A DNA stretch of 48,230 nucleotides from a virus (IMGVR_UViG_3300025133_000182:1-48230); one strand, 5' to 3'; shown: positions 1 through 48,230, numbered from the stretch's first letter. A program made the numbers and translations. Notes: generated from the letters alone by a model not told the origin.

Positions 1-242
1 ATATACTTGTTGTATTCTGTGATAGCATCTTTATAATTACTTTGGTCATTCCAATCATATTGAGCAGATTCTCTTGGACCATAGTCTATAATAGAACCAT
101 GACCTTTAGCTAATTCTTTAAATACCCTTACCCAATGTCTTTCTGTTTGGTCTGGATCTTCAGGATGAACTATAAAAGGTGTTTTTATTCTTTCATTCAA
201 TTGTTCTTTTTCTTCTTTTAATAAATCTTTTAGTTTAATCAT
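1..242 (-). CDS. Small phage protein with KLK-type N-terminal peptide (3' end outside window)
   Basis: An open frame starts at ATG 242 and stays open to base 1, so the C-terminus is missing. It begins MIKLKDLLKEEKEQLNE and continues with a charged, tryptophan-containing segment (ERHWVRVF, then QYDWNDQSNYKD). The start overlaps the stop of the next gene upstream by 4 bases (ATGA), indicating translational coupling. The N-terminal peptide matches those of the two following genes and of the gene at 4254. I recognise no enzymatic motif. By analogy with T4 internal head proteins the N-terminus could be a capsid-targeting peptide, but that is inference. Confidence 0.75.
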   Translation of the reverse strand, partial: MIKLKDLLKEEKEQLNERIKTPFIVHPEDPDQTERHWVRVFKELAKGHGSIIDYGPRESAQYDWNDQSNYKDAITEYNKY

Positions 243-454
243 TTCCAATCCTTGTACCATTTATCAACTAATTTAAAAGCTTTTTGTAATTTTTTATATT
301 CAGCTATGTTACCATATGATGCTAATATATAAGTCGTTGCATCACTTAAATCATTCCTAGCTTGTAAAACCTTTTCTCCTATATCAGTTTTATCCCATTT
401 AGGACCCATTTCATTCAACAATTCTTCTCTAATAATTTCTTTTAATTTAATCAT
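239..454 (-). CDS. 71-aa protein with KLK-type N-terminal peptide
   Basis: The 71-residue product begins MIKLKEIIREELLNE and ends in a helical lysine- and tryptophan-rich tail (KLVDKWYKDWK). The ATG overlaps the end of the TTG-started gene upstream by 4 bases, and its own stop overlaps the next start by 4 bases. The first 15 residues resemble the N-termini of its two neighbours, while the remainder does not. An (I/L)-x-E tripeptide (LNE, residues 13-15) lies at the end of the shared part. Function is unknown; a virion-internal protein is a reasonable guess. Confidence 0.75.
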   Translation of the reverse strand: MIKLKEIIREELLNEMGPKWDKTDIGEKVLQARNDLSDATTYILASYGNIAEYKKLQKAFKLVDKWYKDWK

Positions 455-708
455 TTTAATTTGATCCCTGCTTTTTTAAGGTTTGCATGCAATCCCAACA
501 TCCAGCTTCTAAATATAGCGTCCATGTCGACCTTGCCATCATACTTGTTCATAATTCTAAATACGTCATTGTTAACTTTATTCAAAGCCTTAAACATATC
601 ATAATCTGGTCCTTCAGTTATGGATTCTGATAAAGCTTTCATTCGCTTTTTCTCATTTATAATTTCTTCGCGAATTATTTTTTTTATTTGCTTTAGTGTT
701 ATTTTCAA
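451..708 (-). CDS. 85-aa protein with KLK-type N-terminal peptide, TTG start
   Basis: The frame starts at TTG 708, which overlaps the upstream TGA stop as TTGA. AGGAG lies about 7 bases before it, and the encoded start (M)KITLKQIKKIIREEIINE fits the family peptide of its neighbours, so TTG is preferred over a later ATG. The remaining 65 residues are mainly helical, with no recognisable domain. From memory, N-termini of the KIT-(K/R)QL-(R/K)-IIREE type are frequent in marine phage small ORFs. Function is unknown. Confidence 0.72.
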   Translation of the reverse strand: MKITLKQIKKIIREEIINEKKRMKALSESITEGPDYDMFKALNKVNNDVFRIMNKYDGKVDMDAIFRSWMLGLHANLKKAGIKLK

Positions 709-1076
709 AATTGTTCTCCTGCTATTGCGTTTTCTAGGGTTTTCTTGATATCACTAGGCGATACATCAATCACCCCGTCCATATCACCTTTCCAAATGTC
801 TATTTTGTCACCGTTAACATACAGTACTATTGATGGATAATTCCTTAATCGTAATTTCTTACAAACTTTCTTAGCATCCTCAGACATAACCTGCAACACT
901 TTAGCATCCTCATATCCTTTTATACCTTTAACATACTCCATGCCATCGCCTTCTGCCCATTTAGATGTAAATACAACTATAACCACACCATCACTAATTT
1001 CTTCTTTAAAATTTTTATCTGTGACTTGTCCGCTTAGGACACCCAGCAACAATAACGATAAAATTATTCTCTTCAT
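705..1076 (-). CDS. Exported thioredoxin-fold protein lacking the CXXC pair
   Basis: Residues 1-17 form a Sec signal peptide (basic MKR, then ILSLLLLGVLSGQ). The mature part has the thioredoxin pattern: a beta strand VIVVFTSKW at about 31-40, where WCxxC would normally follow but WAEGDG is found, and the cis-proline loop NYPSIVLYVNG at about 79-89. The single cysteine in VCKKLRL is not the redox pair. It should therefore be periplasmic and redox-inactive, perhaps a chaperone or protein-binding module. It overlaps the downstream TTG-started gene by 4 bases and belongs to a run of exported proteins. Confidence 0.72.
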   Translation of the reverse strand: MKRIILSLLLLGVLSGQVTDKNFKEEISDGVVIVVFTSKWAEGDGMEYVKGIKGYEDAKVLQVMSEDAKKVCKKLRLRNYPSIVLYVNGDKIDIWKGDMDGVIDVSPSDIKKTLENAIAGEQF

Positions 1077-1085
1077 AACTAACTC

Positions 1086-1682
1086 CTACTTGTCCCGTTT
1101 CCTCTTTTCGAGGTCTTTAATGTCTTTTCTTAGTTCTTTAATAATATCTTCCAGTTCCTCAACTTGTTCAAATACGTCGCCCATATCTTCCTGAAGTCCA
1201 CCTACCTGGGATTTGTATTGTTCAAAAGACCTTGGCCAATTATGACCACCTGGCTTTGATGGATATTCAGCTTCATATAAGCTTTCTAAACTTGGTAATT
1301 GTTTAGCTTCTTCAATTTCACCTTGTAATGTATACCACATTCCAATCAATGACGCTAAACCAGTTCCAGCGGCAACCATAGTTTGAACCGATAGTGTGAA
1401 TTTAGTATCTAATACCTTATCTTCACTTATTTCGATTGGTTCTTTTGCCGTAGGGCCTTCTATTTTTTCAACAATCTTTTCATGATGTTCTTCATGACCA
1501 TTGCCGTGTTTTAATACAACGTCTGTTATATCATCAAGAGTGCAATATCCTTTGTCCACAAGTATCTCACCAAGTGATCGCTTATCACCCTTTATTTGGG
1601 CTTGTAAAGCCTGATTCAATTGTCTCTTTGTAATTATATCTTCATCACAAAGAAGCTTGCCTATTTTAATGTCTCCGTTCAT
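1086..1682 (-). CDS. Membrane protein with GspE-N/MshEN-like N-terminal domain
   Basis: Residues 6-58 show two copies of the pattern of type II secretion/pilus ATPase N-domains (GspE-N, MshEN): IGKLLCDEDIITKRQLNQAL and SLGEILVDKGYCTLDDI. A His/Glu-rich linker (about 59-75) follows, then one membrane segment near 97-119 and a charged C-terminal coiled coil (about 160-198, ending EKRKRDK). No ATPase domain is present. MshEN domains of some secretion ATPases bind cyclic di-GMP, but whether this copy does is unknown. The Arg of the usual RLG box is absent (KIG and SLG here). The start overlaps the stop of the 46-aa gene as TAATG. Confidence 0.65.
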   Translation of the reverse strand: MNGDIKIGKLLCDEDIITKRQLNQALQAQIKGDKRSLGEILVDKGYCTLDDITDVVLKHGNGHEEHHEKIVEKIEGPTAKEPIEISEDKVLDTKFTLSVQTMVAAGTGLASLIGMWYTLQGEIEEAKQLPSLESLYEAEYPSKPGGHNWPRSFEQYKSQVGGLQEDMGDVFEQVEELEDIIKELRKDIKDLEKRKRDK

Positions 1683-1822
1683 TAAAATCTCCTATTAGAA
1701 GTCGTTATATTACCTTTTGCTTTCTTTTTAGCGCGTTGCTTAGCCGTTCTACCTTCCTTATTTAACTGTGTGTTAAGTAATATTCGTTTTCTTTTTCTAT
1801 CTTTTGCTGCTTTATTCGGCAT
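1682..1822 (-). CDS. 46-aa highly basic protein
   Basis: An ATG at 1822 opens a 46-residue frame starting MPNKAAKDRKRKRILLNTQ and ending TTSNRRF. It is rich in Lys and Arg (KDRKRKR, KQRAKKKAKG). It fills the gap between its neighbours exactly, with TAATG junctions at both ends, which is good evidence that it is real. Nucleic-acid binding is plausible from charge alone; no family is recognised. Confidence 0.7.
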   Translation of the reverse strand: MPNKAAKDRKRKRILLNTQLNKEGRTAKQRAKKKAKGNITTSNRRF

Positions 1823-2403
1823 TAGTAATACTCCGAATAAAAGGTATTAGAAGTATCTGTTTCAATCTCTATATTTTCAAAAACAATTAATCCATTCTGC
1901 ATTTCTTCCCTATAAGGATTCCAATATGTTCCTTCTGCATATCCACTGACAACATTATCATCATTAGCGTTTATAATACCTTGTGCATTTGTTGTATAAT
2001 CCGATGTTCCTACAATTTCTAATGTAATACCTTTTGTAGATTCTGATGCTGGGTTTATATAAACTCCTTGATCTATTAAGTCACCATTATCATATGCATC
2101 ATTATCGTAAAAGATTAATGCATAATGTTCCTTTTCAGGTGATATGCGGCCTACATCTTTTTGAAAATGTATTACAAATATTTTTTTAATAGCATCCGGG
2201 GCCGGACATGATGGATTACAAACGCCTTCATGTGCCTCATGCGCATGTGAGGATTCACCAAAAGTAGTAATACTTTCATAATAATCAAATACAGGTATTA
2301 CATCACCATTAACCCACATTTCAATGGATGCCGGATCTTTATCCGCTACCCTAGAATCTTCACAACCAAATGCTAATAATAAAATTAATAATACTTTCTT
2401 CAT
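1822..2403 (-). CDS. Predicted outer-membrane lipoprotein, His-rich segment
   Basis: The 193-residue product begins MKKVLLILLLAFGCEDS, a signal peptide with a lipobox-like LAFGC, so Cys14 is the likely lipidated residue. Near residues 52-70 there is a His/Cys-rich stretch (HAHEAHEGVCNPSCPAP) that could bind metal. The rest looks like a beta-rich extracytoplasmic domain with many Asp, Asn and Tyr. It lies 1 base from the barrel gene upstream and shares TAATG with the gene downstream. Asp at +3 does not predict inner-membrane retention, so the outer membrane is likely. No family is recognised. Confidence 0.68.
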   Translation of the reverse strand: MKKVLLILLLAFGCEDSRVADKDPASIEMWVNGDVIPVFDYYESITTFGESSHAHEAHEGVCNPSCPAPDAIKKIFVIHFQKDVGRISPEKEHYALIFYDNDAYDNGDLIDQGVYINPASESTKGITLEIVGTSDYTTNAQGIINANDDNVVSGYAEGTYWNPYREEMQNGLIVFENIEIETDTSNTFYSEYY

Positions 2404-2404
2404 T

Positions 2405-3691
2405 TTAGAATCCCATAAATTGATAATTTAATCCAAACTTAAAGTCATAAGCAGGCCTTTCCCAATAATATAAATATTTCCCTTCGGCAAATACGCCTAA
2501 ATTGTCTCGCAGCTTAACACCAAATATCGCACCAAAATCGTAATCGTCCCACACCATCCACATTGGCTCCATATACATAAATTTGTGTGGATCTTTGCCA
2601 TCTTCTAAATGCGTAGTATAGTCTGCTGCATTGTGATATGAATATTTGTCATGACCAAAATGATAAGGTAACCAGTTACCCCAAGCGTGGATCCACCAAT
2701 TATCTGAATGGTGATAGAAATCCGCACCTAAAACTAGTGACGTTTCTTTTTGGAATCCAATATCTTTCTTTACACCATCTATATATTCTTCTAACATGCC
2801 TGGAAAATGATACACAAAATATTCTCTGTCTGTATAAGCAAATATTCTACCATCAGCATCTCTCCATAACCAATCGTGACCCCAATACTCACCACCTTCA
2901 TTCCAAAATGGACCAGAACCTTCAATCGGTACCCATTCACCATTTACGTATTCTAATAGTTCGGATTCAATCCAATTACCATCTTCATCAATTGCATTTC
3001 CATCGGCCCACATATTATCGTCAATACCAAAAGCATCTTCTGCAAAATCCCACCATGAACCACGATACCAAGTTGTGTCCAATACCATAGCATCAAATCC
3101 GTATACAGGATGTTGTCTATGTTTTGCACCAATACTTACTGTAAAGCCATTATCTAATACCGGTAACGTCCACTTTACTCTTAAATCACCTTGACTATAT
3201 ACAATATCTTCTAGACCTAATTGTGTCCAACCAACCTTAGCCATAAACCAATTGCCAGTATATCTTAACCAATATTCTTGATTAATATATTCTTCACCCC
3301 ATTGACGACCCTCAGTCCACTTTAAAAGATATTCCCATCCTTTAACTGGTGCTATTGTCGCACTTTCATTAGCATTCTTTTCTGATCCATCATACCAAGT
3401 TCCACCCACCCCAGCATTTTTTACTCCGCGCTTTGGTTCGTATTTGAATCTACCAATTTTTCTCAAGCCAAATGATTTTTGAAAATCCGCTTCAAACTCA
3501 CGTTCATCTCGTGCAACTTCTAATTGACCAGTACTTAATCCACCAGTGATTGTAAATCTATCGTCTTGATAGCGCGGGGCATTAAGGCTGAAACTTGCAT
3601 AAGCTGTAGAATATTTAAAAAACTTCCAAAGTTCTGTTTCCGCAAACAAAGATGAGGTTAATAATACACCTAATATAATTTTCTTTAACAT
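2405..3691 (-). CDS. Probable outer-membrane beta-barrel protein
   Basis: Residues 1-17 are a cleavable signal peptide (MLKKIILGVLLTSSLFA). The mature part of about 410 residues is very rich in Trp, Tyr, Phe and Gly with alternating strand patterns such as YWLRYTGNWFMAKVGWTQL and FTVSIGAKHRQ. It ends in KFGLNYQFMGF, close to the aromatic terminus typical of outer-membrane barrels. The middle (about 220-300) is acidic and loop-like. It is followed after 1 base by the lipoprotein gene. A barrel carried by a phage could alter the host surface, for example to exclude other phages. The assignment is from composition, not from a recognised family. Confidence 0.6.
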   Translation of the reverse strand: MLKKIILGVLLTSSLFAETELWKFFKYSTAYASFSLNAPRYQDDRFTITGGLSTGQLEVARDEREFEADFQKSFGLRKIGRFKYEPKRGVKNAGVGGTWYDGSEKNANESATIAPVKGWEYLLKWTEGRQWGEEYINQEYWLRYTGNWFMAKVGWTQLGLEDIVYSQGDLRVKWTLPVLDNGFTVSIGAKHRQHPVYGFDAMVLDTTWYRGSWWDFAEDAFGIDDNMWADGNAIDEDGNWIESELLEYVNGEWVPIEGSGPFWNEGGEYWGHDWLWRDADGRIFAYTDREYFVYHFPGMLEEYIDGVKKDIGFQKETSLVLGADFYHHSDNWWIHAWGNWLPYHFGHDKYSYHNAADYTTHLEDGKDPHKFMYMEPMWMVWDDYDFGAIFGVKLRDNLGVFAEGKYLYYWERPAYDFKFGLNYQFMGF

Positions 3692-3708
3692 CTGTTTTCT
3701 CCTATATG

Positions 3709-4065
3709 TTAATCATCGGCGTGCTCTAATAATTTAACATCGTCTTCTGCGTTATTAAACCAAAAGTCGATGACCTTAGCGAATGAGCCGACAAACCCAC
3801 CAAGCATTAATAATAATATCTCTTTCCAACCACCTACTACATCAACACCTTGACTCATAAAATAAATCATAAGTGCTAGTATAGTAGCAAACAATGAAAC
3901 TACAACAATGCTGATTAGCCATTTTTTATTTTGTCTAAACTTAATAATACCAATTAATTCAGTATTGATAGCATGCTTCTGATCATTAATATGAAAATCA
4001 TAGGGATCTGGATCTAAAGATTCTATCGGTGACATTCCTATCTTATCTGTTTTATCTGTAGCCAT
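3709..4065 (-). CDS. Holin-like small membrane protein
   Basis: This 118-residue protein has a polar N-terminus of about 47 residues, then two membrane segments: KWLISIVVVSLFATILALMI (about 48-69) and ILLLMLGGFVGSFAKVIDFWF (about 83-103). It ends in an acidic tail. The GG-(F)-VGSFAKVIDFWF pattern followed by a charged tail resembles small phage holins of the VIxFWFG type. No endolysin lies immediately beside it. Cytoplasmic-membrane pore formation is a family-based inference, and a generic membrane protein is the alternative. Confidence 0.5.
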   Translation of the reverse strand: MATDKTDKIGMSPIESLDPDPYDFHINDQKHAINTELIGIIKFRQNKKWLISIVVVSLFATILALMIYFMSQGVDVVGGWKEILLLMLGGFVGSFAKVIDFWFNNAEDDVKLLEHADD

Positions 4066-4068
4066 GAT

Positions 4069-4242
4069 TTATGCTGATTTTGAAACAGAAGCTTTTCTAT
4101 ACTCTGTAACTAGTTTTTTAATTTCACCTATAGCTTTTCTTGCCCTACCACCAGCGGCTTTATTCCCTTTTTCAGAATGTTTTCTATGGTTCTCTTGAAA
4201 AGTTTCCCATAATTCATTCATTTGATCATATAGATTTTCCAT
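4069..4242 (-). CDS. Histone H1-like (Hc1-type) DNA-binding protein, 57 aa
   Basis: An ATG at 4242 opens a 57-residue frame that is too short for most gene callers. It starts MENLYDQMNELWETFQENH and contains KGNKAAGGRARKAIGEIKKL at about 25-44, then VTEYRKASVSKS. The 'KGNKAAGxRARKxxxELKKL' pattern is the signature of bacterial histone-H1-like proteins of the Hc1 family, small basic helical DNA-binding proteins. Possible roles are DNA compaction in the head or on the host nucleoid. It sits between the holin-like gene and a small gene with the KLK N-terminal peptide. Confidence 0.68.
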   Translation of the reverse strand: MENLYDQMNELWETFQENHRKHSEKGNKAAGGRARKAIGEIKKLVTEYRKASVSKSA

Positions 4243-4253
4243 TTTTATTTCCT

Positions 4254-4544
4254 TTATTTTATATAGTCACTATCATAAACAAAACCAAACCACCCACCAT
4301 AGGCTCTATCAACGTCCCTAGTAAGCTGCTCCCAATCTTTCTTTGTTCTATATAGAGTAGCATTTCCAGTATCGACCATGTGCTCTTTACTAAAAAGTTC
4401 AATTAGTTTATGCATATCTTTGACTATTTTATTTGACATGTTCTCCATCTTTTTAATTTTAGATTTTGAAACAACGCCTCGTTCTTCGACGAGTATATCA
4501 CTACTAATCTGTTCAGATTCTTTTAAAAATTCTTTTAATTTCAT
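4254..4544 (-). CDS. 96-aa protein with KLK-type N-terminal peptide
   Basis: The ATG at 4544 is chosen because AAGGA lies 7 bases before it and the product then begins MKLKEFLKESEQ, matching the N-terminal peptide seen at the left end of the window. A longer frame to 4574 would need TTG and has no ribosome-binding site. The middle is helical (KIKKMENMSNKIVKDMHKL) and the end aromatic (YGGWFGFVYDSDYIK). Function is unknown; an internal head protein is possible by analogy. Confidence 0.7.
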   Translation of the reverse strand: MKLKEFLKESEQISSDILVEERGVVSKSKIKKMENMSNKIVKDMHKLIELFSKEHMVDTGNATLYRTKKDWEQLTRDVDRAYGGWFGFVYDSDYIK

Positions 4545-4563
4545 AAATATTTCCTTGACAATA

Positions 4564-5661
4564 TTAAATATCAAACCGAATGATAAATGATAAGGCTAAC
4601 TCCGGATCATTCCTAACCGGTCTAGATGTTTTAGCGACCGCTAATAGATCTCCATGGTCGTTGTAAAGCCCCACAGTAGTAACATATGGCGCAAAAAAAG
4701 AATGCGTTGTAAAATTTTCCGCCATAGGAGTTGCGTTATATCCTTGAAGATTATACCCTGCCTCAGACGGTGAGGGCATAACTTGTCTCATTTCATTTAA
4801 CGACATGCTTGGTAAATTTAAACTTCCACTTCGCTGAAACGTTGTACTGATATTAGTAGTTGAATTAAATTGGTTCTCTGGAACAGTAACAGTATATTCA
4901 TGTTCGTAAAGTGTTTTAGTCGATTGAAATTCTAACGTCCATCCAGTAGATCCACTTGATTGTGCGCCCGCGGATGAATATGATCCTGTATCGGTTAACA
5001 TTAATAACCCATGAGAATATGAAACAACCCCAAGTGCTGATCCAGAACCATTTGCAGTTAAACTACCGGTCATAAATTCAGTTTCATACACTTTATCGTA
5101 TAAATTTCCATATCCATCATCTACTAATTCTCGTTTGGCTCCTGAAGAATAATCGTTTAACACTATCGATCCGGACTTCATTTTTTCACCAAACAATGTT
5201 TGTGGAACACTTATTACGTTTGCAACGTTATGAATTTTTCTAATGTTTAAGTTTTTCCAATGATAGTTTCCATTTGTAGCTCCTTTACCATGGCCCCACG
5301 GAATGAAATTAGTGTCAAGGGTATGTTGTGGCATAGGTGCCGGGCCAAATCTATTTTGTGCGTGTGCACTGTCAAAGAAGTTAACTTTAATCTGATTATA
5401 TAATGGAACTTTATAATACCGGTATTGTTGACCATCCGCTGGATCTGTATATGAGGTATATGTTGCAGAAGCACTCAACCAGCCATTATTATTACTTGTA
5501 CCTTCACCATTAGCACCCTTAAATGAGGATGAAACGGCATGTAGCGCCAAAACACCTAATCTAGTCGCCGTATCAGTGTTATTGTAATACGTGATTGTAA
5601 ATCGCTTATTTACTTCATGTGGAGTAATTAAACGATCTTCTGATGCTATATCTCCGAACAT
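4564..5661 (-). CDS. Virion structural protein, paralogue of next gene (C-terminal domain shared)
   Basis: The 365-residue protein is rich in Ser, Thr, Gly and Asn and low in Lys, typical of tail fibre or decoration proteins. Its last 40 residues (YVTTVGLYNDHGDLLAVAK, then SRP and a beta strand ending RFDI) align with the end of the 335-residue protein encoded next to it (YITTVGLYNGANELLAVAK, SRP, RLDF). The two probably share an attachment or assembly domain at the C-terminus and differ in the outward part. An ATATTTATA motif lies 22-31 bases before the start, and a strong hairpin separates this gene from the upstream one. The exact virion location is unknown. Confidence 0.65.
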   Translation of the reverse strand: MFGDIASEDRLITPHEVNKRFTITYYNNTDTATRLGVLALHAVSSSFKGANGEGTSNNNGWLSASATYTSYTDPADGQQYRYYKVPLYNQIKVNFFDSAHAQNRFGPAPMPQHTLDTNFIPWGHGKGATNGNYHWKNLNIRKIHNVANVISVPQTLFGEKMKSGSIVLNDYSSGAKRELVDDGYGNLYDKVYETEFMTGSLTANGSGSALGVVSYSHGLLMLTDTGSYSSAGAQSSGSTGWTLEFQSTKTLYEHEYTVTVPENQFNSTTNISTTFQRSGSLNLPSMSLNEMRQVMPSPSEAGYNLQGYNATPMAENFTTHSFFAPYVTTVGLYNDHGDLLAVAKTSRPVRNDPELALSFIIRFDI

Positions 5662-5682
5662 AGTTGTCTCATACTTTATTAA

Positions 5683-5692
5683 TTATAAATAT
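5683..5692 (-). promoter_or_regulatory. Candidate late promoter motif ATATTTATAA
   Basis: On the minus strand the sequence reads ATATTTATAA, 22-31 bases before the ATG of the 365-residue structural gene. The same core occurs before three other structural gene starts in this window. On the plus strand it contains TATAAATA, the T4 late consensus, but in the orientation opposite to the gene, so direct T4-type use is uncertain. Confidence 0.4.
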
Positions 5693-5717
5693 AATCTATA
5701 ACAATTTTTTGGCTATA

Positions 5718-5751
5718 CAATAAAAAACCCGCTAGCGCAGGTTTTTTATTG
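5718..5751 (-). terminator. Bidirectional intrinsic terminator
   Basis: A 12-base perfect inverted repeat, CAATAAAAAACC and GGTTTTTTATTG, flanks the core CGCTAGCGCA. It gives a GC-capped hairpin with U-runs on either strand. It lies 19 bases past the stop of the 335-residue structural gene and before the 365-residue gene, so it should end the upstream transcript. Confidence 0.8.
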
Positions 5752-5769
5752 AGTGCATAAGAATCCTTA

Positions 5770-6777
5770 TTAGAAATCTAATCGTACTTTAATTAGTGCT
5801 TCTCTATTCGTAGATTTAAGAATAGGTCTAGAAAGCTTAGCAACCGCTAGCAATTCATTAGCGCCATTATAAAGTCCAACAGTTGTAATGTAAGATTTTG
5901 GATCAGTTCTAAATGACGATATTGTTAAATTCGCATTAGATCCAGAATAATATGTTGGGTTTTGACTATGATTATATTTGTGGTGTTTTACTCTACAAAA
6001 ATAGTGTGTTGATTTAATTTGTTCTTCACGTCTTGCAGCAAAATATGCACCACCTTTAATACTGTTATAAAAGGCTTCTGAGTTATTATCATTATTATTT
6101 GATGCTGTGGCGTAACCCGTCATATTCATATAATTCATCATGAGGTTTGCATCAAATACTAATAATCCTGGTTCTGGATAAAATTTTCCATAATATTTGG
6201 TAGAAGATCCTGTTACTGCCGTTCCTGAGGCAATCGAACCTGATATAATGTTAAACTCGCGTACTGTCTGCTTAACATTCGGATCTGCTGTTGCACCGCT
6301 ATCATCAATAAGCTTTAATGTTTTACCTGCAGATCCAGAAAGATGAATTTCCCAGTTGCCTGGATCCATTTTTTCTTTTAATCTCGTACGATTAATTGTC
6401 ATTCCAAAAACCGTATTAGATGACGTTGCATCCGCGGCGCCGAACTTAAATGTTGTTTGGTTCTGTGGTAGGAGTAAATTTCTTAATTGTCTATAGATTG
6501 CTTTTGAAGCTTTATAATTGCTATCGCCCGATAGAGAACCGGAACCATTTATATCTCCAAATGTAACTGAAAATTGTACGGATGCTGTGGCGTTTGTACC
6601 GACAATGCCATTGTAAACATCATAATAATGTTCACCTGTACTACCGCTTTGGGTGGATGAAGTATAAAACGCAGTAAGTGTTCCAACTCCTCCAGACCAC
6701 ATCCCTGACGATACAACACTTACCTGACCTGGTATAATGTCATCTGTTTCAAATGGTGTAAAAATACTATCTGGCAT
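5770..6777 (-). CDS. Virion structural protein, paralogue of preceding gene
   Basis: This 335-residue protein has a Ser/Gly/Thr-rich body with many short beta strands and a C-terminal domain (YITTVGLYNGANELLAVAK, then LSRP and KVRLDF) shared with the 365-residue neighbour. From memory, this 'TTVGLYN..ELLAVAKLSRP' ending recurs in structural proteins of marine T4-like phages. It begins a transcription unit: an ATATTTATAAG motif lies 20-29 bases upstream of the ATG and a terminator follows the stop. It is likely a tail or baseplate-associated component; the exact position is unknown. Confidence 0.65.
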   Translation of the reverse strand: MPDSIFTPFETDDIIPGQVSVVSSGMWSGGVGTLTAFYTSSTQSGSTGEHYYDVYNGIVGTNATASVQFSVTFGDINGSGSLSGDSNYKASKAIYRQLRNLLLPQNQTTFKFGAADATSSNTVFGMTINRTRLKEKMDPGNWEIHLSGSAGKTLKLIDDSGATADPNVKQTVREFNIISGSIASGTAVTGSSTKYYGKFYPEPGLLVFDANLMMNYMNMTGYATASNNNDNNSEAFYNSIKGGAYFAARREEQIKSTHYFCRVKHHKYNHSQNPTYYSGSNANLTISSFRTDPKSYITTVGLYNGANELLAVAKLSRPILKSTNREALIKVRLDF

Positions 6778-6796
6778 GGTTTAACTCCTTATTCAC

Positions 6797-6806
6797 TTAT
6801 AAATAT
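6797..6806 (-). promoter_or_regulatory. Candidate late promoter motif ATATTTATAA
   Basis: The minus strand reads ATATTTATAAG, 20-29 bases before the start of the 335-residue structural gene, and is followed by AAGGAGTT as ribosome-binding site. It is the same core as at 5683, 8873 and 24392. Confidence 0.4.
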
Positions 6807-6839
6807 TGGTGCAATGATTTTTTTTGTTTGTTTAGTTTA

Positions 6840-7217
6840 TTATGGGGTTAATATCACAGACACTACTTGAGTGACGCCTGATTTAACTCCAGTAACTTTT
6901 AATTGTACTGTTGTATTTGTTGTGACAACCGCTTCTGGCTTTGTTACTAGGCTCATTACTGTTCCAGTTTTGGTTTTAACCTGTCCTCGTCCAGGAGGGG
7001 TTGCGTCTTTATTTTTAACAGAATCCTTTTTTAAGGATTTCATGTCTTTTTCAAATTGTTTTTCTTTTTCTTGTGTATCGATGTCTTTAAGAAGTTTTTC
7101 ATCATCCTTCATCTTATCAAGAAATTCATCAGCTAATGTTTCTTTAACCTTTTCGATATCTGAATTATTTTTTAAATTTTTAGACTCATTCTTTTGATCT
7201 GATTTATTTTTTGGCAT
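6840..7217 (-). CDS. Small structural-cluster protein with charged N-terminus and beta C-terminus
   Basis: Residues 1-75 are almost entirely charged and helical (KNKSDQKNESKNLKNNSD, then KVKETLADEFLDKMKDDEKL). Residues 76-125 form a hydrophobic Val/Thr-rich beta domain (VTKPEAVVTTNTTVQLKVTG) similar in style to an Ig-like or immunoglobulin-fold fragment. The start overlaps the stop of the upstream structural gene as TAATG, so the two are coupled. It may be a tail or fibre accessory protein; no family is recognised. Confidence 0.6.
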   Translation of the reverse strand: MPKNKSDQKNESKNLKNNSDIEKVKETLADEFLDKMKDDEKLLKDIDTQEKEKQFEKDMKSLKKDSVKNKDATPPGRGQVKTKTGTVMSLVTKPEAVVTTNTTVQLKVTGVKSGVTQVVSVILTP

Positions 7218-8116
7218 TACTTCATTCCCTTATTGTTGTCGCCTTCAGATCCACTATCATCGCCTTTAGAGTCTTTGTTATCGTTAGTGCCAAATCCTTT
7301 GTCTTTATCATCACCGCCTTTCTCTGTACCACTATAAACAAAATAAACTTGACCAGAACCTTGAACGTTAATCATAAAAGGTTTAGCAAGTGCAGCACCG
7401 TCTAAAAAGCTTGTTTCACTGTCGGCAATAATAGTAATTCCACCAGTTGTTTTTACAGCAACCACTTCAACGCCAAGAGATTTGTTCTTAGGTCCTTCAA
7501 TTCCTATTAAATATCCACCTGATGGCGCAGCTTTCCAATCGAAATTAACTCCTGGAACACTTTTACCATCAAAGGTTACTTTCTGCATATACATTAAAGG
7601 AATAGTATTCCCATTTGTAGCCTTAACGTGTTGAATCTGTATAGGAAAAGTAGTAGGTGTATTAAGTTCTTGTTGTGTAACGTAATCACCTTCAACCAAA
7701 TCAACGAACTCATCAGATTGTAATTCAAAAATATAGTCTTCTGATTCATTACCCATTCTTAATGTAGTAGGAGAAATTACTATAGCTTGGGCTTGATCGG
7801 GATCCGTTTTTAATGTTACTGACGAGGGTATACCACTTAACTCGGGAATGAATGCATCGCCTATTTCTAAAGTTGTTAGCTTATATTTCATAGCCATATC
7901 AGATTTAGTGACAGCTTCCAATATAGGCATATTTTCTAATGCTACACCGTAAAAATTTGGTCCATTTGTATTTGATTCATCATACAAACCGTAATCTATT
8001 TCGTCATCAGCCAATGCGAATTTATCAATAAAAAATTCATTTTTAGATAACATCTCGCGACCTTTATCGGTTAATACGGCATCAACGATCAATGTGCTTT
8101 TATCAAGAAACGCCAT
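7217..8116 (-). CDS. Tail/baseplate structural protein, paralogue of 230-aa neighbour
   Basis: Residues 1-85 (MAFLDKSTLIVDAVLTDKG, then FFIDKFALADDEIDYGLYD) align closely with the N-terminus of the 230-residue protein encoded next upstream (AILTKKGRELL, ITKFALADDEVDYSLWD, then YYGTVIENLPLLEP). The two are therefore paralogues that diverge after about residue 90. From memory this N-terminal domain is common in marine T4-like structural clusters. The C-terminus is Gly/Asp/Lys-rich and probably disordered (GGDDKDKGFGTND). The N-terminal domain probably docks to the particle. Confidence 0.65.
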   Translation of the reverse strand: MAFLDKSTLIVDAVLTDKGREMLSKNEFFIDKFALADDEIDYGLYDESNTNGPNFYGVALENMPILEAVTKSDMAMKYKLTTLEIGDAFIPELSGIPSSVTLKTDPDQAQAIVISPTTLRMGNESEDYIFELQSDEFVDLVEGDYVTQQELNTPTTFPIQIQHVKATNGNTIPLMYMQKVTFDGKSVPGVNFDWKAAPSGGYLIGIEGPKNKSLGVEVVAVKTTGGITIIADSETSFLDGAALAKPFMINVQGSGQVYFVYSGTEKGGDDKDKGFGTNDNKDSKGDDSGSEGDNNKGMK

Positions 8117-8139
8117 GCGTCAATTCCTTATGTTATTTT

Positions 8140-8832
8140 TTATGATTGCCCAGTAGTATTATCAATATACTGTACAGTTATCGTAGCAGAAGCTGTAGCA
8201 CCGTAAGTTAATCCTGTTACTAGTATTGTAGTTGAAGGATTAGGTTCACCAGTATTTGGTTTAGAAATAGGTTTAGCGTATATTGAACAACTATTTCCGT
8301 AAACGGTTTGACTTACATTTTGAGTGCTAGATACATAATTGATTCCAGAGTTTTCATTAGCGCCCGCGTCTGGATTGCTTTCGGCCGTTAAATAGCATAT
8401 TGATGAATTTAATATGGTAAATGAATATCCATCTGGATCTAATTCGTCAGGTGCAAATTGTGTTTCAACTGTAACGACTTGACCATTACCTGAAGTCTGT
8501 GTTGTACCATTCCATGTTACTGTATATCCACCTGAATTAATCCCGGTAAGTATTGCCATCTGACGAGTACCAACATCTCTTGTTACCAATTTATATTTCA
8601 TAACAGTATTTGGATCGGTTACAGGTTCCAATAGTGGAAGATTTTCTATTACCGTTCCATAATAATCTGTGCCTAAGGGATGGCTAACATCCCACAAAGA
8701 ATAGTCAACTTCATCATCGGCCAACGCAAATTTCGTAATTGAAAATTCGTTTTTGCCACGAGCTAATAATTCACGACCTTTTTTAGTTAGTATCGCATCC
8801 AAAACTGTGGTTGCGTTGTTAAGGTATCCCAT
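8140..8832 (-). CDS. Tail/baseplate structural protein with shared FALADDE N-terminal domain
   Basis: The 230-residue product begins MGYLNNATTVLDAILTKKG and contains KFALADDEVDYSLWD at about 33-47. It shares its first 85 or so residues with the 299-residue protein that follows. Its C-terminal half is a different beta-rich, Thr/Ser/Asn-rich domain. An ATATTTATTA motif lies 41-50 bases upstream, so it may begin a late transcript that continues through the 299- and 125-residue genes. Confidence 0.65.
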   Translation of the reverse strand: MGYLNNATTVLDAILTKKGRELLARGKNEFSITKFALADDEVDYSLWDVSHPLGTDYYGTVIENLPLLEPVTDPNTVMKYKLVTRDVGTRQMAILTGINSGGYTVTWNGTTQTSGNGQVVTVETQFAPDELDPDGYSFTILNSSICYLTAESNPDAGANENSGINYVSSTQNVSQTVYGNSCSIYAKPISKPNTGEPNPSTTILVTGLTYGATASATITVQYIDNTTGQS

Positions 8833-8872
8833 TTTTTTATTCTCCTAAAATTATAAGAACAACTTTTATTTT

Positions 8873-8882
8873 TAATAAATAT
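8873..8882 (-). promoter_or_regulatory. Candidate late promoter motif ATATTTATTA
   Basis: The minus strand reads ATATTTATTA between the stop of the 2,513-residue gene and the start of the 230-residue gene, 41-50 bases before the latter. It shares ATATTTAT with three other sites ahead of structural genes. Confidence 0.35.
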
Positions 8883-8895
8883 TCGTGTCCCATGA

Positions 8896-11800
8896 TTATT
8901 CATCCGTTATTTCCGTATCTAAATAAGTATCGCCTCCACCGGAAGTTGTTACACTGTATGGATTCACTTCGGAAATTTCAACGGCTACCTGAGGCTTATT
9001 TTGTGCACCAGGACCTCTAGGCGCGGTTGTACCATCTTCTTTACATCCATTATACGCTAAATTCGTTAGTCCAGCATGTGTCGTAAACAAAGATTCAAAT
9101 TCTGATGCTATTAATGAAGATGAATATGGTTGCTTGTACAATTTGTTTCTTGATGCAGTCCTACCATTACTCGCCGTATAATAAAATTCATATTCCATAT
9201 TATGTTCAGATTTTTTAGATGCGGTATAACTTGGTTCAAGTCCTGAGAAAAAGGACGCCTGACTTCCACCGTATGTGACCTTGGCATCTGTATAGTCTCT
9301 ATCATTTGTATCTAATAAATAATCTACTCCGAATTTTTTAATTGAAGATATGACCGGAATAGACGATGAAACCGTTGCATAATCGATCCTATCAGATTTT
9401 AATATATTACTAAAATTTAAATGCCTTGATCCAGTTTTTTCAAAGTAATCAAGTCTTTGGCCCGGCTTTGGTTCTAAACAACTAGAAGTAGTAACTGTTG
9501 CAGTTCTAAACAATGCATTACTAGATGACATAAAATATGAAAATTCTGGAATGTGCGCAGATCTATCAAGTTGTGAACTTGTTACTACCGAGCTTATCGT
9601 ATCAGCTGGAAAGTGTGCAACTGGTACAGTTTTATTCGAGGCCGTATATTCATATTGGTAAACATTTACCGTTGCGCGACTATATTCTCTAGAACTTGTT
9701 ACTGTATGCTGATCAGTTTCTTCTATTTCGGCTTTTGCATATACATCTTCAAATGTTGGCTTTTTACCTACTACTACTTTTGTTCGTTCTAACAATGTAG
9801 GTTCGAATAAAAGTCCCATATTCTTTTTAGCCCTTGCCGGAGATAAAGATCGTAAAATATCGAATAGCGACAAATCATAATATTTTATCAATTTAATATA
9901 ATCCCAAAAGCCCTGTTTGGTAGTCCACTTTTGCCAATATGTGTCGGCAATCCTATCAAATCTTCCAAACGTATAGCGATCTTCTTCTTCATCTCTAGGA
10001 TCTCCAAGATAGGATCCAAAATCCATATCCGCGAGAGAAAGCATAATGTCTTCATTTATAACATCAGAAGGTGCAAAAAATACTCCTAACTTATTTGAAT
10101 CTAAACCCGCCGTATCATAACTACTTATTTCGACTCTTTCTGTTGGACTTAAATTCGCTAATGCACCATCTGGAGTTTTTAATATAGAATTTTCTATTCT
10201 TACTTTATTAGACATTTTATTCAATCCAATTTTTGGAACAAACGCTTTTTGCCTATCTGATACGTTAGAAAAGTTAACCCTGTCTGGGAAGCCAGAAGCC
10301 GTAGCATACAATTGGCCGCCAGTTAGAGAATAATCTATTATTGTATTTGGTAAATCGCTTAAGTTTGCATTGTCATCCATTGAAAACCTAAGATCCATGT
10401 CGTAATACGATGAGCTGATATGATTACCGTTAATCGACTTGGGTGCAGCAACATGGTTCCAGAATGCAGATGCTGTCAGTGGAGTATTCCAATATCTCCA
10501 TTCCATAACAGAACCACTAAGCATATTAATTCCTGTTGAATTTGTATTCGCAGAGCGTCCACCAATGTACCATCTGTTATTTACTCCTGAACCTGTTGCA
10601 TAATAATTTTCACTCAAACTACTAGTAACTGTTAAGCTTCCAGATTGCTTTACAATTATTTCATCAATACCTGAATCAAAATAGCCCGCAAATAAATCAA
10701 AACTTTGAGTTGTAGTATTATCTGCGCTTACAATCATATCTGAATAGCTACTTGTAAGATGGGATGTTGAAGCTCTACGCCTTAACATCACTGACCAATA
10801 TTCGCCGTTATAAACCGGCTGAGGGGCTAAGCTCATGCTTTGCTGATTCGCGCCGGCGCCATAATCAGAAACCATAAAAGTAATTTGACCCTTGCCATCA
10901 GATCCTGAAACGTTCTTAAGGAATATGGAAGCTTCTAAATCACCTCCCGATGTCTTATGTTTTGCAGCCAAGAACATATCATCTTCTTTTGTGGCTTTAA
11001 ATCTAAATTCTATAGTATCAGGTACTCTAGTGTTTCCAGTGTGGTACCATGGGGATTCGATATATTCTGAACCTTGAAAGTCCACGGCTTTTGTAAATCT
11101 TTGTTTGATTTCAAAATCTGGTTCACCGGTGATTCGTGGACCACCATATTCTTGAACTCTCAATATTGATGTAGGTATTCCATAAGCGGCTAATACACCC
11201 TTTAAAGATTGCTTTGTACCTTTTGATTTCAAAAGATAAGGAGAAGACGCAAGTAATCTATTCCATATTTCACGCGTAAGATCTTTTTGAGATCTTTTTG
11301 TAAATCGTACATTCCATACACCGGAATTACTTCCGGACTCAGAAAGGCCCAAATGGTATTGTGGTAGTGAAACTAAATCTTGGCCTTCTTTCAAATTAAA
11401 ACCTAAAGACTTTGCTACAGGCTCAACAAGCGCTTGACTTATACCTTTAGTAATATCTTCAGTTCTATCATGAACATCTGTTAATGCACGAATATGCGAC
11501 CATATACCATCATAATGTTGGCCAATCATATCCATGAATCTTAAAAACTCTACATTATCACTATCATATGTTATATGCTCCGGAAGTAGATTTATAAGTC
11601 TATTACTATTTTTTCTATCGTATAACGAAGCCGTTGCTCGAGTTGCTTCATACCAGTTGGTAAATTGAGAACTTGTTACCGAATGTAAAATAAAGGGCGA
11701 TGTTAACGTACCATCCCCGACTCTTTTCGGTGCAGCATTGTCGTAAAATTCACCATTAGAACTTGTCACATATGATGAACTTTCAAAATACATGAAATTT

Positions 11801-14800
11801 TCAAATTCGTCAAATCCATTTATTTTTTCTCGCCTAGAAACTTCCCACGTCTGAACTTGATCTACTGAAGAGCTTACTGAAGTTGCTGGATCATTGCCGA
11901 GATAACCTGCTGTAGGAAACTGACCGACTAATGATTGACTTCTATTTGAATATTCTTCTATTTGTGCTACTTTGGTCTTAAAATTCTTCAATCTCTCTTC
12001 AGCCGAACCAAAATGAATAAAGTTTTTCCATTCAGTAAAATCAATATTTATGTTTGCCGTTTCTAAGCTTCCACTTATTAATCTGTCTTCTAATTTTTCT
12101 CTTACATCTTTACCTACACCAACAATATCTGTATGTGATTTATACGCAGTTTCTCTTGTTCGAATAGGACTGTCTTTATCTTGAAAAAACGGTACTCTTA
12201 AAACAGTATCCGGAATTAGTTCGTCATTGAATGGAATTAGTTCAACTGTTTCGACAACTTCTGGTGTTACCTCATACCCAATATAACACATGTCTAATTT
12301 TTCTATATTATCTGGCAACGGTTCTAAAAATTTATACGCTATAGCCCCAGGATAGCTCGTAGTTGCAACTGGTTTGAAGTTAACAATTAATGATTTCATG
12401 TCGTCATTAAAATGCAAATATGTGTAAAGATTATCAGAATCCTTTATCCTGTGACGAATAAAATAATCTTGCCATTGTTGCGATGGATCCGGGATATATT
12501 GTGCGATTGAATCATTTCCAGTTAATATTGCATCAATTGAGGCTCCATATTCATTATATGATTTATCAACAACTAATCTTCTCAATCCGTCTTGATTTTG
12601 TACGTTTAAAATTTTACTTTCATATCGTGCATAAACGGGCGATTCACTCTCTTCTGCCATTATATATTCAACATTAAATCCAGAATCAAAAGGTGAATAT
12701 TCAGATATTGCTAAATTAGATATAACTCCGCCCTGTTCACTTAAAGCTTCAGAATAGGTTTTTGAAACTTTTATCCGTGTTGGATCTATTACTTCTTCTA
12801 TTGTAAGAGCTAATGGGCCATATGCTGCATCTTTTACATAATTTATTCTTTGATCATTAGTGCGTACTATTTCAAGTTCAAAATTAGCGACCCAAAGTTC
12901 ACCAAAAGATCCAACATTGCCTACCATCGCTATTTGTACATTTTTATCTAATGCCCAATGCTCGCCGACAACTATTTCAAATGAAGCTTCTTCCCATTCA
13001 TTGTATTCCCCACATTCGAAGTATCCAGAAGTATATGGACTTCCAACACCTGATGGCTGATCTGAATGGGTCCACATGTATTGTGGCTCATTCGGCTCTT
13101 CAGTGATTAGCTCCCATCCGTATTGACCCCAAACGTATTTACCATCATCGGATTTAATTTCGATGCCAGATGGTAAAGTTTCATGTGCAGGAAAAACATT
13201 GCCAATTGTTGATGTTAATTTTTGTTGGTCATCGTCGTAACGAATAAATGACGTAGTAATCAAAGAAGATTTTACATGTTGTGGGTGCCAATCTCCATTC
13301 CACCATATCCAACCGAATGCAAACGTTTCAGTTCCTAACCCATTTAACTGTATTTGGCCAGATACAATATCCGGATGATCATTGTTTATGACAAGGTCAA
13401 TTGGTCTAATTATTGGGCCTAATGCTTCCGGGAAATTATCATCCGGGTGAATATATCTCCAAAATCCCGATTCAGGATCTCCAATCCAATTCCAGCCATC
13501 GATTAATAGCTCTTCATATGCAATCCTTTCTAATTCCCATGTATTCGTATTACTTTCTCCAGAGTCATTCGCTGGAGACATCCATGTCTGGCCTGCGGAT
13601 GAGACTCTCCACGGATCTCCATCTATGGTACCGCTTTTAGATCCGGCTGGTAAATCAGCAGCTAGTACTGGCTGTGGTCTGCGTGAAGGAGGGTCTGGTG
13701 GGGTTGGAGGCTTTATAACTGGGAAGCGCGAAGCACTTATTGGCTCTACTGTCGGTTTTGAATATCCGGCTGGATCGAACATCACCCATCCGTTTTGAAT
13801 AGCGTTCCTAAGGTTTGAATCTTCTAATGCATCAACAGTTGAGCCAGAAATGATAGTACCATCGTCCATCACCATCCGCATCTCAGTGAACTGATTTGAA
13901 GCCGCTTTAATACCTGGATAAATTCTAGCCATTTCTTCTTGAACATGTTCTAATTCAACAACTGGTTCAAATGATGGCGGATCAGGCGGTGTGAGTTTAA
14001 TGTATTTATAAAATCTACAATCTGCACCTTTTCTTCCACCTTCATCAAAATCTATAGGTCTAGATTTTTGTTTCCATTTAAATTTTAGAGTATCACCAGC
14101 TTTAACACCATATGAAGCTAAAGGCGCAATGCCTCCTCCATAATGACCAGGATTATATGTTTTAATCTGCATGTATCGGTGCTTATATGTCTCCGACAAA
14201 TAAAATTGGCTCGTTGCTCTAGGATCTTCTTCGCCAGCCAATAAATATTTGCTTTGTGTCTCATCTTCAATTACATCTAATGTTGCGGCTTTCATTGGCT
14301 CATTAATGTATTCTTGATAATTTATATCTGGAAAATACATGCATGGTTCATTATTTGGGCCTCCATCTACGAGCCATGATGGATGATATCCGACATGAGC
14401 TGTACCGACATGTTGGGAGCCGTGTGGATCAATTGGAAAGCTATAATACCCATCACCCCATGCTCTATTTCCAAAATCATCATGTACGCGGATAGCCCTG
14501 TTGTGAAGACTTGAATCCCATCCTAGGTCATCTGCTAACGCTCCAGGCATGCCGTAATCTCCATCAGCGGGAAATAGTTCAGGAGCCCATATTGTTGCCG
14601 CGTCGGCCTCTGTAGTTAAGTTAACATTCGAAAAATCATTTACTGCTATTGCATCTGTAATTGATATAGTACCGCCGACCATTTTTTCATTAAAGTTTTG
14701 AGTACCATCTGGAAAATTCGCGATAAGAATTCTATCGTTTTGATCTTCGGGCTTTTCATATTGAATTATACCGTTTAAAGCTCTTTCATAGGTTAAGTCA

Positions 14801-16437
14801 CCACCGGCTTTTTCTCGAGTAAATTTTGAAGCTTCTGAGCCTATTTCTAATTGTGCTCCTGCCATAAGCCATTCTGTGCCAACAAATGTAGGGTCAGAAG
14901 GATTCATGACGTCGGTCATCATTGTCATTAATCGGCATGATAGTCGATCTGTAATGTTTGGATCATCCATTTGGAAGGTAAAGGAAATTCTTTGCCAATT
15001 GCCCGTGGCGACAGTCACTGGTGAAGTCGAAGTATTAGCCGCTCCGGATATCCATGGCCCAGAATGAACTTGAAGGCGATGTGTGAATCCGGGTGGACTT
15101 TTAACATACATGCTAAATGTGAATGTCTGCCCTGATATTTGAATACTTTCCGGAAGTCTTAGGTGTGGACGTAATACTACTGCACAGTTAGTATTAACTA
15201 AATCTGCCGCGGTTCTATTTTGTGCACTTAAATACCCTTCATTTAAATTTAATTCATTATCTACTATTGCTTTAACTGTAAAAACTCCAACAGGATTAGG
15301 TCCATTGTCCATATTTTCTAATCTCATAAGTGAAGTATTACTATTTCCAGGTGCAACTATTACTGCTTGAGGATTTGGCCATGCCCCATGTCCTGCCCAA
15401 CCAAAGCGATTATCTAAATTAATTCCTGATAGTAAATTTGGTCGTATAGTGTCTATTTCAATTTCCGGGGCAACATCTAATTCACCAGGAACCGCCGGCG
15501 ATATTCGTTTATCAAGTAAATACGCGTCATTGATTCGTATTGTTCCATTGATATATGATTGAGGCAATTCATCTGCGGATGCAATAGTAATAAATGGAGA
15601 ATCCGAATTTACAAATCCAGCTTGTATTGGTTCACCATCCGGGCCTAATTCAGGAAAGACATTTAAACACGAAAACGCGGCCATTCTAAATTTTTCTAAA
15701 TAGTCTTCATCATTAATAAAATTAGGTGCGATAATTGCTTCAGATCGGTCACTAGAGATCTCGGTAATGATAAATTTATTTTCTTTAACATATAACTTAT
15801 CATTTTCTAGTGTATTAGATTTACTATGTTCGGCGTTTGCATAAATATATCCATCTCCGCCTTGGGTGAATTCACCAATATAAATTTTTTCATCGTTGTT
15901 CACCAATAATGGGAAAGGAGATCCAGCCATTAATCGAATGAATTCCAATTTGATTTTAAATTGACCTTTTCTGTAACCTAAATTTCTTAAAAATTTTCCG
16001 TGATCAAACTTTAATACTAAAGGTGTTCCATATGAAGTAGATAAAACTTGGCCATTTGCGAGTGTAATATCAAACAAAGGATCACTGGAAGTTAAAAACT
16101 CTTGAGTCAATAATCCACCTTCATTTCCATATACAGAAACTTTTATAATATCATCAGGTGAATTCCCATAATATTGTTCAGGCCATACGTTTGAGGTAAA
16201 TGATTCATTAGTAAATTGAGAATAAAATTCTTTATCTCTGAAAGGGAGATAATCATTACCTTCAGGTAATGAAATTAAATCCGCAATCTTATCGGGAATA
16301 TTTAATATTCTTCTAAACTTTTGATTTGCAATGCTTTGTGCCGATGGTGGGGGCAGATGAAATAGATTGCCTTGTGAAGGTGTTTGATCATCAATAGTTT
16401 GATCTTGATCAAGTGGATCTGGATTTTGAGCAGCCAT
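8896..16437 (-). CDS. Giant baseplate/tail protein, 2,513 aa, with carbohydrate-binding-like and LamG-like domains
   Basis: Several regions can be told apart. The unique N-terminus spans about 1-300. A carbohydrate-binding-like beta-sandwich lies at about 330-545 (FTFSMYVKSPPG, WQRISFTF, EWLMAGAQLEIGSEASKFT). A Pro-rich linker is near 910 (PPTPPDPPSRRPQP). At about 1630-1770 there is a helical segment with the pattern of P2-I/gp7-type tail proteins (FLRFMDMIGQHYDGIWSHI, LLKSKGTKQSLKGVLAAYG). A LamG/concanavalin-like domain spans about 1783-2000 (VDFQGSEYIESPWY to WRYWNTPL), followed by a C-terminal beta region. It lies directly after the gp6-like, DNRLRE and 99-residue genes, where T4 has gp7, but it is more than twice the length of T4 gp7 (about 1,030). 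A combined wedge and receptor-binding role is inferred. Confidence 0.7.
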   Translation of the reverse strand: MAAQNPDPLDQDQTIDDQTPSQGNLFHLPPPSAQSIANQKFRRILNIPDKIADLISLPEGNDYLPFRDKEFYSQFTNESFTSNVWPEQYYGNSPDDIIKVSVYGNEGGLLTQEFLTSSDPLFDITLANGQVLSTSYGTPLVLKFDHGKFLRNLGYRKGQFKIKLEFIRLMAGSPFPLLVNNDEKIYIGEFTQGGDGYIYANAEHSKSNTLENDKLYVKENKFIITEISSDRSEAIIAPNFINDEDYLEKFRMAAFSCLNVFPELGPDGEPIQAGFVNSDSPFITIASADELPQSYINGTIRINDAYLLDKRISPAVPGELDVAPEIEIDTIRPNLLSGINLDNRFGWAGHGAWPNPQAVIVAPGNSNTSLMRLENMDNGPNPVGVFTVKAIVDNELNLNEGYLSAQNRTAADLVNTNCAVVLRPHLRLPESIQISGQTFTFSMYVKSPPGFTHRLQVHSGPWISGAANTSTSPVTVATGNWQRISFTFQMDDPNITDRLSCRLMTMMTDVMNPSDPTFVGTEWLMAGAQLEIGSEASKFTREKAGGDLTYERALNGIIQYEKPEDQNDRILIANFPDGTQNFNEKMVGGTISITDAIAVNDFSNVNLTTEADAATIWAPELFPADGDYGMPGALADDLGWDSSLHNRAIRVHDDFGNRAWGDGYYSFPIDPHGSQHVGTAHVGYHPSWLVDGGPNNEPCMYFPDINYQEYINEPMKAATLDVIEDETQSKYLLAGEEDPRATSQFYLSETYKHRYMQIKTYNPGHYGGGIAPLASYGVKAGDTLKFKWKQKSRPIDFDEGGRKGADCRFYKYIKLTPPDPPSFEPVVELEHVQEEMARIYPGIKAASNQFTEMRMVMDDGTIISGSTVDALEDSNLRNAIQNGWVMFDPAGYSKPTVEPISASRFPVIKPPTPPDPPSRRPQPVLAADLPAGSKSGTIDGDPWRVSSAGQTWMSPANDSGESNTNTWELERIAYEELLIDGWNWIGDPESGFWRYIHPDDNFPEALGPIIRPIDLVINNDHPDIVSGQIQLNGLGTETFAFGWIWWNGDWHPQHVKSSLITTSFIRYDDDQQKLTSTIGNVFPAHETLPSGIEIKSDDGKYVWGQYGWELITEEPNEPQYMWTHSDQPSGVGSPYTSGYFECGEYNEWEEASFEIVVGEHWALDKNVQIAMVGNVGSFGELWVANFELEIVRTNDQRINYVKDAAYGPLALTIEEVIDPTRIKVSKTYSEALSEQGGVISNLAISEYSPFDSGFNVEYIMAEESESPVYARYESKILNVQNQDGLRRLVVDKSYNEYGASIDAILTGNDSIAQYIPDPSQQWQDYFIRHRIKDSDNLYTYLHFNDDMKSLIVNFKPVATTSYPGAIAYKFLEPLPDNIEKLDMCYIGYEVTPEVVETVELIPFNDELIPDTVLRVPFFQDKDSPIRTRETAYKSHTDIVGVGKDVREKLEDRLISGSLETANINIDFTEWKNFIHFGSAEERLKNFKTKVAQIEEYSNRSQSLVGQFPTAGYLGNDPATSVSSSVDQVQTWEVSRREKINGFDEFENFMYFESSSYVTSSNGEFYDNAAPKRVGDGTLTSPFILHSVTSSQFTNWYEATRATASLYDRKNSNRLINLLPEHITYDSDNVEFLRFMDMIGQHYDGIWSHIRALTDVHDRTEDITKGISQALVEPVAKSLGFNLKEGQDLVSLPQYHLGLSESGSNSGVWNVRFTKRSQKDLTREIWNRLLASSPYLLKSKGTKQSLKGVLAAYGIPTSILRVQEYGGPRITGEPDFEIKQRFTKAVDFQGSEYIESPWYHTGNTRVPDTIEFRFKATKEDDMFLAAKHKTSGGDLEASIFLKNVSGSDGKGQITFMVSDYGAGANQQSMSLAPQPVYNGEYWSVMLRRRASTSHLTSSYSDMIVSADNTTTQSFDLFAGYFDSGIDEIIVKQSGSLTVTSSLSENYYATGSGVNNRWYIGGRSANTNSTGINMLSGSVMEWRYWNTPLTASAFWNHVAAPKSINGNHISSSYYDMDLRFSMDDNANLSDLPNTIIDYSLTGGQLYATASGFPDRVNFSNVSDRQKAFVPKIGLNKMSNKVRIENSILKTPDGALANLSPTERVEISSYDTAGLDSNKLGVFFAPSDVINEDIMLSLADMDFGSYLGDPRDEEEDRYTFGRFDRIADTYWQKWTTKQGFWDYIKLIKYYDLSLFDILRSLSPARAKKNMGLLFEPTLLERTKVVVGKKPTFEDVYAKAEIEETDQHTVTSSREYSRATVNVYQYEYTASNKTVPVAHFPADTISSVVTSSQLDRSAHIPEFSYFMSSSNALFRTATVTTSSCLEPKPGQRLDYFEKTGSRHLNFSNILKSDRIDYATVSSSIPVISSIKKFGVDYLLDTNDRDYTDAKVTYGGSQASFFSGLEPSYTASKKSEHNMEYEFYYTASNGRTASRNKLYKQPYSSSLIASEFESLFTTHAGLTNLAYNGCKEDGTTAPRGPGAQNKPQVAVEISEVNPYSVTTSGGGDTYLDTEITDE

Positions 16438-16736
16438 TAGAATTCCTTAAAATCTCTATCAATGATATCAACTGTATCTGCAGACGTCCTATATCTTTTT
16501 TGGTATATAACATATCGGGGTCGTTGAGTTTCAGATCCGATCGTATCACCAGTTAGTGGATTTTCATATAACAATAATTTATCGCCCATCGGTCTTAAGC
16601 CGTCAAACTCAATACCGCCGTTACTTACAAAAGCGTTTCTCGTATCAGTAAACTCTCTTAAGTATTTTAGCTCGTCTCTTGTTTTTAGGTCTTGATAATG
16701 TTCGTTTGCTTGTAATTCATCATTGTTGTATGGCAT
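16437..16736 (-). CDS. 99-aa baseplate-cluster protein
   Basis: It is a small, charged protein (MPYNNDELQANEHYQDLK at the start; YVIYQKRYRTSADTVDII near the end). It overlaps the giant protein gene by one base (TAATG) and is itself coupled the same way to the DNRLRE-domain gene upstream. No family is recognised. Its position between wedge-type genes makes a baseplate or connector role likely. Confidence 0.65.
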   Translation of the reverse strand: MPYNNDELQANEHYQDLKTRDELKYLREFTDTRNAFVSNGGIEFDGLRPMGDKLLLYENPLTGDTIGSETQRPRYVIYQKRYRTSADTVDIIDRDFKEF

Positions 16737-17839
16737 TATCTACTCACTTTAAACTGATGGTCAGGATCGTAATAATTAACAACCTTATTCACTCCGGATC
16801 CGGATTCTATCATATATAATATTTTATAAAATCTTTCTGGTTCTAATCCTGAGGTTCTAAGTTTGAAAAAATTTGAAGTTGAATCACAACTTAACTTAGA
16901 CCCGGTACCGAAGGGAATAATCGTCGTATTTGTCTTTGTATCTATAACAGAATACATTGAACTTCCACTTGGCAAATATTTTACATCTAAATATGCCGAT
17001 GTAGTTGCATATGTTTGTGTTGGATATTTTTCTCTTCCTTTTACTCTTACTTTAGAAAGACTTCCACGTTTATAATCTATCTTTAAATTTTCTGTATACA
17101 GGTTTAACTTATCTAAGTTATCGCTTGTAAGAGCCGTTAAAGAACCTGTGGTCCATGTACTATCATCCCATACAACTTCAAGATATGGTGAAAATATTGT
17201 ATGAGTTTTTGACGAAAAGAACTTAAACATTCCAGAAGCTGAAATACTTGTCTCTTCTAAACTATCTCTTTTTATTACAAGACCTTGATTTGGTATTGTT
17301 GACGCTAACCAAGTATTTACAACTCCAGTAATATCCATTCGCATATCAACTGCTTGGTTTTTATTAAAACTTTGTGACGCTGCATATCCGGATCCTGTAA
17401 AGTGTGTTGCACCCCATTCACTAGTGGACACGGCCCACAGTGATGAAGAGTGATCAGTTCTTAATTTCCATGAAACTCCATTTTCTGTTTGAGGACTATC
17501 TGTTTTATAACCGTCGCCTTCGTCCCAGCTTTGTGATATCGCATATGCGTATAAAGAATTATTCGTGTTTAATTCTTGCGCACCAGCGTCATACATTTTA
17601 AGATAATACTTTACACTTGAATTTATGTCACCATCTGCGACTGATTTTGAAACTGCTGATAAATCAAATCTAATTAGTCCTCTGTTTATTGTTCCAACGT
17701 TTGTACTATCAAATTGAAATGTTTTTCCAACTTCAATTATTTCGTCCATACCAAAATTTTTCCTGCTGCCGCTACCTTCTACATCGGCCCCGCGAGATAT
17801 AAAAGTATCTTTATCGGCATATACAATATGATGAGCCAT
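16736..17839 (-). CDS. DNRLRE-domain tail protein
   Basis: The 367-residue product begins MAHHIVYADKDTFISRGAD and shows the DNRLRE-type pattern: a strand with 'DTFIS', then NRGLIRFDLSAV at about 52-63, then 'DITGVVNTWL' with 'NQGLVIKRD' near 170-195, and YLEVVWDD near 220. DNRLRE modules are beta-sandwich domains found on surface and structural proteins. The last 140 residues form another beta domain (KVRVKGREKYPTQTYATTS). It is coupled by one-base overlaps to gp6 and to the 99-residue gene, so it belongs to the wedge or fibre assembly. Confidence 0.65.
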   Translation of the reverse strand: MAHHIVYADKDTFISRGADVEGSGSRKNFGMDEIIEVGKTFQFDSTNVGTINRGLIRFDLSAVSKSVADGDINSSVKYYLKMYDAGAQELNTNNSLYAYAISQSWDEGDGYKTDSPQTENGVSWKLRTDHSSSLWAVSTSEWGATHFTGSGYAASQSFNKNQAVDMRMDITGVVNTWLASTIPNQGLVIKRDSLEETSISASGMFKFFSSKTHTIFSPYLEVVWDDSTWTTGSLTALTSDNLDKLNLYTENLKIDYKRGSLSKVRVKGREKYPTQTYATTSAYLDVKYLPSGSSMYSVIDTKTNTTIIPFGTGSKLSCDSTSNFFKLRTSGLEPERFYKILYMIESGSGVNKVVNYYDPDHQFKVSR

Positions 17840-19833
17840 TAATAATCTCCTAGAACTTTACCAACAATATCAACTTCAGGAAATTTTACTTCAAATATTG
17901 CAGGATCTAATGATGGATAAATTATACCCTTTTTAGTCGCTGAAGATATATCGTAAATGTTGCCCGAATAACCAGATGACTTTTTAAATTTATTTTGTAA
18001 TACGACAATTTGTTTTTCAGGATTTTCATCTTCGGGCGGAATAACATTATTAACGCCTTCTACTAAAGAAATTTCATATGCTATATCTGATAAAATAATT
18101 GGTTGGTTGATCTGCCATTTATCTATATCGAAATAATCTTTAACTTTTTGAATACATTTTAATAGTATCTCTTCTTTATTATATCTCTTTTTCACATAGA
18201 TTGCAAAACGGAGCGAGATATTAATTACAAATGCGTCTTTTAAATTTATTGCATCCGTTAATATTCTGTATGGCCCAAGATATGTTCTTATATTTTTCTT
18301 TGTGGCTTGATTAACCGCTTGCAGAGATTTATTATTGTCATATCCAAGCACGTAAAAATTTAATGCCATCGGATTAGCTTGCCTAACAGCCAATTTAGAA
18401 ATTGGAATTTCTCCACCAAAATCGTCAAGAGTTTGTTGTGTAATTGTTTGTTCTTGTAATACGCCTTCACCAGAAGTGATTTGATCGTCTTGTGTTATAT
18501 AAACTTTTGCGATATTACCATATTTGGCTGGAAGATTGTAAACTCTTGAAATATAGTCTTCCTTTGATACACTTCTATTCTGTGCGAAAAAATGTTGTTT
18601 GATATTTTCTTTTAATTCTGTTAAGCTTTGTTCGCCTCTTCCACCTGTAGCCGGTACAGGGTTATTAACGGCGATAGAATTTTTTGCTTCAGCTAATAAT
18701 CCAGTATCTAATCCTGTTGTTAGTATTTCCGTACTAAGGCCTTTAAGAGCCGTGACAGTATTTGAAGGAACGTTTGCCTCAACTCCTCCACCATACGAGT
18801 ACTCTACTGTTAATGTTGTACTTCTTGGTGCTCTTCCATATACAGAGGTATTCATAAAGTTTGCGGGATCAAGAACTGAATTGTTATTTAAATAATTTGA
18901 GTTTGTAAAGCTATTACCGACGGTAGAAGGATTTGGAATTACTTCTTCATCGACTCCATTTTCTACACCAGAACCAAAGTGTAATCGCGTATTTCCATCT
19001 GCAGTCACTTTAAGTTTAAATCTATTTTGAGTTCTTATCATTTTTAAGATATATGGTGTAGTATCATTATAACCTGCAAGATTTTCGTCAAATTCCGCAG
19101 TATTAGGTACATCATCAAAAATCAAATCTTGTGCAAGACTATCAACCTCATACCATTTATTACCATCACTATCAGTAACAGATATTATTTCTAATACTTT
19201 TTTATTTGATAATGTTATCATGTCATACGCAACTGCGGTGGTAAAATCAAACGTTTCAGTTACAACAGTTCCACTAACAACTCGAGTTTGTTTTTTTAAT
19301 AAAAATTTAGTCGGTGTTACACCGTCATCTGCTAGTTCATAAATAGATACAGTTGTTGGTGACATAGATCCGGAGTATTTAAAATTTAAATCATCCAATG
19401 TTCTAAACGATTTACCGGCGGATGGTGCTTCAACTTGAGATCCGACTTTAATGGTGTATGCATAATTATAATTTGGTTTTATATTTGTTCCTGTACCTTT
19501 AGCTGGTACTGTTTGGAAAAAATCTACGGTGGCGATTGAAGGTGTAGACAGCACAGGTCTATATCCGTATGAATGTGCTATATCAAAAATGGTTTTTCGT
19601 TCTTCAGCATAAACTAACAATGATTCACGAAACTGTTCATCAATATAAAACGAAAGAACATCTCCGACATAAGACGCCATTTCTATAAACATCATTCCTG
19701 GGGAAGCTTCATTAAAATCCGCATATGCCGTTGGGAAATAGCTCTTTGCATGTTCTACTAAATCTTTTTTGAAACTAGTAAAATTCTTATTTAAATAGTT
19801 TACTACCTTAGGTCTTTCTTTTATTGATGCCAT
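17839..19833 (-). CDS. gp6: T4 gp6-like baseplate wedge protein (baseplate J family)
   Basis: At 664 residues it matches T4 gp6 (660) in length. The N-terminus shows the family pattern: KNFTSFKKDLVEHAKSYFPT, DFNEASPGMMFIEMASYVGD, then LSFYIDEQFRESLL at about 60-73. The central region carries baseplate-J features (NRFKLKVTADGNTRLHFGSG at about 270-290, then SLTELKENIKQHFFAQNRSV near 402-421, followed by KEDYISRVY). gp6 forms the inner ring of the contractile-tail baseplate, joining wedges, and works with gp25, whose gene overlaps this start by one base. This is one of the most secure assignments in the window. Confidence 0.92.
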   Translation of the reverse strand: MASIKERPKVVNYLNKNFTSFKKDLVEHAKSYFPTAYADFNEASPGMMFIEMASYVGDVLSFYIDEQFRESLLVYAEERKTIFDIAHSYGYRPVLSTPSIATVDFFQTVPAKGTGTNIKPNYNYAYTIKVGSQVEAPSAGKSFRTLDDLNFKYSGSMSPTTVSIYELADDGVTPTKFLLKKQTRVVSGTVVTETFDFTTAVAYDMITLSNKKVLEIISVTDSDGNKWYEVDSLAQDLIFDDVPNTAEFDENLAGYNDTTPYILKMIRTQNRFKLKVTADGNTRLHFGSGVENGVDEEVIPNPSTVGNSFTNSNYLNNNSVLDPANFMNTSVYGRAPRSTTLTVEYSYGGGVEANVPSNTVTALKGLSTEILTTGLDTGLLAEAKNSIAVNNPVPATGGRGEQSLTELKENIKQHFFAQNRSVSKEDYISRVYNLPAKYGNIAKVYITQDDQITSGEGVLQEQTITQQTLDDFGGEIPISKLAVRQANPMALNFYVLGYDNNKSLQAVNQATKKNIRTYLGPYRILTDAINLKDAFVINISLRFAIYVKKRYNKEEILLKCIQKVKDYFDIDKWQINQPIILSDIAYEISLVEGVNNVIPPEDENPEKQIVVLQNKFKKSSGYSGNIYDISSATKKGIIYPSLDPAIFEVKFPEVDIVGKVLGDY

Positions 19834-20270
19834 TATTTTACTGCCCTTAATAGATTGAGTGTTAATGATTCCATCGACGACGTATCAGTTTTAATGGAAA
19901 AGTGTATACTAATAAATACTTCGTTTGTTGCTTCTGAACTGTCAACTATTACGTTATTTAAAATAACATGTGGAAGCCACGTCGCAACCGCTTCTTTTAT
20001 TGAATCTATGAGTTTATTGTCGAAATCCCCATCAAAATTTTCAAATAAAACTGCAAAGATATTACTGCCAAATGTTGGTTGGCCTACTCTTTCACCCTTT
20101 ACGGTTAAGAGCAAATTCTTCAAATTACTTTTTGTTTGTTCAAGAAGAGTACTTGACTGTCTAAAAAAGCCGTTATTACTTAATCGAATAGGTAGTACTA
20201 CTCCGATCTTAGAATCAGGGTCCTTATCTCTAGCTCTAGTTGACGTTGCAAATGGGTTATCTAATGCCAT
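19833..20270 (-). CDS. gp25: T4 gp25-like baseplate wedge protein
   Basis: It has 145 residues, against 132 in T4. The family pattern is clear: KIGVVLPIRLSNNGFFRQS, then LKNLLLTVKGERVGQPTFGS at about 51-70, IFAVLFENFD, and a C-terminal beta hairpin (EVFISIHFSIKT). The Glu-Pro-Arg-like core of gp25/GPW proteins appears here as KGER. gp25 is a small wedge component that contacts gp6 and the sheath initiator. It precedes gp6 with a one-base overlap, a conserved order in contractile systems. Confidence 0.9.
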   Translation of the reverse strand: MALDNPFATSTRARDKDPDSKIGVVLPIRLSNNGFFRQSSTLLEQTKSNLKNLLLTVKGERVGQPTFGSNIFAVLFENFDGDFDNKLIDSIKEAVATWLPHVILNNVIVDSSEATNEVFISIHFSIKTDTSSMESLTLNLLRAVK

Positions 20271-20317
20271 TTATCTTTCCAATCTTCTCATGATGCTTAA
20301 TATCCAATAATATTCCA

Positions 20318-20803
20318 TTATTTAATCCCTGATGTAGCCCCTAATAACGAGCTGGCAAATGAATTAGTTATTGGAGTAAAACTTCCACCTAATTCGGATG
20401 AGCGCGCTCTTGTAGTTAAATATCTAATTCCTGAATTAGTTACTGCAATACCTAGTTCCATCTTTGGTGCAAACGCTTGAATAGCATCCGCAGCTGTAGC
20501 CAATGTCTGTATTTGTGTAGGATTACTTGGTATAGACGAACCTATTAATTGTAATTGTTCTGCAATGTACTCAAAGCCGACAGTAATAGAATTTGCCTCA
20601 AATATTGGTATTACCTTTTCAGGATCTGGCGCTACTACAGCCCTTTTGACATAGTCATGGATTGCAATAGCCTCGTCCCTGGCTTTATCCACGTTTTGTT
20701 TCATTTCTTGAATTTTCGGCTTTGTTTTTAAAAATTTATTTTTTGCAGTTTCTTTATTTTTAAGATTTGCAATATTTTTTATTAGCCTCCGGAGATCGAG
20801 CAT
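20318..20803 (-). CDS. 161-aa baseplate-cluster protein, mostly helical
   Basis: The N-terminal 65 residues are helical and charged (KNIANLKNKETAKNKFLK). The middle is an Ala/Gln-rich helix (IQTLATAADAIQAFAPKM) and the end is Ser/Thr-rich. It shares TAATG with the 150-residue gene upstream and precedes gp25. No family is recognised; position suggests a hub or wedge assembly factor. Confidence 0.6.
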   Translation of the reverse strand: MLDLRRLIKNIANLKNKETAKNKFLKTKPKIQEMKQNVDKARDEAIAIHDYVKRAVVAPDPEKVIPIFEANSITVGFEYIAEQLQLIGSSIPSNPTQIQTLATAADAIQAFAPKMELGIAVTNSGIRYLTTRARSSELGGSFTPITNSFASSLLGATSGIK

Positions 20804-21255
20804 TATCTACCAGTACCTTGTTTTTTTTCAATGGCCTTAACAACTTTTGCGGAATGTCCACTGAAAGCCTTTTGCATAAAATTTGGCATTGTTGATACTT
20901 CATCCGCAGAAGGAGGCCTTGAGGTCCCTGGAACTAATTCGTTCATTCTGTCAGTTGTATATGCTCCACCACCCATTGTCGGTATACTATCGTCATGTGA
21001 TATTCCACCTTGTGTTTCATTTAATACCTTATTTAGTATTGGATCACTCGCATACTGCTTAACAGGTGCATCTTCTTCAAGTAATTCTTCAGAGAGTTTC
21101 ATGTATGAAGGTTCATTTACACTTTGAGGTTTTATTTTTTTCGATTTCGAAATTTCAACGAGTAAACCTTTTACTTGTTTTTTAACTTCCTTCCGGACTT
21201 CTTCTTTTATTACAAGTTGAAGAGCCTTAAATATGTTTTTAGTTGGTTTATTCAT
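20803..21255 (-). CDS. 150-aa baseplate-cluster protein, basic helical N-terminus
   Basis: The first 50 residues are a strongly basic helix (ALQLVIKEEVRKEVKKQVKG). The remainder is low-complexity and probably disordered (SIPTMGGGAYTTDRMNEL, then PGTSRPPSADE), ending in a basic helix AKVVKAIEKKQGTGR. The N-terminal helix loosely recalls the KLK-type peptide of the left-end genes. Function is unknown. Confidence 0.55.
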   Translation of the reverse strand: MNKPTKNIFKALQLVIKEEVRKEVKKQVKGLLVEISKSKKIKPQSVNEPSYMKLSEELLEEDAPVKQYASDPILNKVLNETQGGISHDDSIPTMGGGAYTTDRMNELVPGTSRPPSADEVSTMPNFMQKAFSGHSAKVVKAIEKKQGTGR

Positions 21256-21287
21256 AATTATTACCTTTATCTTTAATAATATATATC

Positions 21288-22784
21288 CTAAGAAAAATTT
21301 CTTGTACGGTCCATTTTGTCAATTTCCGTCATACAATCTTGTAAATCTAAAATTTGTGAGTCTAGTAATGCGTTAATATGAGACTCTCGTAAATCTATCC
21401 CTTCACCATTACCAGTTATACCGCCTGCGCCTGCACTGAATGTATCATCTCCGAAGGGTACAATAAACGGATAATCATCTAGATTCATATCGGATCCATT
21501 CATGTTAACATTTCCATCTTCAACAATATCTCCAGCAACAAGGTCTGTTCCTTCCGGCATAAAGCCAGAACGATTATTTGTGTCAATATCAAATCCACTC
21601 ATTTCACCGGCTAAAGCGTCAATCATACCACTTAAATCGTCTGCACCTCCACCAGTTCTTGCTGCGCCTAAATCACCCGGTAATCTTTCTATGTAAACAC
21701 CGCCGGCGGCTTCACATTGTTCCTTTGTTAACCCTGCTTCGGCGCCTCTATTTGAAGCACACTGTGCTAGTATTTTTTGTAGTAACGCAAGAAGCTGGGG
21801 TAAAACTTTTGACGTATCAGTTAAATTCTTCACAGCAGTATTTAGCATAATAGGAAATCCTTCTATGACTTGCAATATCATTAAGAATGCTTCTACAATT
21901 CTTATAGGCGCGAATATCCATTTCAAAAGTTTTAGTGCTTTCTTTACTAATTTAACCATTTTATTTATTTTATCTAATACCATTCGAATAGTGTTAATTG
22001 TTCTCATTACTCTTTGAATTAATGCAATAAGCTTCTCAACATTTGGAACATATTTACATGCATCGCCTGGATCCAGTTCTACTAGGTTAACTAGGTTTTG
22101 AGTCTTAGCTATAAATTTTCCTTGTATCGCCATTAGCTCATTTAATTTCGTTTGTATTTCAACCCACCACGAAAAATCCAATCCAGGGATTTCCAAATCT
22201 AACTCTAATTCACTTAAAAAATCATCAAGTCTACTACCTTCCGCTGGCGTCCCAGCTAACTCCTGTAAACTACAGAATGCTGCCTGATCATCAGGACCTA
22301 AACCTGCAGCTGCACCATCTGGAGATGTAACGGCTCCATCCACTCCCGCAGTTCCACGCCCGGGCATGCGCGCGGGAGCCACTATTTCATTTCCATTCTC
22401 ATCAATGGCGGAACCGTTCAATAATAAATCTCCTTCAAATAATTGTGTTCCTGGAGCATAAAATCTTGCTTCGCCACCCATACCAGAATGTATGACATCA
22501 ACCCCATCAATGCCGGCTTCAAATCCGCCTTCTGTTATAAAGCCATCCGTAATTTCTTCACCTAAATTATATAAATCTGGGTTAAGTGATGCGTCAACAC
22601 CAAATGCCTGTTCGGCGATTTGATCGTATAAATCTTCATCAGCGGATTGATTCAGGGGAGTGTCTCCAGAGAGCGAAGACTTGATAGCACTTCCACCTAT
22701 GATTTGATCACCAAGCAATAAACGGGATCCTGCAGGTAATGATCTTCTAACAGAAGTAATGTTTTTGCAATATAAATCAGCCAT
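21288..22784 (-). CDS. 498-aa baseplate-cluster protein with central helical region
   Basis: Residues 1-200 are acidic and Gly-rich (LFEGDLLLNGSAIDENGNE). Residues about 210-345 are a long amphipathic to hydrophobic helical stretch (IRMVLDKINKMVKLVKKAL, then FLMILQVIEGFPIMLNTAV). The last 150 are again acidic and Gly/Asn-rich, with a CASNRG/EQCEAAGG cysteine pair. It lies between the gp5-like spike gene (one-base overlap) and the wedge genes. It may belong to the hub or spike complex, but no family is recognised. Confidence 0.6.
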   Translation of the reverse strand: MADLYCKNITSVRRSLPAGSRLLLGDQIIGGSAIKSSLSGDTPLNQSADEDLYDQIAEQAFGVDASLNPDLYNLGEEITDGFITEGGFEAGIDGVDVIHSGMGGEARFYAPGTQLFEGDLLLNGSAIDENGNEIVAPARMPGRGTAGVDGAVTSPDGAAAGLGPDDQAAFCSLQELAGTPAEGSRLDDFLSELELDLEIPGLDFSWWVEIQTKLNELMAIQGKFIAKTQNLVNLVELDPGDACKYVPNVEKLIALIQRVMRTINTIRMVLDKINKMVKLVKKALKLLKWIFAPIRIVEAFLMILQVIEGFPIMLNTAVKNLTDTSKVLPQLLALLQKILAQCASNRGAEAGLTKEQCEAAGGVYIERLPGDLGAARTGGGADDLSGMIDALAGEMSGFDIDTNNRSGFMPEGTDLVAGDIVEDGNVNMNGSDMNLDDYPFIVPFGDDTFSAGAGGITGNGEGIDLRESHINALLDSQILDLQDCMTEIDKMDRTRNFS

Positions 22785-23980
22785 TATAATCCACTTTTAG
22801 GTTTCCTAGATAATTTTACATTTGTACTCAAAAGGGTTTTTTCCATATGTGTTTTTGTTTGAAGCTTTAAATATTCTGCTAAACCCGATGCTGCAGCAGC
22901 CAGTGCCGGATTTGGAGATGGTCCGCCAAGATTTCCAACTGACACGGAAGTTTTCACGTTATTTAAGAAACCCTGAAACTGCTTAAATATGCCATCTAAA
23001 TACTGGACTAATTGATCACCCATAACTGCAGCTTGCAAATTTGCTTTTTCTACGTCTCCCAATAATACATTATGTCCTACAATATTAGTATTTTGTTTAG
23101 ATACAAAATGATTTTCATTGCCAGAAACAATATATGTATTACCACCTTCTTTTGCATTAAATACAATCTGATCTGAATCTACCATTATTAGCGGACCAGA
23201 AAATTCTTTTGGCACATTTGCCGATACAGGGATCGTATCTAATTTTATTGTTTCGTCTCGAATCAGATAAACAGAAGCTACATCTTCATTCACATTTTCG
23301 ATAAGTGGAGTATATAAAAACTCATTATCATTTTCTTCTTCTGCAATTCTAATTTTTATAACAGAATCACGTTCAGTACCTTCAGTTTTTCCAATTCTAA
23401 TAGATTGATCATTTCTACCATTAACAGCCCAATCACCTGGAAATTGTTTAACCGGTCTTGGCATTTTATTAATAGAAAATCCGCCATTGCTAGAATCCAA
23501 TATCGATTCAATATTACCTTCCTTTATTTGTCCATTCCCGGGAGTACTGCTCATTCCAAACTTTGAGTTATTATTAACATTATTACTAATATTAATTCCA
23601 GAGTGATAGAATGTTTGAGCACCTAAAGTTATTATTGAAACCATTTCACCAATAACGGGATAATCTCGGATAGCGCTGTTTACGGGTAAAATCCACCCTT
23701 CGCCGGTTGAAGGAAGAATATCAAATGGTATCATTGGTGTAGCCAATATTGCTCCTATATAAAATTCATTATTTAAACCTGCCTTTTCTAAATCGTCTTG
23801 ATTATATATGACCCCCTTAACTTCAGCCAGTACTGTCTGTATACTAATTGAATTTGTGCTTTCAATTAATTGGAGTGCAATGTCTCTAACACGTTTTTCA
23901 GTTGGTACACTATCATTTACCGTAACTGTTTTATTGCTAGTCAGGTCTTGGTAGATCCCTTTAATTCCACCTTTGTCCAT
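22784..23980 (-). CDS. gp5-like baseplate hub/spike protein (OB-fold), no lysozyme domain seen
   Basis: The 398-residue product shows an OB-fold region of the gp5/VgrG kind at about 85-135 (WILPVNSAIRDYPVIGEMVS, then IITLGAQTFYHSGINI). Later come a KMPRPVKQFPGDWAVNGRND segment typical of marine T4-like spike proteins (near 175-195) and repeated Asn/Gly beta strands (DQIVFNAKEGGNTYIVSGN). The C-terminal 75 residues are helical. T4 gp5 carries an internal lysozyme domain, and I see no such insertion here, so this copy is structural only. It begins the cluster that leads to gp25 and gp6. Confidence 0.72.
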   Translation of the reverse strand: MDKGGIKGIYQDLTSNKTVTVNDSVPTEKRVRDIALQLIESTNSISIQTVLAEVKGVIYNQDDLEKAGLNNEFYIGAILATPMIPFDILPSTGEGWILPVNSAIRDYPVIGEMVSIITLGAQTFYHSGINISNNVNNNSKFGMSSTPGNGQIKEGNIESILDSSNGGFSINKMPRPVKQFPGDWAVNGRNDQSIRIGKTEGTERDSVIKIRIAEEENDNEFLYTPLIENVNEDVASVYLIRDETIKLDTIPVSANVPKEFSGPLIMVDSDQIVFNAKEGGNTYIVSGNENHFVSKQNTNIVGHNVLLGDVEKANLQAAVMGDQLVQYLDGIFKQFQGFLNNVKTSVSVGNLGGPSPNPALAAAASGLAEYLKLQTKTHMEKTLLSTNVKLSRKPKSGL

Positions 23981-23983
23981 TAT

Positions 23984-24373
23984 TTAGCCCTCTATTGGTT
24001 CTATAATACCTAGACTTATATCGTCTACATCATTTTGTATGTTTTCTGTTGCAACCTTTATTTTTGATAAAATTTCTTCTTTCTCTTTTTCGGATAAACC
24101 ATAATCGCCTTCTCCAGTCTTGGCCTCAGTTTGAACTAATCGTTGTACAACAGCCGCTAACTTTACTAGTAATTCGTCATTTCTGATATTGGCTTGCATA
24201 TATTCGCTAATCATCGGAAACAATTGCATTGCGCTATTACTGTCTTTAATATATGTCATAAGTTCATTTACGAGAGATTCGATCTGAATTTTATTCCTAG
24301 ACGTATTCTTATCTATTTTTTGAAATAGATCAGCTAGTGTTGTTCCTTTAAATATTTCATAGTCAGCTGACAT
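23984..24373 (-). CDS. 129-aa conserved structural-cluster protein
   Basis: It is a helical acidic protein: MSADYEIFKGTTLADLFQKI at the start, NIRNDELLVKLAAVVQRLVQ at about 72-91, and an acidic end (NDVDDISLGIIEPIEG). From memory the 'NDE-LVKLAA-VQR' pattern recurs in small proteins beside baseplate hub genes of marine T4-like phages, without a proven role. An ATATTTATAG motif lies 19-27 bases upstream, so it probably opens the long late baseplate transcript. Confidence 0.62.
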   Translation of the reverse strand: MSADYEIFKGTTLADLFQKIDKNTSRNKIQIESLVNELMTYIKDSNSAMQLFPMISEYMQANIRNDELLVKLAAVVQRLVQTEAKTGEGDYGLSEKEKEEILSKIKVATENIQNDVDDISLGIIEPIEG

Positions 24374-24391
24374 AACATGTTATCCTTTGAC

Positions 24392-24400
24392 TATAAATAT
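24392..24400 (-). promoter_or_regulatory. Candidate late promoter motif ATATTTATA
   Basis: The minus strand reads ATATTTATAGTC, 19-27 bases before the 129-residue gene at the head of the baseplate cluster and just past the stop of the sigma-factor gene. The core matches sites at 5683, 6797 and 8873. Confidence 0.4.
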
Positions 24401-24404
24401 GTAA

Positions 24405-25127
24405 CTATCTAGGAATTAGTGGGCGCGTCTTGTCAGTAGTGACATGACCATTTACATTCCATTGTTTTTCTAGCGAGCTATAATGGGATTTCATGGTATT
24501 AATTACTTTCGTAATATGTTGAGTTTTTGCTCCAGAGATCTCTCGCAATAAAATATAAAGTGCTTTCTTATTGAAAATTTCAATTGAATCTAATCTATCC
24601 ATCAATTCTACAATTGAATATGCAATATTAATGTCTCTATCTTTTTTGAATACCCGCGGAATGTTCTCTAACCAATAATCAACAATCTGTATGAAAAATT
24701 GGCTTTTTTCAACTTTTTCTGCTTCTGAATCTCCAGAGACCATGCTTTTAACTTCTTTGTGGTTTAATTCAATAAGAGTTTTATGAGTTTTCATTTTCTT
24801 GTAATTACCATTATTATGGCATATTAACCAATTTTTAACGACTACACTAAAATAACTAAAAGCTTTTCCATTACCTTGCTTATATTTGTTAAGACGCGTT
24901 ATCATGAATGAAATTACTTCATGTTTTACATCTTCTAAAGGAATATCAAAATAATAAAATTTAAATGTATGAATAATATTTTCTACTAATTTCTCTAACG
25001 GTTTTCTTAAATGTTCATTATATATTGCATTCTTTTCTCTATAGCTCTGGGATTCGTTATAACGTACGATAGCATCTTCAGTTTCTTGTGTAAAATACAT
25101 TCTTGTTTTTGATGGCTTTCTAGGCAT
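24405..25127 (-). CDS. gp55: gp55-like late sigma factor
   Basis: The 240-residue protein has a basic N-terminus (MPRKPSKTRMYFTQETEDAI). A sigma region-2-like core follows at about 60-120: FDIPLEDVKHEVISFMITRL, then NGKAFSYFSVVVKNWLICHN. In T4, gp55 (185 residues) replaces the host sigma factor for late transcription together with the sliding clamp and gp33. This copy is longer, with extra helices at the C-terminus (IVELMDRLDSIEIFNKKALY). It sits immediately before the structural genes it would activate. The family call is good; the promoter specificity is not known. Confidence 0.82.
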   Translation of the reverse strand: MPRKPSKTRMYFTQETEDAIVRYNESQSYREKNAIYNEHLRKPLEKLVENIIHTFKFYYFDIPLEDVKHEVISFMITRLNKYKQGNGKAFSYFSVVVKNWLICHNNGNYKKMKTHKTLIELNHKEVKSMVSGDSEAEKVEKSQFFIQIVDYWLENIPRVFKKDRDINIAYSIVELMDRLDSIEIFNKKALYILLREISGAKTQHITKVINTMKSHYSSLEKQWNVNGHVTTDKTRPLIPR

Positions 25128-25129
25128 GT

Positions 25130-25384
25130 TTACTCCTCAGTAATTTGTTCTAATTTAAATACAGTTTCTTTTAATTGTGTGAATACAGTTCCAACTTCAT
25201 CATCTGCTTCAAAGTGTCCTGTGGAATCTATCTTTTTCATTTCTACTATTGCTTCCTGTATTGACATATATGTTGAATCTACCCATTGTTCTAATCTATC
25301 AACCTTTGTATACAAGTTATAAATTATATAGGTTTGTGTTAATATAAGTAATACAGAAAATATTATGGTAAATATTTCTATCAT
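25130..25384 (-). CDS. Small membrane-anchored coiled-coil protein
   Basis: One N-terminal membrane segment (IFTIIFSVLLILTQTYIIYN, residues 4-23) is followed by a heptad-like acidic helix (VDRLEQWVDSTYMSIQEAIV) and a second helix at the end. The start overlaps the stop of the 2OG oxygenase gene by 4 bases, and only 2 bases separate its stop from the sigma-factor ATG. Function is unknown. Confidence 0.6.
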   Translation of the reverse strand: MIEIFTIIFSVLLILTQTYIIYNLYTKVDRLEQWVDSTYMSIQEAIVEMKKIDSTGHFEADDEVGTVFTQLKETVFKLEQITEE

Positions 25385-25995
25385 GATCTCTCCGTGGTAT
25401 CAAAATACAATAGTTGATTTAATCTTTCGTACTTTTGTGGCCCTAGGGGTACGTTTACAGAATGGTACATTGATCCTCTGAACAATACTAGTCTATTGTA
25501 TTTGTTTGCTATTGTGTCTGTTTGTTCCCAATTATCTTTTGATTCTGAAGTTAAGGGATCAAACGTTTGTCCATCAGTTGCATCACCTGTGCGCCATAAG
25601 GTTTGGTCTTGTCCGGTAGGAATATGTCGCCAAAGCGATGTACCACAAGCAGTAGGACATTCTTTATCTAAATATATTACCCCAGCCCAGCTTGTCCAAT
25701 CGTGGTGAATCCAATTTGGTTGAGCATGATCATCTGAATGTACTAACTTATAAAATGAGCAATTGAAGTTTTCAAAATCATTAAAAGACGTCCACCAATA
25801 ATTACCCTTCTCGTTATTGACTTTTTCCCCAATGATATCTTCCAATGTAGGAATAAGATCTATTGCAGGGAACCCAACAGTTCGTAAAAAATGGTTGCCG
25901 CCCGCAGCGTTTCGCCATTCTTGTGATTGTGCAAATTCTACAACTTCATCTGGATTCTGGTAAAAATCGTCTATGATATGTATATTTGATATCAT
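25381..25995 (-). CDS. 2-oxoglutarate/Fe(II)-dependent oxygenase-like protein
   Basis: The 204-residue product shows the facial triad of 2OG-Fe(II) oxygenases: H97-H98-D99 within NWIHHDWTSWAGVIYLD, and a distal His at 178 within LFRGSMYHSVN. Arg191 (YERLNQLLYFD) is the candidate 2-oxoglutarate ligand. The N-terminal 'IIDDFYQNPDEVVEFA' opening is usual for phage oxygenases of this type. The substrate is unknown; such phage enzymes may modify proteins, sugars or nucleotides. It overlaps the HD-domain gene upstream by 4 bases. Confidence 0.8.
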   Translation of the reverse strand: MISNIHIIDDFYQNPDEVVEFAQSQEWRNAAGGNHFLRTVGFPAIDLIPTLEDIIGEKVNNEKGNYWWTSFNDFENFNCSFYKLVHSDDHAQPNWIHHDWTSWAGVIYLDKECPTACGTSLWRHIPTGQDQTLWRTGDATDGQTFDPLTSESKDNWEQTDTIANKYNRLVLFRGSMYHSVNVPLGPQKYERLNQLLYFDTTERS

Positions 25996-26753
25996 TTGAA
26001 TAAGTCTCCTAATTTATCAATATTTAAACCTTCAAGTACTTCTGCATCTGGCTTTAAAGATTCGCCTTTCATTATTTTATTATAATCAATTTTTGATTGA
26101 CCTGAAAAAAGATACGCTTCCTTTTCTAAACGTGTAGCTGTTGAATCGGCGTAGTGAACTATAAAACCTATATTAGTTTTAATAGTCTTCCACTCATAGC
26201 TTTCTATAAAATAATTTTCATTGCCTTTTTCATATAGTCCATCAGCCATCTTAATACCTAAAAATTCCTGTTCGGACATGTCAATTTTAAAATGATTAAG
26301 AAGATAAAATGTTCTATCTGTTACAGTCATGTAATGTAATTCAGGATTATGATTAAATGCTCTACCGTATTTTTTTACTTGCCAGTCATCTTGATTAACG
26401 ATATAATAGTCCTTATCTAATGTACCTACTTTACCTAAATCGTGAAACATTCCACAAAATACAACACTTTCTTCACTTATGTCATCGGTAAATAATCCAC
26501 CGTCTTTCCATAAATGATAATATTTCGTTGTCCAATCAATAACGTTTAATACATGAGCGACATAACCTCCAGGAAATGCGTTATGGAAATGTCGTGTTCC
26601 TGATGCCGGAGCCATGATCATTCTGTCTTTAAAATAATCATGTAAAGCCGTAATCTGTGTGTGGCGATTTCCTTTAAATGTTTTATCGATAACGTCAATT
26701 AGCTTTTGCCAATTGTCGCCCATTTCTATTGCGGTAAGATCTATACTTTTCAC
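25992..26753 (-). CDS. HD-domain phosphohydrolase, GTG start
   Basis: The HD signature is complete: H67 in GGYVAHVLNVID, H104-D105 in CGMFHDLGKVG, and a distal Asp in FIVHYADSTATRLEKEA. HD proteins are metal-dependent phosphohydrolases acting on nucleotides or RNA; the substrate here is unknown. The frame starts at GTG 26753, overlapping the upstream stop (GTGA) with GGGAG five bases before it. A later ATG (26723) would lose ten residues and has no clear ribosome-binding site. It sits with a 2OG oxygenase and the 3D-domain protein. Confidence 0.78.
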   Translation of the reverse strand: MKSIDLTAIEMGDNWQKLIDVIDKTFKGNRHTQITALHDYFKDRMIMAPASGTRHFHNAFPGGYVAHVLNVIDWTTKYYHLWKDGGLFTDDISEESVVFCGMFHDLGKVGTLDKDYYIVNQDDWQVKKYGRAFNHNPELHYMTVTDRTFYLLNHFKIDMSEQEFLGIKMADGLYEKGNENYFIESYEWKTIKTNIGFIVHYADSTATRLEKEAYLFSGQSKIDYNKIMKGESLKPDAEVLEGLNIDKLGDLFK

Positions 26754-27274
26754 ACATTCTCCCTATTTTTTTCGGTCCAGTTTAATCTAAAAATATCTAC
26801 ATTTTCAAATTTATACGGTTTAACAGTGTGCGATTCTAAAATGTCAACAACGTTTACCCATTTCGGGTTCATTGTGTCACGTACATTATATACGCCATCT
26901 TTACCATTTGTTCCTTTAATTAAAATAAAGTCACCATAGTCGAATGGTCCGCCCCATCGTTTAAGTAGATTACGAGATAAAGCAACGTATTTATAATTAG
27001 ATGCGCTTTTAATACGAATCTTTGTACCGTCAGCTGTAATATTCGGTGTATCATCACACTGTATTTTATCTGGCTGATACATTGTAACGTCAACTTTTAT
27101 GCCGTGTTGATAGAACACCGACAGCCTTTCTGATAGGTCTTTGTTCTGCGCGGCCATATTTTCATAATGATCATGATAAATTTCTCTATGTTGATCCATA
27201 AAGTGTGTGGCTACATATCCGTTAACAGCCGTTACAATTGAAATTGCTAACAGATACTTATTTAGGTTTTTCAT
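26750..27274 (-). CDS. Membrane-anchored 3D-domain (RlpA-like) protein
   Basis: An N-terminal membrane anchor (YLLAISIVTAVNGYVATHF, about 7-25) is followed by a short coiled coil and a 3D/double-psi barrel domain at about 60-155: KVDVTMYQPDKIQCDDTPNI, TADGTKI, YVALSRNLLKRWGGPF, then GVYNVRDTMNPKWVNVVDIL. The conserved acidic residues of 3D domains are visible (DDT; RDTMN; VVDIL). These domains occur in peptidoglycan-cleaving transglycosylases, so a periplasmic cell-wall role in lysis or entry is likely. The start follows a 108-base leader. Confidence 0.75.
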   Translation of the reverse strand: MKNLNKYLLAISIVTAVNGYVATHFMDQHREIYHDHYENMAAQNKDLSERLSVFYQHGIKVDVTMYQPDKIQCDDTPNITADGTKIRIKSASNYKYVALSRNLLKRWGGPFDYGDFILIKGTNGKDGVYNVRDTMNPKWVNVVDILESHTVKPYKFENVDIFRLNWTEKNRENV

Positions 27275-27382
27275 TAGATTAAACGCTCCTTATTTCTGGT
27301 TATCGTTGATACAATCTAACTAGGATTTTCGTAATATGAAAGTGTTTTTTGTAACAATTTTGATGTTTTTTATCCTCAAGTA

Positions 27383-27676
27383 TTAATCTTCTTCCTCATC
27401 ATATCCAAGGTAATTATTATGACCTTGACTAAATGAATTTTGTTCTACTTCAAACTCTACTTCTTCTTTAAGTAATTCAATAGTATCCCAATCTTTGTCC
27501 GCAATCGCAGCTTCCAATTGAAGTAAAATATCTTTAAATGTTAACATATGCATACGCTCCATGGTTTTAGTTATATATCTTATTTTAGAGTTATTTGTTG
27601 AATAAAGTGGTATAGGTGTTACAGTAATCGTAGATACATCTGGACAACTGTTTAAGTAAGCAATATTAATGTTCAT
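27383..27676 (-). CDS. 97-aa hypothetical protein, acidic C-terminus
   Basis: The ATG follows the upstream stop directly (TAAATG), with AGAGG six bases before it. The N-terminal 40 residues are beta-like and the rest is an acidic helix (ILLQLEAAIADKDWDTIELL) ending YLGYDEEED. An internal Met near residue 39-44 is an alternative start. No family is recognised. Confidence 0.5.
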   Translation of the reverse strand: MNINIAYLNSCPDVSTITVTPIPLYSTNNSKIRYITKTMERMHMLTFKDILLQLEAAIADKDWDTIELLKEEVEFEVEQNSFSQGHNNYLGYDEEED

Positions 27677-27919
27677 TTATGCCTCTGCTAATTTGTATGT
27701 TAAATCATAAGAACTTAAAGGACGCTGTCTTGTTGCATAATAATAGTCCTGACATAAATGCATAAATAATTTCTTTGCGGTATCTTGAATATCAATATCC
27801 TCTCCGTCAAATTGATTTAACAACTCTTTATTATCCGTATGAAATGCTACTATTTCATTAAGAAAACCGTTCCAGTCTAATAACGGTTTATCAATGTCTT
27901 CAATTTCTGAGTAGTACAT
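27677..27919 (-). CDS. 80-aa hypothetical protein
   Basis: It is a small acidic helical protein (MYYSEIEDIDKPLLDWNGF at the start; AKKLFMHLCQDYYYATRQR near 48-66). One base separates its start from the stop of the 71-residue gene, and its stop abuts the following ATG, so it is part of a tight operon. No family is recognised. Confidence 0.6.
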   Translation of the reverse strand: MYYSEIEDIDKPLLDWNGFLNEIVAFHTDNKELLNQFDGEDIDIQDTAKKLFMHLCQDYYYATRQRPLSSYDLTYKLAEA

Positions 27920-27920
27920 T

Positions 27921-28136
27921 TTATTTTTTATCCTTTTCCATATTTTTCATAATAGTATTAATAGCTTCGTCACGTGCAACTGGCTTGACACTTGGCCGAA
28001 AGGTTGTAATTTTTCGTCCATTAATTGTCGGCATACCATAATCGTCAACACCAATATCCTTGACAACTACTTTTTTATTTTTAAATCTTCCTGTAAGTAT
28101 TGTATCACCTACTTCTATATTGATTGTTATTGGCAT
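27921..28136 (-). CDS. 71-aa small beta-barrel-like conserved phage protein
   Basis: The pattern GDTILTGRFKNKKVVVKDIG, then 'DYGMPTINGRKITTF', suggests a small SH3/KOW-like barrel followed by a C-terminal helix with a basic end (IMKNMEKDKK). From memory the 'GD-ILTGRFKNK-V-V' pattern is common among marine myovirus small ORFs. The role is unknown. Confidence 0.65.
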   Translation of the reverse strand: MPITINIEVGDTILTGRFKNKKVVVKDIGVDDYGMPTINGRKITTFRPSVKPVARDEAINTIMKNMEKDKK

Positions 28137-28137
28137 A

Positions 28138-28470
28138 TTATTTTCCTATAAGACCCTTATACATTTCTTCTGTATTAGCCTTTAATTCTTCTACTTCAAT
28201 GTCTAGTTTTTTAAGTGTAGCTTTTAAACTTCCAACTTGTACACGTTTAGATACTAACGTTAAGTGTTTTCTATCTTGTTTTCTAGAACCAAAGATATGA
28301 TCCGCTACTGGAAAAACAGTTTGTTCATAATCACCTTGGTCGAACCATGGCTCAGGTTTTCCAGATTCAAAACCAAGCGTTCTAGTATCTCCACCTGGCA
28401 ACCATCCTGTATCAGGTTCTCCAGGATCTGCACCGTATCCATTGTTATTCATTAATTCAAGCAACTTCAT
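28138..28470 (-). CDS. 110-aa hypothetical protein
   Basis: ATG 28470 is chosen; a TTG at 28485 would add five residues but lies too close to the AGGA to be used. It has a Gly/Pro/Asp-rich first half (LELMNNNGYGADPGEPDTGW) and a helical second half (LKATLKKLDIEVEELKANTE). The opening MKLLELM recalls the KLK-type peptide loosely. No family is recognised. Confidence 0.55.
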   Translation of the reverse strand: MKLLELMNNNGYGADPGEPDTGWLPGGDTRTLGFESGKPEPWFDQGDYEQTVFPVADHIFGSRKQDRKHLTLVSKRVQVGSLKATLKKLDIEVEELKANTEEMYKGLIGK

Positions 28471-28481
28471 ATTAATAACTA

Positions 28482-28691
28482 TCAATCCTCGCTATCTTTC
28501 ATCTTTATAATTTTGACCCGGGTTTCTTCAAGATATTTTATCCATTCAGATAATAGGTCAAGAATTTTGTTTTTTGAAATTTCGTGATCCTCATTGTCTA
28601 ATATTTTATCTACCCATTTTTTGTACATTGATAAATAGCCAGATAGCCATGTAGCTATTTCTGCCCTATTTGATTGCCATGATTTATTCAT
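28482..28691 (-). CDS. 69-aa helical protein
   Basis: The ATG at 28691 has GGAG six bases upstream and overlaps the previous stop by 4 bases; the longer frame to 28703 would need TTG. The product is all-helical with many Trp and Lys (NKSWQSNRAEIATWLSGYLS at the start; EWIKYLEETRVKIIKMKDSED region at the end). Function is unknown. Confidence 0.6.
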   Translation of the reverse strand: MNKSWQSNRAEIATWLSGYLSMYKKWVDKILDNEDHEISKNKILDLLSEWIKYLEETRVKIIKMKDSED

Positions 28692-29122
28692 TGTTGTCTC
28701 CAAAAATAAAGTTTGTATTTAAGTGCACGTATAAAGAAATAAAGGAGAAAAAAGCAATATAAAAATTTATCTCTTATTTTGTTTTTTGATGTGAATGTAA
28801 TTTCATCTCTTATCAATGTGTGGTCGTTATGTTTTCGTATCGTATGTCTATGCGACAAAAATTTTAATCCAAACAATGAGCCCTCTTTAAGAATGTCATT
28901 AAATATAACTTGTCTTGCGGATGTCGCGTAAGTTACTACTTTAAACGAAACATCTCCGGAAAATGGAATTTTTAAACCAATTGTTGCACCGCGGCGGATA
29001 CCCTTATAATGTGACACCTTTACTCCAATGGGTAAAAGGTATTTTAGTAGTCCACTCGTTCTACTTACAAAGGCTCGCTTTACATCAGCAAAAGGCGCTT
29101 TTACATTTGTATTAATTATCAT
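28688..29122 (-). CDS. SRPBCC (START/Bet v1-like) protein with hydrophobic C-terminus
   Basis: It opens like SRPBCC ligand-binding proteins (INTNVKAPFADVKRAFVSRT). The C-terminal half carries the family pattern 'DILKEGSLFGLKFLSHRHTI' followed by 'TLIRDEITFTSKN' (about 76-112). These proteins form a helix-grip cavity for hydrophobic ligands. Unusually, the last 30 residues are hydrophobic (FLYCFFLLYFFIRALKYKLYF), suggesting membrane association. The ligand and role in infection are unknown. Confidence 0.6.
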   Translation of the reverse strand: MIINTNVKAPFADVKRAFVSRTSGLLKYLLPIGVKVSHYKGIRRGATIGLKIPFSGDVSFKVVTYATSARQVIFNDILKEGSLFGLKFLSHRHTIRKHNDHTLIRDEITFTSKNKIRDKFLYCFFLLYFFIRALKYKLYFWRQQ

Positions 29123-29134
29123 TATGATCCTTAA

Positions 29135-29266
29135 TTATTTAAACAATAGATAGAGGTAACCTCCCGCTAAAGCAATCATACCAGCCATTTTGAGATATGC
29201 AATTATCTCATCGGTGCGCGTAAATGTTACGGGTTTCTTTCTTTGATATCGTTTGTCTCTTATCAT
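29135..29266 (-). CDS. 43-aa basic membrane peptide
   Basis: The frame from ATG 29266 encodes a basic N-terminus (MIRDKRYQRKKPVTFTR) and one membrane segment (AGMIALAGGYLYLLF). It fills the gap between two genes. The ribosome-binding site is weak (AAGG about 12 bases away). It is likely real but small; function unknown. Confidence 0.5.
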   Translation of the reverse strand: MIRDKRYQRKKPVTFTRTDEIIAYLKMAGMIALAGGYLYLLFK

Positions 29267-29289
29267 ATTAATACATATAACCTTTTTTG

Positions 29290-29652
29290 TTATTCAATGG
29301 TGCTCCACCTACGAGAAGACCATGCTTCACCGGTGTTTGGTAACTTAATTAACTGATAAACATTATCATCGATTTTAAATGGTTCATTGTGCGCAAACGG
29401 ATTTGTCTCTTCAAATACAACGCGTTCTATTAAAATCTCATGGATCTCTTGTCGATGTACATCAGGAATAGTAAGAAATAATGTCGGCTCAATAAGTTCT
29501 ATTGATATCTGACAATACTGGTCATGACTCGGTATCAATCTGTATGGTACTACTTCTAAAGATTGTCCAAACGCGTTGTTTAAGCAACAACACAATAATA
29601 TTATTAACCACGTAATAACAGAAGTTTTTTTCGGTAAATAATCAATCATCAT
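29290..29652 (-). CDS. Exported 120-aa protein
   Basis: Residues 1-29 form a signal peptide with a hydrophobic core (VITWLIILLCCCLNNAFG), preceded by a basic KK. A lipobox is not clear despite three cysteines. The mature 90 residues are beta-rich (LEVVPYRLIPSHDQYCQISI). TGGAG lies five bases before the first ATG. It overlaps the previous gene by 11 bases. Function is unknown; a periplasmic location is expected. Confidence 0.6.
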   Translation of the reverse strand: MMIDYLPKKTSVITWLIILLCCCLNNAFGQSLEVVPYRLIPSHDQYCQISIELIEPTLFLTIPDVHRQEIHEILIERVVFEETNPFAHNEPFKIDDNVYQLIKLPNTGEAWSSRRWSTIE

Positions 29653-30007
29653 GCCACTCCATTTGTTGTATCTGTTCCCAATCAGGTTCTAAATTCGCAT
29701 TGATTTTAATATTAAATTTTTCTAATTTATATCTCTTCCACATTTTGTTTAAAACCCTATAAGTAGGTTTAGTCCATTGAATGTCATCACCGTTCATTGT
29801 AATGTTATACATATTATCTACACATTCCCAATCGGTTTGTTTCCAAAGTAATATACCTTCATTCCCAGTCCCCTTTTTCCCCCAAGTCTCTTTAGCATTT
29901 TTCATATTATCATAGCCATGCACTTCTGCCCAATCTTCTATACGGCATCTTAATAAGAGCAGTTTTTCGCATAAAGCTTTTCTAGTTATTTTATATTCAG
30001 ACAACAT
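29642..30007 (-). CDS. 121-aa hypothetical protein
   Basis: It is a helical, Trp- and Lys-rich cytoplasmic protein (KALCEKLLLLRCRIEDWAEV; ETWGKKGTGNEGILLWKQTD; NKMWKRYKLEKFNIKINAN). It overlaps the deformylase gene by 22 bases, larger than usual here, so the start is uncertain. No family is recognised. Confidence 0.55.
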   Translation of the reverse strand: MLSEYKITRKALCEKLLLLRCRIEDWAEVHGYDNMKNAKETWGKKGTGNEGILLWKQTDWECVDNMYNITMNGDDIQWTKPTYRVLNKMWKRYKLEKFNIKINANLEPDWEQIQQMEWHDD

Positions 30008-30579
30008 TTTTTATATTTCTTTCCGGAGTCGCAAGGACATATGTCATTACGTCCAGGCTTCTTGACTGCTCGTACGGTGATGTCTCTCTTTCTATCCATG
30101 CATACTAGGCCATTCAAGTGATCTATCTCATGTTGTACACATATAGACTCTAACATTCTAAGCTCACGGTCCTCTTTATGCTCATCGTCTTCCCAAGATC
30201 CCTTTGCATTTGGCTGTATTTCACATCCACTAAAAAGCAAGGTGCCTTCAACATTGGCTGAAGTGATCTGTACTGTCTCAAATCGCGTTGTAATTACACT
30301 TTTACCTGGAAATGATAAACATCCTTCAACAAAATTAACTTCATCGTGAGCATCAATTACTTTCGGGTTTATGAGTACAATTGGTTCCCGAACATTAACC
30401 ACAGCAACAGCAGCGTCGATACCCACTTGATTAGCCGCCAAACCAATACCGTCTTTTCGTTCATTGAGTATGTTGAATAATTCTGCAGCGATTTCCATTC
30501 CTTCTTCAATAGATACCTCCTTTAATTTTTTATTGATAACAGGGTTATCATGTTTTAAACAATTAATTACTTTTTTCAA
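29986..30579 (-). CDS. def: Peptide deformylase fused to a C-terminal SEC-C zinc motif
   Basis: All three deformylase motifs are present: GIGLAANQ (44-51; the usual Pro is Asn), EGCLS (85-89; C87 binds metal) and QHEIDHL (149-155; H150 and H154 bind metal, E151 is catalytic). Between motifs II and III there is an acidic insertion (about 120-138). Residues 176-193 (GRNDICPCDSGKKYKKCC) form a SEC-C zinc motif, as at the C-terminus of SecA. Phage deformylases process N-formyl-Met of phage or host proteins; the SEC-C tail may tether it to ribosomes or SecB. The start is TTG 30579 with AAAGGA eight bases before it. Confidence 0.88.
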   Translation of the reverse strand: MKKVINCLKHDNPVINKKLKEVSIEEGMEIAAELFNILNERKDGIGLAANQVGIDAAVAVVNVREPIVLINPKVIDAHDEVNFVEGCLSFPGKSVITTRFETVQITSANVEGTLLFSGCEIQPNAKGSWEDDEHKEDRELRMLESICVQHEIDHLNGLVCMDRKRDITVRAVKKPGRNDICPCDSGKKYKKCCLNIK

Positions 30580-30733
30580 CAGATAATTCCTTTAAAGTAC
30601 CTAGATTCAAATTAGCGTGGCTGGCAAAATCTTCTGCATCTTTTTTATCTTTAGCAAGAAACGTATAACCTTCATCAGTTGTCCATTTTTTCATATCATT
30701 CCATTGCCCGGATTTTTTAGTTTTTGTTTTCAT
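30563..30733 (-). CDS. Small basic protein, 56 aa
   Basis: ATG 30733 is favoured because AAGGA lies nine bases before it; an ATG at 30766 has no such site. The product is Lys-rich at the start (MKTKTKKSGQWNDMKKWTT) and then helical (FLAKDKKDAEDFASHANLNL). It overlaps the TTG-started deformylase gene by 17 bases. Function is unknown. Confidence 0.55.
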   Translation of the reverse strand: MKTKTKKSGQWNDMKKWTTDEGYTFLAKDKKDAEDFASHANLNLGTLKELSVEKSN

Positions 30734-30902
30734 TGATTGTTTCCTTGTAACATTTATTGATAACATCTTGAGTTATATTTCTTTTCTTAAACGCATCGTG
30801 TCTAGACATGTAAGTTAATGGAACATCCGCTAGTGAGGGCGGTCTTCCCCATTCATCACACATTATAGTTTGATTTAACCACTGTTTTTTTGTTAACGGC
30901 AT
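30717..30902 (-). CDS. 61-aa hypothetical protein
   Basis: It begins MPLTKKQWLNQTIMCDEWGR and contains PPSLADVPLTYMSRHDAFKK. Its ATG immediately follows the stop of the zinc-ribbon gene. No family is recognised. Confidence 0.6.
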   Translation of the reverse strand: MPLTKKQWLNQTIMCDEWGRPPSLADVPLTYMSRHDAFKKRNITQDVINKCYKETINENKN

Positions 30903-31394
30903 TTAATCGTCTCCTTTTTTAATATCGCCATTTAAAAATTCTTTCTGTTTAGCTATTGCTTCTTTAACAGAAAGCTTCTTGGCACGTTTAGCTGCTTTTT
31001 GCTTCTTAGCTCTATTCAATAGTTTACGTTTTTCTTTTCTTTTGTTTGTAGCTTTTTTAGCTTTACGTTTTAGCTTAAGTGCTTCTAAATCCGTGATAGG
31101 TCGAGTACCTTTTAACTCCGCCATCTCTTTACCTTTATAAAATACGTTACCGTCTGAGTCTACAAATTCCGCCATCCATCTCCAACCGCGCGGCTTCTTA
31201 GGACCTCTAGCCTTATTGCCGGTAAGTCCAAATAACCTATTCTTTTCATCTTCTGAAAGCAATGCTAGTGTTCTTTTAGTTGTACAGTAACTGCATACGC
31301 CGCCTTTAGCGTCTTGATTTATCTCCATAAACCTATTACAGTCATTGCATTCAACCGTTTTAAATCCAGTTTCTTCTATTAAATAATCATTCAT
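30903..31394 (-). CDS. Zinc-ribbon protein with basic C-terminus
   Basis: Two CxxC pairs form a zinc ribbon at about 16-37 (CNDCNRF and CSYC). The middle carries GWRWMAEFVDSDGNVFYKGK (about 70-89), a pattern I associate with a conserved marine phage protein. Residues 107-145 are extremely Lys/Arg-rich (KLKRKAKKATNKRKEKRKLL), suggesting nucleic-acid binding. It is the first gene after one copy of the six-fold bipartite promoter element. Confidence 0.68.
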   Translation of the reverse strand: MNDYLIEETGFKTVECNDCNRFMEINQDAKGGVCSYCTTKRTLALLSEDEKNRLFGLTGNKARGPKKPRGWRWMAEFVDSDGNVFYKGKEMAELKGTRPITDLEALKLKRKAKKATNKRKEKRKLLNRAKKQKAAKRAKKLSVKEAIAKQKEFLNGDIKKGDD

Positions 31395-31425
31395 GTGTTG
31401 TAACCCTTTATTTTATTAATTTATG

Positions 31426-31465
31426 TACGGTCTAACCTAACATAAAAAAACGACAAGCCAAAGAC
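31426..31465 (-). promoter_or_regulatory. Bipartite promoter-like element, copy 1
   Basis: The minus strand reads GTCTTTGG, 17 bases, then TTAGGTTAGACCGTA, ending 32 bases before the zinc-ribbon gene. The downstream -10-like hexamer is TACATA here. A stop codon of the 36-aa gene lies just outside it in the conserved CGTAAA segment. Confidence 0.7.
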
Positions 31466-31467
31466 CT

Positions 31468-31578
31468 TTACGAAAGATCTTTAGAAATATCTTTGTTTAA
31501 TTGAATCTTTTCAGCCTGTCTACTTTTTTTCTTTTTAGATTTAATAATCTTTGTAGTAGGTATAGGAAAATCGCTCAT
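31468..31578 (-). CDS. 36-aa basic peptide
   Basis: ATG 31578 opens a 36-residue frame (MSDFPIPTTKIIKSKKKKS, then a Lys-rich tail ending SKDLS) between the membrane protein gene and promoter copy 1. Eight bases separate it from the upstream stop. It is small but compact and in the operon pattern; function unknown. Confidence 0.45.
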   Translation of the reverse strand: MSDFPIPTTKIIKSKKKKSRQAEKIQLNKDISKDLS

Positions 31579-31585
31579 TTTCAAT

Positions 31586-32488
31586 TTATGTATTTTCTTT
31601 TTCTTCATTTGGTCTTAAGTCTATACCGCCCTTTAATACTTCGGCCGTCTTATTTATTTCATTAATTTTTTGTTCTCGATTTCTATTTGTTAAATCAATC
31701 TTTGGTGATGGATCTTTTTTCTTGCCGTCATATACTGCCCACCAACGTTTCTTTTTAGACTTTATAATAGGCACTTCTGATTTAGATAATTCAAATGCCA
31801 TATTTGCCGCAATAACAAGAGATACTGCTAGCGGGTCAAATACAAATATTAGTATGAATATAAACCACTTAACGACCGTGTCTATTTCTGTATTAAATAT
31901 TCGTGCTAAATAGATAGCCGGCCCAACATCAACGCCAGTGTCTACAAGCTCTGATTTAAGATCACCAATTTCTTGTTTAATGTTTAGTGTTTGTTTATTC
32001 ATTTCATTGATTTGTGGTTGATATTCTTCTCTTAACTTCTTACGTGCTGTACGATAGTTATCTGGCATTTCAGTAATTGCGGTTTCTAATTCTTTTTTTA
32101 GAAACTTCTTATCTTCTGTTAATTGTTTTAACTGATCTTCCTTAAACATTAATATAGTTGATTGTTTTTCAAATGTAGTTGTTGCGCCTTGATAAGCATT
32201 TGACAAATAACCAAATATACCTGCCGATGTTATTATGATAAGAATAACGGTGCCGGCAAGTAAATAGTTCTTAAGGAATCTAGGAACTTTGTCCCAGTAT
32301 CTATAAAGAAATGAGGCTGTCACTAACTTAGCGAATTCTAAAGAACCCGCCATGATGACTACACTCATCTGAGCGCCGGCAAATAGTTTTGATAGTCCAA
32401 ATACAGAAAAGAACGCCGCACTAAACGCTACAGCTCCAGCGGACATTGCAACTATATACGGAAATATTTTTGATTGTATAAAGTCCAT
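31586..32488 (-). CDS. Four-helix membrane protein with central coiled coil
   Basis: There are membrane segments at about 10-32, 37-56, 73-95 (AGTVILIIITSAGIFGYL) and 205-232 (FIFILIFVFDPLAVSLVIAA). A coiled coil of about 75 residues (KEDQLKQLTEDKKFLKKEL region, 105-180) lies between the third and fourth. The C-terminus is basic and polar. From memory, proteins with the 'VFDPLAVSLVIAAN' segment are found in many marine myoviruses with unknown role. Membrane remodelling or superinfection control is possible but unproven. Confidence 0.65.
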   Translation of the reverse strand: MDFIQSKIFPYIVAMSAGAVAFSAAFFSVFGLSKLFAGAQMSVVIMAGSLEFAKLVTASFLYRYWDKVPRFLKNYLLAGTVILIIITSAGIFGYLSNAYQGATTTFEKQSTILMFKEDQLKQLTEDKKFLKKELETAITEMPDNYRTARKKLREEYQPQINEMNKQTLNIKQEIGDLKSELVDTGVDVGPAIYLARIFNTEIDTVVKWFIFILIFVFDPLAVSLVIAANMAFELSKSEVPIIKSKKKRWWAVYDGKKKDPSPKIDLTNRNREQKINEINKTAEVLKGGIDLRPNEEKENT

Positions 32489-32496
32489 GATCTATA

Positions 32497-32682
32497 TTAA
32501 ATATCAACAAATGAAGCATTTATAATCTTTTGGCAAAAATAATAGGTGTTACCATTTCTGATAACTGTATCTACATTCCACTTATCTTTCCAATAAGGTC
32601 CGCCTAGTATGTCTGTAGCTTCTACTGGCTGCGTTCCTTTTATGTAATATAATACATCGTTTATTTCGATTATTTTTTTCAT
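32497..32682 (-). CDS. 61-aa hypothetical protein under a hairpin leader
   Basis: It begins MKKIIEINDVLYYIKGTQP and is beta-rich (RNGNTYYFCQKI near the end). It is the last gene of the Hsp20-tRNA-Gly unit. Its ribosome-binding site (GTGGGAGG, nine bases before ATG) lies inside the 3' arm of a long hairpin, so translation may be conditional. Function is unknown. Confidence 0.6.
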   Translation of the reverse strand: MKKIIEINDVLYYIKGTQPVEATDILGGPYWKDKWNVDTVIRNGNTYYFCQKIINASFVDI

Positions 32683-32691
32683 ATTAGTGGG

Positions 32692-32752
32692 CCTCCCACC
32701 TCGGTAGTCTAACTACTCCGAAAAGAAGTCATTTACTACGGAGGTTGGGAGG
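32692..32752 (-). promoter_or_regulatory. RNA hairpin sequestering a ribosome-binding site, with an alternative fold
   Basis: In the minus-strand transcript, bases 32752-32736 pair with 32707-32692 to give a stem of about 16 bp with one bulge and one mismatch (CCTCCCAACCTCCGTAG with CTACCGAGGTGGGAGG). The GGGAGG of the 3' arm is the apparent Shine-Dalgarno of the 61-residue gene. A shorter stem within 32701-32720 (CGGAGTAG with CTACCG) would compete for the 3' arm and free the GGGAGG. There is no U-run, so it is not an intrinsic terminator. It starts 4 bases after the tRNA. Confidence 0.55.
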
Positions 32753-32756
32753 TTGA

Positions 32757-32826
32757 GCGAGTAGACAGAATCGAACTGACATCACCAGCTTGGAAGGCTG
32801 GGGTATTACCGCTATACGATACTCGC
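32757..32826 (-). tRNA. tRNA-Gly (anticodon UCC)
   Basis: The 70-base minus-strand sequence folds as a tRNA. The acceptor is GCGAGTA/TACTCGC, the D-stem GTAT/ATAC, and the anticodon stem CCAGC/GCTGG with loop CTTCCAA (anticodon TCC, bases 32794-32792). The T-arm is GTCAG-TTCGATT-CTGTC with one U-U mismatch. No CCA is encoded. It lies between hsp20 and a hairpin-controlled small gene, and may help translate GGA codons. Confidence 0.93.
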
Positions 32827-32844
32827 TTACGTAACCGTTTTCTT

Positions 32845-33315
32845 TTATGCTATGCTAACAAAGCTTTTCTTTGGTTGTTTTTCTTCGAGCTTTGGAATCT
32901 CGATAGATAAAATACCACCTTTAAACTTCGCCTCAACACTATCTCCATCTAACTTATCTCCAAGTTTAAATGAACGTTCAAAAGCAGAATGCTTTAATTC
33001 GCGTCTCAAAACCGTAGCACCTTCATCTTCATCGAATCCATGCTTACTTCCTTTGATTGTCATAACTCCTTCTTCAACTTCGACGTTGAGGTTCTTTTTA
33101 TCTATTCCTGGAATCTCTGCAACAACTTCAACCTTATCGTCATATTCATATACATTAACTTTTGGGTATGCGGTTCCTGAGAATGGATTAACACCAACCG
33201 TTTTTGCAACTTCTGGAAAGTTATCTTCAAACATACTATCAAATAGTTTGTCGAAAGGTGTTAAAAAATTATCTCGTGTAATACCAGGAAAACTGGTAAA
33301 TCTAACTAAGCTCAT
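32845..33315 (-). CDS. Hsp20 / alpha-crystallin small heat-shock protein
   Basis: The 156-residue protein has the alpha-crystallin domain at about 47-145: PKVNVYEYDDKVEVVAEIPG, then IDKKNLNVEVEEGVMTIKGS, and ELKHSAFERSFKLGDKLDGD, with the 'GILSIEIPK' strand near 137. The N-terminus carries the 'FDKLFDSMFED' segment. Small heat-shock proteins hold unfolded proteins; T4-like marine phages often carry one, presumably to aid virion assembly. It has AAGGAG before ATG and a sigma70-like promoter about 75-100 bases upstream. Confidence 0.92.
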   Translation of the reverse strand: MSLVRFTSFPGITRDNFLTPFDKLFDSMFEDNFPEVAKTVGVNPFSGTAYPKVNVYEYDDKVEVVAEIPGIDKKNLNVEVEEGVMTIKGSKHGFDEDEGATVLRRELKHSAFERSFKLGDKLDGDSVEAKFKGGILSIEIPKLEEKQPKKSFVSIA

Positions 33316-33389
33316 TGTGTTTCTCCTTTGTTATTCATTGAACTAACTGAGTACCTAACCATTTAGCGTACTCATACTATATAGAGAAA

Positions 33390-33418
33390 AAAGTATGCCA
33401 TAATAATTGATATGTCAA
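33390..33418 (-). promoter_or_regulatory. Sigma70-like promoter for the Hsp20-tRNA unit
   Basis: The minus strand has TTGACA, 17 bases, TACTTT, followed by an 80-base leader to the Hsp20 ATG. The spacer and -35 are ideal and the -10 is weak. TGACAGTTTGACA overlaps the -35 as a direct repeat of TGACA. Unlike the other promoters here it looks host-type. Confidence 0.5.
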
Positions 33419-33435
33419 ACTGTCATACTATAATG

Positions 33436-33720
33436 TCATTTTAATTGTATATTGAGACATCTTGCTACCATTATAAATGTAGTATCCCATTTCCTTTTCT
33501 TATAATTGTCCAACGCAGTTGTAGCTAGAACTCGGGTAACGGGTTTTGAAATAATTTTATCAAGGTATGTAATGTATTCGGTATCTGATTTAGCGCACTG
33601 TTCTGTCACTTTTAATACTTCTTTGAACTCAACAAATGCTCTCATAGTAGAGCTTAAGTGATGCGTCGTTTCCGCCATAAGAATAAATTGTTCGTATGGT
33701 GATATGTGTTTTAGATCCAT
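33436..33720 (-). CDS. 94-aa helical hypothetical protein
   Basis: It is all-helical (MDLKHISPYEQFILMAETTH; RAFVEFKEVLKVTEQCAKSD; RVLATTALDNYKKRKWDTTF). It lies upstream of the Hsp20 unit with a 120-base gap after its stop. No family is recognised. Confidence 0.58.
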   Translation of the reverse strand: MDLKHISPYEQFILMAETTHHLSSTMRAFVEFKEVLKVTEQCAKSDTEYITYLDKIISKPVTRVLATTALDNYKKRKWDTTFIMVARCLNIQLK

Positions 33721-33731
33721 GTGTGGTTCCT

Positions 33732-34091
33732 TTATTTGAGTGTAAGATTTGAAAATTGAAGCAAAATAATTGCAAATGCGAGTATTAATGAAATGACTGT
33801 ATGCCAGCCAGGTAATTCGTCTAATAGGAATGCTGTCATTATTCCAAATATAATTGTCCCGAAGCCAAAGCCGATTAACCTAAGATTCCATACTGCACCG
33901 AAATATTCATATGATAGGGTTGTAGCGCGCCAAAAGAAAAAGCCTATTGGAATTCCCGTGATCACTGGAATATATGATTTCTTAAATAGTACACCCCATG
34001 GGCCAATGAAAAATTGACCTTGAAGTTGAAACCATGCTAACACATTTCCAGCCAATAAATACGCAAACATTTTTATTAACGTTGGATTCAT
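33732..34091 (-). CDS. Four-helix small membrane protein
   Basis: Hydrophobic segments lie at about 3-20 (LIKMFAYLLAGNVLAWFQL), 40-55, 70-92 (RLIGFGFGTIIFGIMTAFLL) and 97-115 (VISLILAFAIILLQFS). Similar 'LL-GN-LAWFQL-GQF' small membrane proteins are, from memory, found in marine phages and bacteria without a known role. The start overlaps the 59-residue gene by 4 bases. Confidence 0.6.
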   Translation of the reverse strand: MNPTLIKMFAYLLAGNVLAWFQLQGQFFIGPWGVLFKKSYIPVITGIPIGFFFWRATTLSYEYFGAVWNLRLIGFGFGTIIFGIMTAFLLDELPGWHTVISLILAFAIILLQFSNLTLK

Positions 34092-34267
34092 ATTCCTAAT
34101 ATATCCTCATCGTCTCTCATATTAGTTTGTTCTTTGGCTTGTTTCCGGATGAGGTATTCTCGTTCAAGGGCTTTCATTTTTTTAGCGTCTTCTAAAACAT
34201 AGGTCCGAAAAGAACTTAATAATTGTTTAATAGAAGCCCATAGTGTAAATATACTTGTTGATCTCAT
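34088..34267 (-). CDS. 59-aa charged helical protein
   Basis: ATG 34267 opens a frame MRSTSIFTLWASIKQLLSSF continuing with a charged helix (KKMKALEREYLIRKQAKEQ) and an acidic end (MRDDEDILGI). Its TGA overlaps the next ATG (ATGA). It fills a gap left by longer genes and follows the operon pattern. Confidence 0.6.
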   Translation of the reverse strand: MRSTSIFTLWASIKQLLSSFRTYVLEDAKKMKALEREYLIRKQAKEQTNMRDDEDILGI

Positions 34268-34270
34268 AAC

Positions 34271-34822
34271 TTATTCCTTATGTGTGTGCATAAATTTTTT
34301 CTTATTCATTGTCTTTAACATATCTTTAATGTCATTAATCTCATCTTGTATATCATCTAATTGCGTGTGAATCTTTTTGTTTGTCTTATCTAGCTTATCG
34401 TCCATCTCTTCTGTAATATCATATAAGTCATCTACATCATTCGCAAAACTAATACGTTGTGAGGTTGCTTTTCTAACATTTTTATCAAATGACTTAAGTG
34501 TTACCATCTCCAAAATCTTCTTATTCATTTTGGCTTGTTCATTTAATATTGCCGTTAATCCTTCATCAGCTAACTGTCCACTCTCAACCATTCTACTTAA
34601 GAAGTGTATCTCATCGAGTATCTTATTTAGTTCTTTAACATATAAACGTATTGTCTTCGGATCAGATACTTTAGTAAATGCTGATACATCTTTACTCATC
34701 ATTTGATAATTCTGTTCCCATTCATCTATCTTGTTGTTTATCTTAGACATATGAATAACCGAAGCTGCTAGATATGACAGTATAATTGCACCCAACAATC
34801 CCATAATTAAATTCTTTATCAT
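34271..34822 (-). CDS. Membrane-anchored coiled-coil protein
   Basis: One N-terminal membrane helix (LIMGLLGAIILSYLAASVI, about 5-23) is followed by an extended helical region with strong heptads, especially at 125-175 (DDLYDITEEMDDKLDKTNKK, then QLDDIQDEINDIKDMLKTM). The topology suggests a membrane tether. It overlaps the exported 200-residue gene by 4 bases; the two may act together across the envelope. Confidence 0.6.
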   Translation of the reverse strand: MIKNLIMGLLGAIILSYLAASVIHMSKINNKIDEWEQNYQMMSKDVSAFTKVSDPKTIRLYVKELNKILDEIHFLSRMVESGQLADEGLTAILNEQAKMNKKILEMVTLKSFDKNVRKATSQRISFANDVDDLYDITEEMDDKLDKTNKKIHTQLDDIQDEINDIKDMLKTMNKKKFMHTHKE

Positions 34823-35421
34823 AACGCTACCTCAATTCCAACCTTAGCTTTATAAAAAGCTTTACCTTGAAGCTTAGATACTTCACCTAAATTATATAAG
34901 GTAACTTTCTTTGTAAGCTTCCAACTAAGCTTAAACTTATTTTCATATTCAAATGTAGTGTTCTCTCCAGTATCATCTGGTGGTAAATAACCGTCAAACG
35001 AAATTTCTATATCCATAGGGTATACCCAATCATAAGATTTCTTTTGGTTTAATCCCACAGACACAAACGTTTCAAAGTTTCTACTGAATACATCATCAGC
35101 ATCATTTCGACTAGTAAAGCCATAAGACAAAGCTTTCCACGTATTCCTCCAATCCATTTTGAAGTACCGAATGTTGTGACTTTCTTTATTCATATATTCT
35201 GGTTTAAAATAGACTTTGCCTCCTTCAATTTTAGCCCAGAATAAATCGTCTATATAATGGTTGCCAAGTTCCCGTTCCCATTGACGGTTGAAATGAAAGT
35301 TAGAATGATCAATACCAATACTAACTTCATAATCATCCAAGCGTATAGATGTATCATTCGGTGTACGTGCTGCGAACGATCCGAATAACATTACACCTGC
35401 TAATAAACTATCTAATATCAT
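34819..35421 (-). CDS. Exported beta-strand-rich protein (possible outer-membrane barrel)
   Basis: The N-terminus is a short hydrophobic signal (MILDSLLAGVMLFGSFAA). The mature part alternates strand-like segments (YEVSIGIDHSNFHFNRQWE, FETFVSVGLNQKKSYDWVYP, MDIEISFDGYL, NKFKLSWKLTKKVTLYNLG) and ends FYKAKVGIEVAL, consistent with a small barrel. It is unrelated in sequence to the 428-residue barrel at the left end. The family is unknown. Confidence 0.55.
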   Translation of the reverse strand: MILDSLLAGVMLFGSFAARTPNDTSIRLDDYEVSIGIDHSNFHFNRQWERELGNHYIDDLFWAKIEGGKVYFKPEYMNKESHNIRYFKMDWRNTWKALSYGFTSRNDADDVFSRNFETFVSVGLNQKKSYDWVYPMDIEISFDGYLPPDDTGENTTFEYENKFKLSWKLTKKVTLYNLGEVSKLQGKAFYKAKVGIEVAL

Positions 35422-35585
35422 TGCTTTTCTCCTTTATCCTTCTGATAATAAAATGGGGGTTTTTCTTCCCAATACTCTTTTTTTTTATTACCAACAAGGT
35501 ATTGTTCTAATTTTATAATTCTTTTTTCTAACGCTTCTATGTAATCGTACAATTCAAAAAGGTTCATCGTGTTCTTCTTATTCAT
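35418..35585 (-). CDS. 55-aa coiled-coil peptide
   Basis: A frame from ATG 35585 (GAGGA just upstream, overlapping the previous stop by 8 bases) encodes MNKKNTMNLFELYDYIEALE, then KRIIKLEQYLVGNKKKEYWE and a Lys-rich end. A second in-frame ATG at 35567 is possible. Its TGA overlaps the next ATG by 4 bases. Function is unknown. Confidence 0.55.
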   Translation of the reverse strand: MNKKNTMNLFELYDYIEALEKRIIKLEQYLVGNKKKEYWEEKPPFYYQKDKGEKQ

Positions 35586-35796
35586 TGATCCTCACTTTAA
35601 ATTGCTGAAAGAAAAAGTTAATGGTGTCCACGTCTAAATCCTTTGGCTTGAGCTTTTCTTCCTTTAACCGGATATGAATGTACCTTCCTAGATCTCTATC
35701 ATGCCAGTAAACTTTCTTCTTAAACACTTTTGTTTTACTTCTTTCGTTTAGTATACTTACGCTTAGGTTTTTTAGAACTTGCAGTTTTTTTGACAT
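35578..35796 (-). CDS. 72-aa (or about 49-aa) basic protein, start uncertain
   Basis: The frame from ATG 35796 overlaps the 43-residue gene by 62 bases, unusual here; a GTG at 35727 would remove the overlap and leave a 49-residue protein (VFKKKVYWHDRDLGRYIHIR, then a helical end FFFQQFKVRINE). The conserved-looking part lies after the GTG. No family is recognised. Confidence 0.45.
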   Translation of the reverse strand: MSKKLQVLKNLSVSILNERSKTKVFKKKVYWHDRDLGRYIHIRLKEEKLKPKDLDVDTINFFFQQFKVRINE

Positions 35797-35866
35797 TTAC
35801 AAAAGCCTTTGGCTTTCCTAATATGAAATCTTTCACGTCTTTAATTGCTTGCATAAACTTGTTCAT
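35735..35866 (-). CDS. 43-aa basic protein
   Basis: ATG 35866 opens MNKFMQAIKDVKDFILGKPK, then a strongly basic tail ending KKPKRKYTKRKK. The '-RKYTKRKK' ending is common in phage small basic proteins. It overlaps the 194-residue gene end by 26 bases. DNA or RNA binding is possible from charge. Confidence 0.5.
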   Translation of the reverse strand: MNKFMQAIKDVKDFILGKPKAFVNVKKTASSKKPKRKYTKRKK

Positions 35867-36425
35867 GTGCCATTTCCTTTATTGTTTTAATGTTAACGCC
35901 TTGAAAATTATATTTTCTACCATATTTTAAATATTCGACCTTTTCTATTATGCTTTTACACACTTCTGGTGCGAGCATGCCCCAACAGTAAGCATCAATT
36001 TCATAGCCACCAACTCCTCTTAATTCCCAGAACCACACGCTAGTACATGAACCACCATCCGGATGCAATAACGTTTCGTAGTTATAGTTATTATCTTCGT
36101 ATGGAAAATACTTTTTGTTGTCGAACGGATCGTATATTGACTTAACAGAATGAAAGATACCGTCTTTTCTAACGTCCCAACTTCGTGCTTTTTTTGAGGG
36201 TTCCCACGCTGCACCTAAAACTTCTGCAGTACATATCTCTGCAAGATTAGCGCAATAATCGCGACACATAAAATCTGTATCGTTCCATCCGGCTTCGATA
36301 AACTCTTCAACGTTTCGATATGTTAGCTTACTATTCCACTTCTTAAAATGTTTAGAGGCCCACGCATTTAATGCGGCATCTCTTGACATGTCTTTATCAA
36401 CATGTATAACAGTTAATGGTTTCAC
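35841..36425 (-). CDS. 194-aa hypothetical protein, GTG start
   Basis: It starts at GTG 36425, overlapping the previous TGA (GTGA) with GAGG seven bases before. It has a helical N-terminal half with cysteines (DFMCRDYCANLAEICTAEVL) and a mixed C-terminal half with many aromatics (SCTSVWFWELRGVGGYEIDA, then YCWGMLAPEVCKSI). A nuclease-like alpha/beta fold is conceivable (acidic and Lys residues near 90-100), but I cannot identify a catalytic motif. Confidence 0.6.
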   Translation of the reverse strand: MKPLTVIHVDKDMSRDAALNAWASKHFKKWNSKLTYRNVEEFIEAGWNDTDFMCRDYCANLAEICTAEVLGAAWEPSKKARSWDVRKDGIFHSVKSIYDPFDNKKYFPYEDNNYNYETLLHPDGGSCTSVWFWELRGVGGYEIDAYCWGMLAPEVCKSIIEKVEYLKYGRKYNFQGVNIKTIKEMAHEQVYASN

Positions 36426-36640
36426 TCTATAACCTCTACTATCCTAGATGTTTTAACGGAAACTAGTTCCCATTCATTTGGATTAGTAGACATCAGTTCG
36501 TTTACTTTTTCTTCAACAACTGATACTGATGCAGAACCACCTACTAAAATTTCTTCTTTGAGTTTCTTGGTTCTAGTTCCAGTCTTACCAGCAGGAACTT
36601 CAATCTCTTGTATTATTGTAGCGACATGATACTTTGTCAT
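36422..36640 (-). CDS. 72-aa small protein (DUF4494-like style)
   Basis: It is a beta-beta-alpha-beta protein: MTKYHVATIIQEIEVPAGKT, then KKLKEEILVGGSASVSVVEE and VNELMSTNPNEWELVSVKT. The arrangement resembles phage DUF4494-type proteins, a weak match by eye. It overlaps the next gene by 4 bases. Confidence 0.55.
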   Translation of the reverse strand: MTKYHVATIIQEIEVPAGKTGTRTKKLKEEILVGGSASVSVVEEKVNELMSTNPNEWELVSVKTSRIVEVIE

Positions 36641-36660
36641 GTAGTACTCCTTTTTTATTA

Positions 36661-37977
36661 TTAAACGTGTCTTCCATTTTCATAAATTACTTTACAAACT
36701 GGGAATCTTAATGAAAATTTACCAGTTTTATCTTGTGATTCTTCGAAATACTGTACAGTAATTTCTTTACCGATGATATCACTTGGTGTATTAAAATACT
36801 TGTCTCGTTGGTCTAATGAAAAACCAGAACCAACTGACACTGTATTTCCTTTATGTTCGATGATAACATTTGTCATTGTCTGAATAGTCTTTTCAAGTTT
36901 AGTGGATTTATCCACAACTCTAAATGGTCCTGTTTCGATATCTTTTACGATGTATTCGTCATCAATAAATTTTTTACATTTAAGAATGTCATTAGAACGT
37001 TTACCTTTATAAGGTACGTCTTTGCGAAGCATAATGCCTTCCCAACCAGATGACGTCGCTCTTTCCAATAGATAAGTTACTTCTTCCTTATCAGTTACAA
37101 ATTCATGATAAACAATATCAATTGGAAAATCTTTATCCCATAAAGGATTACCTAGCTTCCATTGTATGTCATCGTATCTAGCAGAAAAATTTCTATATTC
37201 ACTTGATGTACCTGAATCAAACTCTTCAGTTGTTAATATGTCGAATACTTTAAACCTAGGGTTCTTGATAGCGTGATCTTTGCGCCGGATCTCTTTAATA
37301 ACCGACTGGAAATCTTCATCGCCGTTTTCATCTACAATGCATAATTCTCCATCTAATACAACGTTCTGCGTCATAATGCTATGACCATTGAGTGCAAGCG
37401 TTATCTGATCAAGTGTATGGAATTCTTTGCCTTGGCGTGAAAAGTATTTAACTGTACCGTTTTCAATTCTCATTATAACTCTTACGCCATCAAGTTTTCT
37501 GGACCACATCCATCCATCTTTTCTTACATCAAATCTGTGTGCATATTTTTCAAAGGCATTTGCTAATGCAACATTAAATGTTGGTATTAAACCTGGAAAA
37601 ACATTGTTGATCATCTTAGCATCACATCTTGCTTTAAGACTTCTTTCTAAGAGTCTTTGGAATACTAAACGAGTATCTTCATCATCGCCTTTAGTGTTAA
37701 GAAAACCATTTACTAGACCAATTGCATCATGACCAGTTACCTGTCTGGTTCTTAAAATAGTAAGTAAATCTCTCCAAGTACCAGTAAAATGTCTTACGAG
37801 ATCTTGACGTTTTTGGATGTTTTTCCATGTGACGTGATATTGGAAATAAGGGTTGAACATGTGAAATAAAACCTCTTTAACCTCATGATCGTCAGCATAT
37901 GTCTTAAGGGCGGAAATTTTATCTAAGTTACTATTGGATGCATTAAGTGCATCAATTAATTTTACTACCTTATTCAT
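36661..37977 (-). CDS. ATP-dependent DNA ligase
   Basis: With the ATG at 37977 (TAATG overlap with the upstream stop; the longer frame would use TTG) it has 438 residues. The nucleotidyltransferase motifs are present: I, the AMP-accepting Lys161 in SRKLDGVRV; III near YFSRQGKEFH; IV in SSGWEGIMLRKD; V in NDILKCKKFID. A C-terminal OB domain follows (GKEITVQYFEESQDKTGKFS). The N-terminal 150 residues are a helical DNA-binding region as in T4 gp30 (487 residues). It would seal nicks in replication and recombination. It is in a transcription unit headed by promoter copy 2. Confidence 0.92.
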   Translation of the reverse strand: MNKVVKLIDALNASNSNLDKISALKTYADDHEVKEVLFHMFNPYFQYHVTWKNIQKRQDLVRHFTGTWRDLLTILRTRQVTGHDAIGLVNGFLNTKGDDEDTRLVFQRLLERSLKARCDAKMINNVFPGLIPTFNVALANAFEKYAHRFDVRKDGWMWSRKLDGVRVIMRIENGTVKYFSRQGKEFHTLDQITLALNGHSIMTQNVVLDGELCIVDENGDEDFQSVIKEIRRKDHAIKNPRFKVFDILTTEEFDSGTSSEYRNFSARYDDIQWKLGNPLWDKDFPIDIVYHEFVTDKEEVTYLLERATSSGWEGIMLRKDVPYKGKRSNDILKCKKFIDDEYIVKDIETGPFRVVDKSTKLEKTIQTMTNVIIEHKGNTVSVGSGFSLDQRDKYFNTPSDIIGKEITVQYFEESQDKTGKFSLRFPVCKVIYENGRHV

Positions 37978-38327
37978 TATGCCCAATTCCAATTAGTTTC
38001 TAAATCGGCCCACATTAAGAGTGCACTTGCAAGTTCATCATCTTCATCTGTCCATTCTCCATCCTCTGATGGTGCAGCCCAATAAACTTCGCCTGAATCA
38101 TTATCATATACCATATGAATGTAAATTTCTTCGTCTTTTTCATACCACACTACTGCAATGTTATGAACATCGCGTGAGTGGTCTATGAAGTTCAATTCTC
38201 TTAAGTACTCGTCAAATGGAACATTAAGGATTCTAGCTTTACCATCAACTTTGATATGCTTACCAAGTAAATAGCTATTGCCATATACTGTTTCTTTATA
38301 ATTGTCTTGTTGTATTTGTTTAGTCAT
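37977..38327 (-). CDS. 116-aa protein with MTKQIQQD leader
   Basis: The first eight residues MTKQIQQD are identical to those of the unrelated 129-residue protein at 44128, because the promoter, leader and first codons are duplicated. The rest is acidic with 'NIAVVWYEKDEEIYIHMVYD' and an acidic, Trp-rich C-terminus (ADLETNWNWA). It precedes the ligase with a one-base overlap and is the first gene after promoter copy 2. Function is unknown. Confidence 0.65.
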   Translation of the reverse strand: MTKQIQQDNYKETVYGNSYLLGKHIKVDGKARILNVPFDEYLRELNFIDHSRDVHNIAVVWYEKDEEIYIHMVYDNDSGEVYWAAPSEDGEWTDEDDELASALLMWADLETNWNWA

Positions 38328-38402
38328 TTATAACCTCTTTTATTGTACGGTCTAACCTAACATAAAAAAACGACAACCCAAAGACATTTACGAATAAAAA
38401 CG
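38305..38402 (-). repeat. 98-bp duplicated promoter-leader-start cassette, copy A
   Basis: It is nearly identical to 44495-44592 (one inserted and one deleted base). It contains the bipartite promoter, the leader with GAGG and the first eight codons of the gene. Sequences outside the 98 bp are unrelated. Confidence 0.85.
38346..38385 (-). promoter_or_regulatory. Bipartite promoter-like element, copy 2
   Basis: The minus strand reads GTCTTTGG, 17 bases, TTAGGTTAGACCGTA, then a -10-like TACAAT and GAGG before the ATG at 38327. The distance from element to ATG is only 18 bases. Confidence 0.72.
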
Positions 38403-39041
38403 CTATACGTCTCGTCCTTCTGTATCCTCTATCGGGCCCCAATCCGCACACAACCATGTCGTAGAAAAGTATTTATGATTAGAGATTGGCATGCCTCCTC
38501 TATGGATCCATGGCCAGCCGGCTGGGAATATAACAAACGTTCCTGCTTTCGGTTGAATCTTTAAATCAGAATACAAAAATTCGGTGTGACCGCCTTCTTC
38601 TACATCATTAAGATAAAAGCAACAAACAAATAATCGATGAGCTGTACCCTTATAATATGGTTCTTCTGTATGCCACGCATTATAATGTCCGCGATTTTTA
38701 TCATATTTTTGTATCTGCCAATATGGATAATGGGTACCACTACCGAACATACAGGTGGGATCCCATTTATCTTGGTGGGGCCAACTATAAAGAAACTGCT
38801 CAACATGTTCATTAGAAACTTTAGTAAAGATCTCTTCGGCGTATAATAAATCTGGTGACTCATGGCAACATAAATCGTGGGTCATTTTAATATCCGGTAC
38901 TATGCCACTTAATGTTTCACCGGGGCGCCACGCCTCTTTATTCTTTTCAAATACTTCAATTATGTCTTTACAAGTATCACGTGTAAGTGCATCTGGATAT
39001 GCGCGCATAGTAGAATTAAAATCCGCATATTGTTTTATCAT
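38403..39041 (-). CDS. 2OG-Fe(II) oxygenase (prolyl 4-hydroxylase-like)
   Basis: The 212-residue protein has the triad H124-T-E126 (YNAWHTEEPYY), distal H180 (GWPWIHRGGMP) and a Lys190 ligand (NHKYFSTTW). The strands between are typical: HRLFVCCFYLNDVEEGGHTE and KIQPKAGTFVIFPAGW. The acidic ligand is Glu rather than the more usual Asp. Phage enzymes of this kind may hydroxylate proteins or small molecules; the target is unknown. It overlaps the next gene upstream by 4 bases, and promoter copy 2 begins right after its stop. Confidence 0.83.
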   Translation of the reverse strand: MIKQYADFNSTMRAYPDALTRDTCKDIIEVFEKNKEAWRPGETLSGIVPDIKMTHDLCCHESPDLLYAEEIFTKVSNEHVEQFLYSWPHQDKWDPTCMFGSGTHYPYWQIQKYDKNRGHYNAWHTEEPYYKGTAHRLFVCCFYLNDVEEGGHTEFLYSDLKIQPKAGTFVIFPAGWPWIHRGGMPISNHKYFSTTWLCADWGPIEDTEGRDV

Positions 39042-39394
39042 GTTGATTCCTCCATTTCGAATTCATACATTAAATACGATTCAGGTTTAGTTTTTCGTAT
39101 AGACCAAACTTCAAATACTTCATCAAAGACTATCAGTCCTATACCTAGGTATTCGTCACCATCTTTATCCATGCCAATACAAACCCCTTCGGTTACGTAA
39201 GGACTATATTCATTGAATAGTGTGTTCAATCCGTAATCATTGTTCTCAACTAAAAAGTCAATATCGTCATAATCGAATGGCATCCATATAATATCTACAT
39301 CATCTGTGTTAACTTTGTTAGTTGTTAAATCTCCAAAATCAAATTCTATCTGATCAGGATCCGGTTCCTTCGGTAATAGATGGAACGAAATCAT
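39038..39394 (-). CDS. 118-aa acidic hypothetical protein
   Basis: ATG 39394 is preferred (GTGGAGCAA before it); the longest frame would need TTG at 39463. The product is very acidic (EPDPDQIEFDFGDLTTNKVN; DYDDIDFLVENNDYGLNTLF) with a beta-rich end (YLGIGLIVFDEVFEVWSI). It still overlaps the upstream gene by 41 bases. The acidity could suggest DNA mimicry, but nothing else supports that. Confidence 0.55.
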   Translation of the reverse strand: MISFHLLPKEPDPDQIEFDFGDLTTNKVNTDDVDIIWMPFDYDDIDFLVENNDYGLNTLFNEYSPYVTEGVCIGMDKDGDEYLGIGLIVFDEVFEVWSIRKTKPESYLMYEFEMEEST

Positions 39395-39722
39395 TTGCTC
39401 CACAGTATCGTTTGTACAACCATCCGGTATATGCATCCATAGCCTCATAACTTTTGGGTTCAAAAATACTAGCTCTTGGACCTTTAGCAGGTTTCCTAAA
39501 GCCAGCTGCTTTATAAATATATCCAGTAGATTTTTCTACGAAACATTTAACATATGATGAGTTGCCATCGGCTTCTACTATCTTATCGAATTTTCTACCA
39601 GGTCGAATTTCTAGTGGCTTAGGACCGCTCAAACTTGTAAGCTTTGTTCTGTAATACTCAACTCTTACATCGTGCCAAGTATCTAAGAAAATTGTTAGTG
39701 CTTCTTTGTATTCTAGTTTCAT
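39354..39722 (-). CDS. 122-aa hypothetical protein
   Basis: It is a basic protein with a helical start (MKLEYKEALTIFLDTWHDVR) and a segment SSYVKCFVEKSTGYIYKAAG then FRKPAKGPRASIF, a pattern I have seen in phage small proteins. It is the first gene after promoter copy 3. Function is unknown. Confidence 0.6.
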   Translation of the reverse strand: MKLEYKEALTIFLDTWHDVRVEYYRTKLTSLSGPKPLEIRPGRKFDKIVEADGNSSYVKCFVEKSTGYIYKAAGFRKPAKGPRASIFEPKSYEAMDAYTGWLYKRYCGANDFVPSITEGTGS

Positions 39723-39739
39723 TTTAACCTCTTTTATTA

Positions 39740-39779
39740 TACGGTCTAACCTAATACTTTTTAATCAGAAGCCAAAGAC
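39740..39779 (-). promoter_or_regulatory. Bipartite promoter-like element, copy 3 (inside a coding 3' end)
   Basis: The minus strand reads GTCTTTGG, 17 bases, TTAGGTTAGACCGTA, then TATAAT, a perfect -10. The first block and spacer lie within or next to the last codons of the nucleotidyltransferase gene; the 17-base spacer sequence differs entirely from other copies, but its length is kept. Confidence 0.7.
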
Positions 39780-40114
39780 TTTTTCCAACTTTCACGAATT
39801 TTTGTTGCAGATATCTCACCTATGTTTGCTGGAGGAACATGCTCAATTATCTCATAACCTACACCCCTACCATAGTTAACAGATTCAATATCCGGTATGA
39901 TCATAACTTTTATTATACCTTCATCAATAAATTCTTTTAACTCTATCTGAAGATTATCATACACTTCTTCGCACGTAAACGGGTTCTTTTCATCAGGCAT
40001 CATGTCCCTGATACATATTAAAACCCTCTTACCTTCAGACAGCCGCTGATTGATTAACCATTGATGTCCTTGGTGCCAGGGTTGCCACCGGCCGATAAAC
40101 ATTGAGTATTTCAT
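39761..40114 (-). CDS. Cytidylyltransferase-like nucleotidyltransferase
   Basis: The 117-residue protein has the HxGH motif (H14-Q-G-H17 in GRWQPWHQGHQWL) and the C-terminal ISATKIR signature (about 102-108), which define the nucleotidyltransferase superfamily of NMN and cytidylyl transferases. 'YGRGVGYEIIEHVPP' precedes the signature. It transfers a nucleotidyl group to a phosphorylated small molecule; the substrate is unknown. It overlaps the kinase gene by 80 bases in another frame, so the two are coupled and possibly fused by frameshift. Confidence 0.8.
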   Translation of the reverse strand: MKYSMFIGRWQPWHQGHQWLINQRLSEGKRVLICIRDMMPDEKNPFTCEEVYDNLQIELKEFIDEGIIKVMIIPDIESVNYGRGVGYEIIEHVPPANIGEISATKIRESWKKSLASD

Positions 40115-40523
40115 TTACACATTCCTCTATTGATCTATTTGTTGTGTCGATATCGACAAAATTGTTTACTGGTGGCTCATAACCTTTTGCAAAGTAATCT
40201 TCGCGTCCACGTATCTCAGATGTATGAATATAGAATTCTTTTACATCTCTTTCAGATTTAAGTTGTTCACGCATATCCTTGTATGGTGAAACTAAAGAAC
40301 ATACAACCTCACATCCTTTGTTGTCTAAATATCGTGCGATATTCATTGCTAATTCTATATTAGCTCTTCTACCCTTTTCTGAATAGTCTTTATTTTCATA
40401 GATATCTCTTAAATCATCCCCATCTAAATGAAATACCTCCATTGCCTCATTAACATTTGCAACGACTCTTTTCGCCAACGTAGTCTTTCCAGACCCAGGT
40501 TGTCCTGTTAACCATATGATCAT
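40035..40523 (-). CDS. cysC: Adenylylsulfate kinase-like P-loop kinase
   Basis: The Walker A GQPGSGKT is at residues 7-14. APS-kinase features follow: FHLDGDDLRDIYENKDYSEK (about 32-51), RANIELAMNIARYLDNKGCE and VVCSLVSPYKDMRE (about 74-87). Standard CysC is about 200 residues, so this is short. The last 25 residues are in the overlap with the nucleotidyltransferase and look non-conserved. It may phosphorylate APS or a sugar/nucleotide precursor used by the partner. AAGGAG is before the ATG. Confidence 0.78.
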   Translation of the reverse strand: MIIWLTGQPGSGKTTLAKRVVANVNEAMEVFHLDGDDLRDIYENKDYSEKGRRANIELAMNIARYLDNKGCEVVCSLVSPYKDMREQLKSERDVKEFYIHTSEIRGREDYFAKGYEPPVNNFVDIDTTNRSIEECVNEILNVYRPVATLAPRTSMVNQSAAV

Positions 40524-40619
40524 TTACAACTCCTTATTTGTTTCATTCTTAAACCAGTTATAGATTTTCTTTAGAATGTTTATTTTAAATTTCAATAATT
40601 TTAAAAATAATTTTTTCAT
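40524..40619 (-). CDS. 31-aa basic amphipathic peptide
   Basis: ATG 40619 overlaps the previous TGA (ATGA) and opens MKKLFLKLLKFKINILKKIY, then NWFKNETNKEL. The stop abuts the kinase ATG. Strong amphipathicity and charge resemble membrane-active peptides, but this is speculation from composition. Confidence 0.5.
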   Translation of the reverse strand: MKKLFLKLLKFKINILKKIYNWFKNETNKEL

Positions 40620-40933
40620 TTCAGCTGTAAATCGTGTATCCACTCGGGAACATTGTTATTTATATAATGTTGAATCACGAACGCTTCACATATATGAGAG
40701 AAGAACCAAACGAATGAAAGTATCGGAACATAGATTCTATAATCCAATCCAACTATCTCAATCCCTAACCAAGTTAGGAATAACATTCCTATTGATTTAG
40801 TTAGAAAACTTATTCCACTAAATCCTAAACTCATTACACTACCTCTTTTCATTACAACATAAATTCCAATAACCATATGTATTAAGTTTAAAACCGATGG
40901 TGCTAATACGCCCATTACAAAGTACATCAACAT
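40616..40933 (-). CDS. Small polytopic membrane protein
   Basis: It has three or four hydrophobic segments: LMYFVMGVLAPSVLNLIHMV (about 2-21), SLGFSGISFLTKSIGMLFLT (about 35-54), IYVPILSFVWFFSHICEAFV (about 67-86). Similar small membrane proteins occur in phages and as AtpI-like proteins, but the match is weak. Start ATG 40933 or 40927. It shares a junction with the KYRGQGK gene. Confidence 0.55.
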   Translation of the reverse strand: MLMYFVMGVLAPSVLNLIHMVIGIYVVMKRGSVMSLGFSGISFLTKSIGMLFLTWLGIEIVGLDYRIYVPILSFVWFFSHICEAFVIQHYINNNVPEWIHDLQLK

Positions 40934-41076
40934 TTGCCTTGCCCTCTATATTTCTTTTTAAATCGTTTTGATCGCGGATTAGAATTGTATTTGGTACCTC
41001 TACCTAAACCTTGTCGTGTTTTCTTTTTACCGTTAGTACTGGATGTAACGTTTACAGATCCTTTAGCTTTTGCCAT
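40927..41076 (-). CDS. 49-aa basic KYRGQGK-tail protein
   Basis: ATG 41076 opens MAKAKGSVNVTSSTNGKKKT, then RQGLGRGTKYNSNPRSKRF and KKKYRGQGKC. The '-KKYRGQGK' end is, from memory, a very common feature of small basic proteins in marine T4-like phages. Its TGA overlaps the next gene start. Nucleic-acid binding is suspected from charge. Confidence 0.68.
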   Translation of the reverse strand: MAKAKGSVNVTSSTNGKKKTRQGLGRGTKYNSNPRSKRFKKKYRGQGKC

Positions 41077-41351
41077 TATGCTTTAGTTTTTTTAGTACCC
41101 ATAATTCGTCTTTTATCTAGATCACCATTCTCATCTACCCAGCCGTTAAAAGTTTTATCGACTTGACGAGTACCCAATGCAACCCTTGCGATATCTAACA
41201 ACTCAAATACGCTATCAACCTTTTCTGTCCATTCATTAATGAGTCGTTCTTCTCTTATCTTATTCGCTCTTCTACCTGCTTGATACCCGAGGTAAAGAAA
41301 AACGCCGGCGATCACCCAATTGTTCGTCAGCAGCGCGCTTACCCAATTCAT
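41076..41351 (-). CDS. 91-aa protein with N-terminal membrane anchor
   Basis: A membrane segment (NWVIAGVFLYLGYQAGRRA, about 11-29) is followed by a charged helix and basic end (DKRRIMGTKKTKA). Its start overlaps the previous TGA (ATGA), and its stop overlaps the next ATG. Function is unknown. Confidence 0.6.
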   Translation of the reverse strand: MNWVSALLTNNWVIAGVFLYLGYQAGRRANKIREERLINEWTEKVDSVFELLDIARVALGTRQVDKTFNGWVDENGDLDKRRIMGTKKTKA

Positions 41352-41512
41352 CGTTCGACCGACTTTCGACCGACCGTCTGACTTTCCGATTCCATAAGCC
41401 GGTTAGACAGGTCAGCTCCGCGTCTTGCAGCCGCTAATACACCCGCGGTGAATAGACCTATAAACGCACCTATAGACAATGATAACCAATTCGTAAATAT
41501 ATCATATAACAT
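41348..41512 (-). CDS. 54-aa small membrane protein
   Basis: ATG 41512 opens MLYDIFTNWLSLSIGAFIGL, then FTAGVLAAARRGADLSNRL and a polar tail. There is one membrane helix. TAATG and ATGA junctions join it to its neighbours. It may be part of a three-gene membrane cassette with the genes on either side. Confidence 0.6.
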   Translation of the reverse strand: MLYDIFTNWLSLSIGAFIGLFTAGVLAAARRGADLSNRLMESESQTVGRKSVER

Positions 41513-41649
41513 TATGGCCACCTCTTATCTATCCAATCTGTTATCTCGGTCATAATAAAAAACGCTAGGAATAACCATAACATATTTGTGGATGCTTCTG
41601 AAATTGGATAAGTATTGGCTGTAATAATTGGTGGAAGAATATTTAACAT
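41512..41649 (-). CDS. 45-aa small membrane protein
   Basis: ATG 41649 (GAGGA six bases before) opens MLNILPPIITANTYPISEAS, then a membrane helix NMLWLFLAFFIMTEITDWI and KRWP. Its stop overlaps the next ATG (TAATG). Function is unknown. Confidence 0.58.
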   Translation of the reverse strand: MLNILPPIITANTYPISEASTNMLWLFLAFFIMTEITDWIDKRWP

Positions 41650-41687
41650 ATGGAATCCTCGTTATTGCTTTCTATTAATATATATGA

Positions 41688-41879
41688 TCAAGTATCTTGT
41701 TTATCTGACTTTTTCGATGGAATATGTGGTTCTTTTAGTGGCCGGCCATCTTCTATATACGTAGGTCCTTGACTGGCTTTACCAAATATTTTATCCCAAT
41801 TCTTAGCATACTTCGATTGGTTGCCACGTCTTTTATCACCCTTACCAGCCTCAGAATATTTTACTTCTTTTTTACTCAT
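41688..41879 (-). CDS. 63-aa basic protein
   Basis: It begins MSKKEVKYSEAGKGDKRRGN and continues with 'KYAKNWDKIFG'. The 'AGKGDKRR' motif is a familiar small phage protein pattern. It overlaps the GTG-started gene by 4 bases. Function is unknown. Confidence 0.62.
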   Translation of the reverse strand: MSKKEVKYSEAGKGDKRRGNQSKYAKNWDKIFGKASQGPTYIEDGRPLKEPHIPSKKSDKQDT

Positions 41880-42319
41880 TCTTTTATTATTCCACGTCTA
41901 ATCATATCAGCTTGAATCGCATCTACATATATTTTTGATTCTTTAAGGCCAGGCGCCTGAGCCATCTTATCAAAATGGGCTCTATAATGTTTTATAGCAT
42001 TTATTTTTTGCTTCTTCTTTATAAGTCTTTCAACTTCTTCTTGTAAAGTTGCTGATTCAACATCTTCGTGGTTACCATTCTTTATATTCTTTCTAATACG
42101 CCAAAGTGAATTTGCTTCTAACATTATATCTCTAACGTTTCCAGCATCCATATCATCAAAACCATCAGTTATTTGTTGATGTAAATCGTGTGCTTGTACA
42201 AGTTGTTCATCGAATAATGTTTTATATAAACTATCCTTTTCTTCCGTAACATCTTCTGTAGTGTCCATTATTAAGGTAATTAACTCTTCTAACTTATCAG
42301 TAATGTATTTTGATGTCAC
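41876..42319 (-). CDS. 147-aa helical protein, GTG start
   Basis: It starts at GTG 42319, overlapping the previous TGA (GTGA). It is all-helical, with long charged helices (KLEELITLIMDTTEDVTEEK; EEVERLIKKKQKINAIKHYR) and 'AGLKESKIYVDAIQADMIRR'-type segments near the end. No SD is strong, so expression is presumably coupled. Function is unknown. Confidence 0.58.
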   Translation of the reverse strand: MTSKYITDKLEELITLIMDTTEDVTEEKDSLYKTLFDEQLVQAHDLHQQITDGFDDMDAGNVRDIMLEANSLWRIRKNIKNGNHEDVESATLQEEVERLIKKKQKINAIKHYRAHFDKMAQAPGLKESKIYVDAIQADMIRRGIIKE

Positions 42320-42501
42320 GTTGCGCTTTCTTCTTTGTTGCCATGATGCTCCAAATATTTTTTAAACTTGTTAAGTATAACTTTGATAATAAGTTGTCTG
42401 GCTTTAGGTTTACCCCATTCAGCTCTCTGATGAGCGGCCAGTGTATCGTTTAGAATCTGTTTTAATGCTATAAAATCATCATAAACATCATACCTCTTCA
42501 T
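42316..42501 (-). CDS. 61-aa helical protein
   Basis: It begins MKRYDVYDDFIALKQILNDT and has basic helices (KARQLIIKVILNKFKKYLEH). It overlaps the lipase end by 14 bases. Function is unknown. Confidence 0.58.
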   Translation of the reverse strand: MKRYDVYDDFIALKQILNDTLAAHQRAEWGKPKARQLIIKVILNKFKKYLEHHGNKEESAT

Positions 42502-43246
42502 TGTACTTCTGCAAATTAAATTTATAATTTGTTATACTGTGATCTGATAAGCCATCAAAGTAGTTTTTATTTTTGAAACCATCCCATCTTCCTTTCAACC
42601 TATCCCACGATCTTTTCCATACGTTGGTACCAAGCTTAACTATACCTTTAGAATCAATGTAACGCAGTTCACCGTGGTGTCTATAACCCCAATGGTAGAA
42701 CGGCATCTTAGTTACATCATCTGAATTATTAACAAACCGGTAATGAGGTACAACTAAACGTTTCTTAAATGATTCATTACCCACTCTTGGCGAACCGTAA
42801 GTATATAATCCATCAATCTCCCAACCAGTAGTTTTTAATCTAGCAGCTACTATAGTAGCCATCGCTGCACCAAGAGAGTGACCAGTAATAACTAACTTTC
42901 TTCCTTTAAGTTGTTTTATAACATAGTCTCGTATATCAATCCAAAGTTTATCAACTTCCTTTTCAAATCCCTTATGTACCTTACCAAACGCATGCTTAGC
43001 CTCTACAGAATCAACATTTAAATCGGCTTTAATATCGGACCATGATTTAACTTCCGTACCCCTGAATGCGAGTATAAAGTATTCATCGTTATATGCTGCA
43101 TGAGCCTGAGCGCCACCTTTATCAAAATATTTATGTCTTGAAAATCCCATAGACTTAAATGAGGCTTTAGCTTCCTTACCGCTTAGATATGCGGCTTCTG
43201 AGCACTTTGCCATCTTCCAACCTAACTTCTTTCCATTGAAACTCAT
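42488..43246 (-). CDS. Class 3 lipase-like serine hydrolase
   Basis: The 252-residue protein has the GHSLGAA nucleophile elbow (Ser124), a candidate acid at Asp176/177 (FVNNSDDVTKMP) and His236 (LSDHSITNY). Oxyanion and lid features of lipase_3 proteins precede it: YFILAFRGTEVKSWSDIKAD (about 57-75). No signal peptide is seen, so it acts in the cytoplasm or after lysis. Phage-carried lipases might attack host membrane phospholipid or alter lipid metabolism; the substrate is unknown. Confidence 0.82.
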   Translation of the reverse strand: MSFNGKKLGWKMAKCSEAAYLSGKEAKASFKSMGFSRHKYFDKGGAQAHAAYNDEYFILAFRGTEVKSWSDIKADLNVDSVEAKHAFGKVHKGFEKEVDKLWIDIRDYVIKQLKGRKLVITGHSLGAAMATIVAARLKTTGWEIDGLYTYGSPRVGNESFKKRLVVPHYRFVNNSDDVTKMPFYHWGYRHHGELRYIDSKGIVKLGTNVWKRSWDRLKGRWDGFKNKNYFDGLSDHSITNYKFNLQKYNEEV

Positions 43247-43260
43247 TGTTACTCTCCGTT

Positions 43261-43452
43261 TTATAATATGTATGTACTAACCAGTACAAATACAAGCATT
43301 ACAATCGTTAGAACTCCAACTGCATACTTCAATCTCATGAGAACCTTTTCACGATGGAGTCGGGCTCTTCTGGAGTTGTTTGCGCGCTTAAGTTCTAACG
43401 ACATGCCGTGAATCCAGTTTTGTGGAAAAGGTTTGTCCGTATTTTTTCTCAT
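43261..43452 (-). CDS. 63-aa basic, membrane-anchored protein
   Basis: ATG 43452 has AAGGAT before it. The N-terminus is basic (KRANNSRRARLHREKVLMRL) and the C-terminus is one membrane helix (YAVGVLTIVMLVFVLVSTYIL region). It overlaps the 122-residue gene by 65 bases; a start at 43404 would give a shorter form. A tail-anchored membrane protein is likely. Confidence 0.52.
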   Translation of the reverse strand: MRKNTDKPFPQNWIHGMSLELKRANNSRRARLHREKVLMRLKYAVGVLTIVMLVFVLVSTYIL

Positions 43453-43756
43453 CACATATCCTTCCTAAAATTGAGTATTTTTTCCATAATATGTTAGCTT
43501 CTCTTTTTTCATTCTTTGAAAGACCAGTCTTAGAGGTTTCATAGTTATCTATTACTACTGCTGAATGGAGATCTTTCTTAAACTCTTCGCCAAAGCATAC
43601 AAACTCTTGGCCGGTTTTATCTGACTTGGCTGCCTCAGCCCATCTAAGTATTCTCAGAACCAGGGCTTTTGATTTACGCATGTCACCTTCATCCGGTGAA
43701 GTATTCTTGTTCCTTCTACTCCACATGTCGTCTGTGTGATGTTTATTCCAAGTCAT
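43388..43756 (-). CDS. 122-aa hypothetical protein
   Basis: It is a helical, basic protein (MTWNKHHTDDMWSRRNKNTS; KSKALVLRILRWAEAAKSDK). The C-terminal 'SKNEKREANILWKKYSILG' resembles a small helical domain. It overlaps the membrane-anchored gene. Function is unknown. Confidence 0.55.
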   Translation of the reverse strand: MTWNKHHTDDMWSRRNKNTSPDEGDMRKSKALVLRILRWAEAAKSDKTGQEFVCFGEEFKKDLHSAVVIDNYETSKTGLSKNEKREANILWKKYSILGRICDEKKYGQTFSTKLDSRHVVRT

Positions 43757-43762
43757 ACAAGG

Positions 43763-44113
43763 TTACGTCTTGTTTGCAATCTGAGATAAAGACTTACCCT
43801 TGATTGCGTTCTCTCTATCGCCATATTTTACATATTGCTTTGTGAGTTCAACATGTACTTTACGTAGGCCCTTGAAACCGGCCATTCTGAATTGTTGATC
43901 GACTGATTCAAAAGTAATTAACCTTCGCGGGTTCTTCATCTTACTCGCTAAGATATCATACAACGCGGCTCGTTCTTCAACGGTCCATTTTTTCCAATCT
44001 TTACGATCAGTCTTTTCTAAAAGTTCCTTTTCACCACGAATCTTGTGGTCTGGGTCATGAACCAGTTTTCCGTCAATTCGGATCCAGTCTGTATATTGTG
44101 GGTTTGCAGCCAT
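43763..44113 (-). CDS. 116-aa helical protein
   Basis: Trp/Lys-rich helices (ELLEKTDRKDWKKWTVEERA; QQFRMAGFKGLRKVHVELTK). It has AGGAA before the ATG. No family is recognised. Confidence 0.55.
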   Translation of the reverse strand: MAANPQYTDWIRIDGKLVHDPDHKIRGEKELLEKTDRKDWKKWTVEERAALYDILASKMKNPRRLITFESVDQQFRMAGFKGLRKVHVELTKQYVKYGDRENAIKGKSLSQIANKT

Positions 44114-44127
44114 AGTGTTCCTTCCTG

Positions 44128-44517
44128 TTAAGCTATTAAGTGTTTTTCTAAATAAGATTCGAATCCAGTGTAATCAACGTAATCTGGATGTCCATTCATC
44201 GCAGCATTAAAATCTGGATGTTCATCGCAGTAAGTGTTCCAAAAATCGTCTTCGTCAACTTCTGGTTCTGGTATCTCTCTGTCTAAATCTATTTCAGTAG
44301 ATACAAATTCCATTCTGACGGGTTTAACGACGTTATTGCCGAACTGGTCTTTTGAATGTTCCATTATTTGATAATACCTAGGATCCTCATTTCTATAGTC
44401 ATCCGCTGAGATGTCCATAACATCTGCGTGTTCTAAGCAGTTAGCACATATATCACAATAAGTGATTGGTGCTGCACAGCATGTTGATAATTTATCTTGT
44501 TGTATTTGTTTAGTCAT
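44128..44517 (-). CDS. 129-aa zinc-ribbon protein with MTKQIQQD leader
   Basis: The first eight residues MTKQIQQD are shared with the 116-residue protein at 37977. Then a Cys-rich ribbon follows: STCCAAPITYCDICANCLEH (about 11-30). The rest is acidic (EPEVDEDDFWNTYCDEHPDF). It is the first gene after promoter copy 4. Zinc binding is likely; function unknown. Confidence 0.65.
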   Translation of the reverse strand: MTKQIQQDKLSTCCAAPITYCDICANCLEHADVMDISADDYRNEDPRYYQIMEHSKDQFGNNVVKPVRMEFVSTEIDLDREIPEPEVDEDDFWNTYCDEHPDFNAAMNGHPDYVDYTGFESYLEKHLIA

Positions 44518-44592
44518 TTATAACCTCTTTTATTGTACGGTCTAACCTAAGCATAAAAAACGACAACCCAAAGACATTTACGAATAAAAACG
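44495..44592 (-). repeat. 98-bp duplicated promoter-leader-start cassette, copy B
   Basis: It is nearly identical to 38305-38402 and covers the promoter element, leader and first eight codons of the 129-residue gene. Confidence 0.85.
44536..44575 (-). promoter_or_regulatory. Bipartite promoter-like element, copy 4
   Basis: The minus strand reads GTCTTTGG, 17 bases, TTAGGTTAGACCGTA, then TACAAT and GAGG. Compared with copy 2, the spacer has one base gained and one lost, keeping the length at 17. Confidence 0.72.
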
Positions 44593-44826
44593 TTATAATC
44601 CTTTAGCTAAGCTTGGTGAAGTATTCATAACCTCATCAAGAGGTACATCTGGTTCATCTATAATCGATTTCTCTATCTCATCTTTTAAATAGTAAAGACT
44701 ACATCTGGCGCCGTCAATATAACTTCGTGAATCACTGGTGCCAGGGTAGTCTGGTAAAGAATTGTTAGCATCATCTAGATCATTTTCTATTGATTCCAGC
44801 ATCTCTAATATTTCATCATTTTTCAT
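44593..44826 (-). CDS. 77-aa acidic helical protein
   Basis: ATG 44826 (TAATG overlap with the previous stop) is preferred over ATG 44838, which lies too close to AAGG. The product begins MKNDEILEMLESIENDLDDA and is acidic throughout, ending NTSPSLAKGL. Function is unknown. Confidence 0.55.
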   Translation of the reverse strand: MKNDEILEMLESIENDLDDANNSLPDYPGTSDSRSYIDGARCSLYYLKDEIEKSIIDEPDVPLDEVMNTSPSLAKGL

Positions 44827-45089
44827 TATATATTCCATCCTTTGGAGAGAAGCAGCGGGGTAACTCTATAAATCCTACTACCGACTTGCACTTTAACGTT
44901 CTTACGCATGATCTTAATTACCTTACCTTCGAGGGTGCCATTATGTTTAATAGTCACTTTATCACCTACGGCGAATCTTAATCTATCAGAAGCGGCTATA
45001 TCTCTCATCCGGTCAATTACGTTACGGTTAAGAGCCATAAGTCCGTTATAGTCTAAGCGGTCAAGTTGTTTTAATAGTGTTTTAGTCAT
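44826..45089 (-). CDS. 87-aa KOW/SH3-like small protein
   Basis: It has a helical N-terminus (MTKTLLKQLDRLDYNGLMAL) followed by a small barrel pattern (FAVGDKVTIKHNGTLEGKVI, KIMRKNVKVQVGSRIYRVTP). KOW/SH3-like barrels bind RNA or proteins. From memory, the 'VGDKV-...-G-V-KIN-K-VKV' pattern is common in phage small proteins. It is the first gene after promoter copy 5. Confidence 0.62.
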   Translation of the reverse strand: MTKTLLKQLDRLDYNGLMALNRNVIDRMRDIAASDRLRFAVGDKVTIKHNGTLEGKVIKIMRKNVKVQVGSRIYRVTPLLLSKGWNI

Positions 45090-45113
45090 GTTGTTTGTTT
45101 TCCTTATTTATTG

Positions 45114-45153
45114 TACGGTCTAACCTAACATAAAAAAACGACAAGCCAAAGAC
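45114..45153 (-). promoter_or_regulatory. Bipartite promoter-like element, copy 5
   Basis: The minus strand reads GTCTTTGG, 17 bases, TTAGGTTAGACCGTA, then TACAAT and AAGG before the 87-residue gene. It lies at the left border of the non-coding island. Confidence 0.72.
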
Positions 45154-45161
45154 CTTTACGA

Positions 45162-45460
45162 AACTATTTCTAGTATACTGTAAATTGAATATGGGATGTC
45201 CATATATGGATTAATCCCTAATGGTTGTTTTATTATACTTTTTAGATATTACACTATCAGAATAATATAAAATTTAGATATTGCACTATAAGAATTAATA
45301 CTAATTTGAGTATTACAAACCGGAGTCATATTCCAAGTACAGTTAATACCACTTTCTGATATTAACGGACTACGTAATATAATGTTGGCCATGACCAAGA
45401 AAGAGGACCAAGAACCATCCCGTGATCCCACTCATTATGAGTAAGCATATATACTGTCCT
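45162..45460. repeat. AT-rich non-coding stretch with near-perfect direct repeats
   Basis: About 300 bases without a credible gene. Two direct repeats, TTAGATATTACACTATCAGA at 45242 and TTAGATATTGCACTATAAGA at 45274, are spaced 32 bp apart. Also present are two GACCAAGAA copies near 45394-45415. The AT-rich context and iteron-like spacing are compatible with a replication origin or a regulatory array; neither is proven. Confidence 0.45.
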
Positions 45461-45718
45461 ACTAGCTCTGGGCCAGTCCTGATACCCTAGCAGGCCCGGC
45501 GCTGAGCCGAAACGCAAACGCTTTGCGGTTTCCAGGCAAACTTACCCGCAAAGCGGTCACTGGGGGCATGCCTGCCCGGGCCTGCACGGGCCTGCACTGG
45601 GAAGCTGGTAGGTTGGGAAGCTGGTGGGCACTCGACACGAAGCTGCCCAGGTGAGGCATCTCGGTACCTATTAACCTGGGCAGCTTGTGTACAATAGTGA
45701 GGTTACACTATATATCTA
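45461..45718. repeat. GC-rich non-coding island with tandem and inverted repeats
   Basis: This stretch is visibly GC-rich in an AT-rich genome and has no credible gene. It contains three tandem 10-mers (CCTGCCCGGG, CCTGCACGGG, CCTGCACTGG at 45571-45600), two 12-base direct repeats (TGGGAAGCTGGT at 45598 and 45614), and a 13-bp perfect inverted repeat (AAGCTGCCCAGGT at 45640-45652 with ACCTGGGCAGCTT at 45674-45686). It also has a 10-bp inverted repeat (CGCTTTGCGG at 45519-45528, CCGCAAAGCG at 45546-45555) that competes with a local hairpin at 45509-45532. There is no U-run for a simple terminator. It lies just past the stop of the AAA+ ATPase gene. Confidence 0.6.
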
Positions 45719-46852
45719 TTAGTTGTTATCTTCATCTTCTACATCTGTAAAGAGCTCATCGGATGATCCATCTGAGGTATACTTCTGGAGAAGCTGTTTG
45801 ACGAATGTTCTCTCACTCTCTAAGCCACCAGCTGAGTCGAACTTGGGTAGCACGGATACTTGAGCTGCTTCGTCTAGTGTGAAGCCGTCGTATACTAAGC
45901 CGGTCAGCTCTACGCTGGTTCTGGTGGATATGTGTGTGGAGAGCTTCCCTTCTTCTTGGGATGATTCTTGTCGAGTGATCCACGCTAATTCAGCTATGTT
46001 CTCTCTAGTGGCGGTATCAACGTGGGGGTATAGTGATGATAATAATGTACCTTCCTCGTCTTTGTTAAGCACGTCCATTTCAATTTGGGTAAAGCGGTCT
46101 ATAAGCGCTCTGTCCATCACTCTGGTAGCGGTATACTCATTACCTATATTAGCTGTCGCTACGAAAGTGACACCAGGTGCAACCTTAACAGTTGTCTGGC
46201 CAGAAGCTTCATCCAACCGAAGGTATCTTTGTCCTTCGTCTAACACGGTCATTAGGATGTTCCAAGCTTCTGGATGGGCTCTGGATAGCTCATCTAAGAG
46301 TATAACGGCATTCTCAGTCTTGATAGCCTTAACGAATAAGGACTCTGAGAAGTATGTACCTTTCTCTTTATTGTAATGGGTGTTACCTATTAGTGATGCT
46401 CGAGGATCCTGGGTTGCTCCTAAGTTAAAATAAAAGTCTGGACGGTCAAGGCTATTAACTAGTGATTTAGCAGCCATGGTTTTACCACAACCTGCTGGGC
46501 CAGTCATCATGATATTCTTACCTCTAACAGCTGAGCGGATAAGATACTTCCACTTAATTTCACTCATCATAAGTGACTTGGGTTTAATCGAATAGCTAGA
46601 ATGGATCATCTCCAGCTCTTCAGCGTGCTTAGCAGCGGGGCTACCCGGAGCCGGTTTATCTGGGGCAGCTTCTAGTGCTGGTTGTTCATATTCAACTTGC
46701 TTCCATCCCTTAGGGGTAGACTCTAAATAACCAGTACCGTTATGACCACGTCTGAGTGCGCCTTTAGGTACGGTAACCTTTTTGCCTGTTATAACATCGG
46801 ATGCAAAAAGCTTATTCATCCGATCTCTCTTAATAACTACTATTGTTTTCAT
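45719..46852 (-). CDS. MoxR/CobS-type AAA+ ATPase
   Basis: The 377-residue protein has Walker A GPAGCGKT at 118-125, Walker B VILLDE at 183-188, a sensor-1-like TFVATANIG segment and an arginine-finger-like ALIDRF segment. The N-terminal 75 residues form a small beta domain and a Pro/Ala-rich linker (EAAPDKPAPGSPAAK). The C-terminus is acidic (DVEDEDNN). MoxR-type ATPases remodel proteins, usually with a VWA partner; no partner is visible in the window. It follows promoter copy 6. Confidence 0.85.
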   Translation of the reverse strand: MKTIVVIKRDRMNKLFASDVITGKKVTVPKGALRRGHNGTGYLESTPKGWKQVEYEQPALEAAPDKPAPGSPAAKHAEELEMIHSSYSIKPKSLMMSEIKWKYLIRSAVRGKNIMMTGPAGCGKTMAAKSLVNSLDRPDFYFNLGATQDPRASLIGNTHYNKEKGTYFSESLFVKAIKTENAVILLDELSRAHPEAWNILMTVLDEGQRYLRLDEASGQTTVKVAPGVTFVATANIGNEYTATRVMDRALIDRFTQIEMDVLNKDEEGTLLSSLYPHVDTATRENIAELAWITRQESSQEEGKLSTHISTRTSVELTGLVYDGFTLDEAAQVSVLPKFDSAGGLESERTFVKQLLQKYTSDGSSDELFTDVEDEDNN

Positions 46853-46880
46853 GTGTAACCTTTATCTATTTGTTTTATTG

Positions 46881-46920
46881 TACGGTCTAACCTAACACAT
46901 AATAACGACAACCCAAAGAC
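46881..46920 (-). promoter_or_regulatory. Bipartite promoter-like element, copy 6
   Basis: The minus strand reads GTCTTTGG, 17 bases (differing from others near the 3' end), TTAGGTTAGACCGTA, then TACAAT and AAAGG before the AAA+ ATPase gene. Confidence 0.72.
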
Positions 46921-46998
46921 ATTTACGCAACTATTCTGTAATAATGGGACTAAATTAGGATTGCTCCCTCAGTGCCGGAGGTACCAGCTGGCAGCCGC

Positions 46999-47364
46999 CT
47001 AGTATATCAATGGAGGAGCGTCCGAGTAGTCTCTGTCATCTGTATGCTCAAACTCTTCGGTATTATCAACTACCTCTCTTTCAGCCTTCGATCCTGTTAC
47101 TACAACCTTATCTTGACCGGGTAGAAATCCACTATTATATTGCCAGCCATCGCCATGCCCTCTCAAGAACGTATTATGCTTCCTTCTATCCATAAAATCC
47201 TGGATATCCTTTTCTTCAAATAGTACTTGAGCATTAGATTGAGCTCCCATCTTAACATACGGCAGTATTCCCTGCCTACGCCACCGATCTATGGTACGAA
47301 CGACCACGTGAAGTGCTTTGGCGACTTCATGTTTTGTCATATAACGCGGCAAACCTTGTGACAT
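46999..47364 (-). CDS. MerR-like/excisionase-type HTH DNA-binding protein
   Basis: Start ATG 47364 has GGGGTG a few bases upstream; a longer frame to 47412 lacks a good site. Residues 8-35 form a winged HTH like MerR/excisionase family proteins: YMTKHEVAKALHVVVRTIDR, then WRRQGILPYVKMG. The wing and 'FEEKDIQDFMDRRKH' follow. The last 50 residues are acidic and disordered. It is likely a transcription regulator; a role in early control is inferred from the neighbourhood. Confidence 0.72.
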   Translation of the reverse strand: MSQGLPRYMTKHEVAKALHVVVRTIDRWRRQGILPYVKMGAQSNAQVLFEEKDIQDFMDRRKHNTFLRGHGDGWQYNSGFLPGQDKVVVTGSKAEREVVDNTEEFEHTDDRDYSDAPPLIY

Positions 47365-47412
47365 TATGACACCCCGAATCTGGCCGGACTGCCGCTGGCA
47401 CGGTATTTGCAT

Positions 47413-47749
47413 GAGTTACTTACGATCACTATTCTACTCCTTGTTTAGCTATAAGTATCACACAACCTTAATAAGTTAGCATCACAATACCGGTAGGGAC
47501 AGGAATCTATATCACTGGGGATCTTGCCGGTATAGCACATGAAGGGGGCATTAACGAATCCAATAGCCCTATATCACAGTCACTAATGTATGTTAATTTA
47601 CAGATATGGTAGATTGGGGTGCTTCGAATCGGGATCAACTTAGGGGCTATATTATACGGAGTCACACGGGCACCAAGGGGCACACGAAGTTATTTACCTA
47701 CCGCACTCAACTGAGCCATCCAAGCGATAGGTATCGGGGATGGACCGAA
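47413..47749. other. Non-coding stretch, no clear gene
   Basis: About 340 bases without a supported gene. It contains a 7-bp inverted repeat ATACCGG/CCGGTAT at 47487-47493 and 47527-47533, and a minus-strand segment near 47696-47724 that resembles a tRNA D-arm (GGCTCAGTTGAGTGC), but no full cloverleaf can be drawn. It may hold regulatory sequence for the HTH gene. Confidence 0.4.
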
Positions 47750-47932
47750 TTAATTGCTGTGTGTATTTCCGAGCTTCCTTGTGTCTTCTATTAGTACTAC
47801 TATGGAAACTAATAATAGAATGGCACCCCAAATATAGAGTGAAGCTATTACTAAATGGATTAAGAGCCACATGATAACCCAGAATGCAAGTGCCTGGCCA
47901 ATGAGCTTAGCGAAAGCTATTAAGTATTGCAT
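47750..47932 (-). CDS. 60-aa two-helix membrane protein
   Basis: There are two hydrophobic helices (LIGQALAFWVIMWLLIHLVI; YIWGAILLLVSIVVLIEDTR region). No ribosome-binding site is clear, so the start is uncertain and expression may depend on overlap with the small gene upstream (13 bases). Function is unknown. Confidence 0.5.
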   Translation of the reverse strand: MQYLIAFAKLIGQALAFWVIMWLLIHLVIASLYIWGAILLLVSIVVLIEDTRKLGNTHSN

Positions 47933-48018
47933 GACGGGTGAGTGTGGGTACCCAGTTTTTTAGTGGAGGTCCTGCCGGTGGTCGGTCGAACGTTAGTTGT
48001 CGGTGGCGCGCCGTTCAT
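47920..48018 (-). CDS. 32-aa Thr-rich peptide
   Basis: ATG 48018 overlaps the upstream stop (TAATG) and opens MNGAPPTTNVRPTTGRTSTK, then KLGTHTHPSCNT. A longer frame to 48156 runs inside the zinc-ribbon gene and is not credible. Function is unknown and its reality is uncertain. Confidence 0.35.
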   Translation of the reverse strand: MNGAPPTTNVRPTTGRTSTKKLGTHTHPSCNT

Positions 48019-48230
48019 TACGCGTCCAAACTTGACGGTGCTGGAAACTCGTCGCCGCAATCCGTGCACGTCATGATAGGTACTTGAATGTACATCTCTT
48101 TTCCTGTCGGACTGGTAATAGCGGATAACCGCTTGACTGTTAACTTTTGATCCCAATGACCTTTGCCGGATCCTTTACAATTGAGAGACTCACATTTTAC
48201 GAGCTCCCCTTGTGATGGGTCTATTTGTAC
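48018..48230 (-). CDS. Zinc-ribbon protein (5' end outside window)
   Basis: An open frame enters from the right edge and ends at 48018. The 70 visible residues contain two metal-binding half-sites, KCESLNCKGSGKGHW and MTCTDCGDEFPAPSS, separated by a beta segment (KLTVKRLSAITSPTGKEMYI). The pattern fits a zinc-ribbon of the kind that joins nucleic acid or protein partners. The N-terminus is missing. It is visible only because the window is read to its end. Confidence 0.72.
   Translation of the reverse strand, partial: VQIDPSQGELVKCESLNCKGSGKGHWDQKLTVKRLSAITSPTGKEMYIQVPIMTCTDCGDEFPAPSSLDA

Follow-up and report, generated by a model that had tools for sequence, protein, structure and literature searches.

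Why would a T4-like phage encode, in one compact run, an outer-membrane (OM) barrel, a lipoprotein, a membrane-anchored coiled coil and an exported thioredoxin-fold protein? The question is raised by a 48,230-base viral record (hereafter the window), in which nearly all genes lie on the minus strand and baseplate-wedge genes point to a T4-like myovirus; for one baseplate protein, the closest matches in named phages are from a Microcystis phage (46%) and the Flavobacterium phages 'immuto' (38%). The five-gene block occupies the low-coordinate end of the window (Table 1). The initial annotation had described five tightly packed genes with a single base between barrel and lipoprotein, and this description is accurate: all the open reading frames (ORFs) are in place, and the junctions measure, in order, +1, -1, -1 and +9 bases, with base 1822 common to the lipoprotein and the basic peptide and base 1682 common to the basic peptide and the MshEN protein. 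The transcription unit is larger than these five genes: a gene for a 118-aa protein with two transmembrane (TM) helices ends 17 bases ahead of the barrel, and the stop codon of the thioredoxin-fold (TRX) gene is overlapped by an ORF of 85 aa. The 118-aa protein is found at 29 related loci and has no confident family match by profile comparison. T4-type late promoters (TATAAATA) are not in excess, with eight observed against 9.8 expected. The products of two further upstream genes are presumably tail-fibre-like, given their position behind the baseplate genes; tail-fibre-like genes accompany 74 of 81 barrel loci.

Table 1. Genes of the operon and their upstream neighbours in the window.
Feature	Coordinates	Strand	Basis
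Predicted outer-membrane beta-barrel, 428 aa, signal peptide	2405..3691	-	AlphaFold2, Foldseek, relatives
Predicted outer-membrane lipoprotein, 193 aa, lipobox LAFG/C, beta-rich	1822..2403	-	Invariant lipobox Cys; AlphaFold2
Basic peptide, 46 aa, accessory	1682..1822	-	Family of 24; charge count
Predicted inner-membrane protein: MshEN-like ~1-60, TM ~95-118, C-terminal coiled coil	1086..1682	-	Profile matches
Exported thioredoxin-fold protein, 123 aa, AEGD replacing CxxC	705..1076	-	Pfam PF00085
Two-TM protein, 118 aa, directly upstream of barrel	3709..4065	-	Holin-like by topology only
Two putative tail-fibre-like genes (4564-5661, 5770-6777), upstream of operon	4564..6777	-	Position behind baseplate genes

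The linkage of barrel, MshEN protein and TRX is far beyond chance. Among loci with enough flanking sequence, barrel and TRX are present at all 40 loci centred on the MshEN protein, barrel and MshEN protein at 68 of 68 TRX-centred loci, and MshEN protein and TRX at 38 of 38 barrel-centred loci; some contigs appear in more than one of these three sets, so that the counts are not independent, and the metagenomic contigs behind them are partly redundant, the barrels numbering 50 at 93% identity. A single-query scan of IMG/VR recovered barrel relatives with 65-93% identity in at least 87 contigs and a profile scan recovered the barrel in at least 135, while confirmed relatives in our last scan are carried by at least 569 viral contigs. 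Neither the barrel nor the lipoprotein belongs to a PHROG or Pfam family (HMMER), and a tblastn search of INPHARED with five barrels of different groups, the MshEN protein and one lipoprotein gave no match, the TRX protein matching solely an ssRNA-phage record (33%); absence from INPHARED and PHROGs was judged by these two methods only. No relatives of the barrel were seen in bacterial genome contigs or in 149 Marinimicrobia genomes, although the first scan used two peptide patterns and this absence is not strict; the same 149 genomes contain no relatives of the lipoprotein. We found no report in the literature of a barrel/thioredoxin lysis module. The suggestion made at the outset, that the block may be an undescribed module of exported envelope proteins, is supported by its conserved gene order and by the missing family and INPHARED matches.

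A scan with the lipoprotein profile led to a divergent group (32% identity) whose genes run from barrel through lipoprotein to a TM-coil protein of 94 aa, which has no MshEN domain, and then TRX. The barrel of this group in turn identified 59 contigs with three arrangements: barrel-(lipoprotein)-coil-TRX on nrd-bearing T4-like contigs (group B), barrel-coil-TRX (group C) and coil-TRX-barrel (group D). These are homologous to the genes of the window's own group (group A): the barrel matches its deep relatives with an hhalign E-value of 2.6e-53, the TRX protein matches those of other groups with a profile E-value of 2.2e-18, and the TM-coil half of the MshEN protein matches the stand-alone TM-coil proteins with an E-value of 1.1e-11 in an hhalign-type profile comparison. 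In the last scan, all 49 loci with enough flank among the matches listed carry coil and TRX. The look of their signal peptides leads us to guess at Bacteroidota hosts for groups B-D.

What kinds of protein are these? For the barrel, the AlphaFold2 model built from 50 relatives is a 12-13-strand antiparallel meander of moderate confidence (pLDDT 68, pTM 0.62). Its best Foldseek matches in the PDB are the barrels NanC, FapF, NalP and OmpG (12-14 strands, E ~1e-6), to which it has no sequence relation despite the match in fold. The protein carries a signal peptide, and its sequence ends in F or W in 42 of the 50 relatives. Counting strands back from the C-terminus would place a 119-residue loop (residues 195-313) outside the cell. 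The lipoprotein is the sole lipobox ORF found in the entire window in any frame, with a Cys that is invariant across 33 relatives; its model (pLDDT 83) is a beta-rich fold for which the PDB holds no relative (best E 0.025). It is present at 55 of 68 TRX-centred loci, and most group A loci and some in group B have it; at many loci of groups C and D no lipoprotein is recognised beside the triad of barrel, coil and TRX, and there the barrel is the only OM component of the set. The basic peptide (17 K/R against 2 D/E) occurs at several positions and its placing varies among relatives.

The two remaining products had been called a periplasmic thioredoxin-like protein and a GspE-N/MshEN-like membrane protein, and both descriptions hold. 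The first is indeed exported and has a thioredoxin fold (PF00085, E 7e-7), but the CxxC motif of redox-active thioredoxins is absent in all 35 group A members, and in other groups any C..C pair is found in only 4 of 132. With the redox site lost, a role as adaptor rather than enzyme fits. As to the second, about 55 N-terminal residues match the N-domains of PilF and PilB (profile E 8e-10 and 2e-7), and the MshEN domain is an add-on confined to group A and missing in groups B-D. In those groups the TM helix of the coil protein starts at residue 10-19 in 131 of 137 cases and is followed by a predicted periplasmic C-terminal domain, an architecture shared with spanins; in the window it lies at about residue 95, behind the MshEN domain, and we infer its membrane orientation.

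Lysis genes adjoin the module in two of the three divergent groups. In group D, all 22 testable loci have an M15 endolysin (phrog_894, E 1.5e-26; Pfam M15, E 3.8e-15) and a three-TM holin (phrog_3427) no more than 6 kb away and in the same orientation. In group B, an endolysin of phrog_33083 is found in nine of ten loci and a holin of holin_4_1 in five of ten; the endolysin families of the two groups are unrelated, and their holin families likewise differ. Group C is the exception, with a nearby endolysin at one of 12 loci. Across the last set, among the matches listed, 39 of 49 loci have an endolysin, whose start in seven cases lies four bases inside the final gene of the module. The window itself stops 704 bases past TRX and shows neither endolysin nor holin. 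In its group, a phrog_3427 holin follows TRX by zero to three genes at 16 loci, including the closest relative of the window, where it lies 346 bp after TRX, a point before which the window contig ends; the three-TM holin is within 4 kb of TRX at only nine of the 28 loci with at least 4 kb of sequence. Group A contigs yielded no endolysin of PF08291 or phrog_33083, the two families used. Descent from one ancestral segment is not enough to account for a triad that occurs in two gene orders and has unrelated endolysins and holins as neighbours; a common function in lysis explains this more simply.

We therefore favour, with a confidence somewhat better than even, the interpretation that the products of the operon form a late complex that spans the envelope and breaks the outer membrane at lysis, a spanin-like role carried out by parts unrelated to spanins, the outermost being an OM barrel. 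The inner-membrane coiled-coil protein, the redox-dead TRX-fold adaptor and the barrel would together bridge the periplasm as a chain, to which the OM lipoprotein would be added in the window's group. Peptidoglycan would keep the parts separated before lysis; once holin and endolysin had stripped the wall, the complex would draw together and destabilise or fuse both membranes, thereby doing the job of spanins. What the sequences show is the genes, their predicted locations, their obligate linkage, their place beside endolysin and holin genes of unrelated families in divergent groups, and the loss of the redox site; contact between the proteins, action at lysis and the mechanism of membrane disruption are inferred.

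Two-component spanins (lambda Rz/Rz1, T4 PseT.3/PseT.2) likewise set a type II inner-membrane coiled coil side by side with an OM partner, and like them several groups of the module adjoin holin and endolysin. Here, however, the outer partner is a beta-barrel, a lipoprotein is present in some groups only, and a TRX-fold protein is always added; searches against spanin families gave nothing beyond a weak coiled-coil match to the Rz-like phrog_739 (E 0.24). In the survey of Kongari et al. (2018), about 13% of the phages lack a recognised spanin and need another route, and the authors did not close off the idea that 'an OMP could act as an o-spanin' (PMC6139136); in a later survey, Bacteroidetes phages are reported to use unimolecular spanins only (PMC12596118). 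Some carriers of the module may lack a classical spanin. The 66.6-kb relative G199 has no credible lipoprotein in any frame besides a 38-aa TTG ORF, and so no obvious classical o- or u-spanin; the equivalent scan of G201 found one 36-aa ORF. In G196, a relative from group D, the lysis cassette contains an additional lipoprotein, which could be a classical o-spanin. From these three scans, of contigs that may be incomplete, the barrel is the only evident OM component in some carriers.

Some observations sit less comfortably with a bridge acting at lysis, among them the group C exception and, in group A, the holin count and the endolysin searches. A coil of 60-75 residues is short for spanning the periplasm alone, and a membrane disruptor would not obviously be expected to be as highly conserved as the barrel is, its predicted outer loop included. 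Lysogenic-conversion genes for OM proteins, such as lambda lom and bor, are also found close to lysis or tail genes. The initial annotation had suggested that the set could build a surface structure that prevents superinfection or changes uptake; with the triad beside endolysins and holins of unrelated families in divergent groups, this is not the best-supported function, and we retain superinfection exclusion as an unlikely alternative. Outer-membrane barrels and lipoproteins are the kinds of protein that serve exclusion or receptor masking (T5 Llp, Cor, porin-replacing phages), and the pair encoded here would alter the surface so as to stop adsorption or injection by related phages. The module genes of group A come after tail-fibre genes, and phage-encoded OM proteins are known in BFVD, one of which (A0A516LKJ4) matches the barrel (Foldseek E 4e-22, 25% identity), although at 342 aa it is shorter and has no name or function in the tables consulted. 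The window set resembles Lom, Bor, Llp, Cor and the BFVD proteins in comprising phage genes for an OM barrel and an OM lipoprotein; it differs in that a TM-coil and a dead TRX are fixed members of the set, in that its carriers are T4-like phages in which no sign of lysogeny was seen, and in having no sequence match to them. The coil and TRX, always present among the matches listed, have no obvious part in masking, many relatives lack the lipoprotein, and the divergent groups place the set beside endolysin and holin. Receptor/exclusion pairs usually diversify, whereas the barrel is far more conserved than the tail fibres: over the same pairs, median identity is 73% for the barrel (a figure biased upward, as the barrel was the search bait), 60% for the MshEN protein, 56% for TRX, 50% for the lipoprotein and 35-52% for tail genes. 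Among these genes, the 118-aa TM protein alone is more conserved than the barrel.

The MshEN domain suggests a different target, the type IV pilus of the host, and here the odds seem lower still. A membrane-anchored MshEN domain would act as a decoy of the PilB N-domain and jam the machine, with phage pilins replacing those of the host and so blocking pilus-borne phages. The window protein shares its N-domain with the pilus ATPases PilB and MshE, lacks their ATPase, and continues instead into a TM helix and a coiled coil. In host genomes PilB lies beside the pilin operon, with no MshEN-TM protein found in the nine searched, and phage inhibitors of PilB are known (Tip and Aqs1; PMC11656802). 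A large type IV pilin is present in 23 of 41 barrel-bearing contigs of the window's group, and in many of them two or three smaller pilins come after it, arranged as in the pilus operon of the Marinimicrobia host. Against this, the window and its closest relatives show no pilin, and groups B-D keep barrel, coil and TRX with neither MshEN nor pilins, for which reason we do not regard jamming of the pilus as what the operon mainly does. Sensing of c-di-GMP by the domain was also set aside, as its motif is degenerate. The c-di-GMP receptor MshEN has two 24-residue motifs with conserved residues (PMC5013675), of which G11, L25, Q32 and G40 are kept here, while R9 is K in 22 of 27 members, R38 is S or T in 23 of 27, G18 is D in 26 of 27, and Q61 is kept in one of 27. 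Least probable of all, and in our estimation very improbable, is a porin-like channel, with the lipoprotein as its partner, that changes nutrient uptake or exports some product during infection: the 12-strand fold recalls NanC and FapF, and barrel-lipoprotein pairing is known from SusCD-type pairs, but the barrel is unrelated in sequence to any transporter, and the genes linked to the set are those of lysis, with none for an enzyme or substrate recurring consistently.

If the operon does encode a lysis bridge, the triad may constitute a third class of OM disruption, unrelated to two-component and unimolecular spanins, which would serve hundreds of marine phages without classical spanins and which one lineage would have coupled to the host pilus through an acquired MshEN domain; this broader claim is tentative, and we would place its chances a little short of even. 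The triad, which occurs on at least 569 viral contigs and has no counterpart in PHROGs, would be a concrete candidate for the missing OM-breaking step and, if it is a lysis module, would help to annotate the lysis regions of a large share of marine viruses as a marker. The pilins carry a separate implication. At least 187 viral contigs encode the large pilin, and on its tree the labels must switch between Marinimicrobia (Fidelibacterota) and phage two times or more, which is consistent with acquisition by phage more than once; our literature search found no report of phage-encoded pilin operons or of pilin-bearing Marinimicrobia phages. These host-like pilins indicate that the phages of the window's group probably infect Marinimicrobia, and type IV pilin operons of this kind provide a host link for viruses of these uncultured bacteria.

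Small, highly basic peptides are repeatedly found in the lysis-linked regions of this module. These peptides, among them those encoded in the window and in L541, a divergent relative of group D, are reminiscent of cationic disruptins, but may instead bind nucleic acids. A cysteine-rich ORF lies between the MshEN-type protein gene and the lipoprotein or barrel gene in six contigs, and one related contig, L033, carries two barrel genes in tandem, of which the second encodes a protein sharing only about 48% identity with the barrel of the window. At 25 loci the phages also encode a conserved membrane protein that combines a Popeye domain (POPDC1-3 match, E 2e-13) with a cyclic-nucleotide-binding domain (E 2e-14); its gene frequently lies immediately 3' of the thioredoxin-fold gene.

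Locations of features in the window and related contigs
Feature	Location	Remarks
Basic peptide	window 1682-1822	46 aa, net charge about +15
Basic peptide	L541:10268-10402	44 aa
Cysteine-rich ORF	L024:9917-10048	43 aa
Cysteine-rich ORF	L048:9298-9429	43 aa
Tandem barrels	L033:8001-9302, 9304-10557	
Popeye-type protein	L063:11177-11824	
Popeye-type protein	L035:10973-11626	
Popeye-type protein	L021:14655-15311	
Pilin cassette	L009:11084-13151	
Pilin cassette	L019:12135-13271	
Pilin cassette	L067:10538-12493	
Esterase/lipase-like	window 42488-43246	phrog_21992, E 6e-26
AAA-type ATPase	window 45719-46852	PHROG 'porphyrin biosynthesis', E 2e-30

Phage contigs, including the three examples tabulated, also carry type IV pilin cassettes, comprising a large pilin and up to three smaller pilins with a prepilin motif; no report of such a phage operon was found in the literature searched. 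Marinimicrobia-type or phage-type pilins also occur in MAG contigs L082 (DQLC01000014.1), L103 (CAJXDJ010000153.1), L085 and L086, whose labels (Alphaproteobacteria, Dehalococcoidia, Euryarchaeota, Balneolaceae) probably reflect binning errors. The phage cassettes are syntenic with a Marinimicrobia host pilin operon, and were probably acquired more than once.
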